Source of the DNA: Candidatus Kaiserbacteria bacterium | GTDB taxonomy: Bacteria > Patescibacteriota > Minisyncoccia > Phycocordibacterales > UBA2100 | Assembly (NCBI GenBank): GCA_016217965.1 | Contig: JACRFI010000021.1 | Location: 1 to 42,863 of the forward strand | DNA length: 42,863 bases | Direction: 5' to 3' | Shown: positions 1 through 42,863 of the stretch, in pieces | Layout of the letters: every line of letters starts with the position of its first letter | Numbering within the stretch: position 1 is the stretch's first letter | Notes under the pieces: model-generated | What the model was told of the DNA's origin: nothing | The model's database searches: none | What the model saw: the letters and a program-made list of their open reading frames with translations, nothing else | Made by a program: the position numbers and the translations under genes

Positions 1-96
1 CTTCGCCCGCTCGGTAGCCATATGGAGCCAGCGTACCGTGTCCCGCTGGAACTTTCGCGCTCCAGGGACCATGTCTCGCATGTATATCTGCCGCAC
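1..96 (-). CDS. Transposase, N-terminal fragment (runs off left edge)
   Basis: This minus-strand reading frame is open from a stop at 102-100 to the window edge. The likely start is ATG at 81, with GTG at 96 as the alternative. The 27 visible residues from the ATG include RKFQRDTVRWLHMATERAK, a basic helical segment of the sort that begins the N-terminal helix-turn-helix region of IS3/IS481-type transposases. The fragment is too short for a family call by itself. The identification rests on the IS-like inverted repeat directly upstream and on the transposase C-terminus at the other edge of the window. I cannot tell whether the full gene is intact. Confidence 0.5.
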   Translation of the reverse strand, partial: MRQIYMRDMVPGARKFQRDTVRWLHMATERAK

Positions 97-155
97 ATCC
101 TAGCAGTTACCCGAGTGCCAAATGTATCTGAACTTATGCATAGTTGTGTTTGACT
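1..155 (-). mobile_element. Partial insertion sequence, 5' (transposase-start) end
   Basis: The left edge carries the start of a transposase reading off the window on the minus strand, preceded by a terminal sequence. On the minus strand the end reads AGTCAA (155-150), then 25 nt, then CATTTGGCACT. The right edge of the window has the same two blocks (AGTCAA, 20 nt, CATTTGGCACT) in inverted orientation, as expected for the two inverted repeats of one IS. The outer boundary near 155 is set only by this comparison; no target duplication can be tested because the element is incomplete. Confidence 0.65.
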
Positions 156-178
156 CAGCACCAGATTCGTGTCATTAT
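150..178 (+). promoter_or_regulatory. Outward-facing hybrid promoter at the IS end
   Basis: TTGACT (150-155) at the extreme end of the IS is a 5/6 match to the -35 consensus. It is followed after 17 bp by CATTAT (173-178), a 4/6 match to the -10 consensus lying in flanking DNA. The next gene on this strand starts at 204. The other IS end shows the same arrangement. Confidence 0.4.
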
Positions 179-186
179 GCTGGTCG

Positions 187-197
187 AAAGGAGGTGA
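187..197 (+). promoter_or_regulatory. Perfect Shine-Dalgarno deciding a GTG start
   Basis: AAGGAGGTGA lies just upstream of GTG at 204, with the GGAGG core 9 nt from the start. It matches the full anti-SD of 16S rRNA and is the only such site I noticed in the window, where most genes lack any SD. It selects the GTG at 204 over the ATG at 197, which opens only a five-codon frame. Confidence 0.7.
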
Positions 198-203
198 TGC
201 CCA

Positions 204-407
204 GTGAGTACTAAACCTCGCGAAGCTGTCGAAAGGTTTCTGAAACGGGTCTACCGGCGGTCCCCCGCTAAAGTAGAGCTGACGATGGAGCTTATTGACG
301 AAGCGGTAGTGAGGCAGTCAACTCAGCCACTTTTGAAGCTGAGGGTAGCGTTGGTGCGCCAAGTGCGTGCAATTTGCGCGTTCCACGACTACGACCTGCC
401 AAAGTAA
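204..407 (+). CDS. Small basic protein of unknown function (67 aa)
   Basis: I do not recognise this protein. It starts at GTG 204 behind a perfect Shine-Dalgarno and is closed 34 nt downstream by a strong intrinsic terminator, so it looks like a genuine single-gene transcription unit. The product is basic and mostly helical by composition, with no signal peptide or membrane segment. A cluster of Arg/Lys near the N-terminus (RFLKRVYRRSPAKVE) would suit nucleic-acid or ribosome binding, but that is only a guess. It lies directly beside the IS end, whose outward -35 may drive it. Its strong SD is unlike the SD-poor genes around it, which may mean it was acquired or is translated differently. Confidence 0.6.
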   Translation: MSTKPREAVERFLKRVYRRSPAKVELTMELIDEAVVRQSTQPLLKLRVALVRQVRAICAFHDYDLPK

Positions 408-440
408 GTACAAGCAGGGAGGCGTCACCCTTTCGGCGTA

Positions 441-486
441 CGAGGCGTCGGACCCCAGTGGTTCGACGCCTCGATTATTTTTATTT
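441..486 (+). terminator. Intrinsic terminator after the 67-aa gene
   Basis: A 14-bp stem (441-454 with 460-473, including one G-T pair) has a 5-nt loop and is followed by a T-rich run to about 486. It closes the plus-strand gene at 204-407. The minus-strand gene ending at 481 may also use the hairpin, although it lacks a U tract in that direction. Confidence 0.85.
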
Positions 487-639
487 AGCGAGCATCGCCT
501 CAAATGCTGCGGCAGTCTGCTTCTCTTTTTCTTGCATCGCCGTGTATGTATTCACGGCATAGGTAACGCCAAAGCTTACGGAGATGAATACCGAGAAGCC
601 TACAACGAATCGCATGAACGACCCGACGGGAGATTCCAT
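481..639 (-). CDS. Small single-pass membrane protein (52 aa)
   Basis: This frame has ATG at 639, a TAA stop at 481 and 52 residues. The N-terminus (MESPVGSFMR) leads into one hydrophobic segment of about 20 residues (roughly 10-29, FVVGFSVFISVSFGVTYAV), followed by a charged helical tail rich in Lys, Glu and Ala. It is preceded by a perfect TATAAT at 670-665, inside the end of the aminotransferase gene, so it probably has its own promoter and a short leader. No Shine-Dalgarno is visible. It is not a recognised family. The clean membrane topology and promoter support a real gene, but the assignment rests on one sequence. Confidence 0.55.
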   Translation of the reverse strand: MESPVGSFMRFVVGFSVFISVSFGVTYAVNTYTAMQEKEKQTAAAFEAMLAK

Positions 640-664
640 ATTATTTCTGCACGACTTGTCCAGG

Positions 665-670
665 ATTATA
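665..670 (-). promoter_or_regulatory. -10 box for the 52-aa membrane protein
   Basis: Consensus TATAAT on the minus strand ends 25 nt before the ATG at 639. No good -35 is visible. Transcription would start around 657 and give a short leader. Confidence 0.5.
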
Positions 671-681
671 TCATGCCCTTT

Positions 682-1524
682 CTACCACTTGTCTGACAGT
701 GTGTATTCTTTGAATTGTCTCATTACCTCCTTAGTGACTGGACCCACCTTTCCATCCCCTACCGGCTTGCCATCCATCTTTGTGACAGGAACGACTTCCC
801 TGCCGCTGCCGGTCATAAACACTTCCGATGCAGACCACAGTTCATCGAGCGTAAAGTCTTGGACTAGGGGCGGCGTATCAAGCTTAAGAATCTCAAGGAG
901 TGTCTGTCGAGTTATTCCTGCAAGAATGTTTGTTTTGGGCGTAAGAAGTTTTCCACCAATCACAGCAAACACATTGCTGTTTGAACCTTCATATACTTGC
1001 GCGTCTGAATAGTAGATAGGCTCAAGTGCCCCGATCTTCGAGGCAAGATACGTCTGCTTCATGCCTTCGATATAATTGTTCGTCTTTGCGGATGGCTTGT
1101 AGCGGTCGTGTTTGTCTAGTAAGACACCGGTACCTTCCGTGTACCACTCCGGCGGGTACTTTGCGACGGGGTCTACAAGAATTACGATGGTCGGTTTCTC
1201 CCCCGGCATCATGCTATTTGATATGCCGCCCGAAACGAATATTTTTATGAACTTTTCGTCTGCACTTTCATTAGCTGCAAGTGTTTGCATGACCCACTCC
1301 GTAACCTGCTCTTTGCTCCACGGCATTTGCAAACTGATCGCCTCTGCGGAATTGAATAGACGGTCAATATGTTCTTTCAGTTTGAAGGGCCTGTGATGCG
1401 GGTACGTTTTGAGAAAGTCGAACACGGCGAAACCTCTGGCAAATCCAACGTCGCGCGGAGAAATCACTATCTGTTCTTCTGGAACCAGCGAACCATTGAA
1501 AAATTGTTGCCCCGCCACCTCCAC
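682..1524 (-). CDS. Class IV PLP-dependent aminotransferase
   Basis: This is a fold-type IV aminotransferase of the branched-chain / D-amino-acid aminotransferase / aminodeoxychorismate lyase group. The PLP-binding lysine is in SAKTNNYIEGM (K147). The cofactor-ring glutamate is in VYEGSNSNVF (E179), and a GITRQTLLEI segment around 203-212 contacts the phosphate. These spacings match D-alanine aminotransferase, and 280 aa is normal for the family. The amino donor cannot be read from the sequence; a branched-chain or D-amino-acid substrate are both possible, the latter being relevant to peptidoglycan. It is the last gene of a four-gene minus-strand operon, 1 nt after the DUF2127 gene. Confidence 0.88.
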   Translation of the reverse strand: MEVAGQQFFNGSLVPEEQIVISPRDVGFARGFAVFDFLKTYPHHRPFKLKEHIDRLFNSAEAISLQMPWSKEQVTEWVMQTLAANESADEKFIKIFVSGGISNSMMPGEKPTIVILVDPVAKYPPEWYTEGTGVLLDKHDRYKPSAKTNNYIEGMKQTYLASKIGALEPIYYSDAQVYEGSNSNVFAVIGGKLLTPKTNILAGITRQTLLEILKLDTPPLVQDFTLDELWSASEVFMTGSGREVVPVTKMDGKPVGDGKVGPVTKEVMRQFKEYTLSDKW

Positions 1525-1525
1525 A

Positions 1526-2032
1526 CTATACTACACGCGGAAGAGTCTCCTGATTGGCTTCGCGCCTGTGCCGGTACTCATGCAAAAGCAGGGCGATGAA
1601 TACAACATCAATGATAGTAATAAGCGCCAACGTAATGGAGTGGTATTCGTAAATACGATATATCTGATAGAACATAAACAGTGCCATGAACACGGCAGCA
1701 GTCGGATACGCCCATAGCTTGTTACGATACAGTTCGTACGCGAGAAAGAGATTCACGACCCCATGGAGCAGAATATAGAGCGCAATAAACATCCGTGTAC
1801 CTTCTGGCGCTGATGTGAGGAACCCCCCTACGAGATCGACAAAGCGATCATGCGGATCTTCGAGAAGCTCATTATGTGACAGAGCGTAGAAACCGTGTAC
1901 GATCATCTCGTGCGGCACTAAAAGCGCGAGCGTACCGCTTATTATCTCCCAGGTGCCATTAAACGCTCTGAGAGCAACCCCTGCTTCAAACAAGCCGTGC
2001 AAGAAATATTCAATCTTTTGTTTAGAAAGCAT
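1526..2032 (-). CDS. DUF2127-type membrane protein
   Basis: A 168-aa polytopic protein with about four hydrophobic segments: near 15-38, 82-98, 105-125 and 132-150. The start, HGLFEAGVALRAFNGTWEI, resembles the DUF2127 family of small integral membrane proteins, whose function is unknown. It begins 9 nt after the amidotransferase stop and ends 1 nt before the aminotransferase, so the three are cotranscribed. The cytoplasmic tail is basic (EYRHRREANQ). The family call comes from recall of the N-terminal pattern and was not searched. Confidence 0.65.
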   Translation of the reverse strand: MLSKQKIEYFLHGLFEAGVALRAFNGTWEIISGTLALLVPHEMIVHGFYALSHNELLEDPHDRFVDLVGGFLTSAPEGTRMFIALYILLHGVVNLFLAYELYRNKLWAYPTAAVFMALFMFYQIYRIYEYHSITLALITIIDVVFIALLLHEYRHRREANQETLPRVV

Positions 2033-2041
2033 TTCTTATTG

Positions 2042-2758
2042 TCACGGCGCAACTATATCGCAAAAATTACCAAAGAGACGATTGCATTGTTCACGCATAA
2101 GGGGCGCATTGGCGCGAGCTTCGTCACGAAGCGTACGCTCGTCTACCGAATAATCCTTTTGGATCCATTCTTTGTCTAGGGAGAGCTCCGCATCGATCAT
2201 CTCTGGCGTAAATTCGTTATGAAATAGCATGCCGTACACGTTCGTACCATGGCGAAATGCCTGATTCTGACAAGCGGCGGATGAAGCGAGCAAGGTCGTA
2301 CCCTCTGGCAAATCAAATGCATCGCCGTGCCACTGTAAAACTTTGACCGTGCTTGGGAAACCTTTAAATAGCGGGTCTGCAGCGCCTTCGGGAGTAAGTT
2401 CGACAGTGTGGTAGCCGACTTCTTTTTGCCGTTTGCCGTCTGTAAGATTCGGATATACTCGAGCGCCTAGTGCATGGGCCAGCAGTTGCCCGCCGAGGCA
2501 AAACCCTATCATCGGCAACTTTCCCAAGTTCTCGCGAATGAACGCAAGCTCGTCATCTTTGGACGGATACTGTTCCTTACCTTCGTACACGCCCATCGGG
2601 CTGCCCATAATTACCAGTGCATCGAATTCATCCGCGGCCGCCATAACGTACGGCTTCCATAATTCAACGATAGTAAAATCGACTCCCCGACCTTTCGCCG
2701 CGTCCGTCAACATTCCCGGAGGCTCATGCGGCACGTGCTGAAATACTAGAAATTTCAT
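2042..2758 (-). CDS. Class I glutamine amidotransferase (GMP synthase-like)
   Basis: This is a stand-alone triad glutamine amidotransferase domain, which hydrolyses glutamine to supply ammonia. The nucleophile elbow IGFCLGGQLLAH holds C87. The His-Glu pair is in YGMLFHNEFTPEM (H180, E182), where the usual FHPE is FHNE. MGSPMGVYEG near 51-60 corresponds to the oxyanion region. It has no synthetase domain, so it belongs with the GMP synthase-like amidotransferases rather than GuaA itself; the true substrate is unknown. The start overlaps the upstream gene by ATGA (2755-2758), so translation is probably coupled. Confidence 0.85.
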   Translation of the reverse strand: MKFLVFQHVPHEPPGMLTDAAKGRGVDFTIVELWKPYVMAAADEFDALVIMGSPMGVYEGKEQYPSKDDELAFIRENLGKLPMIGFCLGGQLLAHALGARVYPNLTDGKRQKEVGYHTVELTPEGAADPLFKGFPSTVKVLQWHGDAFDLPEGTTLLASSAACQNQAFRHGTNVYGMLFHNEFTPEMIDAELSLDKEWIQKDYSVDERTLRDEARANAPLMREQCNRLFGNFCDIVAP

Positions 2759-3210
2759 TTGACTGTTTTCAATGTATGGTAAAGCTTTATGTCTTTAAGC
2801 TCCATTCGTGCGAATTTTGGTTTTGGACTCTCGCTCATCAATTCTTCCTCTTCGCCCATGCCGAATTGTCGTTCAATCGGAAGTATCATTCCGACCTTGT
2901 AATCTCTTCGGGCAACCAGGTACATCTCGTCGCCTACCCTGCGAGCAATCACATATGGACCCTTTGTTTTCAACGCAACTCGCAGATATTCCGCATAAGA
3001 TTCTCCTTTCGCAACAACCCAATCACCCACAAGCAATGGCATGTTGTCGTTCGCATCGGAATGAGGTTCAATTCCTGCTTCGTTTTGCATGTTGCCCAAA
3101 ATGCGCGGTCCTTCTTGCGGACGTCGCACAAATACAGCCCCTTCTGCAAAACCATCATCATTCGCAGCAAATTTCGGTACTTCCTGCTCCTCACCCGTTA
3201 ATTCTCTCAT
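2755..3210 (-). CDS. Unknown cytoplasmic protein, first gene of the operon (151 aa)
   Basis: I do not recognise this family. The acidic 151-aa protein has no signal or membrane segment. Its middle (about 60-112) alternates beta-prone stretches such as GDWVVAKGESYAEYLRVAL and GDEMYLVARRDYKVGMIL, which suggests a small beta-barrel or SH3-like fold, but that is only an impression. It heads the operon that continues into the amidotransferase, DUF2127 protein and aminotransferase. A consensus TATAAT ends 6 nt before its ATG, which fixes the start and predicts a leaderless message. Confidence 0.7.
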   Translation of the reverse strand: MRELTGEEQEVPKFAANDDGFAEGAVFVRRPQEGPRILGNMQNEAGIEPHSDANDNMPLLVGDWVVAKGESYAEYLRVALKTKGPYVIARRVGDEMYLVARRDYKVGMILPIERQFGMGEEEELMSESPKPKFARMELKDIKLYHTLKTVK

Positions 3211-3216
3211 GCAGGA

Positions 3217-3222
3217 ATTATA
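3217..3222 (-). promoter_or_regulatory. Leaderless promoter, -10 of the 3210 operon
   Basis: Perfect TATAAT on the minus strand is followed by 6 nt and then ATG (3210), so the start codon should be at or next to +1. A GATTTCGTAA-containing motif shared with the neighbouring promoter lies at 3237-3251. Confidence 0.7.
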
Positions 3223-3258
3223 CCCTGCCTATAAATTTACGAAATCTTGGCAAAAAAC

Positions 3259-4266
3259 CTATACTTGTTCTTTCTTTTGTCTCCTGATCAGAACGCCGCG
3301 CACAAAGGCATTTTTGAACTTATCAAAATTGTGGATCAAGCCATATTTGCTCATAAGTTGGACCATCTTCTCTGTGTCATCTATAACGTTCAGTCGTGAA
3401 AGCTCATCTGTAAAGCCTTGTTTTCCAACTGCCGCGTCTAGCATACCGCGCACTTTTTGGTTTTTGAGATCAAGTCCCATCATTTCAGCGTGGACAAGAC
3501 CCTGCCAAACCTTATCGGGTTCGACGTGTGATTTAGCTGAAATCTTTGCGATAAGTGCTTCAAGAAAATGAAGGGCAGCAAAAAAGAGCAGGGCTGCCTC
3601 GGGCTTCTTATAAATATCTGCAATACTATCGATATCTTCGTGATTGACTCCGCTGAGAGGATTCGATTTCAGATATTCAACCAAGACCATACGAGCCAAC
3701 TTCTCGTTTATTGCTTCGTTTAGGAGGTTAAAGAAAATCGCTTGTGAAGAACCCTCTCGCTGCATGTGAAGCTGTTGAACACCAATTTGCACAACACGAT
3801 TCCCGCTGCGTGATTGTCTGTCGTAGTGGCTACTGACCGCATGTGCCTGCTCATGCATCAAGAGCTTTACCGTCAGGAGTGGAATCGGTACGTTGTACAT
3901 ACTCGCAACGCGCCTCATTTCCAGGACATTGACCAATATCACATCGTACTGAGGCATGTACGACATCAAAGGATTCGCATCAGGGTTACCCACTTTCGCG
4001 AATGCCTCCGGAGTTACGAGAAACACATCAGGTCGAGAGATGGTGTGCGCCCTGGCTTCCGAGTCAGGTATGCTTTTTTGTATCTTTTCTGAAAAAATCC
4101 GCTGTATCTCATCAAAGTTTATAGAATCGAGCGTCTCCCCAATCTCAGCATCATCTATAAGGAATTCCTTGATTTCCTCTCGGACGCTTTCATGAGTTTT
4201 GTCAGTTTCTTCTGCAACTCTTCCATTATCTCCAACATGCGCTCCTCGATATATTTCTTCCGTCAT
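3259..4266 (-). CDS. Predicted HEXXH metallopeptidase-like protein (335 aa)
   Basis: The sequence contains LLMHEQAHAVS, a HEXXH zinc motif at residues 138-142. A helix about 45 residues later with NEAINEKLAR (183-192) could provide the third zinc ligand (E184 or E188), as in gluzincins. There is no signal peptide or membrane segment, so it would act in the cytoplasm. The first 70 residues are acidic and probably flexible. I know of no named family it belongs to; peptidase activity is inferred from the motif only. Its promoter has TACAAT ending 6 nt before the ATG. A C19 homopolymer lies upstream of that promoter. Confidence 0.6.
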   Translation of the reverse strand: MTEEIYRGAHVGDNGRVAEETDKTHESVREEIKEFLIDDAEIGETLDSINFDEIQRIFSEKIQKSIPDSEARAHTISRPDVFLVTPEAFAKVGNPDANPLMSYMPQYDVILVNVLEMRRVASMYNVPIPLLTVKLLMHEQAHAVSSHYDRQSRSGNRVVQIGVQQLHMQREGSSQAIFFNLLNEAINEKLARMVLVEYLKSNPLSGVNHEDIDSIADIYKKPEAALLFFAALHFLEALIAKISAKSHVEPDKVWQGLVHAEMMGLDLKNQKVRGMLDAAVGKQGFTDELSRLNVIDDTEKMVQLMSKYGLIHNFDKFKNAFVRGVLIRRQKKEQV

Positions 4267-4272
4267 CGGTGA

Positions 4273-4278
4273 ATTGTA
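4273..4278 (-). promoter_or_regulatory. Leaderless promoter of the HEXXH gene
   Basis: TACAAT is followed by 6 nt and ATG at 4266. A weak -35 (TTGCAG) lies 16 bp upstream. The shared motif TTACGAAATCTTTGCC (plus strand, 4301-4316) overlaps the upstream promoter region. Confidence 0.6.
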
Positions 4279-4318
4279 CTTGGACGTCCCCGGACTGCAA
4301 TTACGAAATCTTTGCCAT

Positions 4319-4348
4319 CCCCCCCCCCCCCCCCCCCGAGGGGGGGGG
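4319..4348. repeat. C19 homopolymer and G9 run forming a hairpin
   Basis: Nineteen C (4319-4337) are followed by GA and nine G (4340-4348). The G9 can pair with part of the C run. It lies in the 120-bp gap between the 127-aa membrane protein and the HEXXH gene, about 40 bp upstream of the HEXXH -10. Such tracts slip during replication and during sequencing, so the exact length is not reliable. Confidence 0.85.
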
Positions 4349-4386
4349 TTAGAGAGGCGAAGCGGTGTCTAAGACCGTTTTGGCAT

Positions 4387-4770
4387 TTATTTTTGCAACA
4401 GATACGCCGCGAGAACTGCAAACCAGTTCCCAATTGTAATCAATGTGATTGGCAAGCTCAGTAAGCCAGATATTGAGAGTAGTTTATTCAACGGGGTCAA
4501 TCCTCTCCATTCGTTCTTAATTTCTTGAAGCTGAATAATTGCGCCAGGTCCAATCTTTTCAAGATATCGAATAACGAGATAAAGAAAATTCGCGCTAAGT
4601 CCGACTGCAGAAAAAAGAATTACAATTGCTACGACTACGCTTTGCTCTCCATCCAAGTAATACGAGTAATTAAGTACTACAGCGAGATGTCTAAGTATAA
4701 GTGTGAACGCGGCAAGAATAAAAATCACTGCCAAAACGCGGACACGAAAAATGAAATGATCTCTGTTCAT
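4387..4770 (-). CDS. Small polytopic membrane protein (127 aa)
   Basis: I do not recognise the family. The 127-aa protein has three or four hydrophobic segments: about 11-33, 43-68, and a C-terminal pair within 95-125. A charged loop (LEKIGPGAIIQLQEIKNEWRG, about 69-90) joins them. It has no catalytic motif. It is a single gene between the C19 tract and another small membrane protein on the same strand; the 66-nt gap upstream shows no strong promoter. Confidence 0.6.
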   Translation of the reverse strand: MNRDHFIFRVRVLAVIFILAAFTLILRHLAVVLNYSYYLDGEQSVVVAIVILFSAVGLSANFLYLVIRYLEKIGPGAIIQLQEIKNEWRGLTPLNKLLSISGLLSLPITLITIGNWFAVLAAYLLQK

Positions 4771-4836
4771 TAGCGCCGCAAGTATCGCGCCCTTTCAAAC
4801 CAAAAGCAACTTCAGTATCGAAAGACGAAAGGAATC

Positions 4837-5217
4837 CTAACCGATGAGCCCGGGTGCGTATTTTTTGAGGGTTTTGTGTGCGATTGTGGCGAGTCCCCAG
4901 GCGATAAGCCCCAGAATTATTGGGAAATAGATATGGAGTGGATCTATTACGATTTCAAAAAGAATGGCTGGTATAAGAGATATGCCAATCCACCAGTACT
5001 TGTGCTTACCGCCTAGAAAAGTAATACAAAAAGCGACAAATACTACTAGGGCGATTGGAATGCCGATGAATGATCTTGCGGCATCATCTGGGAAAAACCC
5101 GCCGCCGAGCAGTCCAGGAAAGACACTAAAATATAATGCTCCAACATGCCACGAAAGATAGTATGCAAGAATATAAGAGAGTAGAATTATCCCGGCACGT
5201 ATTGCAGTAACATTCAT
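4837..5217 (-). CDS. Small polytopic membrane protein (126 aa)
   Basis: A 126-aa hydrophobic protein with about four membrane segments: near 5-25, 50-68, 74-90 and 95-112. The loop between the first two contains GLLGGGFFPDDAARSFIG. It has no known motif. Its ATG is 9 nt after the lipase stop, so it is probably cotranscribed with the lipase and may serve at the membrane in the same process, but that link is only positional. Confidence 0.6.
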   Translation of the reverse strand: MNVTAIRAGIILLSYILAYYLSWHVGALYFSVFPGLLGGGFFPDDAARSFIGIPIALVVFVAFCITFLGGKHKYWWIGISLIPAILFEIVIDPLHIYFPIILGLIAWGLATIAHKTLKKYAPGLIG

Positions 5218-5226
5218 GTTTAATTT

Positions 5227-7644
5227 TTAATTATTAATAAGCCATTGAACATCTTCTTTGATCAACTGATATCCCTGCTCATTCATGCCCTTGCCGCGAT
5301 ATTTATCTAGAGTCTTCAGCATATCTTTTGCAGTGTTTTTGTCGAAATAGATTTCCACTCTGGTAATTTTCTCTGTCACTTTTCTTGTTGTAGGTGGTTT
5401 GCCGTTCTTTCCTGCAATTACGATAGTTTTTGTAACACTCGTGAGTGTCTTCTTTTCCTTGAAACACCCGTTGAATTTCTTGAGCAAGTCATCGTAGATC
5501 TTCTTTGTCATCCAAGTCAGAGAATATGCTCGCGAGATATCATCTCGAGTACTTGTGGCGTTTGCGATGACTTTGAGTGTCCGCGATTCAGTAGATTCGT
5601 TGTTTACATTGTCGATTGAGGAAGCGAAAAACGTATGTGAACCAAGTGACTTGTAAAACAAATCTATCGTACCCACATTTGGAATCGTCACACTATCAAA
5701 CCGACTTTCCAGTAAATGCAGACCTGAACCTTCGTCAATTGCACTCACATCCACAGGTAACTGTTCTGAGCGCAAGTAATCTCTGACGTCAGGGGCGGTG
5801 ATGATTATGACTGGCGGCGCGATATCTGCTGGGGTTATATCCGGCTGCGGGTCTTGGTTATTAACCGAAACATTAAGTTCCGTTACGAGTCCGGGCATTG
5901 TGTTTCCTGTAAACGATGATTCCGTGACTGCTCCATCGCTTATGTAGGCCGTCTCGACTGTGTAAGGACCAGTATCAATCCCTTCGGTGAAGACTCTGTA
6001 CTCACCGTCGATCGGATTAAGAATCGTTATGAATTCAGTGTCAGTGTTGAAGCCCGTATAGAAAGAGTTTGGTATTTCGTTCACTTCTTGACCATTTTCT
6101 TTACCGATTTTCTTATTATCCGGAGAGATTACCAATAGGTCCGCTGGCGACAATATCTTGATAAAAATAAGCTTGAGGTTTACGAGATTGACATTATCGA
6201 CTAACGACGACGACTCAGAGCCAGTCAATATTTCAAATATTTTTCCCTTCGCGTTGTCCGGTAACGTGGTGTGAGTTGATGACGTAGAGACAAGATTTTC
6301 GTTAACAAATGAGGCACTGCTTAATGGAACCGTTTGATCCCCCTGACCTCGAACAAGCCCGTGATCCCCCAATAAATCATAAAAATCTTCTGGGTACCCA
6401 TGTAACCACTTTGGTAAATATTCGCTGGAATCAATCGCATTTATTCCAACAATAGTTTTCTGGTCTGCAATGTCGCCGATAATATTGTGAATCTCTACGT
6501 CCGAGTTGAAAAGATTTGCGACGTTAGCATTTAAATCTTCAAGAAAAGTATTGGCGGGGTAATTGATTGGGTAGTCACGCAATTGAGAATCATCAAAAAT
6601 ATAATCGTATGTCGGTAATAGCTCACGCACTGAATCTATCGGTGTTGCGCGAATGTAGTCAAACAAGTGAGGAAATCTTTGCTCGTATCCTTCATGACTT
6701 AAAATAATCTCCATTGCCGTATCCAAAGGGTCCAGAAATGGACCAATCTCCCCTCCTTCCCACATCAAATACGCTTTTGGGGCTCCTAGGTGCGGCGTGC
6801 CGAGGAAGATGAGCTGGTCGACGTCTTGTTCGTAACTCTCGGACTGGATGTATTGCCGTGCCACGAGTCCGCCCATCGAGTGCGCGACGAGATCCACCTT
6901 ATCGCACTCGCATATTTCTTTCACCGCATCTATCTTTTCTTTCAGCAGGAGGGCGGTCTCCACATTCGACTTCCGCCAGTTGTATGGGAACGGAAAGAGA
7001 TCGACTCCGGGCGTGTAGCCGTTCGCATCCAGCGTCGCGATAAGATCGTCATATGTGTGCAAAATCGGATCGATGATCCACTCGCCAGCGCTATTTTTCT
7101 CCGACCCGAGAATGCCAGGAATAATGATGACGGGGTCCGGCTCGTCAGGTTCAGGGGGAGGCGCAGCGCCATATTTGAATCGTATGAACCCATAATTTTG
7201 GTGCGGAGCGGCAGTGTTGCCCGTCGCAAAGAAATCTCGAAAATGCTCTACATCGTAATTCCCAAGCCACGTCCGCTCTTCATAGATAACGGCAAACATG
7301 TCTTCGCCCTGTCCGATGCCGAGGAAGTTTACATTGGTTAGGTCACCTTGCTGGGAGCTGTTCGTCGATTGCCCTAGCCCGTGCCCTATCACGCGCTCGG
7401 CCGCCCCCGGCACACCACGATAGAGGTCCCCTACACGAAAAATGCCAAAACCACCCAACGATGGAGAAACATAATTGCAGAAATCCGAAGGAAGCGTGTA
7501 GTACTGCCCTTCCACAATCGATGCAACGTCAGGATTACAGTAGTAGCCGATCTGCTTCGGGCTCTCGAGTGCAGCAACAAAAAAGGGCAGGGCGAAGGCA
7601 GTGCAAAACAATAGAGATACGAAAACCGTCTCAATCCGGTTCAC
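5227..7644 (-). CDS. Secreted LCAT-like lipase/acyltransferase (805 aa)
   Basis: This is an exported alpha/beta hydrolase. An N-terminal hydrophobic signal (about 6-26) precedes the enzyme domain, which begins at PVIIIPGILGS (171-181), the usual start of LCAT-type lipases. The nucleophile is S256 in LVAHSMGGLVARQY. The likely acid is D436 in GQGDQTVPLSS and the likely histidine H458 in SSTHTTLPD, completing a triad in the right order. The C-terminal 300 residues look like Ig-like domains (for example VDVSAIDEGSGLHLLESRF, 621-690) and end in a Lys-rich region. It would act on lipids outside the cell. The start is GTG at 7644, set by TATACT 6 nt upstream. Confidence 0.8.
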   Translation of the reverse strand: MNRIETVFVSLLFCTAFALPFFVAALESPKQIGYYCNPDVASIVEGQYYTLPSDFCNYVSPSLGGFGIFRVGDLYRGVPGAAERVIGHGLGQSTNSSQQGDLTNVNFLGIGQGEDMFAVIYEERTWLGNYDVEHFRDFFATGNTAAPHQNYGFIRFKYGAAPPPEPDEPDPVIIIPGILGSEKNSAGEWIIDPILHTYDDLIATLDANGYTPGVDLFPFPYNWRKSNVETALLLKEKIDAVKEICECDKVDLVAHSMGGLVARQYIQSESYEQDVDQLIFLGTPHLGAPKAYLMWEGGEIGPFLDPLDTAMEIILSHEGYEQRFPHLFDYIRATPIDSVRELLPTYDYIFDDSQLRDYPINYPANTFLEDLNANVANLFNSDVEIHNIIGDIADQKTIVGINAIDSSEYLPKWLHGYPEDFYDLLGDHGLVRGQGDQTVPLSSASFVNENLVSTSSTHTTLPDNAKGKIFEILTGSESSSLVDNVNLVNLKLIFIKILSPADLLVISPDNKKIGKENGQEVNEIPNSFYTGFNTDTEFITILNPIDGEYRVFTEGIDTGPYTVETAYISDGAVTESSFTGNTMPGLVTELNVSVNNQDPQPDITPADIAPPVIIITAPDVRDYLRSEQLPVDVSAIDEGSGLHLLESRFDSVTIPNVGTIDLFYKSLGSHTFFASSIDNVNNESTESRTLKVIANATSTRDDISRAYSLTWMTKKIYDDLLKKFNGCFKEKKTLTSVTKTIVIAGKNGKPPTTRKVTEKITRVEIYFDKNTAKDMLKTLDKYRGKGMNEQGYQLIKEDVQWLINN

Positions 7645-7650
7645 TCAATC

Positions 7651-7656
7651 AGTATA
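7651..7656 (-). promoter_or_regulatory. Leaderless promoter of the lipase gene
   Basis: TATACT on the minus strand is followed by 6 nt and then GTG (7644). The palindromic GC hairpin at 7662-7686 lies immediately upstream, where a -35 would be; no -35 match is visible. Confidence 0.6.
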
Positions 7657-7661
7657 CGAGA

Positions 7662-7686
7662 GCGGCGCCGCAAAATGCGGCGCCGC
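7662..7686. repeat. GC-rich perfect inverted repeat between two genes
   Basis: GCGGCGCCGC (7662-7671), AAAAT, GCGGCGCCGC (7677-7686). Each arm is itself a palindrome, so the arms can pair with each other or fold alone. It sits between the end of the peptidoglycan-binding gene (7714) and the lipase promoter. No U tract follows on either strand, so it is not a classic terminator. Confidence 0.8.
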
Positions 7687-7713
7687 GGTCTCAATCTGTG
7701 CATTTCGCACAAC

Positions 7714-8583
7714 CTACATCCCAAACGTTGCCCTTGTCTTCGGACCAAAATACCCTGCGGCAGGCGTAATGCCTTTCGCCTTTTGGAACTTGATGAGCGC
7801 TGCGCGGGTCGCGCCGCCAAACATCGTTGTTTCGTTTCCAGGGGAGCCGGCGCCAGAAGCTGCAACCTGGTAGCCGTTTGCATTCAGCCACACTTGCAGG
7901 GCTTTCACGTCATCCCCAGTCGAGCCGACTTGAAGATCGCGCACGAACGTGCCCGCAGGAGCCGAGGCAGCACCACCAGATAGGGCTTTTATCGAAGCTT
8001 CCATGCTTGGAGAAACAGTGCCGCCCAAAGCCTTCAATTGCGCAATGAGAGAAAGCAATTGAGACACGAGAGAGCTCACATTCGCCGAACTCGTTTGCGT
8101 TGCAGGAGCGGCAGGGGTCGTTGGGGTTGTAACAGTACTACTGCTGCTTCCTCCACCGCCACCGCCTCCCCCACTATACCCACCTCCACCGCTGCCGCCG
8201 GCGCTGTTGCCGCCAGTTTCGGGACATGCGGTTGAGGAAGGGGTTATGACAACCGTGCCCGTGCCCCCCGCTGTCCCCGTGATCGTCACGCTAGAATCTG
8301 AAGCGGTACATGTCTGCGATTTTGTGTAGTTGCTACCGCTCAACGCCAATCTGTTTTCTTCTGGAGCATCCACTGTCAACGTTGAGTTCTCCTGGAGAGT
8401 CACCGTCAAAGTTGTGTCACTGACTTCCGCCGATTCAACGACATCCGCCGAACCTGTGACATTGAGTGTGACGCTGTTCACAGTGAACACGGCGTCGGTC
8501 GTGAGCGAGACGTCGTTGTATGCCGCAAAAGCCGATGCCGGGAGTGCGAGCAAGAACAAGAGGCCTGCCAAGATTTTTTTCAT
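7714..8583 (-). CDS. Secreted protein with C-terminal peptidoglycan-binding domain
   Basis: A 289-aa exported protein. The signal peptide is 1-20 (cleavage likely after ALPASAFA). A beta-rich domain follows at about 21-125, then a Gly-rich linker (about 128-150) and a Ser/Thr/Pro stretch. Next is a short helical segment (SSLVSQLLSLIAQLKAL, about 173-192) and a PG_binding_1-type domain (about 214-289) with GSTGDDVKALQVWLNANGY and YFGPKTRATF. The same helix-plus-PG domain pair, in different order, occurs in the S-layer-like protein at 12524-15883, so both probably sit on the peptidoglycan. No catalytic domain is seen. A possible -10 (TATAGA) ends 8 nt before the ATG. Confidence 0.8.
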   Translation of the reverse strand: MKKILAGLLFLLALPASAFAAYNDVSLTTDAVFTVNSVTLNVTGSADVVESAEVSDTTLTVTLQENSTLTVDAPEENRLALSGSNYTKSQTCTASDSSVTITGTAGGTGTVVITPSSTACPETGGNSAGGSGGGGYSGGGGGGGGSSSSTVTTPTTPAAPATQTSSANVSSLVSQLLSLIAQLKALGGTVSPSMEASIKALSGGAASAPAGTFVRDLQVGSTGDDVKALQVWLNANGYQVAASGAGSPGNETTMFGGATRAALIKFQKAKGITPAAGYFGPKTRATFGM

Positions 8584-8619
8584 GGGCGTTCTCTATAGGC
8601 TAATAATGAAGGCAGATTA

Positions 8620-9156
8620 TTAGCGTGCTGCCCAGAAGTTGAACGAATTGACGCCAGTTGCTACCCCCGAGATCATACCCGTGTTGAGTATACGAAGGTT
8701 TATCGTTGTTGCTGCCGTCGTCGAAGCAGCTTCAATGATGAAGTTGGCAGGCAGCGAACTTGTTGCCTGGACAAAGACACGGTCACTTGTTGATATTGTC
8801 ACGCTCGTCGTGCAGTCAGCATATGCTGTGGAGGAAGCGGTGACGGTCGTCGTCGGGATCGTGCAGTATCCGACCGACATGTCCGTTACCGTGTTGGCAG
8901 TGGCACCAACGATGACACCACCTGTCAGAGTCGACGCTCCCGTTACTGCGAGCGTGCTGCTTAATGTCGCCGCACCCGTCACGGCGAGAGTGCTGCTTAA
9001 CGTTGAAGCGCCTGTCACTGCGAGTGTGCCCCCTGTAGATATGTTCGTGCTGATTGTCGTTGCAGCTTGCACCATCGTCACTACGCCAAACACGCTGACA
9101 ATAACCGCAAGCGGAATCGCCCAACCGCTTTCTCGAATAAATGAGAGATATTTCAT
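8620..9156 (-). CDS. Exported protein with TLAVTGA tandem repeats (178 aa)
   Basis: The N-terminus (MKYLSFIRESGWAIPLAVIVSVFGVVTMVQA) is a signal peptide or anchor. It is followed by three near-identical 12-residue repeats of the type STLAVTGASTLS (about 42-78), typical of short beta-solenoid or fibre-like surface segments. A Thr/Ser-rich domain with two cysteines (YCTIPTTT, ADCTT) closes the protein and ends in NSFNFWAAR. I infer a surface or appendage structural protein. It lies 36 nt upstream of the peptidoglycan-binding protein on the same strand. No enzyme motif is present. Confidence 0.65.
   Translation of the reverse strand: MKYLSFIRESGWAIPLAVIVSVFGVVTMVQAATTISTNISTGGTLAVTGASTLSSTLAVTGAATLSSTLAVTGASTLTGGVIVGATANTVTDMSVGYCTIPTTTVTASSTAYADCTTSVTISTSDRVFVQATSSLPANFIIEAASTTAATTINLRILNTGMISGVATGVNSFNFWAAR
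8936..9032. repeat. 36-bp tandem repeat within the 178-aa gene
   Basis: Two full units (8936-8971 and 8972-9007) and a partial third (9008-9032) share the core GTGCTGCTTAA and encode the TLAVTGA repeats. Substitutions are mostly at third codon positions, so the protein repeat is conserved while the DNA has drifted. Confidence 0.75.
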
Positions 9157-9307
9157 AACTATTCAAAATTTTCTATTAATAATTTTCCGATCCATTTAGC
9201 ACGCACAACATGAGACGTGCAAACGCTCCGTCATTGTATGCCTGCCCCAGCATGATGCCGCGCCACTCGAAGCGAAACTGTGGATAACAAGAATCTCTGG
9301 CCCAGCG
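9157..9307. other. Gene-free spacer with one DnaA-box-like site
   Basis: This 151-nt gap holds no coding sequence I can support. It is AT-rich beside the 178-aa gene (9157-9195) and contains one TGTGGATAA (9280-9288), a perfect match to the DnaA-box consensus on the minus strand but without companions. Confidence 0.5.
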
Positions 9308-11554
9308 TTATTGGCTAGCCTCAAGCTCAGCAATGAACCGCACGTCAGTTTCAACAAGCCCGGGCGCTTCCGTACGGAGGCTTTCGACGATGCGCGCCGC
9401 ATCTCCAATACGGCCAGAAAGAAATGACGCTTTCGCAAGGTCGTACATCATTGGATAATCCGGTACCTCGCTCGTCTCGACTGCGTCCGTGAGAAAACTG
9501 CGCGCCATTTCCCAGTCTTCCATGAGGATATAAAACCGCGCCGCGCGTTTCGCTACCGCATAGTCTTTGGTGTAGAGCGGCACTGCTTCCGCCGCCCATT
9601 CACGTGCGACATCCGGCTCTCCTATCGTCAGATACAGCGTAGCGATGACGAAGCGCGGCTCGGCTAATTTCGGTACTGTGGATGCATACTCGTCCAATAC
9701 GCGAATGCCCTCGAGATAGTAAGTGCGTTTCTCGGCACTCCCCTGTGGCAAGGCGTCACCCTTCCGAATCGATGTGTTGGCCAACAAGTACCATGGCTGC
9801 ATTCTTTTCGGTGAGAGCTCTATTGCTCTCGATAAAACGGCGCGTATTGTCGCTTCGTCAGTGGGCTCTTCCGGTGGCGCGAGATCCAGAACGTGTGCAA
9901 AATACACTGCGGTGCGCGCATCATACGGATAGATCTCATAATTTTCCGAGAGAATCTTGCGTGCAAATAGATACGCTCCCAATCGCCCCTCCCCCGAAAG
10001 CATCGTGACCTGTCGCTCTGTGTACATCTGGTAGGCATTGTACCCATATTCAAGTTCCGCATAGGTTCCAAGAGAGAGTCCCCTCTCCATCGAGCTGACA
10101 GATCTCTTTGGGTCTGCAATGTGATAGCGGTACCCGTCCGCAAGAAGAAGGTTCGCCCTAAGAGGCTGTATGGAAACAGGAATGATGAGCGTAAGGATCA
10201 CAAGAGCGACCCCGGTTGGTATCAGTCTCGGAATCTTTAACGTGTGAACAAACGGTTGTATTTGTCCGTCGCCAACATACGTTGCCGAGAACACCATCAG
10301 GATGAGCCAAAACGTTATCGCAGTATCGAAAACAAAGAAATTTTGTATCACATACGTTATGGCAAGAAGGAACAGGAACGCCCCCCACGGATTGCCCTGC
10401 CTGAAAATCCTTGCGCTTCTATACAACAACGCCGCGATGAGCGATACGTACAAAAGGAATCCGATGATGCCGTACTGAACGAAATAGTCGAAGAACGCAT
10501 TGTGGGAACGGTCGAACCACTCTTCCGCAATACCCGTCGGATCATAGATTTTGTTGAAGACAAAGTCGATATGCTCTGCACCGTAGCCTATGACGGGTGA
10601 TGAATGCACCGTCTCTGACAACACATTCTTCCACACAAAAAAACGGCTCGAAACGGTGCCCTCGCTGAGGGAAATCGTTGCAAGGCGCCTCACGGATTCG
10701 ATCGGCACGTCCTTGAGTTGCTCGCGAAATACAAAGAACAACGCGCTCGCAACAAGCATCAGAGCGAACGAGTATCGTGCGTATGTTTTAAGTGACGTCG
10801 CAATGCCTGGAAATCCTCTCCACGAAACGTACAGAAGTGCGGTGAAGCCGACAACAGCGAGCGCTAGCAACGTCCCTCGCGTAGCGGCCAGAAGAATCGC
10901 TGTAAGTTGCAAACCTACGCTTGCATAAAGAAATCGGAGTGTCGTCCGAGCCCGCACGTTCTCAAAATGTTCCCATGCAAGTGCACACGCCAAGAAAAGG
11001 GTGAGCCCAAGGTAGCTTGCTAGATATGCCGCATTGCCCAATGTCGCGCCGAAACGCCCTCGTGGGACCTCGATCAGAGGAAGATCCACGCCAATTATCG
11101 CCTGAACCCATTGCAAGACGGTGTACAACGAGACAAGGGTTGCGACGACCACAACGGCACCCACGATCCTGCGTATAAGTGTTGTATCAGCACACAGCAG
11201 CGTAACGTAAAAGAGGATGCCGACGACAGTCATCGTGAGAAGTCCATCTCCTCGCTCGAAGGTTGACCAAAAACTGTGATAAAAATCGATTCCCGTGAGC
11301 GACGTCACGTACGCAACAGCAAGAATGGTCGCCGGAACCCATGCTGCTATGTTACGAAGTCGCCCCCAATAGAGCGGTCGACTTGAGAGTACAAGATATG
11401 CAAAAAGTGCAAGAACACTGACTCCGAGTGTCCGCACCAAGAGCATTTTTAATGTCACATATGGGTATAAAAGCCCATCAGCGTACACGAGAGGCAATAC
11501 TGCAGGAGAGACAAGAAGCCAAGTGATTATCCTCTGGACGGTACGCACGGACAT
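9308..11554 (-). CDS. O-antigen ligase-like membrane protein with C-terminal TPRs
   Basis: A 748-aa protein. Residues 1-450 contain about eleven or twelve membrane segments. A large outside loop carries the Wzy_C/WaaL signature: SSRFFVWKNVL (302-312), GYGAEHIDFVF (323-333) and WFDRSHNAFFDYFVQYGIIG (346-365). Residues 470-748 are soluble and helical with TPR-like units. The family polymerises or transfers lipid-linked glycans, onto lipid A or onto proteins in O-oligosaccharyltransferases. Its position beside a giant S-layer-like protein makes surface-protein glycosylation a reasonable inference, not a demonstrated role. It begins 3 nt after the TPR gene, so the two are cotranscribed. Confidence 0.75.
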   Translation of the reverse strand: MSVRTVQRIITWLLVSPAVLPLVYADGLLYPYVTLKMLLVRTLGVSVLALFAYLVLSSRPLYWGRLRNIAAWVPATILAVAYVTSLTGIDFYHSFWSTFERGDGLLTMTVVGILFYVTLLCADTTLIRRIVGAVVVVATLVSLYTVLQWVQAIIGVDLPLIEVPRGRFGATLGNAAYLASYLGLTLFLACALAWEHFENVRARTTLRFLYASVGLQLTAILLAATRGTLLALAVVGFTALLYVSWRGFPGIATSLKTYARYSFALMLVASALFFVFREQLKDVPIESVRRLATISLSEGTVSSRFFVWKNVLSETVHSSPVIGYGAEHIDFVFNKIYDPTGIAEEWFDRSHNAFFDYFVQYGIIGFLLYVSLIAALLYRSARIFRQGNPWGAFLFLLAITYVIQNFFVFDTAITFWLILMVFSATYVGDGQIQPFVHTLKIPRLIPTGVALVILTLIIPVSIQPLRANLLLADGYRYHIADPKRSVSSMERGLSLGTYAELEYGYNAYQMYTERQVTMLSGEGRLGAYLFARKILSENYEIYPYDARTAVYFAHVLDLAPPEEPTDEATIRAVLSRAIELSPKRMQPWYLLANTSIRKGDALPQGSAEKRTYYLEGIRVLDEYASTVPKLAEPRFVIATLYLTIGEPDVAREWAAEAVPLYTKDYAVAKRAARFYILMEDWEMARSFLTDAVETSEVPDYPMMYDLAKASFLSGRIGDAARIVESLRTEAPGLVETDVRFIAELEASQ

Positions 11555-11557
11555 GCC

Positions 11558-12259
11558 TCATTCTACCGTCTTGAAACTGCTTTCGCCCGCCCCCTCCCCA
11601 ACGCGAGCCGTCAGGCGCTCGAGCATCGCCGCAGCCTCTTCGGTTTTTCCCTGTTTTACTAGCCACTCGTACCGAAGCTGCATTACGACCGGGTGATCAG
11701 TGCCGAATGTCCGCTCAGCACGGGAGAATGCTGCCTCAAGTGCTGCGGAATCCTCAGGAAAATACTTGAGGAGGAATTGCACGCGCGCACTATGATACGC
11801 CTCAACGACAGGCTGTACCTCCGCGGCCTTTTCATATGCAATTCGTGCAGTATTGATAGCACCGAGCCTCTCCATGAGGCTCCCAAGGTTGTGCCATGCC
11901 AGACCTGTCTTTTCTGCATCTATCTCAAGCGCCTTACCAAGCGCCTCGTACGCTGCCTTGCCCTCTCCCAAGAGCATATACTGGTTCGAAATACTGACGT
12001 ACAACACATAGTCAGTCGGATCCGTCGCTTCGTCCTCAAGCCCCGCTTCGGAACGAACTATCTCATCTCGCGCACGCTTCTCATTCGGCCCATCGTCATT
12101 GTATGAACCTTGAAAATCCCACGATTCTATGGAATCGCCAGATGCTATCGGGAGCATGTGTGAGCTTGATCGAGAATACCAATACGCCGCAACTCCAAGC
12201 ACTGCGACGAGCGCGAGAACGATAAGTATATTTCTCATAGTGTTGTTTGGTGTGTCCAT
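11558..12259 (-). CDS. Membrane-anchored TPR protein
   Basis: I chose ATG at 12259 (233 aa); the frame is open to an ATG at 12325, which adds 22 residues of doubtful coding character. The protein has one N-terminal membrane segment (MRNILIVLALVAVLGVAAYWY) and an outside domain with TPR-like helices: DYVLYVSISNQYMLLGEGKA, GLAWHNLGSLMERLG and TARIAYEKAAEVQPV. It is the first gene of a two-gene operon with the O-antigen ligase-like protein, and a partner or scaffold role is likely. The sequence just before 12259 closely matches the leader of the anchored protein at 19836. Confidence 0.65.
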   Translation of the reverse strand: MDTPNNTMRNILIVLALVAVLGVAAYWYSRSSSHMLPIASGDSIESWDFQGSYNDDGPNEKRARDEIVRSEAGLEDEATDPTDYVLYVSISNQYMLLGEGKAAYEALGKALEIDAEKTGLAWHNLGSLMERLGAINTARIAYEKAAEVQPVVEAYHSARVQFLLKYFPEDSAALEAAFSRAERTFGTDHPVVMQLRYEWLVKQGKTEEAAAMLERLTARVGEGAGESSFKTVE

Positions 12260-12263
12260 ATGA

Positions 12264-12297
12264 ACAGCTTGTGGTTTATCGCTAGTAGCTTGTAGTG
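12264..12297 (-). repeat. Dispersed leader repeat, copy 1
   Basis: The minus strand carries GCTACTAGCGATAAACCACA followed by AGCTG, directly before the ATG at 12259. Copy 2 at 19805-19832 reads GCTACCAGCGACGAGCCACA followed by AGCTG, before the ATG at 19836. The copies differ at four of 25 positions. Confidence 0.6.
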
Positions 12298-12344
12298 AGA
12301 CGGCGCGGAGAGGGGAAAATTTCATCTCTTACCGTTGAGGGAAC

Positions 12345-12350
12345 AGTATA
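12345..12350 (-). promoter_or_regulatory. -10 box TATACT overlapping the palindrome edge
   Basis: TATACT on the minus strand overlaps the outer end of the 18-bp palindrome at 12347-12387 and lies upstream of the TPR/O-antigen ligase operon. It ends 19 nt before the ATG at 12325. The palindrome would occupy the -35 region. Confidence 0.4.
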
Positions 12351-12387
12351 CCTCCACACCTTTTGAAATAAAAGGTGTGGAGGTATA
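12347..12387. repeat. Perfect 18-bp inverted repeat
   Basis: TATACCTCCACACCTTTT (12347-12364), a 5-nt loop, and its exact reverse complement (12370-12387). It lies between the S-layer-like gene's terminators and the TPR operon. It could be a bidirectional terminator-type hairpin or an operator. There is no long U tract after it on either strand. Confidence 0.85.
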
Positions 12388-12400
12388 CCCAAAATATGAA

Positions 12401-12430
12401 AAACAAAAAAACGCCGCGTCCGGCGCGGCG
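12401..12430 (-). terminator. Second terminator of the S-layer-like gene
   Basis: The stem CGCCGCG (12412-12418) pairs with CGCGGCG (12424-12430), with a 5-nt loop. On the minus strand it is followed by seven T and further T-rich sequence. This is the strongest terminator in the window. Confidence 0.9.
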
Positions 12431-12438
12431 GTTTCCAA

Positions 12439-12471
12439 AAAGCAAAACCCCCGAGATTTCTCCCGGGGGTT
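12439..12471 (-). terminator. First terminator of the S-layer-like gene
   Basis: AACCCCCG (12446-12453) pairs with CGGGGGTT (12464-12471), and an inner GAGA/TCTC extends the stem. TTTTGCTTTTT follows on the minus strand. A further 6-bp hairpin (12477-12494) precedes it. Tandem terminators suit a very highly transcribed gene. Confidence 0.85.
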
Positions 12472-12523
12472 GCTGTGCTAGGCCGAATCCTAGCTGGAGG
12501 TCGTTAGACCCGTTGTTAAGACA

Positions 12524-15500
12524 TTACGGAGTACACGACGTAACCGTGCCGAATTGGCAGGAACGTACATCGTTGTCCGTGTCTTTCACAAGGTAACCGT
12601 TCGTCCAGTCGGCGGTAGTCGTAGCATGGCTGTTCGCAGAGCGATCAGACCAAACCATGTTCTGCCCCGAGTGGAGCGATGAAGCGGCCACGTTCGTAGT
12701 CGCGCCATCATCTTGCTTGAAGCTGATGGTGAGAGAGTCACCAGAATCAGCCCAACCAGTTACTGTGCCCGCACGAAGTTCATACGTCTTCGTTGTACCT
12801 GCACCGATCTGCTGCGCCTCACCAACTGTGCATGAGGTGTCAGGACAGATGGAGATGACATACGGCGTGTTGGTTGCGTTTGCGGCTGTCGAGTTGACTG
12901 CCACCGCCGAACCTGTCACGTCATACAGTGTCCAGTTGATCAACTGGTCACCTGCATCCATGCCAGAGGTCGACACGTCGAAGGAGATCTCTCTCCAATC
13001 CACCGCGCCTGCGGCATCAGCTGTTACGGTGAAGCGGAAGAGTCCGATACCTGATGCCACCGTGTTGGCTGTGTAGCCAGTCGAGAGGCGAGCGAGTGTC
13101 GGAACTGTCTTCTTCACGTACTTCGTGCCGTAGCCTGACGAGTCGTTAGAGCCGATGTCTGAGGCCGCTGTGGCGTTCAGAGTCGTGTCTGACGAACCCG
13201 CACCATCGATTGCCTTGAAGCCTGTGTCATTCTCAAGTGCGACCGAGATCGCAACACCGGAGCTTGCACCAGACGAAACGGTTGGCGTATCGACATAGAC
13301 GTCGAGGTCAGCCGAGTCGTTCTGCGGCACATAGAAGGTAAGGCCAGTGAACGTTGCCGTCGCGTGCGACTGTGCATCCGCTGAGAGCGCAAGTGCTCGC
13401 GAGACAGTTTGTTCAACTCCAGCCTGATTCTTGTACTTCAGTGTGACATTCGAGACCGAGGTTGCGGAATTTGCCGGAACCTTGACCATAAGCTCTTGCA
13501 CCGTGTACGAGGAGCTTACTGCTGCGAAGTCGAACTTACCAACATGTACGTTGGTAAGACCAGCAACAACGTTCGAATTCACTGGCGTGCCTGGGTCACG
13601 AGTGACCGTCAGCGAGCCCGAGCCGACCGTAATTGTCTGAAGTGTCACCGATGAGAGAGTGACTGTTGACGATGTGACCGCGCCCGTACCAGAACCATCA
13701 ACCGCTGCAATCCATGAGCCAGCATTCGCGCTTGACTTGATGTTTGCGTAGACGTCGATTGTTACTGTTCCAGACTGCACAATCGGAAGATTCACCGAGA
13801 ACGAGTTAGACGTCCCAGGAGCTACCTTCGTTGTGCCGAGCTGCGCGCCAGTATCGCTTCTCTTTAGCATGAGGTCTGTAACTGATGCAGACTCATCCGA
13901 AGAGAGGGTAATGGTGAGTGTGTTCACATTCACGCCTTCCGTTGAACCGGTCGAGATCGTGAATGAACCGAGACGAGCATTATTCGTGCCCGCGACCAAC
14001 GTCTGGTTTCCATAACCAGAGTATTTCGTCAACGTCGCAGTGGACGATGAGATAGTGATCGAGTTACCTTCAACCTCCGAGATGGCAGTGACAGAGTCAC
14101 CTGAATCCATTCCTTCGGTATCTGCAGCAGCGATCGAGAGACCGATGTCTACCGTCGTTGCATCAGCGTAGTTAACGCCTGCTTCGGTCTTCGCGTCGCC
14201 GTAGATCTCGACGATCTCCGTCAAACCTTGGCGAGCGATGAACGAGGAGCCGAATGTGAATTCGGTTCCGTCGTTGTCAGGGTTGGTGTCAGCCGAAATA
14301 TCTTTCGTTGAACCGACCTGGACGCCGTTGAGGAAGACTTTCGCGTTGTCCATACCATCGGCAGCGCCTTGGTCTGACCACAGCTTAAGGGCTTCGACTT
14401 TTACGTTGTCACCCGATGCGCGGAACTCAAAGCGAGCCCAGAGCGCGTTCGTAGCGCCGACTGCAACGTTTGAAGTCGGAGAGTTTGCAGCTTTCACAAC
14501 AGAGAGCGAAGCCGCTCCGATCGAGTTAGCTGCAGCTGCTGAGACTGGGAACGAACCGCCCGCATCCGTAGCAAGGATTGGTTGGTTCAATTCCACGTCA
14601 ACAAGCCGGACGTCAGCCGCGCGGCGGATCTGAACGTCAAACGTCTTGCCGGAGCCACCGACGATGTCAGCGACAACCTTAATCTCGTGAGTCTGCGTCG
14701 AGAGGCTAAGCGGATTCGATGAAAGATCGAATGTCGCCTTTCCTCGTGAGTCGAGCTGGCCAATTGCCGAGCCGACCTGCGTTCCGTCGACATAAAGTTT
14801 CAAGTTCTTGATGTCGTCGTTGTCTGAAGTACCTCGGTTTTCGAAGGTGATCGTTTGAAGCCAAGCGGCATGAGACGAGACCGCCGTAGAGGCCTGGAAT
14901 ACACGGATATCGTTACCCGGGTTTTCTGAACCGCTGGTCGGACCGTTGTACGTGAATGCCACCGTTCCCATCGATGCCGATGAGATCAAGAGGTTCGCGC
15001 CGCTGATCGGAAGTACGACCGACGAATCAAGCGTACCTGAAGAGCCGACTGACACGAGCTGGACGCCCAGAGTCGACCCACCGGTCGAAGCTGTGATGTC
15101 TGCTCGTACAGAGACTGTTACCGAGCCGCCTGCAGGAACTTTGACGATTCCCGCAGTGTCGTTGAACGTGAATGAGCCGCTTGAGATTCCCGCTGCGTCT
15201 GTAAGACGCGTAGCTCCCTGGAACAAATAAACATTTGTCAGAGTGGAATCGCTCGAAGCACCTGTTCGCTTGAAGCCGATGCTCGTGATCGTGATCTCAG
15301 AACCTGTTGGGTTCGAGAACGTAAACTTTGCAAGCTCACCGATAGCCTGGCCCTGGACTAGGGTTTGGTTAGCCGGAGAATCAGACGCAAGCATGACCTT
15401 GAGGCCATTGCCTGTTACTGGTACACCTGGAACGCCTGTTCCTGGTGTGCTTGTGCACATCGAGTTCGCCTTTGCGCGAGTGATAGGACCCCAGTACCCG

Positions 15501-15883
15501 GCCGACGGCGTGATGCCGTTCGCTGCCTGGAACTTAGAGACCGCTGCACGCGTGAGAGAACCGAAGTAGCTCGTTTCGTTGCCCGGAGAACCTGCGCCTG
15601 ACGCAGAGATCTGCGCTCCGTGCGTGTTAAGGAATTGCTGTATCCACATCACTTCTCCGCCTGTGTCACCCATCTGGTGATTACGCGTGAAAGTGTTGCA
15701 GGTCCCTCCGGTAGTAACTGAACCACCAGAAAGGTTAGCAATCTGTGCGAGAAGTGCCTGGACTTGAGCCTGAAGATCCGTGAGCAAGTCTGCTTTCACC
15801 GGAGTGGCGAACGCAAACGAAAGCCCGAGGACGAGGCCGACGCCAACAAACACTGTCGCGATTTGTTTCGTTGTTAAACTCAT
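12524..15883 (-). CDS. S-layer-like surface protein with peptidoglycan-binding domain (1119 aa)
   Basis: A large exported structural protein. The signal peptide is about 1-31. A short amphipathic helix (LLTDLQAQVQALLAQIANL, 33-52) follows. A PG_binding_1-type domain (63-143) contains GDTGGEVMWIQQFLNTHG and YWGPITRAKANSMC, with two Cys that may form a disulfide. The remaining 970 residues are Thr/Ser/Val/Ala/Gly-rich beta-sandwich-like repeats, each with an NVTLYxxGTxVG-like strand pair and an EIxxIYGDAKT- or TVSVRADI-like strand. It has no catalytic motif. I infer the main cell-surface layer protein, held to the wall by its N-terminus. Tandem terminators downstream and a long structured upstream region fit high expression. 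Confidence 0.8.
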   Translation of the reverse strand: MSLTTKQIATVFVGVGLVLGLSFAFATPVKADLLTDLQAQVQALLAQIANLSGGSVTTGGTCNTFTRNHQMGDTGGEVMWIQQFLNTHGAQISASGAGSPGNETSYFGSLTRAAVSKFQAANGITPSAGYWGPITRAKANSMCTSTPGTGVPGVPVTGNGLKVMLASDSPANQTLVQGQAIGELAKFTFSNPTGSEITITSIGFKRTGASSDSTLTNVYLFQGATRLTDAAGISSGSFTFNDTAGIVKVPAGGSVTVSVRADITASTGGSTLGVQLVSVGSSGTLDSSVVLPISGANLLISSASMGTVAFTYNGPTSGSENPGNDIRVFQASTAVSSHAAWLQTITFENRGTSDNDDIKNLKLYVDGTQVGSAIGQLDSRGKATFDLSSNPLSLSTQTHEIKVVADIVGGSGKTFDVQIRRAADVRLVDVELNQPILATDAGGSFPVSAAAANSIGAASLSVVKAANSPTSNVAVGATNALWARFEFRASGDNVKVEALKLWSDQGAADGMDNAKVFLNGVQVGSTKDISADTNPDNDGTEFTFGSSFIARQGLTEIVEIYGDAKTEAGVNYADATTVDIGLSIAAADTEGMDSGDSVTAISEVEGNSITISSSTATLTKYSGYGNQTLVAGTNNARLGSFTISTGSTEGVNVNTLTITLSSDESASVTDLMLKRSDTGAQLGTTKVAPGTSNSFSVNLPIVQSGTVTIDVYANIKSSANAGSWIAAVDGSGTGAVTSSTVTLSSVTLQTITVGSGSLTVTRDPGTPVNSNVVAGLTNVHVGKFDFAAVSSSYTVQELMVKVPANSATSVSNVTLKYKNQAGVEQTVSRALALSADAQSHATATFTGLTFYVPQNDSADLDVYVDTPTVSSGASSGVAISVALENDTGFKAIDGAGSSDTTLNATAASDIGSNDSSGYGTKYVKKTVPTLARLSTGYTANTVASGIGLFRFTVTADAAGAVDWREISFDVSTSGMDAGDQLINWTLYDVTGSAVAVNSTAANATNTPYVISICPDTSCTVGEAQQIGAGTTKTYELRAGTVTGWADSGDSLTISFKQDDGATTNVAASSLHSGQNMVWSDRSANSHATTTADWTNGYLVKDTDNDVRSCQFGTVTSCTP

Positions 15884-15902
15884 ATTTTATTTTGACCTTT
15901 GA

Positions 15903-15933
15903 GCCTTACTTCCCGTATACACGGAAGCAAGGC
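15903..15933 (-). promoter_or_regulatory. Hairpin in the S-layer-like gene leader
   Basis: The stem is GCCTT/AAGGC plus CTTCC/GGAAG with one unpaired base on each side and a 9-nt loop, 20 nt upstream of the ATG at 15883. It would stabilise the 5' end of an abundant mRNA. The start itself has only a weak AAAGG. Confidence 0.5.
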
Positions 15934-16201
15934 CGCATGCGCGACCCTTTCGACGAGGTTCGCTGCACGCTTTGTGTGTTCCCATCCATCTTAAGTAAGG
16001 AGGGAAACTAATAATTTCGGGGTTGCCCCCATTTGCTATCCCTGGCCATTTAATAAATTAAGCCAAGGGGTAGCAGCAAGAATGAAAGTTCGTTCAGTCG
16101 CTCAGACATATCTGGACATTGCTTCCGTTTCGGGTACAGGGTGCTCTATGCGTCTTTGTATTGTGACGCATCACACGCTGGTTTTCTTTCACACAATTCA
16201 T

Positions 16202-16237
16202 GAACGTGGCATGTACCCACGTTCTCTTTTTTCTTTT
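16202..16237 (+). terminator. Plus-strand intrinsic terminator with no gene before it
   Basis: GAACGTGG (16202-16209), a 7-nt loop, CCACGTTC (16217-16224), then TCTTTTTTCTTTT. The U tract is only on the plus strand, while both flanking genes are on the minus strand. This suggests a small plus-strand transcript ending here. Confidence 0.7.
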
Positions 16238-16520
16238 CCCTATATTTCCTGTCAAAGATCACCACAGCGGCACACTATGCCCCAGCTGCGAAACGCCAAC
16301 CCGCCTTGAGGGGCCAGCATTGCGCCATTATATATGAGTAGGTCTTCACGATTTGAACGTGAGCGTACCTCTTTGTGGATAACTAGAGGATATTCCACTG
16401 AGGTTTCCCGACTTCGAGAGGACCACTAGTTACGAAGGGACAATATCGTCGCAGGACACCGAAGTCAATAAAGGGCAGAATTGCGGCACATAGGCCCAAA
16501 TTGGCAAGAATCTCAGAAAT

Positions 16521-17345
16521 CTAACGGGTGACGCTGTACCGACTCCACCGCTTAGCACCCGACTTGAACACCTTTCCCGTCGCAACGAGCGCAACAAGTT
16601 CTCGTTGTATCATCTTCTCGCTATATTCCGGCAAATTTGAAGCTATATCCTTGATACCGAGATTCCCGCCGGAACGTAAGATGTCTAGGATACGCTCCCC
16701 CCTCATGCCCAACGTGTCAGAGGATGCACGGGTGTCCTTTATAGGTCTGTCCTTTATAACTGCTCCCTTCTTGGGCGCGCGGTGTTTCCTAGAGCGCCGC
16801 TCGAGAACTAATGTTTCCTCCGTTAGGATCATGCGCCGCGGCATCAAGTCTTCCCGAGACAAGTCTATACTTTCTGAAAGCGACGAGCGTTGAGATGTAA
16901 GAAGCAGCGCCCCAAGCTCATCGAGAGCATCTACAACAGTTTGAGTATTTTGGAGCGATACAAAACCAGACACGCCAAGAAGACGAGTCATGGAAATGAG
17001 TTTGCGCACAGACCCCTGAGCTTGCTTAAATACTTCCGAGCCGGGTGCGCGGAGCTCGTCCTTTAAGAGAAGTGCGACAGCGAGGAGGTTCATGCTTTCC
17101 TCACGGACATGCGAGCGGACGGGCTCACTGGAAGGTAGGTGAGCGGTGAGCAAATGGACAGCGGCCGCGATTCGCTCTGCACGCCTGTACACGTGGTCTC
17201 CTGACACGTTGTGTCCGAAAGGATTTGTCCGTAATTCGCCCCCAAGAAAGAGATTTATGTCCGTTTTAGAACTGTCCTTTTGCACTGACTCTTCTCTGCT
17301 ATCTGTCCGTATTATTTCCTTTTGTCCATCATCTCGATCCGGCAT
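16521..17345 (-). CDS. Winged-helix-like protein of unknown function (274 aa)
   Basis: The start is ATG at 17345 (MPDRDDGQKE), chosen because a good promoter (TTGGAC, 16 bp, TATACT) ends 9 nt before it; the frame itself extends further upstream. The middle (about 55-165) is an all-helical region (ERIAAAVHLLTAHLPS, ESMNLLAVALLLKDEL). A basic linker (LERRSRKHRAPKKG) leads to a C-terminal winged helix-turn-helix (about 212-274: ERILDILRSGG, SEKMIQRELVALVATGKV). It therefore probably binds DNA. It is divergent from ftsK across a structured inverted repeat, so it could regulate either gene, but nothing in the sequence proves that. Confidence 0.65.
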   Translation of the reverse strand: MPDRDDGQKEIIRTDSREESVQKDSSKTDINLFLGGELRTNPFGHNVSGDHVYRRAERIAAAVHLLTAHLPSSEPVRSHVREESMNLLAVALLLKDELRAPGSEVFKQAQGSVRKLISMTRLLGVSGFVSLQNTQTVVDALDELGALLLTSQRSSLSESIDLSREDLMPRRMILTEETLVLERRSRKHRAPKKGAVIKDRPIKDTRASSDTLGMRGERILDILRSGGNLGIKDIASNLPEYSEKMIQRELVALVATGKVFKSGAKRWSRYSVTR

Positions 17346-17354
17346 GCAAAAAAT

Positions 17355-17382
17355 AGTATACCCGGCATGATATTCTGTCCAA
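17355..17382 (-). promoter_or_regulatory. Leaderless promoter of the winged-helix gene
   Basis: On the minus strand the -35 is TTGGAC (17382-17377), the spacer is 16 bp and the -10 is TATACT (17360-17355), followed by 9 nt and ATG. It is one of the best two-box promoters in the window. Confidence 0.7.
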
Positions 17383-17444
17383 AAGAAACGCGTGTTCCTT
17401 CGCATCAGCGCAGTTACGCTTCCGCATGTCAAGGTTCCCGCTCC

Positions 17445-17538
17445 GAGACACCTTCCCCGCCGTCGCTATCTGGCGCTGTTGCGCCAGCGCTCGGTCTCGG
17501 CCCCGTCGGGCCTGCGAAGACGGCGAGGAAGGTGTCTC
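17445..17538. repeat. Structured inverted-repeat element, three-way junction
   Basis: A 20-nt arm (17445-17464, GAGACACCTTCC...) pairs with 17519-17538 with one mismatch, which becomes a G-U pair in minus-strand RNA. Inside are two further hairpins: TGGCGC/GCGCCA (17471-17476 with 17481-17486, TGTT loop) and GGCCC/GGGCC (17499-17503 with 17508-17512). The whole element, 94 bp, lies between divergent promoters. Confidence 0.75.
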
Positions 17539-17569
17539 CTCGCTCCCAGTGTATAAAGGAGGGGCGTGC

Positions 17570-17575
17570 TATCAT
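17570..17575 (+). promoter_or_regulatory. Possible leaderless promoter of ftsK
   Basis: TATCAT is followed by 6 nt and ATG at 17582. No -35 match is visible. A strong AAAGGAGGGG lies at 17555-17564 but is 17 nt from the ATG, too far for a normal Shine-Dalgarno. Confidence 0.45.
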
Positions 17576-17581
17576 TTCGCA

Positions 17582-19795
17582 ATGGCTCGAAACGGAGGCT
17601 CAAAAAAGAATTCTCGAAAACGCATTGAGAAAGATGAAGCTGAATATAAGCCCTCTATTAGCTCTGAGGCGATGCGGGGTGTTGGGGCTGTTCTCCTCAT
17701 TGCCTTAGCGGTATTCCTGGTTCTTGCCGCTTTTGACATTGGTGGCTCTGTCGGAGAGACCTTGTTTGCCTCCCTTACCTGGCTTCTTGGGATCGGATAT
17801 ATGCTCTTTCCCCTGTCGCTCCTTATCCTCGCGATAGCGCTTCTTCGATCGTTCGAGAAACACTTTGGTATCGTGCAAATAGGGAGCGTCGTTGTGTTCC
17901 TGCTCTCGGGGCTCGGACTCATCAATATCGCATTTCCAGGAAAAAGCGGACTTCTAGGAAGCGCGATTTCTAAGCCTCTTATCGCAACAGTTGATACAGC
18001 GGCGGCAGTGGTATTTTTGACCGCATTCATTGTCGCGACCCTCATAGTCACATTTGACGTCCACCTCGGAGCGATGCTCATGCGGCTCCGAGAGCTACTG
18101 CGTTCGCCAAGTGAAGACGAGGGGATCGAAACTGACGAGGACGTCGCTATCGCCGAGATGGAGGACGTCGGAGAAGAAGAGGCAATAGAGGAAGAGTCAC
18201 ACGATGAAGCGGTTCCAGAAGCACCTCAGCCGCGCATTGAACGCGCGGTGGATGAGGGCACTCAAGATGGATTTCCCATAATTACAGCAACAGCATCGGA
18301 ATATGTTGCGCCGCCACTTTCGCTCCTCGGGAAAAATAAAGGGAAACCTGAGGTCGGAGACGTTAAGGCGAACATGAATATCATCAAGCGCACGCTGCAA
18401 AATTTTGGCATCCAGGTAGAAATGGATGAAGTAGCCATCGGCCCCACCGTCACCCGCTATGCAATGAAACCAGCCGAAGGAGTACGCCTCTCGAAAATAA
18501 TCGCGCTGCAGTCCAATCTCGAACTCGCGCTTGCCGCCTCCCCTGTCCGCATCGAAGCTCCTATTCCTGGGAAATCGCTCGTCGGCATTGAAGTCCCAAA
18601 TATTTCAAGGACCACGCTCGGGCTCGCCCCTCTCCTCGCCGACCCGCAATTTGCAGAATCGGGGAAACCGCTTCTCATTGCGCTCGGCCGAAGCATCTCT
18701 GGGCATGCACATTTTGCAGACTTAGCCCGAATGCCGCACATGCTCGTAGCGGGAGCCACAGGTGCCGGAAAATCCGTTGCCATCCACGACTTCATCATCT
18801 CTCTTCTCTACAGATGCGGACCAGAACGCCTCAGATTTATTATGGTCGACCCAAAAAGAGTAGAGCTGACCGTATACAATTCGATCCCTCACCTCTTCAC
18901 GCCGGTCATTACTGACGCAAAGAAAGCGATCCTCGCCATCAAGTGGCTCGCAAAAGAAATGGACAGGCGATACAACATCCTGGAAACCGAAAAAGTGCGC
19001 GACATCATGTCCTACCATGAGAATATCGTCGCTCCCGCTCTTGAGAAGGCTACTGGGAAGGAAGACGAATCTCCGCTTCCGGAAGCAATGCCGTATATCG
19101 TCGTTATCATCGACGAACTTGCGGATATTATGTCAACATATCCGCGGGAACTCGAATCGGGAATAGTGCGTCTTGCGCAGATGAGCCGGGCCGTCGGCAT
19201 CCATCTCGTGCTCTCGACACAGCGTCCGAGCGTCAAGGTCATTACCGGACTCATAAAAGCAAACATCCCCGCGCGCGTGGCTCTCCAGGTCGCATCCCAG
19301 ATAGACTCGCGCACTATTCTCGACGCAGGAGGTGCGGAGAAACTCCTCGGTGCAGGCGACATGCTTTTTATATCTGGCGAAATGTCTAAACCGGTACGCC
19401 TTCAGGCGCCCTACACATCAGAAGCGGAAGTGAAAAGAGTCGTTGCGCACATCGCGCGCACGAATGAAGGCATGATGCCGAGCGAGATTGACTTCACCGA
19501 AAAGGGCGAGGCTGGCGGGATGGATCCGATATTTGCGTCTATGTCCGACGATGACCAGGACGACCTCTATCCTGAGGCGAAAAAAGCAGTGCTTGAGGCC
19601 GGAAAAGCGTCGACATCGTACCTCCAGCGTAAACTAGGCGTCGGCTATGCACGCGCAGCACGTCTCATTGATACCCTAGAGGAGCGCGGTGTGATTGGCC
19701 CAGGAGAGGGCGCGAAGCCACGAGAAGTCATCGGCGCCGGAAATGCGGATGAACTCGCGGCAGAGCCGGCGGAAAGCGAAGAGGAAAAAGTATGA
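17582..19795 (+). CDS. ftsK: DNA translocase FtsK
   Basis: FtsK/SpoIIIE family motor that pumps chromosomal DNA at the division septum. I place the start at ATG 17582 (737 aa, MARNGGSKKNSRKR); the open frame reaches 17426 but the extra residues derive from the inverted-repeat element. Four membrane segments lie within about 30-165. An acidic linker (180-240) leads to the alpha/beta motor with Walker A GATGAGKSVA (about 391-400) and Walker B YIVVIIDELADI (about 504-515). The C-terminal gamma winged helix (TSYLQRKLGVGYARAARLID) reads orienting sites in other FtsKs. The protein is short, with four rather than many membrane passes. Downstream are an anchored protein and recA on the same strand. 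Confidence 0.93.
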   Translation: MARNGGSKKNSRKRIEKDEAEYKPSISSEAMRGVGAVLLIALAVFLVLAAFDIGGSVGETLFASLTWLLGIGYMLFPLSLLILAIALLRSFEKHFGIVQIGSVVVFLLSGLGLINIAFPGKSGLLGSAISKPLIATVDTAAAVVFLTAFIVATLIVTFDVHLGAMLMRLRELLRSPSEDEGIETDEDVAIAEMEDVGEEEAIEEESHDEAVPEAPQPRIERAVDEGTQDGFPIITATASEYVAPPLSLLGKNKGKPEVGDVKANMNIIKRTLQNFGIQVEMDEVAIGPTVTRYAMKPAEGVRLSKIIALQSNLELALAASPVRIEAPIPGKSLVGIEVPNISRTTLGLAPLLADPQFAESGKPLLIALGRSISGHAHFADLARMPHMLVAGATGAGKSVAIHDFIISLLYRCGPERLRFIMVDPKRVELTVYNSIPHLFTPVITDAKKAILAIKWLAKEMDRRYNILETEKVRDIMSYHENIVAPALEKATGKEDESPLPEAMPYIVVIIDELADIMSTYPRELESGIVRLAQMSRAVGIHLVLSTQRPSVKVITGLIKANIPARVALQVASQIDSRTILDAGGAEKLLGAGDMLFISGEMSKPVRLQAPYTSEAEVKRVVAHIARTNEGMMPSEIDFTEKGEAGGMDPIFASMSDDDQDDLYPEAKKAVLEAGKASTSYLQRKLGVGYARAARLIDTLEERGVIGPGEGAKPREVIGAGNADELAAEPAESEEEKV

Positions 19796-19804
19796 TTGTA
19801 TTTT

Positions 19805-19832
19805 GCTACCAGCGACGAGCCACAAGCTGCTA
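19805..19832 (+). repeat. Dispersed leader repeat, copy 2
   Basis: GCTACCAGCGACGAGCCACA followed by AGCTG, 6 nt before the ATG at 19836. It matches copy 1 at 12264-12297 in sequence, orientation and distance to the start codon of a gene with an N-terminal membrane anchor. Confidence 0.6.
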
Positions 19833-19835
19833 GCT

Positions 19836-20240
19836 ATGTTGCCGTATCGAGACAGCCGGGTCATAAAAATAACACTCGCGGTTTTCTTTGCGCTTCTTCT
19901 TGGCTACGCATATTACGAAGCGCGTGCCATGCTCTATGGCCCCCGCATTACTGTCCCAACAGAAACAATCGTTGTACACGAGCCATTCACGGTCATTCAG
20001 GGACGAGCCGAGCACATTTCAGAACTTCGGATGAATGGCGCGGCGATATCGGTAACAGAAGACGGGTATTTTGAAGAACCTCACCTACTCACCCCAGGGG
20101 AAAACCGCATCATCTTGGATGCTACAGACCGATTCGGCAGGACAGAGCAAGAGATCATTGAGATACTCTACGTCCCGGACGAGTCGCAACCGCTAGTCGA
20201 AGAAATCTCGTCCACACGGGAAGTGGCACCGGAAGATTGA
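19836..20240 (+). CDS. Membrane-anchored protein with Ig/carboxypeptidase-like domain (134 aa)
   Basis: ATG at 19836 gives 134 aa; an in-frame ATG at 19695 lies inside ftsK and would add a non-coding-like, basic segment, so I reject it. One membrane segment ([17 protein letters not shown], about 10-26) is followed by an outside beta-sandwich of about 80 residues: [33 protein letters not shown], then [19 protein letters not shown]. That order of strands is typical of Ig-like domains that decorate bacterial surface proteins. An acidic tail ends the protein. It sits between ftsK and recA on the same strand; a role at the septum is a guess from position only. Confidence 0.65.
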
Positions 20241-20245
20241 CGCGC

Positions 20246-20251
20246 TATACT
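20246..20251 (+). promoter_or_regulatory. Leaderless promoter of recA
   Basis: TATACT is followed by 8 nt and ATG at 20260. A 4/6 -35 (GTGGCA) lies 17 bp upstream. I see no LexA-type operator. Confidence 0.65.
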
Positions 20252-20259
20252 GCCACCAT

Positions 20260-21330
20260 ATGAAATTCGGTAAAAAAGAGAAAGCTCCTCCGAAACAAAC
20301 AGGCACCGGAACAGACAAGGACATCGAGCGCGCGATATCAGACATCAAAACAAAATTCGGCGATGAGGCCATAATGATGCTCGGCGCACAGCCGAAAGTG
20401 GATGTGAACGCCATCCCGACTGGCTCAATCGGTGTGGACTGGGCGCTAGGGATAGGTGGACTCCCGCGCGGACGCATCATCGAGATCTTCGGGCCAGAAT
20501 CGTCAGGCAAAACGACGCTCTCGCTTCACGTCATCGCTGAGGCGCAAAAAAAAGGTGGCGTATGCGCGGTCGTAGACGCAGAACATGCGCTTGATCCCGA
20601 ATATGCGAAAAAACTCGGCGTGAAGATCGAGGATCTCTTGGTTTCCCAACCGGATACAGGCGAACAAGCGTTGGAAATCGTGGAATCGCTCGTCCGGAGT
20701 GGAAAGATAGATGTGATCGTCGTTGACTCTGTCGCCGCGCTCACTCCGAAAGATGAAATTGAAGGAGACATGGGCGCGCAACATGTGGGAAAGCAGGCGC
20801 GCCTTATGTCGCAGGCGCTCCGCAAACTAACCGCGATCGTATCGAAGACCAAGACAGTTATTATCTTTATCAATCAAATACGCATGCAGATCGGCGTGAT
20901 GTTCGGAAATCCTGAGACGACCCCTGGGGGCAAGGCGCTCAAGTTCTATACATCCGTGCGCATCGATATACGCCGTATCGCGCAGATAAAAAAGGGCGAA
21001 GAAGTGATGGGCGGCAGGCACCGAGTGAAGATAGTAAAAAATAAAGTCGCCGCTCCTTTCAGACAGACGGAATTCGACATGCTCTATGGCGAAGGCATCT
21101 CAAGAGAAGGCGAAGCGCTCGCGCTTGGAGAAAAATTAGGGATTGTAGAGAAAGCCGGGACTGGTGCATATTCCTTTGGTGAACACAAAATGGGCCGAGG
21201 GTATGATGCGGCACGCACGTTCCTCCGAGAAAACAAGCCGATTCTGAATCAAATCATCAAAGACATCAAGAGAAATCTTGAGAGCGGAGGCGCGCCAGCA
21301 AAAAGCAAGGGAGAAAGTGACACTGACTAA
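20260..21330 (+). CDS. recA: Recombinase RecA
   Basis: ATP-dependent strand-exchange protein of homologous recombination and repair. At 356 aa it is of usual length. Walker A is GPESSGKTT (78-86). The adenine/Walker B region is [18 protein letters not shown]. Loop L2 contains [20 protein letters not shown], in which the MQIGVMFGN stretch is slightly different from the E. coli version. The C-terminal domain is short and ends in an unstructured acidic/Ser tail. Its stop overlaps the convergent GNAT gene by 4 nt (21327-21330). It has its own TATACT promoter 8 nt before the ATG. Confidence 0.96.
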
Positions 21331-21848
21331 CCGAGAGATACCCAAAATCGCAGTTTATCGATTCCAGTATCCGGATTCGGGGCCTGATTTTCGAGGACAC
21401 CCCCTGCACTCTCAATAATCTTCCGAGAGCCAATATTGGTCACATCACAAGTAATAAGTACGCGCGTGAGACCCATCTCCTTGGCTTTCGGTAACATCAG
21501 CTGCAATTGTGCAGTGCCATATCCTTTGTTCCTTTTTGAAGATCGGATGTCGTAGCCGATATGCCCACCTATCTGCCGTAGATGTTCATTCAGTTCATGG
21601 CGAATGTTGATCTGCCCTATGTATTCTCCCCCGTCGATGAGCCAATACATTGTTTCGGGCACGTACCCTTCCGGCATGTGAAGACCAAGGGAATGCTCAT
21701 TCAATTCTTTAATAAATTGGGGGAAATCCCTCTCAGCCAGTTCGAAATCGAAACGCACACTTCCTTCGGCCTTGTATTCTTTTGCAGCTTCGAGAAATGA
21801 ATCGCGATATTCTACTGAGGGAACCACGAGCTCACAATCCGCACTCAT
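21327..21848 (-). CDS. GNAT-family N-acetyltransferase
   Basis: A 173-aa GNAT fold that would transfer an acetyl group from acetyl-CoA. The acetyl-CoA pyrophosphate loop is [14 protein letters not shown] (about 109-122), preceded by strand [11 protein letters not shown] and followed by [19 protein letters not shown], the usual motif A-to-B order. The acceptor cannot be predicted. It overlaps the recA stop by 4 nt in convergent orientation, so the two transcripts may interfere. It begins 2 nt after the 243-aa gene on the same strand and is therefore probably cotranscribed with it. Confidence 0.8.
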
Positions 21849-21850
21849 GA

Positions 21851-22582
21851 CTAAAAGCTACTATCAGGGGGAATGAGTTTTTCGGCACGAGCACGATCTG
21901 CAAGAAGACGTACCTCACCACGAGCAAGCACAAGGCCAGAAAGCAACGCATCCGCTCTCCGGAAATGCTCGCTCTCGCGTGGTACATGTACCTCTGCCAA
22001 CATCCGCAGAAGTTGCGAGTATCGGGAAAAATGGAATCCCAGAGTCGCGAGGAACGTTTTAGGATCAATGCGACTGTCCGCCTTCAAGACTTCCATTTGT
22101 CTCTGGAGTAACGGCATAGAATCCGTAATGAAACGAACCTCTTTTTCTCCTACTTCTAAGATTTGATCAATACTCGGTGTCTCACGTTCTATCAATTCGA
22201 TCATGAACGTATCCCATACCTGGTAGAAACTCGAAGACATCTCCAAAACCGCCTCGATACGAAGAGACACTCTTGCAAGTGCCTCAGTATCTACACGAAT
22301 CAACGCAATCCTCAATGCTTCCGAATAACCAAAATCTGCATCTTTCAAATCTCTCCGAATTTTCGAAGAAGCTTTCTCGGCTGCATCGTATTCCGAGACG
22401 ATGACGGTGTCCTTTTGAAGTAACGCACCTACTCGCTGCGAAAATCGCAGAATATCCATTTGTGCCCTTTGTATGCTGTCGTCAGCATTCTTTTCAAACT
22501 TTAACTGCGCGTTTCTGTCGCTTTCTCCTCCTCCGCCACCCATCTCAGACATGTGCATTAGTATAACCTCCAGAGTAGACAA
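21851..22582 (-). CDS. Helical protein of unknown function (243 aa)
   Basis: I do not recognise this protein. It is almost wholly helical, with heptad-like stretches (KASSKIRRDLKDADFG, RRADALLSGLVLARGEVRLLADRARAEK) and no signal peptide or membrane segment. The N-terminus is Gly-rich (SEMGGGGGESDRN), and the true start may be the ATG 8 or 10 codons downstream. It is first in a probable two-gene unit with the GNAT and diverges from efp, with only 29 nt between start codons. Function unknown. Confidence 0.6.
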   Translation of the reverse strand: MSTLEVILMHMSEMGGGGGESDRNAQLKFEKNADDSIQRAQMDILRFSQRVGALLQKDTVIVSEYDAAEKASSKIRRDLKDADFGYSEALRIALIRVDTEALARVSLRIEAVLEMSSSFYQVWDTFMIELIERETPSIDQILEVGEKEVRFITDSMPLLQRQMEVLKADSRIDPKTFLATLGFHFSRYSQLLRMLAEVHVPRESEHFRRADALLSGLVLARGEVRLLADRARAEKLIPPDSSF

Positions 22583-22603
22583 AATGAACTTTCCGCATAC
22601 AAT
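22576..22603 (+). promoter_or_regulatory. Leaderless promoter of efp
   Basis: The -35 is TAGACA (22576-22581), the spacer 16 bp and the -10 TACAAT (22598-22603), followed by 8 nt and ATG at 22612. Both boxes are 5/6 matches. The -35 overlaps the first codons of the divergent 243-aa gene. Confidence 0.7.
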
Positions 22604-22611
22604 ACTGATCC

Positions 22612-23172
22612 ATGTTGAACTACAACGAAATAAAACCTGGTGTTGCAGTGCTTATCGAGGGCGAGCCATATGTCTGCACGTGGAATAACATCATGCAGAA
22701 GCAACAGAGACGCCCGGTCAATCAGACAAAGCTGCGCCATCTTATAAAAGGAAACGTCATCGAATATTCGTTCCAGCAGAGCGATAAGCTGCAAGAAGCA
22801 GAAATAGACCAGAAGCCTGCTGTTTTCATCTACGAAAAGAACGGTGAGTGGTTCTTCCACGACGCAAAAGATAAATCGAGACGCTTCTCGCTATCGGATG
22901 AAATGATGGGCGACGGCGGACAATTCTTGAAAGGCAATACCGAAGTGGTCACAGAAGCGTTTAACGACAAAATATTCCACGTGAAGCTGCCCATCAAAGT
23001 TGAACTGAAGGTCACCGAAGCGCCACCGGACGTGCGAGGCAATACCGCCCAAGGCGGCTCAAAGATTGTCACGCTCGAAACAGGAGCAGAGGTCACGGTC
23101 CCGATGTTCGTCAAACAGGGAGATGTGCTTCGAATAAATACCGAAACTGGCGAGTACGTGGAGCGAGCGTGA
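22612..23172 (+). CDS. efp: Elongation factor P with atypical tip loop
   Basis: EF-P relieves ribosome stalling at polyproline. The 186-aa protein has the three beta-barrel domains: KOW-like (1-65), the S1-like middle and the C-terminal domain ending TGEYVERA. The loop that reaches the peptidyl-transferase centre reads MQKQQRRPVNQTK (28-40). Aligned with the E. coli KPGKGQAF, the modified lysine (K34) is replaced by Gln (Q32), and the PG turn is lost. Other Lys/Arg are nearby. The loop is therefore not a substrate for lysyl- or rhamnosyl-type modification at the usual position. No modification enzyme gene is adjacent. It is monocistronic on the plus strand. Confidence 0.92.
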   Translation: MLNYNEIKPGVAVLIEGEPYVCTWNNIMQKQQRRPVNQTKLRHLIKGNVIEYSFQQSDKLQEAEIDQKPAVFIYEKNGEWFFHDAKDKSRRFSLSDEMMGDGGQFLKGNTEVVTEAFNDKIFHVKLPIKVELKVTEAPPDVRGNTAQGGSKIVTLETGAEVTVPMFVKQGDVLRINTETGEYVERA

Positions 23173-23197
23173 CGCGAAGGAGTAAGCTGCGCACAAC

Positions 23198-23611
23198 TTA
23201 CATGCCCATCCGCTTTCTCAATGTCGCCCACGTTATCGATGCTTTTTCAGACAATTTCAGTACTCCTTTCAATCGAGTTTGCCGTGTCCAGAACCTCATA
23301 TAACCGGGATTATCGAAACGGTCGTCGTAGAGGGCTTCTATGGCGGGGTATCGTGTGGCAAGAATAAGCGCGGCCGCTGCAATCCTGCTTCTCTCACTCT
23401 CATTATTCGTCGCGCGGCCTCCACACGCGAGATTGTATAATTCTAGAAAAACCTGGAGTTGTTCCTCTGTTGTCGCCCCCTCAAGATCAGTACGGATAAC
23501 CACGTCGGCTGAACGTACACCTGCGCCATGTTCTTTAATGACCCGCTCCAGAAACACCGCGGCGTCAGGATGCAAATCCTGATTCCTCGGCACCCTGTCT
23601 TTTTCTTCCAT
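23198..23611 (-). CDS. Unknown helical protein (137 aa)
   Basis: I do not recognise this protein. It is 137 aa, charged, mainly helical, without signal or membrane segments. It contains SERSRIAAAALILATRYPAI and a C-terminal SITWATLRKRMGM. It sits between efp and the rpsR/ssb/rpsF cluster, reading away from the latter. A -10 (TATTCT) ends 6 nt before its ATG, which supports the start and its expression. Confidence 0.55.
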   Translation of the reverse strand: MEEKDRVPRNQDLHPDAAVFLERVIKEHGAGVRSADVVIRTDLEGATTEEQLQVFLELYNLACGGRATNNESERSRIAAAALILATRYPAIEALYDDRFDNPGYMRFWTRQTRLKGVLKLSEKASITWATLRKRMGM

Positions 23612-23617
23612 GCCGAA

Positions 23618-23623
23618 AGAATA
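23618..23623 (-). promoter_or_regulatory. Leaderless promoter of the 137-aa gene
   Basis: TATTCT on the minus strand is followed by 6 nt and ATG (23611). Confidence 0.45.
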
Positions 23624-23642
23624 CCACGCAGGGAACGTGATG

Positions 23643-23840
23643 CTATTTCTGAATGTAAGGCAGGAGCCCCATGAAGCGGGCCCGTTTTACTGCTGCCTCC
23701 ACCGCTCTTTGCTGTTTCGCAGTCAGCCCTGTGCGCTTTCTACCCATTACACGTCCGTGCGGATTGACGAACTGTTTCAAAAGGTCGACATCCTTGTAAT
23801 CGACGTGCTGGATATCATTTTGCGTCAAAATATTATTCAT
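23643..23840 (-). CDS. rpsR: 30S ribosomal protein S18
   Basis: S18 binds S6 on the platform of the small subunit. The 65-aa protein has the family core VDYKDVDLLKQFVNPHGRV followed by the basic RKRTGLTAKQQRAVEAAVKR and the ending ARFMGLLPYI. It is the last gene of the order rpsF, ssb, rpsR, the same order as in most bacteria. It starts 29 nt after the ssb stop and shows no Shine-Dalgarno; a TATAAA box lies 11 nt upstream of the ATG. Confidence 0.93.
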   Translation of the reverse strand: MNNILTQNDIQHVDYKDVDLLKQFVNPHGRVMGRKRTGLTAKQQRAVEAAVKRARFMGLLPYIQK

Positions 23841-23869
23841 GTTGAGGAAGCTTTATAGCACATCAAGCT

Positions 23870-24325
23870 CTAAAAAGGAATATCCTCTGGATTGATGTCG
23901 TCTTTCGGGTAATCGATGCCTCCCCCGCCACCTGACGCTTCCTCGGACACATCAGAATCTGCGGATTTGCGCGGACCACCCCCACCGCCCCCCCCTGATC
24001 GCGGACCAAACTGCACACGCTCTGCCACGACCTCAGTACGGTATTTCTTTTCACCACTCGTCTTATCGTCCCAACTTCTCGTCTGGAGCCTGCCCTCAAC
24101 ATACACAGCACTTCCTTTCTTCATATACTGCGCGACGGTGTCCGCCTGCCTGCCGAATACGACCACATTGTGAAATTCTGCTTGCTCTTGTTTCTTGCCA
24201 TCGCGATCTTTAAACGTGCGATTCGTCGCGATTGTAAAATTGACGACATTCATGCCTGAAGGAAGCGCCCTCAGCTCAGGGTCACGAGTCAGGTTCCCGT
24301 ACAGCATTACTTTGTTCAAGTACAT
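23870..24325 (-). CDS. ssb: Single-stranded DNA-binding protein
   Basis: SSB protects single-stranded DNA in replication and repair. The OB-fold is residues 1-105: MYLNKVMLYGNLTRDPELR, then NFTIATNRTF, VVVFGRQADTVAQYMKKGS and VYVEGRLQTRSW. A Gly-rich disordered linker (about 109-140) follows, and the protein ends in the acidic tip DINPEDIPF that recruits partner proteins. At 151 aa it is of normal size. It lies between rpsF and rpsR. A TAAACT box ends 7 nt before the ATG, so it may have its own leaderless promoter as well as readthrough from rpsF. Confidence 0.95.
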   Translation of the reverse strand: MYLNKVMLYGNLTRDPELRALPSGMNVVNFTIATNRTFKDRDGKKQEQAEFHNVVVFGRQADTVAQYMKKGSAVYVEGRLQTRSWDDKTSGEKKYRTEVVAERVQFGPRSGGGGGGGPRKSADSDVSEEASGGGGGIDYPKDDINPEDIPF

Positions 24326-24349
24326 ACCGTAAAGTTTAACACGCCGTGC

Positions 24350-24853
24350 TTATTCCGTCGTGAGGTGCTCGAGCGCCTTATCGAGTTCCGCTTCGGAAAC
24401 AGGCGCCTTTTCAGTAGCTTCCGGTGCACGCCGAGGAGAAGATTTTATGGTGTCAGTTCGCTTCACCTCGCGCAGCGTCGGCGCTTTGTATTTTGCCCGC
24501 GTGTCCTCGCGCACTGTACGGAACACTATCGCGCGGACGATGTTCGTGTTTCGTTTCAAAGACGCCTCCAGTGCCTCCGCCGCCTCAGTTGGGGCTTCGA
24601 ATTTTATCCATCCGAAATACGCTCTATCATGGACGATCTTTTTCTCCCCCTCTCGCACGATCATAGGAAACGCAAGCTTCATGAGGCTTGGTGAGCCTTC
24701 TGCGATGAAGGAACCCCCACCTTTTTCAATTTCGCCTCTTAGTGCCGAGACAACCTTCTCTACATCTTCTTCTTTGACAGTAGACGCAATATGATAGCCG
24801 ACCTCGTAAATGCGAGATACGATGTCTGCGCCTGCGTCTTTTTCTTCTGTCAT
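24350..24853 (-). CDS. rpsF: 30S ribosomal protein S6 with C-terminal extension
   Basis: I chose ATG at 24853 (167 aa); the frame is open for another 13 codons but that part is unlike S6. The ferredoxin-like S6 core (about 12-110) begins SRIYEVGYHIASTVKEEDVE and contains FPMIVREGEKKIVHDRAYFGWIKFE split across strands, then LKRNTNIVRAIVFRTVRED. It carries about 55 extra residues, Lys/Arg/Ala/Pro-rich, ending ELDKALEHLTTE, compared with about 95-100 aa in E. coli core. Extensions of this sort are common in small genomes. It heads the rpsF-ssb-rpsR group. Confidence 0.88.
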   Translation of the reverse strand: MTEEKDAGADIVSRIYEVGYHIASTVKEEDVEKVVSALRGEIEKGGGSFIAEGSPSLMKLAFPMIVREGEKKIVHDRAYFGWIKFEAPTEAAEALEASLKRNTNIVRAIVFRTVREDTRAKYKAPTLREVKRTDTIKSSPRRAPEATEKAPVSEAELDKALEHLTTE

Positions 24854-24899
24854 AATCGGAGGCACTTTAGCACATCGCCGGTGAGTGCGCAAAAATCAC

Positions 24900-25262
24900 T
24901 TACCCTTTTGAGTGGCCAGCATCTTTGGGGCGATCTTTCTCGGTAGCGTTCTTAAGCGCCTGACGTCTCAAAAAATCGAGGTTCTTCTCCTTGAATGCAA
25001 GCTCTTTCTGGAGTGCGCCCTGTGCCTTTTTCTCCTCTTCTGCGGCCTGAACTGCGTGCCGTTTCTCTCTCGCCACTTTGCGTGCGGCTTCCAATTTCGC
25101 CTCCGCTTCTTTTCTCACATCGTGCCCTCTCTCTTCTCTTGCACGATGTTGCGCTAGTACGCTATCAACATCAAACGGCCGCCCGCGCATTTCAGAGAGC
25201 TTCTTTTTCGCCTCATCGAGACCGTGCTCTTCCTGATACGGATCGTTATGGGGAGTAGCCAT
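24900..25262 (-). CDS. Small charged coiled-coil protein (120 aa)
   Basis: A 120-aa hydrophilic protein, very rich in Lys, Glu, Ala and Arg. It has a long predicted helix (about 40-105: AREERGHDVRKEAEAKLEAA, ARKVAREKRHAVQAAEEEKK). It has no membrane segment and no known domain. It begins 12 nt after the TatD stop and is probably cotranscribed with it. The composition fits a coiled-coil or RNA-associated protein; the function is unknown. Confidence 0.6.
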   Translation of the reverse strand: MATPHNDPYQEEHGLDEAKKKLSEMRGRPFDVDSVLAQHRAREERGHDVRKEAEAKLEAARKVAREKRHAVQAAEEEKKAQGALQKELAFKEKNLDFLRRQALKNATEKDRPKDAGHSKG

Positions 25263-25274
25263 GGAGAAAGCGTA

Positions 25275-26096
25275 TCACGCCGCGCTCTCGATACCGAAAA
25301 CCCGTTTCGCATTCTCGAACAGCTGAGATTCCACTAGACCGGGATCCTCTCCTCGTATCTCAGCGATTTTCTTTACAACCTCCGTAACAAAGCTCGGTTC
25401 GTTACGCTTCCCTCTGTACGGCACTGGCGAGACATACGGAGCGTCCGTCTCGGAAAGCAGCATATCGAGCGGCGTTTTCTTGATGACTTCGTCATAGTCA
25501 TGCGTGAATGTGATGACGCCCGTAAATGAGAGCGTGAATCCTAGATCAAGGAATTTTCGCGCAATCTCCCAATCTCCGGCAAAAAAGTGGACGTCTCCGT
25601 TTACTTTCGCGTGCGACTTCAGTATTGCGAGCGCATCTTCATAGGCATTTCGGATATGGAGCATGAGTGGCTTCGCGATCTTGTTGGCAAGTTTTATATG
25701 CTCGATAAAAACCTTTTCCTGCAGCTTCTTTGTATCGTCCTCCAGGCGATAGTAATCGAGTCCACATTCCCCTATCGCAATGACCTTCGGCGAAGCGGCT
25801 AGCTCCTTGTACACGGACGCATCGAAAACCTCACCACGTGAAGTGAATGCCTTCCCTCCTTCGCCAAGTTCCTTTTCATCGTGATACGACTTCGACGTAT
25901 GAACAGGGTGTAGGCCGATAGTTGCATAGACATTGTCATACTTCTCCGCCAATTCCACTGCACCCTGCGACGTGTCGGCTTGTGTCCCGACAACATTCAT
26001 CGCAACTCCTGCATCCTTTGCACGCAATATTACCGCCTCTCGGTCTTCATTAAACGCCACGAAATTCACGTGCGTATGTGCATCGAAATATTTCAT
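25275..26096 (-). CDS. TatD-family metal-dependent hydrolase
   Basis: Amidohydrolase-fold TatD-type DNase (273 aa). The metal-binding HxH is FDAHTHVNF (H7, H9). The bridging glutamate is in IAIGECGLDYYR. Histidines in PLMLHIRNA and DVHFFAGDW follow, and the last aspartate is in LLSETDAPYVSP. All ligands are in order, so the enzyme should be active; family members are 3'-5' DNases or D-aminoacyl-tRNA deacylases. It lies 2 nt after the metG stop, the metG-tatD pairing seen in many bacteria. I leave the symbol blank because paralogues are common. Confidence 0.9.
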   Translation of the reverse strand: MKYFDAHTHVNFVAFNEDREAVILRAKDAGVAMNVVGTQADTSQGAVELAEKYDNVYATIGLHPVHTSKSYHDEKELGEGGKAFTSRGEVFDASVYKELAASPKVIAIGECGLDYYRLEDDTKKLQEKVFIEHIKLANKIAKPLMLHIRNAYEDALAILKSHAKVNGDVHFFAGDWEIARKFLDLGFTLSFTGVITFTHDYDEVIKKTPLDMLLSETDAPYVSPVPYRGKRNEPSFVTEVVKKIAEIRGEDPGLVESQLFENAKRVFGIESAA

Positions 26097-26098
26097 TG

Positions 26099-27565
26099 TT
26101 ACTCTTTGCGAGGGAATAGATTGTCCGGTTTCTTGTTTGACTTGATCGCCTCTTTCAATTTCAGAGCCGTCTCCGGCATTATCGGCTCTAACATGACCGC
26201 GATACGCCAGAGTCGCTGGACAAAATTCTTTGACAATTCCTCTACTGCCTTATCTATGTCTAGCTTAACAAGTTCAAAGGGCTTGACCTTCTGCATTCGG
26301 GCATCCCCTGCAGCAATTTCTTCCCAGATTGCGTCAGCTGCAGCATTGAAGTCATACGCATCAAGTGCCTTAAAGTATTTCTGAGTAGCATCGGAAACAA
26401 CAGTATTTTTGAGCTCAGGAAGGCTAAAAAACCCGATATGTTCTTCTATGTTCTCTATATACTTCTCAGACAATGTCATTACTCGTGCAGCGAAGTTGCC
26501 AAGCCCATTTGCTAAATTCGCGTTATACGCTTCAAGGAAACCCTCGTGTGTAATATCGCCATCCTCAAAAGTGGAAATATGCCGCGCAAGAAAATACCTA
26601 ACTGGATCGGTGCCATATTCGTCGAGAAGTTCCACTGGATCAATTACATTTCCAAGAGTCTTCGACATTTTTTTTCCACCGGAAGTGATAAAACCGTGCA
26701 CGAGCAGACTTTTCGGAAGTGGAAGCCCTGCCGAAAGAAGCATCCCTGGCCAGATTGCCGCGTGAAATCGGAGAATATCTTTTCCGATAACATGCACATC
26801 AGCTGGCCAGAATTCCATTTGACCATCTCCTCTGCCGTACCCTAAAGCGGTAATGTAGTTAGCCAGCGCATCGCACCACACATAAACAGTCTGCGACTCG
26901 TCGCCCGGGACTGGTATGCCAAGCTGTTGCGGCATATCGGCACGGCGGGGTCGAGAGAAACTGACGTCATCTAACCCCTGCTTTAAAAAGGACAATATTT
27001 CTTGTTTTCTGGTTTTAGGCACAATGAGCAGTTCGTCGGTCTCAATTTTTCTCGCAATCTGCTCAGTGTATTTTGAGAGTCGAAAGAAGTAATTCTTCTC
27101 GCGAATTCTCTCTGGTATTGCGCCGTGATCGGGACACTTTCCATCAACGAGGTCCTTTTCAGTGATGAATGCTTCGTGGCCGACACAATAGAGCCCTTCG
27201 TATTCTTTTTCGTAGATATCTCCTGTCTCGCTGAGCTTTTCCCACATTAACTGAGCGCCCGGCCAATGTATGACTTGATCAGATGTTCGAATGAACTGAT
27301 CGTATGAGATGTTGAGCCTTTTGTAGAGCACTGAGAAATTTTTTACGATGTCGTCAAGAAACATCATGGGGTCCGTACCTGTCTTTCGCGCAGCGTCAAC
27401 CATTTTCTGCGTATTTTCATCAGACCCTGTGAGAAAATGAGTTTTTTCCCCCATCAATCGATGATATCTTGCAAGAATGTCGGAGACTGTTGTGGTATAT
27501 GCATGCCCAAGATGTAGGTTTGCATTGGGATAAAATATGGGTGTTGTGATATAAAATTTCTTCAT
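26099..27565 (-). CDS. metG: Methionyl-tRNA synthetase
   Basis: Class I synthetase that charges tRNA-Met. ATG 27565 gives 488 aa; an upstream in-frame GTG at 27571 adds two residues (V-C) and is less likely. The HIGH motif is HLGH (18-21) and the KMSKS motif is KMSKT (299-303). The connective-peptide insertion (about 120-150) has CVGHEAFITEKDLVDGKCPDHG, only one Cys pair. The anticodon-binding helical domain closes the protein, and no C-terminal EMAP/Arc1p-like dimerisation domain is present. It is cotranscribed with tatD downstream; upstream lies the LAGLIDADG gene on the same strand. Confidence 0.95.
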   Translation of the reverse strand: MKKFYITTPIFYPNANLHLGHAYTTTVSDILARYHRLMGEKTHFLTGSDENTQKMVDAARKTGTDPMMFLDDIVKNFSVLYKRLNISYDQFIRTSDQVIHWPGAQLMWEKLSETGDIYEKEYEGLYCVGHEAFITEKDLVDGKCPDHGAIPERIREKNYFFRLSKYTEQIARKIETDELLIVPKTRKQEILSFLKQGLDDVSFSRPRRADMPQQLGIPVPGDESQTVYVWCDALANYITALGYGRGDGQMEFWPADVHVIGKDILRFHAAIWPGMLLSAGLPLPKSLLVHGFITSGGKKMSKTLGNVIDPVELLDEYGTDPVRYFLARHISTFEDGDITHEGFLEAYNANLANGLGNFAARVMTLSEKYIENIEEHIGFFSLPELKNTVVSDATQKYFKALDAYDFNAAADAIWEEIAAGDARMQKVKPFELVKLDIDKAVEELSKNFVQRLWRIAVMLEPIMPETALKLKEAIKSNKKPDNLFPRKE

Positions 27566-27580
27566 ACACACATAACTTTT

Positions 27581-28690
27581 CTATTGTGGAAGCCGATTTG
27601 TTACGTTTGCCATCGCCGCTACCGCGTCTTCTTTTCGCTTCTGATGCCGCAGTAGCGGTAACAGTATCATGAACAATCGCGAAATCGCTCGCCTCTCATT
27701 TATCGTCACGGACCAGCAATCTTTGTTGTGTTTGACACCACGCTCATCTGTGCCAGCGTTGCTGACAAGACCAAACAAGTTTCCGATTCCTTTGGATCTT
27801 AATGACGTATGAATATCGCGCAGAATACCTTTGTCGTATGAGCGCAGTCGGAACTTCGCTCTCCCGTCAGAAATATAGATATTCCCTTCGGCATCCGTAT
27901 ACCCTGCCAAGAATGAGAAGAAGTACGAATTTGATTTCAATATCCATTTAGGAATGTGCTTATGCTTTGGAAGTAGGAACGAAAATGACGTGTTGAGCGA
28001 ACTGCTTACATTCCATGCGCCGCGCTTGTCTTTTTTACCGATCCACACGGGACCGTATGAATGAAACAGGTTTTGGATTAATTCGCTCTGGGCAACTTTT
28101 GTTGTTCCAGAGCTAACATAGATGAGATTTTTCTTCTTCCGAATTCCCAAATCCCCGACACGAAACCCTACCATGTATGCCTTTTCTTTTTTACCTCCAA
28201 TAAAATCACTTTTTTGATGCTTGGTGCTTGTTTCCGATATCGAACGCCTCTCTATGCCATGTTGGCGCAGTTTCTTGAGTATGCCAGGTGCGGAATAACC
28301 ATTTTGTCTTGCTATTTCGCTCAGAGATAACTTTTTGTTCAGGTACAGGGTAGATAAGACCTTTTTATTAAGACTAATTCGTTTCCTGGGACGTGTTGCA
28401 ATACTGTTAAGTTTTAAGTATCGGTACACGGTTTTCGGATCACAACCATATCGCGCCGCGATTTTGTAAGTCGAGAGTTTCCTCCCGCGATACAACGCTC
28501 GCAAATCATCGGCGTCAAGAGACAAAGCCGCCGTCGGATGTCTCATCTGTATCCCATGCTTACGAAATGCACGCACGATAACGCCTGTATCGCAATCGTA
28601 TTTCCTTCCAATATCACGAAGCGACCATCCTCGCTGTTCATATAAGTGCCTTAATTTGCTTTCTGGGATCGTATTATAGATCGAGCTCAT
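27581..28690 (-). CDS. LAGLIDADG homing endonuclease with three HTH repeats
   Basis: A 369-aa protein. Three tandem helix-turn-helix modules of about 37 residues (12-48, 62-98, 111-147) share a LRxLYxxRxLSxxxIAxxYGCDxxTVxRxLKxxGI pattern. They are followed by two LAGLIDADG helices: AYMVGFRVGDLG (171-182, acid D180) and FLAGYTDAEGNI (260-271, acid E268). Both acidic residues are kept, so a monomeric two-motif nuclease is likely active. The HTH array should add sequence specificity. There is no host intron or intein in the window. It stands alone between metG (10 nt away) and the AI-2E gene. A tRNA-like 3' fragment lies 60 nt upstream. Confidence 0.82.
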   Translation of the reverse strand: MSSIYNTIPESKLRHLYEQRGWSLRDIGRKYDCDTGVIVRAFRKHGIQMRHPTAALSLDADDLRALYRGRKLSTYKIAARYGCDPKTVYRYLKLNSIATRPRKRISLNKKVLSTLYLNKKLSLSEIARQNGYSAPGILKKLRQHGIERRSISETSTKHQKSDFIGGKKEKAYMVGFRVGDLGIRKKKNLIYVSSGTTKVAQSELIQNLFHSYGPVWIGKKDKRGAWNVSSSLNTSFSFLLPKHKHIPKWILKSNSYFFSFLAGYTDAEGNIYISDGRAKFRLRSYDKGILRDIHTSLRSKGIGNLFGLVSNAGTDERGVKHNKDCWSVTINERRAISRLFMILLPLLRHQKRKEDAVAAMANVTNRLPQ

Positions 28691-28754
28691 TAATATTATG
28701 GTATCACATTTACTAGGGCAACGATGTCATTATCCACAGCGTAAATGCAGCCCG

Positions 28755-28779
28755 AGGTTCGATCCCCACAATCGCTCAA
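28755..28779 (+). other. tRNA-like 3' fragment (T loop and acceptor strand)
   Basis: GGTTCGATCCCCAC followed by AATCGCTCA looks like the T arm and 3' acceptor strand of a tRNA. The 5' T-stem strand should be GTGGG but is CGAGG, and no matching 5' acceptor (GAGCGATT) is found upstream. It may be a remnant or half-site left by an insertion. It lies between the endonuclease gene and the AI-2E gene. Confidence 0.35.
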
Positions 28780-28787
28780 AAAAATCG

Positions 28788-29849
28788 CTACACGCTCTCT
28801 CCCTCACTCGCAAACTTTCTGCGCGCATCAACATCTTTTACGTACTCTTGGAGAGCTGCCGCTGCCGGAACCGCAAGAAGGATGCCGAGGAACCCTGCCA
28901 GCTTGGCGCCGATGATGAGCGCAAGAATAACGAGGAGCGGAGGCACGCCAACAACCTTGGTGACAACCAAGGGATACAAAAGATGGTTCTCGAATTGCTG
29001 CAAGACCACATACACTGCGACAATAAGAAGCCCTATCCCGAGACCACCGTCGACAAACCCAATTATGACCGCCGGAACGGCAGCAAGCGTCGGACCAAAA
29101 ACCGGAATGAGCTCGAACATGCTTGCGAGGACCGCAAGAAGGAGCGCGTGCTTCACTCCGATCAGCGTGAGCGCAAGGTAGACGAACACACCCATAATCA
29201 GGCCAAGAATGAGTTGCCCCTGCATCCACAAACCTATCTTTTGGCGCGTACGGTGCCAGAGGTCGAGGACGTAACTCTCGTATTTCCGGGGCGAGATGAA
29301 GCGCAAGAATTCTGCGACACCTGTCTCGTTCACCGCGAAATAGAATGAGAACACAATGATGAGGACGAATGAGAGAACGCCTCCGAACACACTTGATGCG
29401 GCGGAGAACGCGTTCCCGTATGCGCCACTTTCTCCTATCGCGCCGCGCACCTGTGACAATACGTTGCCCGCATCTGACACACTCGGGACAGGAAGCCCGA
29501 GGATGGAAGAGAATTCGTCGAACGCACCCGACGAACTGAACGCATTCAGATAGCTAGGAAGCGTCGCAAGGAATGTCGCGACATCCTCAAGAACGAACGG
29601 CAAGAAGAGATAAAAAAGGCCGAGAAAGAGGCCGATGAGAAGAAGATATATGAGGATGACACTAATGAGGCGAGGCACGCGGTAGCGTGCGAGTGCCTTC
29701 ACTCCAGGTTCGATAGCCGACGCAATCACAACCGCGGTCAGAATGACGAGCGCCAAGTCTTGCAGCTTGTACAAAAGCCAGGCGCCAAAGAGGATGACGA
29801 TGGTTTTTATGATCGTCCCAGTCGTAATGGAGAACGTCGCATTCGGCAT
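28788..29849 (-). CDS. AI-2E-family membrane transporter/permease
   Basis: A 353-aa polytopic protein of the AI-2E (PerM/YdiK/TqsA) family with about seven or eight membrane segments. The N-terminal pair (about 12-45), the region LISVILIYLLLIGLFLGLFYLFLP and the C-terminal LVTKVVGVPPLLVILALIIGAKLAGFLGILLAVP split over two helices are characteristic; the family motif FELIPVFGPTLAAVPAVIIG lies around 241-260. Some members export autoinducer-2 or act as Na+/H+ antiporters; the substrate here is unknown. It is preceded by an inverted-repeat element and by a TAGAGT box ending 6 nt before the ATG. Confidence 0.88.
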   Translation of the reverse strand: MPNATFSITTGTIIKTIVILFGAWLLYKLQDLALVILTAVVIASAIEPGVKALARYRVPRLISVILIYLLLIGLFLGLFYLFLPFVLEDVATFLATLPSYLNAFSSSGAFDEFSSILGLPVPSVSDAGNVLSQVRGAIGESGAYGNAFSAASSVFGGVLSFVLIIVFSFYFAVNETGVAEFLRFISPRKYESYVLDLWHRTRQKIGLWMQGQLILGLIMGVFVYLALTLIGVKHALLLAVLASMFELIPVFGPTLAAVPAVIIGFVDGGLGIGLLIVAVYVVLQQFENHLLYPLVVTKVVGVPPLLVILALIIGAKLAGFLGILLAVPAAAALQEYVKDVDARRKFASEGESV

Positions 29850-29855
29850 CTGTCT

Positions 29856-29861
29856 ACTCTA
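29856..29861 (-). promoter_or_regulatory. Possible leaderless promoter of the AI-2E gene
   Basis: TAGAGT (4/6) on the minus strand is followed by 6 nt and ATG (29849). It abuts the inverted-repeat element at 29866-29999. Confidence 0.4.
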
Positions 29862-29865
29862 CCAC

Positions 29866-29999
29866 GCCCGGTTAGTGAAATTTCGGCTGGCGCAGCGCGC
29901 AGGTTGCTGTCGTAATAACGTGAAGTGCAATACGTTTGACGCACAGAATAATCTTGATGTGTACTCCAGACGAAACAAGCCGAAATTCTACTACCGGGC
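29866..29999. repeat. 134-bp element with 22-23 bp terminal inverted repeats
   Basis: The left arm GCCCGGTTAGTGAAATTTCG (29866-29885, continuing GCT) matches the reverse complement of the right arm AGCCGAAATTCTACTACCGG (29978-29997, continuing GC), with one indel and a few mismatches. The 89-bp core has no open frame. It fills the glyS to AI-2E spacer almost completely. It could be a MITE-like insertion or a large RNA stem. Confidence 0.7.
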
Positions 30000-30003
30000 A
30001 CGC

Positions 30004-31317
30004 CTATGCAGCAATTTTTGATGAGAGCTCATTCATGTGAACTCGTTCCTGCACTCCAGTATTCCTGTCTCGCACGGTCACTGTATCTTTTTTCTCTGCC
30101 CCACTTTCTCCAAGCGTATCGAAATCTATCGTAATCGTATACGGCGTTCCTATTTCATCCTGTCGGCGATAACGTTTTCCGATGTTCCCATTGTCGTCCC
30201 ACATGACCTGAGGGATCTCTATCTTAAGCGCGACATACACTTCCCTCGCTTTCGCGACTAGCTCGGGCTTGTTCTTAAGCAGCGGGAATACGGCGGCTTT
30301 AACTGGCGCAATAACAGGAGGAAGAGCAAGGTACGTCCTTGTCTCGCCCCCCATCTCATCCTCTCGGTAACATGAAGCGAGAATAGCAAGTATTGTGCGG
30401 TCCACGCCGAACGACGGCTCGATGACATGTGGCATATATTTCTCTCCGCTCTCTTCGTCCTGGACTGCCACGTCTACTCCCGAGTGTTTTGAATGGGCAC
30501 CAAGGTCAAAATCCGTGCGGTACGCGAGACCGTAGAGTTCTTTTTTGCCGAATGGATATTCGAATTCAAAATCAATGGTGCGCTGCGAATAATGCGCACG
30601 CTCCGCTCCAGGCACCTCGAGCTCGCTCACTTTTGAACTATCGATGCCTACTGCTTTGATAAATTCATGCATCGCCCCTCTCCACTCTTCGAATTTCTCC
30701 TTCCAGATCCGCGGGTGCACAAAATATTCGATCTCCATCTGCTCAAATTCTCGCGAACGAAAAATAAAATCTCGCGGCGCTATCTCATTTCTGAACGCTT
30801 TGCCTATCTGCGCAAGTCCAAACGGAAGCTTGGGGTGGAGCGAGTCCATCACATTCTTAAAATTGACGAACATACCGCCTGCGGTTTCGGGCCGGAGGTA
30901 TGAGACCGAAGAGGCATCTTCCGCAGCGCCTATCTGCGTTTTAAACATCATATTGAATTGGCGCACCTCACCGAACGCTCCCTCGCATTCCGGACATCTT
31001 TCTCCCACCTGGTCAGCACGGAACCTGCGCTTACATTTCTTGCATTCGACAAGGGGGTCAGAGAACCCTCTCACGTGCCCGCTTGCTTCCCATACTCTCG
31101 GATGCATGAGTATCGCGGCATCAACTCGGTACATATCGTCGCGATAGTCAACCATCATCTTCCACCACAAGTTTTTTATGTTCTCCTTGAGAAGCGCGCC
31201 ATACGGTCCAAAATCCCACGTACCCGCCAGCCCGCCATATATTTCCGAGCCTTGGTAGATGAACCCTCGACGTTTGCACAAGGAGATGATCTTCTCCATA
31301 GTTGTGTCAGATGCCAT
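30004..31317 (-). CDS. glyS: Glycyl-tRNA synthetase, homodimeric type
   Basis: Class II synthetase charging tRNA-Gly, of the single-chain (alpha2) type rather than the alpha/beta tetramer. ATG 31317 gives 437 aa; the frame extends 9 codons further, but TACACT ends 7 nt before 31317. Motif 2 lies around QIGKAFRNEIAPRDFIFRSREFEQ and motif 3 in EPSFGVDRTILAIL. A zinc site is formed by CKKC and CPEC (C92, C95, C108, C111). The C-terminal anticodon domain is complete. Gene symbol usage varies (glyS or glyQS). The 3' end abuts the inverted-repeat element. Confidence 0.93.
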   Translation of the reverse strand: MASDTTMEKIISLCKRRGFIYQGSEIYGGLAGTWDFGPYGALLKENIKNLWWKMMVDYRDDMYRVDAAILMHPRVWEASGHVRGFSDPLVECKKCKRRFRADQVGERCPECEGAFGEVRQFNMMFKTQIGAAEDASSVSYLRPETAGGMFVNFKNVMDSLHPKLPFGLAQIGKAFRNEIAPRDFIFRSREFEQMEIEYFVHPRIWKEKFEEWRGAMHEFIKAVGIDSSKVSELEVPGAERAHYSQRTIDFEFEYPFGKKELYGLAYRTDFDLGAHSKHSGVDVAVQDEESGEKYMPHVIEPSFGVDRTILAILASCYREDEMGGETRTYLALPPVIAPVKAAVFPLLKNKPELVAKAREVYVALKIEIPQVMWDDNGNIGKRYRRQDEIGTPYTITIDFDTLGESGAEKKDTVTVRDRNTGVQERVHMNELSSKIAA

Positions 31318-31324
31318 AAGCGAG

Positions 31325-31330
31325 AGTGTA
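31325..31330 (-). promoter_or_regulatory. Leaderless promoter of glyS
   Basis: TACACT on the minus strand is followed by 7 nt and ATG (31317). A weak -35 (TTCTCA) lies 16 bp upstream. Confidence 0.5.
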
Positions 31331-31405
31331 CATCGAAATAGCAAAGTGAGAAAATGATACGATAAGCGAGCGACAAGAATGTTAGAGTGAACGGACTAAA
31401 GCCAT

Positions 31406-31927
31406 ATGAGCGATTTGAATAAAAGTGACAGGTTAGATCTCAATGAACTACCAAGTCTGAGAGTCACTGTGACACACCATGATGCACTTTCCGAACCAGA
31501 TCGGCAGAGAATTTACGCGATAACACATGAAAATTTTCGAGCTCAAGATCCTCATGCAATAGATAACATTTTTAAAGAGAGGTCAGACTCAGTTATCGCG
31601 ATATTGCGTGATCCCAATGGCGTTATACAGGGATATTGTTTGGCATCACCTGCATTAGAGCCGACAAATATGCATTTGTATTTGTCAGCCATTCCGCGAA
31701 AATTGCAAAGAGAGGGTCTTATTTCTATAATAAACAGAGAGATGGATAGAGCGCTGCTTTCTAAGGGTTTTTTGACAACAACTCAAACCGTATCGAACCC
31801 AAGATATGCAGAGATTGTAAGAAAAGAATACGCTGGTTCAATTTTGCTTGACGTGCCATCAATCAGCGGCCATGGCGCAAAAATGAATACCTTCTTCAAA
31901 ATTAAGATTCCGCCTGAAAAAGCTTAG
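31406..31927 (+). CDS. GNAT-like protein of unknown function (173 aa)
   Basis: A 173-aa protein that follows the GNAT order: an N-terminal helix pair (RQRIYAITHENF), a strand (SVIAILRDPNGVIQGYCLAS), a strand near LYLSAIPRKLQREGLISII that corresponds to the CoA-binding turn and helix, and a last pair around TTTQTVSNPRYAEIVRKEYAG. The canonical R/Q-x-x-G-x-G/A is degenerate (PRKLQREG), so catalysis is doubtful. It is more AT-rich than its neighbours, which may mean recent acquisition. It diverges from glyS and has no partner on its strand. Confidence 0.5.
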   Translation: MSDLNKSDRLDLNELPSLRVTVTHHDALSEPDRQRIYAITHENFRAQDPHAIDNIFKERSDSVIAILRDPNGVIQGYCLASPALEPTNMHLYLSAIPRKLQREGLISIINREMDRALLSKGFLTTTQTVSNPRYAEIVRKEYAGSILLDVPSISGHGAKMNTFFKIKIPPEKA

Positions 31928-31946
31928 TATTTAGCTTCCAGCTTTG

Positions 31947-33923
31947 TTATCTCACGACCGTTGCGTTCGCTGCGCTGAAGCCAGGATCGCCGATTATGTT
32001 CGTCGAGACATCTGTCGTCGTCTTTGTTATGGATGCTTTCGTTGATGCATCGACTCCGGTTAGAATAATGCTTCGCACGAGTGGCGGCTGCTGCCCAACT
32101 TGGCTTGTCGAAGGCGTGAAGCCGATCGCAATCGCCGCCTGTTTCGGGACCGCTCCTCCGATACCAACGCCTGGCTCTATAGTTCCTACCTCCCACGTTA
32201 CCGTAGAATCGTTCGGATTAAACACTAACTTTTCCGACGACGGGCTGTAGATCCCGACCCACCGCACGTACGAGGGCAGTGTCGCGCGGACCTTTGCGTT
32301 CTCGATACGGTTAGTAGTGTTCGTGATGTTGAATACGACCGCATACGTTGTCTCGCTGTTCGCCTTCGGAGGAATGGGCCCCACAGAACCAAATGGGTTC
32401 GAATAGTAGAGACCTTGCGCCGCGAGCGCCAGATCGCTAGCAAATTTCAAGGTTTGTACGGCGCTCGCCTGAAGCGATTCCGGAACGCCCGTTTCTGAGA
32501 CGCGTTTTCCTGCCGCGTGGACCGCAATATCGACATGCGGATCACGCAGCGCTTGGATGGCAGCATCATTCGGAACTTGGAAGGAGAATGTGACCGAGCC
32601 ACGCGCGCCCGGTGCGATATTCGCGAGCGCCCCATTCGTCGTCGATTTGTCCCACAGGACGGCTTTGTCGGCAGAGCGATAGAACCCATCTGTAGAGCGC
32701 ACGGATGCGCCGTCGAGTTCCGCGCCCTCGAGGCGTGCCACGATGACTGCGTCTGTTATCGCGGTTTTCAAGTTGTTCTGGTACGCGACCGTTACTGTCA
32801 CGGAATCCCCCGGCGCGACAACGGTGCCACCTGTTCCCGCTGCCTCCCTGTTCACAAGAACTGAAAGCCCAAGGAACGGGCGTGACACGACTATTTGATG
32901 CGCATAATCAGCAAGCGTCGTCGCGATAGAAGTGTCCGACGGGTCCTTGCGAGTCCCAGCTGTGAACCGAAACACGCGCTCATCTCCCGATTCTCCCGCG
33001 AGTGTTCCCTGTATGATGACAGTCTTCTTGCCGCCAGGCCCAATGTCGCCCAGTGCCCACAGGTTGCTCCCTGCCGTCTTCGGGCTCGGTTCTGCCGAGG
33101 ACATGTTAAATCCGAATGGATAGCTAGCAGTAAAGAGGACGTCTTTTACAGGCGTGTCTGAGTTTGATGCGACAGTGATTCGAAGTTCGACAGGCTGGCC
33201 GGACACTGTCTCTTGGTTTCCCTCAATGGATATTGAAAGCGGAGACGAAGCGAACAGGAATTCATAGTCGCTTGATGCGACAAATATCGCGCTCGAATTC
33301 TCCAACCGGTACTCAAGCTCTACGATGATGGAACCATGCTCGCCCTCCACACCCGAGAAAACAGCAGAGACCGTGCCCTGCCGCCTGCCGCCTGGCTCTA
33401 TGGCGCCAAGAGGAATACGCTGCGTTGGGAGGTCCGTAAGAAAGTCTGTCGGCGAGCGAGTGCCCTTCGGATATTTTAGAACAAGGTCAGCGAGCTGGAG
33501 CGTTGCACGATTCCTGTTCACAACCGCTATCTGCAGTTCCGCGGGCTCTCCGCTTGCAATCTGCAGCGGCCCAGAAACAGAGATATCGATATTGCCAGGA
33601 GAGACAGGCGCACTGCCTCCGCCGAGGAGAAAATAGTATGCAAAAAAACCTGCTGCTCCGATGAAAAACGCGATGGCGGCGCCCATCAACCATCTAAGGA
33701 GAATGCGCACTACTCCTAGTCCCATAGGAGCGGTGACGGTCGAGGGCAGCAACGGCTCCTGCCGCTGCCAGTCGCTCCCAACCGGCGACTCGCCTTGCAG
33801 AAGTGTGCGGCGAGGCTTGTCTTTTATGTTCGGCGAGATAGAACGGGAATACATCGCGCGGCGTAAACGCTCGATGCGATCTTTTTCGTGTTCACTGGGG
33901 GACATCCCCTCTTTTCCCTCCAT
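31947..33923 (-). CDS. Anchored surface protein with Ig/CARDB-like repeats (658 aa)
   Basis: ATG at 33923 gives 658 aa, chosen because TATTAT ends 7 nt upstream; a GTG two codons earlier is less likely. The basic cytoplasmic N-terminus (about 75 aa) is followed by one membrane segment (about 75-100, WLMGAAIAFFIGAAGFFAYY). About 550 outside residues follow, with four or more beta-sandwich domains of the CARDB/DUF11 kind: SGEPAELQIAVVNRN, SGQPVELRITVASNSD, APGDSVTVTVAYQNN, and one with ANSETTYAVVFNITN. Such domains build surface stalks. No catalytic motif. It may belong to pilus or cell-envelope functions. recO lies on the same strand upstream. Confidence 0.7.
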   Translation of the reverse strand: MEGKEGMSPSEHEKDRIERLRRAMYSRSISPNIKDKPRRTLLQGESPVGSDWQRQEPLLPSTVTAPMGLGVVRILLRWLMGAAIAFFIGAAGFFAYYFLLGGGSAPVSPGNIDISVSGPLQIASGEPAELQIAVVNRNRATLQLADLVLKYPKGTRSPTDFLTDLPTQRIPLGAIEPGGRRQGTVSAVFSGVEGEHGSIIVELEYRLENSSAIFVASSDYEFLFASSPLSISIEGNQETVSGQPVELRITVASNSDTPVKDVLFTASYPFGFNMSSAEPSPKTAGSNLWALGDIGPGGKKTVIIQGTLAGESGDERVFRFTAGTRKDPSDTSIATTLADYAHQIVVSRPFLGLSVLVNREAAGTGGTVVAPGDSVTVTVAYQNNLKTAITDAVIVARLEGAELDGASVRSTDGFYRSADKAVLWDKSTTNGALANIAPGARGSVTFSFQVPNDAAIQALRDPHVDIAVHAAGKRVSETGVPESLQASAVQTLKFASDLALAAQGLYYSNPFGSVGPIPPKANSETTYAVVFNITNTTNRIENAKVRATLPSYVRWVGIYSPSSEKLVFNPNDSTVTWEVGTIEPGVGIGGAVPKQAAIAIGFTPSTSQVGQQPPLVRSIILTGVDASTKASITKTTTDVSTNIIGDPGFSAANATVVR

Positions 33924-33930
33924 TTGCACA

Positions 33931-33936
33931 ATAATA
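33931..33936 (-). promoter_or_regulatory. Leaderless promoter of the anchored Ig-like gene
   Basis: TATTAT (5/6) on the minus strand is followed by 7 nt and ATG (33923). It overlaps the last codons of recO, where the stop is at 33944. Confidence 0.55.
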
Positions 33937-33943
33937 CCATCCT

Positions 33944-34519
33944 CTAGAGATGCGTCTCGCCAATGGCACGATTAACTTTTGAAAGCAATGCGGGACGCAA
34001 CACCTCTGCCTGCTCGAGAGAGTCTCCTGTATATGCAGTATGTGTGAATAACGCTGCTTCGAGCGCCTCTGGAGACAAGTACCCGAGCGCGTAGAGGATG
34101 CGCGCGACTGAAATAAGCTCTATCGTGCGCCACGATGCGCAAAGCGGTGCAGTAAGCGCACGATGCGCCTCCACCAGAACCTCGAACAAATAGTCGTTCT
34201 TTTCTTCGCCACCAATGAGGCGCACTACTAGCCGAGCGAGGCGCGCATACGCTTTTACACCGCTCTCCGTGGCAGCGTGAAAGGATGTGAGGGTCATCGC
34301 GCCCACAGCGCGCCAACCTCTCGCTCCGCGGATGAGCCCGACGCGGCAGCGCGAGAAATTCTGCAACGCGTATCGCATTTTTGAATTCTCCTTCCGGATT
34401 GCGGAGACACGTGCGCGAATGAGCCCAAAATCTTCCGTGTACAACACAATTGATCTGTCAGCCTCGCCCACATCCTTTCCGCCAAGGACTAAAGCATCAG
34501 TTTGGTATTTGGGATACAT
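33944..34519 (-). CDS. recO: DNA repair protein RecO
   Basis: RecO loads RecA on SSB-coated DNA with RecR/RecF. The N-terminal OB-fold is clear: TDALVLGGKDVGEADRSIVL, YTEDFGLIRARVSAIRK, then SRCRVGLIRGARGWRAVGA. The C-terminal helical domain (about 85-191) is short and lacks the four-cysteine zinc site found in many RecO proteins. At 191 aa it is below the usual 230-250, typical of reduced genomes. It begins 15 nt after the ileS stop and is probably cotranscribed with it. Confidence 0.85.
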   Translation of the reverse strand: MYPKYQTDALVLGGKDVGEADRSIVLYTEDFGLIRARVSAIRKENSKMRYALQNFSRCRVGLIRGARGWRAVGAMTLTSFHAATESGVKAYARLARLVVRLIGGEEKNDYLFEVLVEAHRALTAPLCASWRTIELISVARILYALGYLSPEALEAALFTHTAYTGDSLEQAEVLRPALLSKVNRAIGETHL

Positions 34520-34534
34520 GAGAGAAACAAAAAT

Positions 34535-37500
34535 TTATTTTAGTGAGATCTCCGTGTTCGTTCTCTCACCAATCATCTGGAGATTTTTCTCTATGAGAGA
34601 ACGGCTTTCCGGAGGAACAGTGATGGAGACACCGCCACGCTCGCCCGCGCGAAGCTTCGCGGACTTTCTTGCGTCCTGCACCAAGCGAATTGCATCCCTG
34701 ATGATGCCCTCTTCTTTCAACTCCTCCGTTATTTCCGTATCCAGGACCGGCTCCTCGATATCGCCGAGCGCCACTTCTTTTACATTCACTTCGTCCTTAA
34801 TGATATCGAGAAGGCCGACGTCCTCAATATTGTGCCTTCTTCCTATCGTAAGTTTCCTGAGGGGCTGGCGTACCTTTAGCCCCGCTTTGTCTCGCAAGAG
34901 GAGTGCGTGGGATACCACTTTTCTCACTGCCGCCATCTTTTCGATAAGCTCTACGCCTTCGTCAGAGCCGAATATCCTCGCAAACAAGCCGCGCCGAAGA
35001 GGCGTAGGCCACTCTTCCAAATGCACGCTTTCTAGTGGCCCCCCGACACCCCGATACACACTGTCAGCAATAAAAGGCGCGATGGGGGCGAGGAGCTTTG
35101 CGACAGTTACGAGCACGTGACGCTGCGCTCTAAGCGCGAATTGCTTATCCTCTGCATCGCCGCCTTTCACGCGCTCTCTCGATCTTCGCACATACCATGT
35201 CGAATAATCTTCGACAAAATCCCGGATCACGCGTGCCGCGGGTGGCAAGAGATACGCCTCCAGGCTTTCTGTTGCCGCGCGAATCGTCTCGTCGAGACGC
35301 GCCAGTATCCACCGGTCCAGAAAATGGGGAGAGCTTGCGGCATGCGACGTGTTGCCAGAAGCTAATTCGGACTTGTACAGTTCGAAAAACTTGTACGTAT
35401 TCCAAAGAAGCCCCATCACACGATTGTGCGTATCACGAACATCCTCGTCGCGAAAATTCAGGTCCTCCGCCTGCATCACCGGGCTTCCCATAAGATGGAA
35501 ACGCAGCGCATCCGCACCATACCTGTCCATGACGAGTAGCGGGTCTGTGTAGTTGCCTTTCGATTTCGACATCTTTGAGCCGTCAGCAGCTAGAATAGTT
35601 CCGGTCGAAACAACATTCCTGAATGCCAACCTATCGAAGAGGAGAACTCCCATCGCATGCATGTAATAAAACCAGGTGCGCGTTTGCGCAATGTATTCCG
35701 CAATGAAATCTCCTGGTGAATGTGTCTCGAATTCACGTTTATTCTGAAAGGGATAATGATACTCGGCAAACGGCATCGAGCCTGACTCCACCCAACAGTC
35801 TACGACTTCGGGTATCCGCTCATACTCTCTACCCTCATCGTCCACAAGCGTAATCGCATCCGTATACGGGCGGTGGAGGTCCAGGACAAAATCAGCATTC
35901 CAGGGCAGCGGAACGAAATCCAGTTTTCGAATTTCTGAGACGTTTGGATACTCGTTCTTGTACATGTCGAGTGCCCCGTCCCGCGATACGCCGCGCGCAA
36001 GCGCCTCTAGGAGCCAGATGGGAGTTCCGTGAGAGATTATGAGAATGCGTTTTCCCTTGTGTGTGCGCTCTAATTCCGACAGGAATTCTCCGATACGTCG
36101 TTGTATCTCGGTGAACGTCTCGCCTCCTTCAGGGGCGCGGTCAAACCTGTCTATCCTATCGGGAAATGCTTCATGCCACTCTTCGAGTGTTTTCCCGCTG
36201 TACGAGGGGCCAAACACAGATTCCTTGAGCCTATCTTCGTATACGATACTCCCTTCGGAGATGCCGAGTTCCTCAGCGGCGATCCGCGCCGTCTCTCTCG
36301 TCCGAACGAGAGGAGAAGCGAATATGAGATCAGGTTTTGCCGCGAGCGAGCGAGCTGCCTCTCGGACTGCCTTTTTTCCTGCATCCGTAAGGTGTATCGG
36401 CGCATCGACATCGGAATTCACTGTCCCATTCGCATTCGTATCCGCCTCGCCATGGCGCATGACAAAGTATTCGTTCCTCGAGCGCTTGGATCTTTTTTTC
36501 AATTCCTCAACTGATCCGATAACCATCACATGCTTCCCGTCTTTCGTTTTCCAGATAGGAAGCGGTGATGCCCAGAACCTGTTCCGAGAAATGGTCCAAT
36601 CCGGCGCACTTTCGACGATATTTTTGAATCGCCCGTGCTTGAGATGTTCCGGAATCCACGTGACCTTTTCATTCTCCGATAGCATTTTTTCTTTCACCTT
36701 TTGGATGTTGATGAACCAAGAAGAAACAGCGTTGTAGATGAGGGGCGTACCACAGCGATAGCAGTGTGGATACGAGTGCGTGTGATTTTCGCGCTTGAAC
36801 ATGAGGTTGCGCGCTTCGAGGTCTTTTTTGATGTCGCGTTCTGCATCTTTGATGTACTTTCCGCGTAAGAATTCTGGCGCGATGTCCTGATAGGTGCCAT
36901 TTGGATTGAGCATTTGTACCATCGGAAGGCCTTCTTTCTGTCCGAGTACAAAATCGTCTTCACCGTACATAACTGCCGTATGCACGATGCCAGTTCCATC
37001 TTCGGTCGAAACAAAATCTGCCGCATACACGCGATGCGATTTTTCTGTCTGCATCGGCTTGATATCAAAGAGAGGTTCGTACTCGATTCCGACCAAATCG
37101 CTTCCTCGCAGATTTTTTATGAGCGTTCCTTGTGGTGCTTGTGGTTGAGCCGTCACGAACGACTCGTCATCTTTCTGCACAAGTCCATAGTTAATTTCCT
37201 GCCCCACAGCAAGCGCCACATTCCCCGGCAGCGTCCACGGCGTCGTCGTCCACGCAAGAAGGTATGTATGTTCTGGAAGCCCATGTCTCCCCGGATTCTT
37301 TACCTTGAATTTCACCGTCACCGCTTCTTCCGTTATATCTTTGTACGTGTTATCCATCGCAATCTCCGCCTTAGCAAGAGGCGTCTCGCAATGCGGGCAG
37401 TACATGAGAACTTTCCTACCTTCATAGAGAAGCGACTTCTCGTGCAATTTTTTAAGCGCCCACCAGACGCTCTCGATGTACGAATTGTCCATCGTCTTGT

Positions 37501-37945
37501 ATGAATTCTTGAAATCAACGAATCGGCCGACACGGTCGACATACTTTTCCCACTCATCCGCAAATTCAAGGACGCTCGCACGGGCAGCTTCGTTGAATGT
37601 ATCAATCCCGATATCGAGAATATCCTTTTTTGTCTTTAGATTGAGCTTTTTCTCTATCAAACTCTCGATGGGAAGCCCGTGGCAATCCCACCCCCAGCGC
37701 CTGCGTACACGGTACCCCCGCATCGTTTTGTAGCGCGGAATAACGTCCTTAATGATGGATGAGAGCATTGAACCCGTGTGTGGAAGCCCCGTTGCAAAAG
37801 GCGGCCCGTCATAAAAGACGAACTCGCCTTTCGGAGCTTTTTTCTCGAGCGATTTCTCGAATATCTTGTTCTCTTTCCAGAATTTCAGAACCTCCTCCTC
37901 TCGCTTCGACGTATCGCTTTTCTGTTCCTGGACCGGTTCACTCAT
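34535..37945 (-). CDS. ileS: Isoleucyl-tRNA synthetase with inserted histidine phosphatase domain
   Basis: Class I synthetase charging tRNA-Ile (1136 aa). The HIGH motif is HTGS (56-59) and KMSKS is 791-795. The editing domain is about 190-400 (YLLAWTTTPWTLPGN), and the anticodon domain follows 830. The sequence resembles the archaeal/eukaryotic IleRS type. Between IGSVEELKK (about 477-484) and ADFVLDLHRPYTD (about 684-696), normally joined by a short linker, lies a complete histidine phosphatase domain of about 195 residues. It contains VMRHGEADTN (R497, H498), SPLVRTRETA (R548), DRLKESVFG (E575) and IISHGTPIWL (H639). All core residues are present. It is followed closely by recO. TAGGAT ends 6 nt before the ATG. 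Confidence 0.95.
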   Translation of the reverse strand: MSEPVQEQKSDTSKREEEVLKFWKENKIFEKSLEKKAPKGEFVFYDGPPFATGLPHTGSMLSSIIKDVIPRYKTMRGYRVRRRWGWDCHGLPIESLIEKKLNLKTKKDILDIGIDTFNEAARASVLEFADEWEKYVDRVGRFVDFKNSYKTMDNSYIESVWWALKKLHEKSLLYEGRKVLMYCPHCETPLAKAEIAMDNTYKDITEEAVTVKFKVKNPGRHGLPEHTYLLAWTTTPWTLPGNVALAVGQEINYGLVQKDDESFVTAQPQAPQGTLIKNLRGSDLVGIEYEPLFDIKPMQTEKSHRVYAADFVSTEDGTGIVHTAVMYGEDDFVLGQKEGLPMVQMLNPNGTYQDIAPEFLRGKYIKDAERDIKKDLEARNLMFKRENHTHSYPHCYRCGTPLIYNAVSSWFINIQKVKEKMLSENEKVTWIPEHLKHGRFKNIVESAPDWTISRNRFWASPLPIWKTKDGKHVMVIGSVEELKKRSKRSRNEYFVMRHGEADTNANGTVNSDVDAPIHLTDAGKKAVREAARSLAAKPDLIFASPLVRTRETARIAAEELGISEGSIVYEDRLKESVFGPSYSGKTLEEWHEAFPDRIDRFDRAPEGGETFTEIQRRIGEFLSELERTHKGKRILIISHGTPIWLLEALARGVSRDGALDMYKNEYPNVSEIRKLDFVPLPWNADFVLDLHRPYTDAITLVDDEGREYERIPEVVDCWVESGSMPFAEYHYPFQNKREFETHSPGDFIAEYIAQTRTWFYYMHAMGVLLFDRLAFRNVVSTGTILAADGSKMSKSKGNYTDPLLVMDRYGADALRFHLMGSPVMQAEDLNFRDEDVRDTHNRVMGLLWNTYKFFELYKSELASGNTSHAASSPHFLDRWILARLDETIRAATESLEAYLLPPAARVIRDFVEDYSTWYVRRSRERVKGGDAEDKQFALRAQRHVLVTVAKLLAPIAPFIADSVYRGVGGPLESVHLEEWPTPLRRGLFARIFGSDEGVELIEKMAAVRKVVSHALLLRDKAGLKVRQPLRKLTIGRRHNIEDVGLLDIIKDEVNVKEVALGDIEEPVLDTEITEELKEEGIIRDAIRLVQDARKSAKLRAGERGGVSITVPPESRSLIEKNLQMIGERTNTEISLK

Positions 37946-37951
37946 TGCGCT

Positions 37952-37957
37952 ATCCTA
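37952..37957 (-). promoter_or_regulatory. Possible leaderless promoter of ileS
   Basis: TAGGAT (4/6) on the minus strand is followed by 6 nt and ATG (37945). Confidence 0.4.
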
Positions 37958-38049
37958 GCAGAAATCCGCTCTCGCGGAACGCGTAACGTCCTCTCTGGAG
38001 CAGGAATACCAAGAGGCCATAACTATTCCTCACCACCTGAGGCCGGCAC

Positions 38050-38319
38050 TCACGCCGCTGTAATGCTAAAACGTGCAACATCATCCTGGTACTGTGCCTT
38101 ACTGATGCGGAATCCGTCGGGCATGTTCAAAACCCCTGTGCTACCCGGCAAGTCACTGCGAAAAATAAATACCTTGTCAACTATCGACCCGATAGGGAGA
38201 GACCGTAAATATGCTGATCGTTCCCCGCTAAAGTATCGCGTGTACATTTCATCTACTTTTTGCTCGAACGATACCTCGCGCAGGATCATACGACCTGTCC
38301 GTTGGATAGCGCGAATCAT
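38050..38319 (-). pseudogene. C-terminal part of the nitrilase-like protein in a shifted frame
   Basis: This frame overlaps the end of the 267-aa gene and is offset by +1 relative to it. From ATG 38319 it encodes 89 residues, of which RMILREVSFEQKVDEMYTRY and KVFIFRSDLPGSTGVLNMPD look like the closing strands of a nitrilase domain, which the main frame lacks. The simplest reading is one gene broken by a single-base frameshift between about 38250 and 38320. Alternatives are a separate small overlapping gene (a TACAAT box ends 10 nt before the ATG), a sequencing error, or programmed frameshifting. Confidence 0.5.
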
Positions 38320-39052
38320 CGAGTAGGTAATTGTAATTTGGGTTTTGTAAAAGCTGATTCCGTATTTCGTCGCGGGTAGGAACTTCCCCCGCAAGACCCT
38401 GCATCCGCAACGACAACCAAGGGTCATCGTTCTCGCGAGACGGGTTATATAACGTTTCGATACCCACCAAATGCTCCGGTTTTGCATCTCTAATCTCTCC
38501 GCAAATCGAAATACCAGTCGAAGTGCCCGGTACAACATGCACCGGACGCGCTGCCCACGACTTCGGAAAAACAAAAACCCTCCCGTCTTTGCCAAAATAC
38601 ATACCCATTGATTCTGGCTCGTCACTCTCCGGAATCGCTTCTTGTTCGATTTCAACAGACGGATCGCTTGCACGAATTTTTTTCTTGAGAGTTGCCCAAT
38701 TCTCTCGAGCATATGTCACCTGCTCAGTTCGATCATCTCCACCGGCCCTTTCCCATCCAGCCATTGAAGGTTCAGGCCCGATACGCACAGCAGGGTTCGC
38801 TGGAGCTAGGATTATGTTTATATGATGTTTCTTTGCAGATTCGCGTAGATCAGCAAAATGCCGTATTGCGTCGTCGACGGCTAAGTCGAATTCTTTCAAC
38901 ATAACGAGCGACGGTTCGTTCCGTGCTTCCCGTTCGACCAACTGCAATAAGTTATCAACTTTCTCACAGTTGAAGCCCACTAGGATTCGTGTTTCGTTCG
39001 GATCTCGCTCAATCTTTCTGTCAGGTATGCCAGTTGTGCCTTCGAAGCCCAT
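38249..39052 (-). CDS. Carbon-nitrogen hydrolase (nitrilase)-like protein, C-terminus shifted out of frame
   Basis: A 267-aa frame. It begins with a strand-helix pattern (RILVGFNCEKVDNLLQLVER) and shows a possible nitrilase triad: E54 in VMLKEFDL, K164 in VFVFPKSWAA and C184 in ISICGEIRDAKPEHL, in the right order for the Glu-Lys-Cys enzymes that hydrolyse amides or nitriles. The motifs are divergent, so the family call is moderate. The end of this frame (after PTDRSYDP) is abrupt, and the expected C-terminal strands continue in the +1 frame at 38050-38319. It starts 6 nt after the argS stop and is probably cotranscribed with argS. Confidence 0.5.
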   Translation of the reverse strand: MGFEGTTGIPDRKIERDPNETRILVGFNCEKVDNLLQLVEREARNEPSLVMLKEFDLAVDDAIRHFADLRESAKKHHINIILAPANPAVRIGPEPSMAGWERAGGDDRTEQVTYARENWATLKKKIRASDPSVEIEQEAIPESDEPESMGMYFGKDGRVFVFPKSWAARPVHVVPGTSTGISICGEIRDAKPEHLVGIETLYNPSRENDDPWLSLRMQGLAGEVPTRDEIRNQLLQNPNYNYLLDDSRYPTDRSYDPARGIVRAKSR

Positions 39053-39058
39053 ACAAAA

Positions 39059-40732
39059 TCACATCTTTTCCGGCGCAGGAATGCCGAGGAGCCATAGGCC
39101 ATTCTTGAGCGTGATACGCACCGCATCGGTAAGGGCTACTTTGTGTGCGGCGGCGGGCGTTCCATCGAGTATTTGTTCCGCGGCGTACCAACGATTGAAT
39201 TCAGCTGCGAGTGAAATAAGGTAATTTGTGACGATGTGTGGTTCCAATAATTCCGCCGCACGTTTTGTTATTGCAGGAAAACGAATCAGGAGCCGCGCCA
39301 CATCGCTTGCCGGAGTGTTTGCGTCAAACTTCGCCTCAACTCCCGCGCCTTTCGCTTTCTCTGCTATCGCATTCGTGCGGGCATATGCGTATTGCAGATA
39401 CGGACCCGAATCGCCTTCCATCGAGAGAGCCCTTTCCCTATCGAAAATAATGTCTTTTCCGAACGCCTGCTTCAGTATTTGATATTTTATTGCCGCGACA
39501 GCAACGTGCTCTGCCAACATTTCGGGATCCTCTGCCCTGCTATCGGTCGCCCTCCCTCGCGCTTTTTCTTTGAGATCGTTAAGAAGCTCTTCGCCCGTGA
39601 TGATGTTCCCGAGGCGCGACGACATCTTTCCTTCAGCGAACCGCAAAAGCCCATTCGTTTTGAACGCAAGTTTTCCCTGCAAATCCGGTAGGGCAAATTC
39701 CATCGCTTTCATGACAACTTTGAAGTATTCAGCTTGCTCATTCGCGGTGACGGTAAGCGTGAGATCAAACGGGTACTTACTTCTCTTCAGGCGAGCTAGA
39801 CCCAGCTCTTTTGCCTCGTAGGTTGGAAGCCCCAATTTATTGATGAATACGCGCGTGTGAAGGCCGTGCTCCTCACCGCGGAAAATTATCGCGCCCTCGC
39901 TTTCTGGAAAAATGTCTGGGTGCGAGCGGACTTCCGCAATTCCGACCGGCCCCGTCTCGCTTTCAAAGAAATAGTAATCGAATTTCGTGCCGAGTATCTT
40001 GTAGAGTTCCTCGAAATGCGAGAGTGAGAGTGTTCTTCCTTTTTCATACAATGAATTCACACGATCGTCGCTTTTGTCATATATCTTTTTGTTAAGTTCA
40101 TCTATCGCTTTTTTTGCCGAACTGTCTTCATCATATCGACGCGAGCCTTCCGGATACGCCGCCGCAAGATCCTCTATCGTCGGGTCGGTAATTCCTTTCT
40201 CCAGCTGTATGAAGAGAGACTTTGCCACGTGGATGCCAACGTCGCCTTGATAATTCGCGCGCTTCACTTCCGCGCCCGCAAATTCGTACATGCGAGATAC
40301 GCTCTCGCCGAGTGCATTTGGAACCAGATGCCCAATGTGAAATTCCTTGAACGGATTCGGGTCCGTGTATTCGAACAACACTTTCTTTCCCTTTTGCCCT
40401 TCGCCTTTCCCATATGCATCTGGATCAGAGCGGACCGCCTCAAGTCCGGCACATACGAGTTGCGCGGAGAGTGTGAAATTAAGAAAACCAGGCCCCGCAA
40501 TATCAACTTTTGACACTCCTTCGATGGAGCTCACGCTGCCCGCAAGTTTTTCTGCAAGTACACGAGCCGCTAAACCCGCGGCCTTGCTGTATGCAAGCGC
40601 AACGCTGGAAGCAAAATCTCCGCGGGAAAGGTCCTCGGTAAGTTCTATCGGGATGCTCGCAGGCTCAGCGGAAACGCCCACGTCCCTCAGTGCGGCAGCA
40701 AGCTTCTCTTTCGCAGTGTGCATCGTATCCAT
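39059..40732 (-). CDS. argS: Arginyl-tRNA synthetase
   Basis: Class I synthetase charging tRNA-Arg (557 aa from ATG 40732). An upstream in-frame start at 40774 would overlap tmk; TACAAT ending 6 nt before 40732 supports the shorter form. The Arg-tRNA-binding N-terminal domain is about 1-90. HIGH is FHIGH (131-135), and the KMSKS counterpart is GKMSSRLGN. The helical DALR anticodon domain is present, ending VRITLKNGLWLLGIPAPEKM. It follows tmk by 14 nt. Confidence 0.95.
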   Translation of the reverse strand: MDTMHTAKEKLAAALRDVGVSAEPASIPIELTEDLSRGDFASSVALAYSKAAGLAARVLAEKLAGSVSSIEGVSKVDIAGPGFLNFTLSAQLVCAGLEAVRSDPDAYGKGEGQKGKKVLFEYTDPNPFKEFHIGHLVPNALGESVSRMYEFAGAEVKRANYQGDVGIHVAKSLFIQLEKGITDPTIEDLAAAYPEGSRRYDEDSSAKKAIDELNKKIYDKSDDRVNSLYEKGRTLSLSHFEELYKILGTKFDYYFFESETGPVGIAEVRSHPDIFPESEGAIIFRGEEHGLHTRVFINKLGLPTYEAKELGLARLKRSKYPFDLTLTVTANEQAEYFKVVMKAMEFALPDLQGKLAFKTNGLLRFAEGKMSSRLGNIITGEELLNDLKEKARGRATDSRAEDPEMLAEHVAVAAIKYQILKQAFGKDIIFDRERALSMEGDSGPYLQYAYARTNAIAEKAKGAGVEAKFDANTPASDVARLLIRFPAITKRAAELLEPHIVTNYLISLAAEFNRWYAAEQILDGTPAAAHKVALTDAVRITLKNGLWLLGIPAPEKM

Positions 40733-40738
40733 GGTAAA

Positions 40739-40744
40739 ATTGTA
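40739..40744 (-). promoter_or_regulatory. Leaderless promoter of argS
   Basis: TACAAT (5/6) on the minus strand is followed by 6 nt and ATG (40732). It lies in the tmk-argS gap, 2 nt below the tmk stop at 40747. Confidence 0.55.
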
Positions 40745-40746
40745 CG

Positions 40747-41370
40747 TTATATGCGTTTCTCTATCTCCTCCCACATCCTCCTTTGCACTTCCTGAGGGGG
40801 CAGCAATGCGGGAATGACCACCGCCCGCTTGGAAAACCGCTTCGCAAATTCCAAATACCCGGCCCTTACTCGTGCCTGGTATGCCTCGTTCTTCTCATCA
40901 AACCTGTCCTCGCTACTTCTCCCGTGCCTGCGCTTTCGTGCCGCAGCAATCGGCGCGTCCAAAATAATGTAGAGGTCTGGTTCGCAGCCAGCGAGCGTGT
41001 GTTCGCGGCACTGCCAGAAAAGCTTTTCAATGCTCTTTTGCCTATCTCCCCGCACTTGCATAGCGAATGTGGATGAATCAAACCTGTCGCTAATAACTAC
41101 TTTCCCTTTCTTTAATGCGGGGAGAATGCGTGCCCCAACATGCTCCGCGCGAGCCGCCCAAAATAGAAAAAAATCAGTAAGTGGATCGAGCTGCGGCTCT
41201 TGCTCCGCCTTCAGTATGCTTCGGATACGTTCCGCTCTCGGAGCACCGCCTGGCTCGTGAGTAAATAAAGCCCGCTTCCCAAGTTTCTTTTTGAGAAATG
41301 CGAGCTGCGTGGTCTTACCCGCGCCGCCGATGCCATCAACAACAAAAAATGCGCCTTTCATAAGGCGCAT
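40747..41370 (-). CDS. tmk: Thymidylate kinase
   Basis: Phosphorylates dTMP to dTDP for DNA synthesis. P-loop DGIGGAGKTTQ (about 13-23), the DRX-type motif ISDRFDSSTFAMQ, and a LID region with Arg residues (AARKRRHGRSSEDRFDE) are all present; 207 aa is normal. The start is ATG 41370 or ATG 41361. The first nine codons coincide with the terminator hairpin of the upstream ribosomal operon, with the 41361 ATG in the loop. It is followed by argS after 14 nt. Confidence 0.92.
   Translation of the reverse strand: MRLMKGAFFVVDGIGGAGKTTQLAFLKKKLGKRALFTHEPGGAPRAERIRSILKAEQEPQLDPLTDFFLFWAARAEHVGARILPALKKGKVVISDRFDSSTFAMQVRGDRQKSIEKLFWQCREHTLAGCEPDLYIILDAPIAAARKRRHGRSSEDRFDEKNEAYQARVRAGYLEFAKRFSKRAVVIPALLPPQEVQRRMWEEIEKRI
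41344..41370 (-). terminator. Terminator hairpin overlapping the tmk start
   Basis: On the minus strand, ATGCGCCTT (41370-41362), loop ATGA (41361-41358), AAGGCGCAT (41357-41349), then TTTTTTGTT. The 9-bp stem is perfect and is followed by a U tract. It ends the secE-nusG-rplK transcript while encoding the first residues of tmk; ATG 41361 is in the loop. Confidence 0.75.
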
Positions 41371-41400
41371 TATTCACCATCGCTTCAGTTGCGTCGAGGA

Positions 41401-41823
41401 CTATGCGACATCGATACCCATGCTCCTAGCTGTACCTGCAATTATTTTCTTCGCTTGCTCGATATCGTTTGCATTCAAATCTTCCATCTTGTCTTTCGCC
41501 AAGTCCTCCAACTGTTGTTTCGAGAGCTTCCCAACCTTTTGCGAGTGCGGAGTCGAAGAGCCCTTTTCAAGCCCAAGTATCTTGAGGATTGCGCGGGACG
41601 CTGGCGGCTTCCTAACGACGAATGTGAACGTACGGTCGGTATACACGGTCATTTGGACCGGGAGGATGCTTCCCATTTTGTCGCGAGTCTGCGAATTGAA
41701 TTGGTTGACGAACTCGCCAATATTCACCCCCGCAGGGCCAAGGACTGTTCCAACTGGCGGTGCAGGAGTGGCTTGCCCTGCAGGAAGTTGAAGTTTGATT
41801 ATTTTTGCTACTGCTTTTGCCAT
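41401..41823 (-). CDS. rplK: 50S ribosomal protein L11
   Basis: L11 binds 23S rRNA at the GTPase-associated centre. The 140-aa protein has the N-terminal loop [20 protein letters not shown] (19-38) and the rRNA-binding C-terminal domain with [19 protein letters not shown] and AGTARSMGI. It lies 3 nt after nusG. The next gene is tmk, not rplA; the usual rplK-rplA pair is absent. Confidence 0.96.
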
Positions 41824-41826
41824 AGT

Positions 41827-42372
41827 TTATACACGTTGCACCTGGTCAGCTTCGAGCTCCACGGGAGTCTCGCGGCCGAACATCGGAACCAATACCTTAA
41901 CCTTTCCACGCTCTTCGTCAATCTCACCCACTTTCCCTTCGAGATCTTTGAACGGGCCGTCAATAATGATGACCGCGTCGCCCTCCGAAAGGTCGATGGC
42001 ATGGCGCACCGTTTCTCCCCCTGCGCGTTTCAATATTTGGTCTACTTCCTCTTGCGCGAGCGGCACCGCCTGGTTCGCTGTCCCTACAAAACCCGTCACT
42101 TGCGGCGTATTCCTAACGACACTCCACGCGTCGTCGCTTGCTATCATATCCACGAGAACGTAGCCGGGAAATGTCTTTTCTCTCACCTCAGTCTTCTTTC
42201 CCCCCTTCACCTTTATCTTCTTTTCAGTCGGCACAACAACATTAAATATCTTGTCTTGCATGCCGAACGACTCGACGCGCTGTTTCAAGTTGCGCGCGAC
42301 CGCGTCTTCGTATCCTGAGTAGGTATGCACCGCATACCACTGCCGCTCTGTTCCGTACGTCTGTTTCGCCAT
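41827..42372 (-). CDS. nusG: Transcription termination/antitermination protein NusG
   Basis: NusG couples RNA polymerase to Rho and to the ribosome. The NGN domain (about 8-110) contains QWYAVHTYSGYEDAVARNLK and GYVLVDMIASDDAWSVVRNT. The KOW domain (about 130-181) contains GDAVIIIDGPFKDLEGKVGE. It is 181 aa, normal length. It lies 2 nt after the secE stop and 3 nt before rplK, in the standard secE-nusG-rplK order. Confidence 0.96.
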   Translation of the reverse strand: MAKQTYGTERQWYAVHTYSGYEDAVARNLKQRVESFGMQDKIFNVVVPTEKKIKVKGGKKTEVREKTFPGYVLVDMIASDDAWSVVRNTPQVTGFVGTANQAVPLAQEEVDQILKRAGGETVRHAIDLSEGDAVIIIDGPFKDLEGKVGEIDEERGKVKVLVPMFGRETPVELEADQVQRV

Positions 42373-42374
42373 AA

Positions 42375-42641
42375 TTATTCCTCCGTCGAAGTTTCTATTT
42401 CCTTGATCTCGATCGGGGAAGACGTCGTTGACACCTGTAGGCTACTCTCGTCTTGTGGCAAATACTCGAGCCCCTTGCTAAGGCCTGTCGTAAAAAGATA
42501 ATCAAAAACTCCAAGATACAGAGAGACAACGACAGAAAGCGTGATTACGAGGGCAGTGTACACAATCGTCTGCACGCGCGTTGGCCATGCGACATGGTGC
42601 AGTTCACCTCGCGTATCTTTCAAGTACTGAAGGAATGACAT
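42375..42641 (-). CDS. secE: Preprotein translocase subunit SecE
   Basis: Small single-span subunit of the SecYEG channel. The amphipathic helix and conserved stretch FLQYLKDTRGELHHVAWPTR (3-22) precede one membrane segment (about 26-47). A 40-residue acidic Ser/Thr-rich tail, longer than usual, ends IEIKEIETSTEE. It heads the secE-nusG-rplK operon. Directly upstream are a small terminator-like hairpin and the IS end. Confidence 0.93.
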   Translation of the reverse strand: MSFLQYLKDTRGELHHVAWPTRVQTIVYTALVITLSVVVSLYLGVFDYLFTTGLSKGLEYLPQDESSLQVSTTSSPIEIKEIETSTEE

Positions 42642-42663
42642 AGGATTATTGTTTTGCCAATCT

Positions 42664-42683
42664 AAAAACCCCTCGCGGGGCTT
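42664..42683 (-). terminator. Short terminator-like hairpin before secE
   Basis: On the minus strand, CCCC, loop GCGA, GGGG, then TTTTT. It is short but GC-rich with a U tract. It could end the IS transcript, or act as an attenuator in the secE leader if the hybrid promoter at 42690-42718 is used. Confidence 0.55.
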
Positions 42684-42689
42684 GGGGAA

Positions 42690-42718
42690 ATACTACCTGA
42701 AGGGCCGATGCCAGTCAA
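42690..42718 (-). promoter_or_regulatory. Outward-facing hybrid promoter at the IS end toward secE
   Basis: TTGACT at the IS terminus (42718-42713), a 17-bp spacer, TAGTAT (42695-42690, 4/6). It points into the secE operon, and the hairpin at 42664-42683 comes next. Confidence 0.4.
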
Positions 42719-42863
42719 GAGAGTGTACGAGTCCACCACATTTGGCACTGGTGTGCTGTTAAGTCACGAACAATATACCGCAAAGGAGAGATCATGCCCA
42801 GCGATTCATGGGGTCTCTCGGTGTTGTACCAGAGGAGCCAGTCGATCAGGAGTTCGTTGAAGC
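42713..42863 (-). mobile_element. Partial insertion sequence, 3' (transposase-end) side
   Basis: From the right edge to about 42713. The terminal sequence reads AGTCAA, then 20 nt, CATTTGGCACT on the plus strand, matching the other end at 1-155. The element encodes the C-terminus of a DDE transposase on the minus strand. Confidence 0.75.
42715..42863 (-). CDS. Transposase, C-terminal fragment (rve/integrase core)
   Basis: The minus-strand frame entering from the right edge has 48 visible residues and a TGA inside the inverted repeat (42717-42715). It reads FNELLIDWLLWYNTERPHES then LGMISPLRYIVRD. The W..YN..RPH.SLG..SP..Y pattern is the C-terminal signature of integrase-core transposases of the IS3/IS481 type. 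Placing the stop codon within the terminal repeat is typical of such elements. The rest of the gene is outside the window. Joined directly to the left-edge fragment it would be out of frame, so the two are separate copies or the middle is missing. Confidence 0.8.
   Translation of the reverse strand, partial: FNELLIDWLLWYNTERPHESLGMISPLRYIVRDLTAHQCQMWWTRTLS

Follow-up and report, generated by a model that had tools for sequence, protein, structure and literature searches.

Why should a Candidatus Kaiserbacteria bacterium carry a complete histidine phosphatase within its isoleucyl-tRNA synthetase (IleRS)? The question is raised by the 42,863-nucleotide stretch of DNA analyzed here (the window), for which a first-pass annotation had described an intact reading frame with a full histidine phosphatase inside IleRS, at a point where IleRSs of this type have only a short linker. 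Both parts of this description were borne out. The gene is a single unbroken frame (Table 1), Pfam places His_Phos_1 (PF00300) at residues 494-658 within tRNA-synt_1 (E 3.6e-34), and the NCBIfam ileS model TIGR00392 matches on both flanks of the insert (831.3 bits against a cut-off of 621.4) in two pieces that break at model positions ∼503 and ∼509. The insert interrupts the IleRS zinc ribbon between its two cysteine pairs, where insert-less relatives have a linker of ∼10 residues between CxxC and CxC, and the coordinates first given for it were correct to within one residue. The CxxC of the upstream half is retained in many relatives, though not in the window. The gene order around ileS (33944-40774, minus strand) is argS, a 267-aa ORF, ileS, and recO; the 267-aa ORF (38249-39052, minus strand) has no Pfam match. 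At another locus, L236, an argS-like ORF, ileS, and a recO-like ORF are likewise neighbors.

Table 1. Features of the window ileS gene, its insert, and the predicted catalytic residues
Feature	Position	Strand	Basis or conservation
ileS, isoleucyl-tRNA synthetase (IleRS2-like) with inserted phosphatase, 1136 aa	34535..37945	-	ORF, Pfam, NCBIfam, structure matches
Inserted branch-1 histidine phosphatase domain, residues 487-684 (198 residues; span approximate)	35894..36487	-	PF00300, AF2, structural matches
Zinc-ribbon region of IleRS, upstream half, residues 461-486; CxxC gone in window	36488..36565	-	
Zinc-ribbon region of IleRS, downstream half, residues 687-712, DLHRPYTD motif; CxC gone in window	35810..35887	-	
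R497-H498 codons, RHG motif, predicted phosphohistidine nucleophile	36452..36457	-	Invariant in 41 aligned IleRSs; 126/127 inserts
R548 codon, phosphate-pocket Arg	36302..36304	-	Invariant
E575 codon, predicted acid/base	36221..36223	-	E in 124/127 and D in 3/127 inserts; nearly invariant in 41 IleRSs
H639 codon, second catalytic His	36029..36031	-	Invariant in 127 inserts and 41 aligned IleRSs

The host protein is an isoleucyl-tRNA synthetase, as judged from its score above the model cut-off, its class Ia core, an intact KMSKS motif, and a structural match at Z 44. AlphaFold2 (AF2) modeled the whole protein from a 41-sequence alignment with a mean pLDDT of 89.9 and a pTM of 0.84, and the IleRS body matches solved IleRS structures, type 2 among them, at Z 40-44 and ∼40% identity, with the entire body aligning to type-2 IleRS of P. 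megaterium (8c8u) and to the yeast (7d5c) and T. thermophilus (1ile) enzymes. What distinguishes it from type-2 IleRS is the 198-residue enzyme in the zinc-ribbon loop. Neither HXGH nor the known G/AXHH motif is found in the window protein, which reads HTGS at residues 56-59, with the second His gone; its closest kin have HHGS, HSGS, or HIGN at this position. Since the enzyme is otherwise intact, we read HTGS as a motif variant that tempers the IleRS assignment without overturning it. Among the remaining insert-bearing IleRSs, roughly one third or more have the swapped G/AXHH form, which has been linked to mupirocin hyper-resistance in IleRS2 (PMC10485003).

The comparison with PF00300 and the structure prediction that had been proposed at the outset returned both the match and the family fold. 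The insert scores 118.6 bits against the PF00300 cut-off of 21.7, which places it among the branch-1 histidine phosphatases, and when modeled alone (AF2 pLDDT 96.2, pTM 0.92) it adopts a phosphoglycerate-mutase-like fold, with Z-scores of 22.5 to 4ij6 and 21.4 to 1h2e. The nearest solved relatives are phosphoserine phosphatase 1 of H. thermophilus (4ij5), glucosyl-3-phosphoglycerate phosphatase Rv2419c (4qih), and PhoE/YhfR (1h2e and 1ebb), at Z 21-22 and Foldseek E-values of ∼1e-12, with ∼182 residues aligned at an rmsd of 2.3-2.5 and ∼25% identity. These enzymes have the fold, the RHG motif, and the R, E, H catalytic set in common with the insert but stand alone, whereas the window phosphatase is part of a synthetase. 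Against the functional NCBIfam models (phosphoserine phosphatase, CobC, dPGM, and RNase H/acid phosphatase) the insert falls below every cut-off, the best results being 94.9 against 326, 79.8 against 225 (dPGM), and 70.6 against 162.9 bits, and the standalone members of its subfamily do likewise. Hence, although the nearest structures are small-metabolite phosphatases, no named substrate is to be assigned. A glycolytic phosphoglycerate mutase housed in IleRS would be in keeping with the inclusion of dPGM in PF00300 and with the lack of a PF01676 enzyme in most relatives, but the score far below the dPGM cut-off and the phosphatase character of the nearest structures speak against it. Moreover, the window genome has its own PF01676-type mutase candidate, and it and all eight other relatives with such a candidate also carry the insert, so that a glycolytic role for the insert is very improbable.

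The trait is widespread rather than a rarity of one genome. Among 60 relatives, the insert was present in IleRS frames in 23 of the 24 other families of the window's order; within its own genus it occurs in 8 of 36 genomes, the window's included, the remainder having an IleRS of 930-1030 aa without the insert, or partial genes only. At E 1e-20, a profile of the insert plus its junction finds matches in 227 of the 286 genomes examined from the class, a count that mixes forms, many of the weaker matches being standalone genes; among the matches listed, the best ∼150 all lie in long frames (737-1353 aa). The insert recurs in several further families of the phylum. Named carriers include Nomurabacteria, Adlerbacteria, Taylorbacteria, Zambryskibacteria, Yanofskybacteria, Liptonbacteria, Wildermuthbacteria, and others in Paceibacterota/Parcubacteria and, beyond these names, a Peregrinibacterium. 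At E 1e-30, 299 Bacillota genomes gave standalone matches only and no fused form, and 299 Pseudomonadota genomes gave no match, an empty answer that proves little by itself. The fusion also turned up on a short contig of a 0.4-Mb Spirochaetia MAG (L147), a probable case of mis-binning. The domain is absent from many genomes, and from some every PF00300 protein is absent. The window comes from a 23-contig assembly, which could raise the suspicion of a chimeric join or a sequencing artefact, but the same junction is found in more than 100 independent genomes, including one-contig ones such as G037, and such an origin is thereby refuted.

The first-pass annotation had left room for an insert confined to this assembly and for relatives without the catalytic His and Arg residues, and had proposed a survey of CPR IleRSs. 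The survey found the insert class-wide, with the full R-H-R-E/D-H set in 126 of 127 IleRS inserts, the lone exception being a truncated insert. All five residues listed in that annotation (R497, H498, R548, E575, and H639) are present in the window, and four of them are invariant among the 41 aligned IleRSs, with E575 nearly so. Mean pairwise identity over 41 sequences is 35% for the insert compared with 49% for the body. The insert has thus diverged far yet retained its catalytic set, which is most simply read as retention for catalysis. The view that intact catalytic residues reflect selection and not debris has therefore gained from the wider sample, and the alignments support a complete phosphatase domain that is probably held catalytically intact by selection. 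As a purely structural insert, a spacer or a tRNA-binding platform with no catalysis, the domain might replace the ribbon, given that the flanking zinc cysteines are lost in half of the insert-bearing IleRSs sampled; the invariance of the catalytic residues while the remaining domain diverges makes this extremely improbable.

The phosphatase subfamily is associated with ileS in two ways: its members either sit in the loop of the synthetase or are encoded by a gene of their own in front of ileS. At eight loci (L074, from the window's own genus, L186, L188, and L217-L221) a phosphatase gene of ∼190-235 codons lies directly upstream of an insert-less ileS on the same strand, the spacing from stop to likely start being a 4-nucleotide overlap in two cases, 3-5 nucleotides in five, and 70 nucleotides in one. 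Six more genomes of one family have a subfamily gene within ∼2 kb upstream of ileS. The ileS-linked separate genes score 141-188 bits against the insert profile (that of L188 as two pieces), compared with ∼60-130 for generic standalone phosphatases, and most generic PF00300 genes in the same genomes do not adjoin ileS. The window's own genome has two such generic genes in tandem (L001 and L003, G000:C16:75420-76644), which the tree assigns to another lineage than the window insert. That members of the subfamily are operon neighbors of ileS ties the phosphatase to IleRS, whereas the location of a subfamily gene away from ileS in one family counts against a functional link.

Of the 51 IleRS inserts placed in a phosphatase-domain tree, 47 group with all of the adjacent and all of the near genes, to the exclusion of every generic standalone enzyme (SH-aLRT 87). 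The four inserts outside this group comprise two second tandem copies, one from a three-copy IleRS, and one single insert. Constraining a reduced Ile-linked set to one clade was not rejected (p-AU 0.49), which does not in itself prove the clade. On the tree of IleRS bodies at least 11 changes of insert state are needed, and the adjacent-gene forms are basal to large groups, indicating that the insert was gained or lost, or that transfer replaced ileS, in the course of this history. In the body tree, the insert-less and insert-bearing IleRSs of the window's own genus fall into three or more separate clades, a pattern suggestive of ileS replacement by transfer. The L074 phosphatase has the L111 insert as its nearest neighbor (support 92), and the L074 IleRS body lies near those of L111 and L114, so that this locus looks like a fission. 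Some lineages have lost the phosphatase entirely.

The valyl enzyme, ValRS, carries a histidine phosphatase at the equivalent loop in L004, L005, L044, L120, L124-L127, and others, and in tandem in L122; these phosphatases come from at least three lineages, so that ValRS has gained one at this loop no fewer than three times. Within IleRS, the members of family f173 have two tandem phosphatases, and a 1572-aa IleRS (L119:2167-6882, plus strand) has three histidine phosphatase domains, each at a site of its own. Another IleRS (L121:2638-6990, minus strand) has an inserted GNAT domain together with a phosphatase that immediately precedes the anticodon-binding domain, and one ValRS (L123:1327-5157, plus strand) has inserted HAD-type, serine-hydrolase-type, and histidine-phosphatase domains. 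The length of a 1519-aa IleRS without a phosphatase (L228:7-4563, plus strand) is due to an intein (PF14890). Among frames longer than 500 aa in the 60 genomes, PF00300 occurs only in IleRS, ValRS, and two fusions of D-2-hydroxyacid dehydrogenase to dPGM, no other synthetase being a host. The two fusions, 560-aa frames that we had considered as synthetase hosts, come from two genomes of the window's own genus (L240 and L241) and have a dPGM-like domain with the motif RHTESEWN.

These observations bear on whether the phosphatase serves the synthetase or is merely carried and co-expressed by it, as an active general metabolic enzyme whose substrate is unrelated to aminoacylation. In the latter case the zinc-ribbon loop would simply tolerate insertion, and the gene would already have been next to ileS. 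Carriage of this kind would account for the interchange of neighbor gene and insert, for the complete loss of the domain in many genomes, and for the small-metabolite phosphatases that are its closest solved relatives, and the GNAT, HAD, and serine-hydrolase domains in the IleRS and ValRS loops of other families fit a permissive loop and count against a functional link. However, the association is specific, as seen from where most generic PF00300 genes of these genomes lie, from the restriction among synthetases, and from the separate acquisition of a phosphatase by ValRS at the equivalent loop. Simple carriage is a real but lesser possibility. The branch-1 histidine phosphatases include some that act on proteins, and together with the placement of the domain on the synthetase body this could point to self-regulation, in which the domain would dephosphorylate its own synthetase or a partner, for instance by removing phosphate added by a HipA-type kinase that targets synthetases. 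No HipA_C kinase was found in any of the 60 relatives, with positive controls detected, which makes reversal of HipA phosphorylation unlikely; as the nearest solved relatives act on small molecules, self-regulation in general is a poor candidate.

We therefore favor, at a probability of roughly 0.58, a predicted active histidine phosphatase that is functionally linked to IleRS, most likely one with a small substrate. By analogy with the family, the insert would act on a small phosphomonoester through phosphohistidine chemistry: His-498 would take the phosphoryl group, Arg-497, Arg-548, and His-639 would hold the phosphate with Glu-575 as the acid/base, and water would then free the phosphate from the enzyme. 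Its seat on IleRS would let the phosphatase act where IleRS works, and the most plausible putative target is a phosphorylated molecule, for instance a nucleotide like AMP or an alarmone, that arises as a by-product of the reaction or inhibits it, or else a phosphorylated tRNA-Ile end. The complete loss of the domain in many relatives, and the absence of PF00300 from several genomes, indicate that the activity is conditional or dispensable and not essential for aminoacylation, so the role would be a conditional or quality-control one and not an essential step. A more far-reaching proposal, which we hold only tentatively, is that IleRS of Patescibacteria and, by convergence, ValRS have a third catalytic function besides charging and editing, a built-in phosphatase that clears a phosphorylated tRNA end, a nucleotide by-product, or an inhibitor, and thus performs an unrecognized quality-control step in much of the phylum.

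Conservation across very distant relatives suggests an unrecognized chemical job tied to protein synthesis. Together, the fused, operon-partner, and ValRS forms would imply that aminoacylation centrally involves a phosphorylated substrate which has never been sought, and the separate-gene form offers a direct way to test this in vitro. The insert is also a marker for Patescibacteria ileS genes and offers a handle on the biochemistry of this huge group of tiny, mostly uncultured bacteria.

Extra domains are already known from other synthetases. NCBIfam NF040702 describes an IleRS with an N-acetyltransferase domain, which likewise bears an extra small enzyme, although a different one, and the window IleRS falls far short of that model (312.9 against a cut-off of 1999 bits). 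A full-text search of open-licence papers found none that describes an IleRS or ValRS with a histidine phosphatase. As far as that literature shows, the catalytically conserved phosphatase in the IleRS core, its wide occurrence in the phylum, its operon counterpart, and the convergent ValRS cases are new. The MetRS of M. penetrans (PMC13215547) is likewise a synthetase with a fused accessory domain, encoded in a small genome; there the domain is a terminal extension, whereas the window has a complete enzyme inside the catalytic core region.
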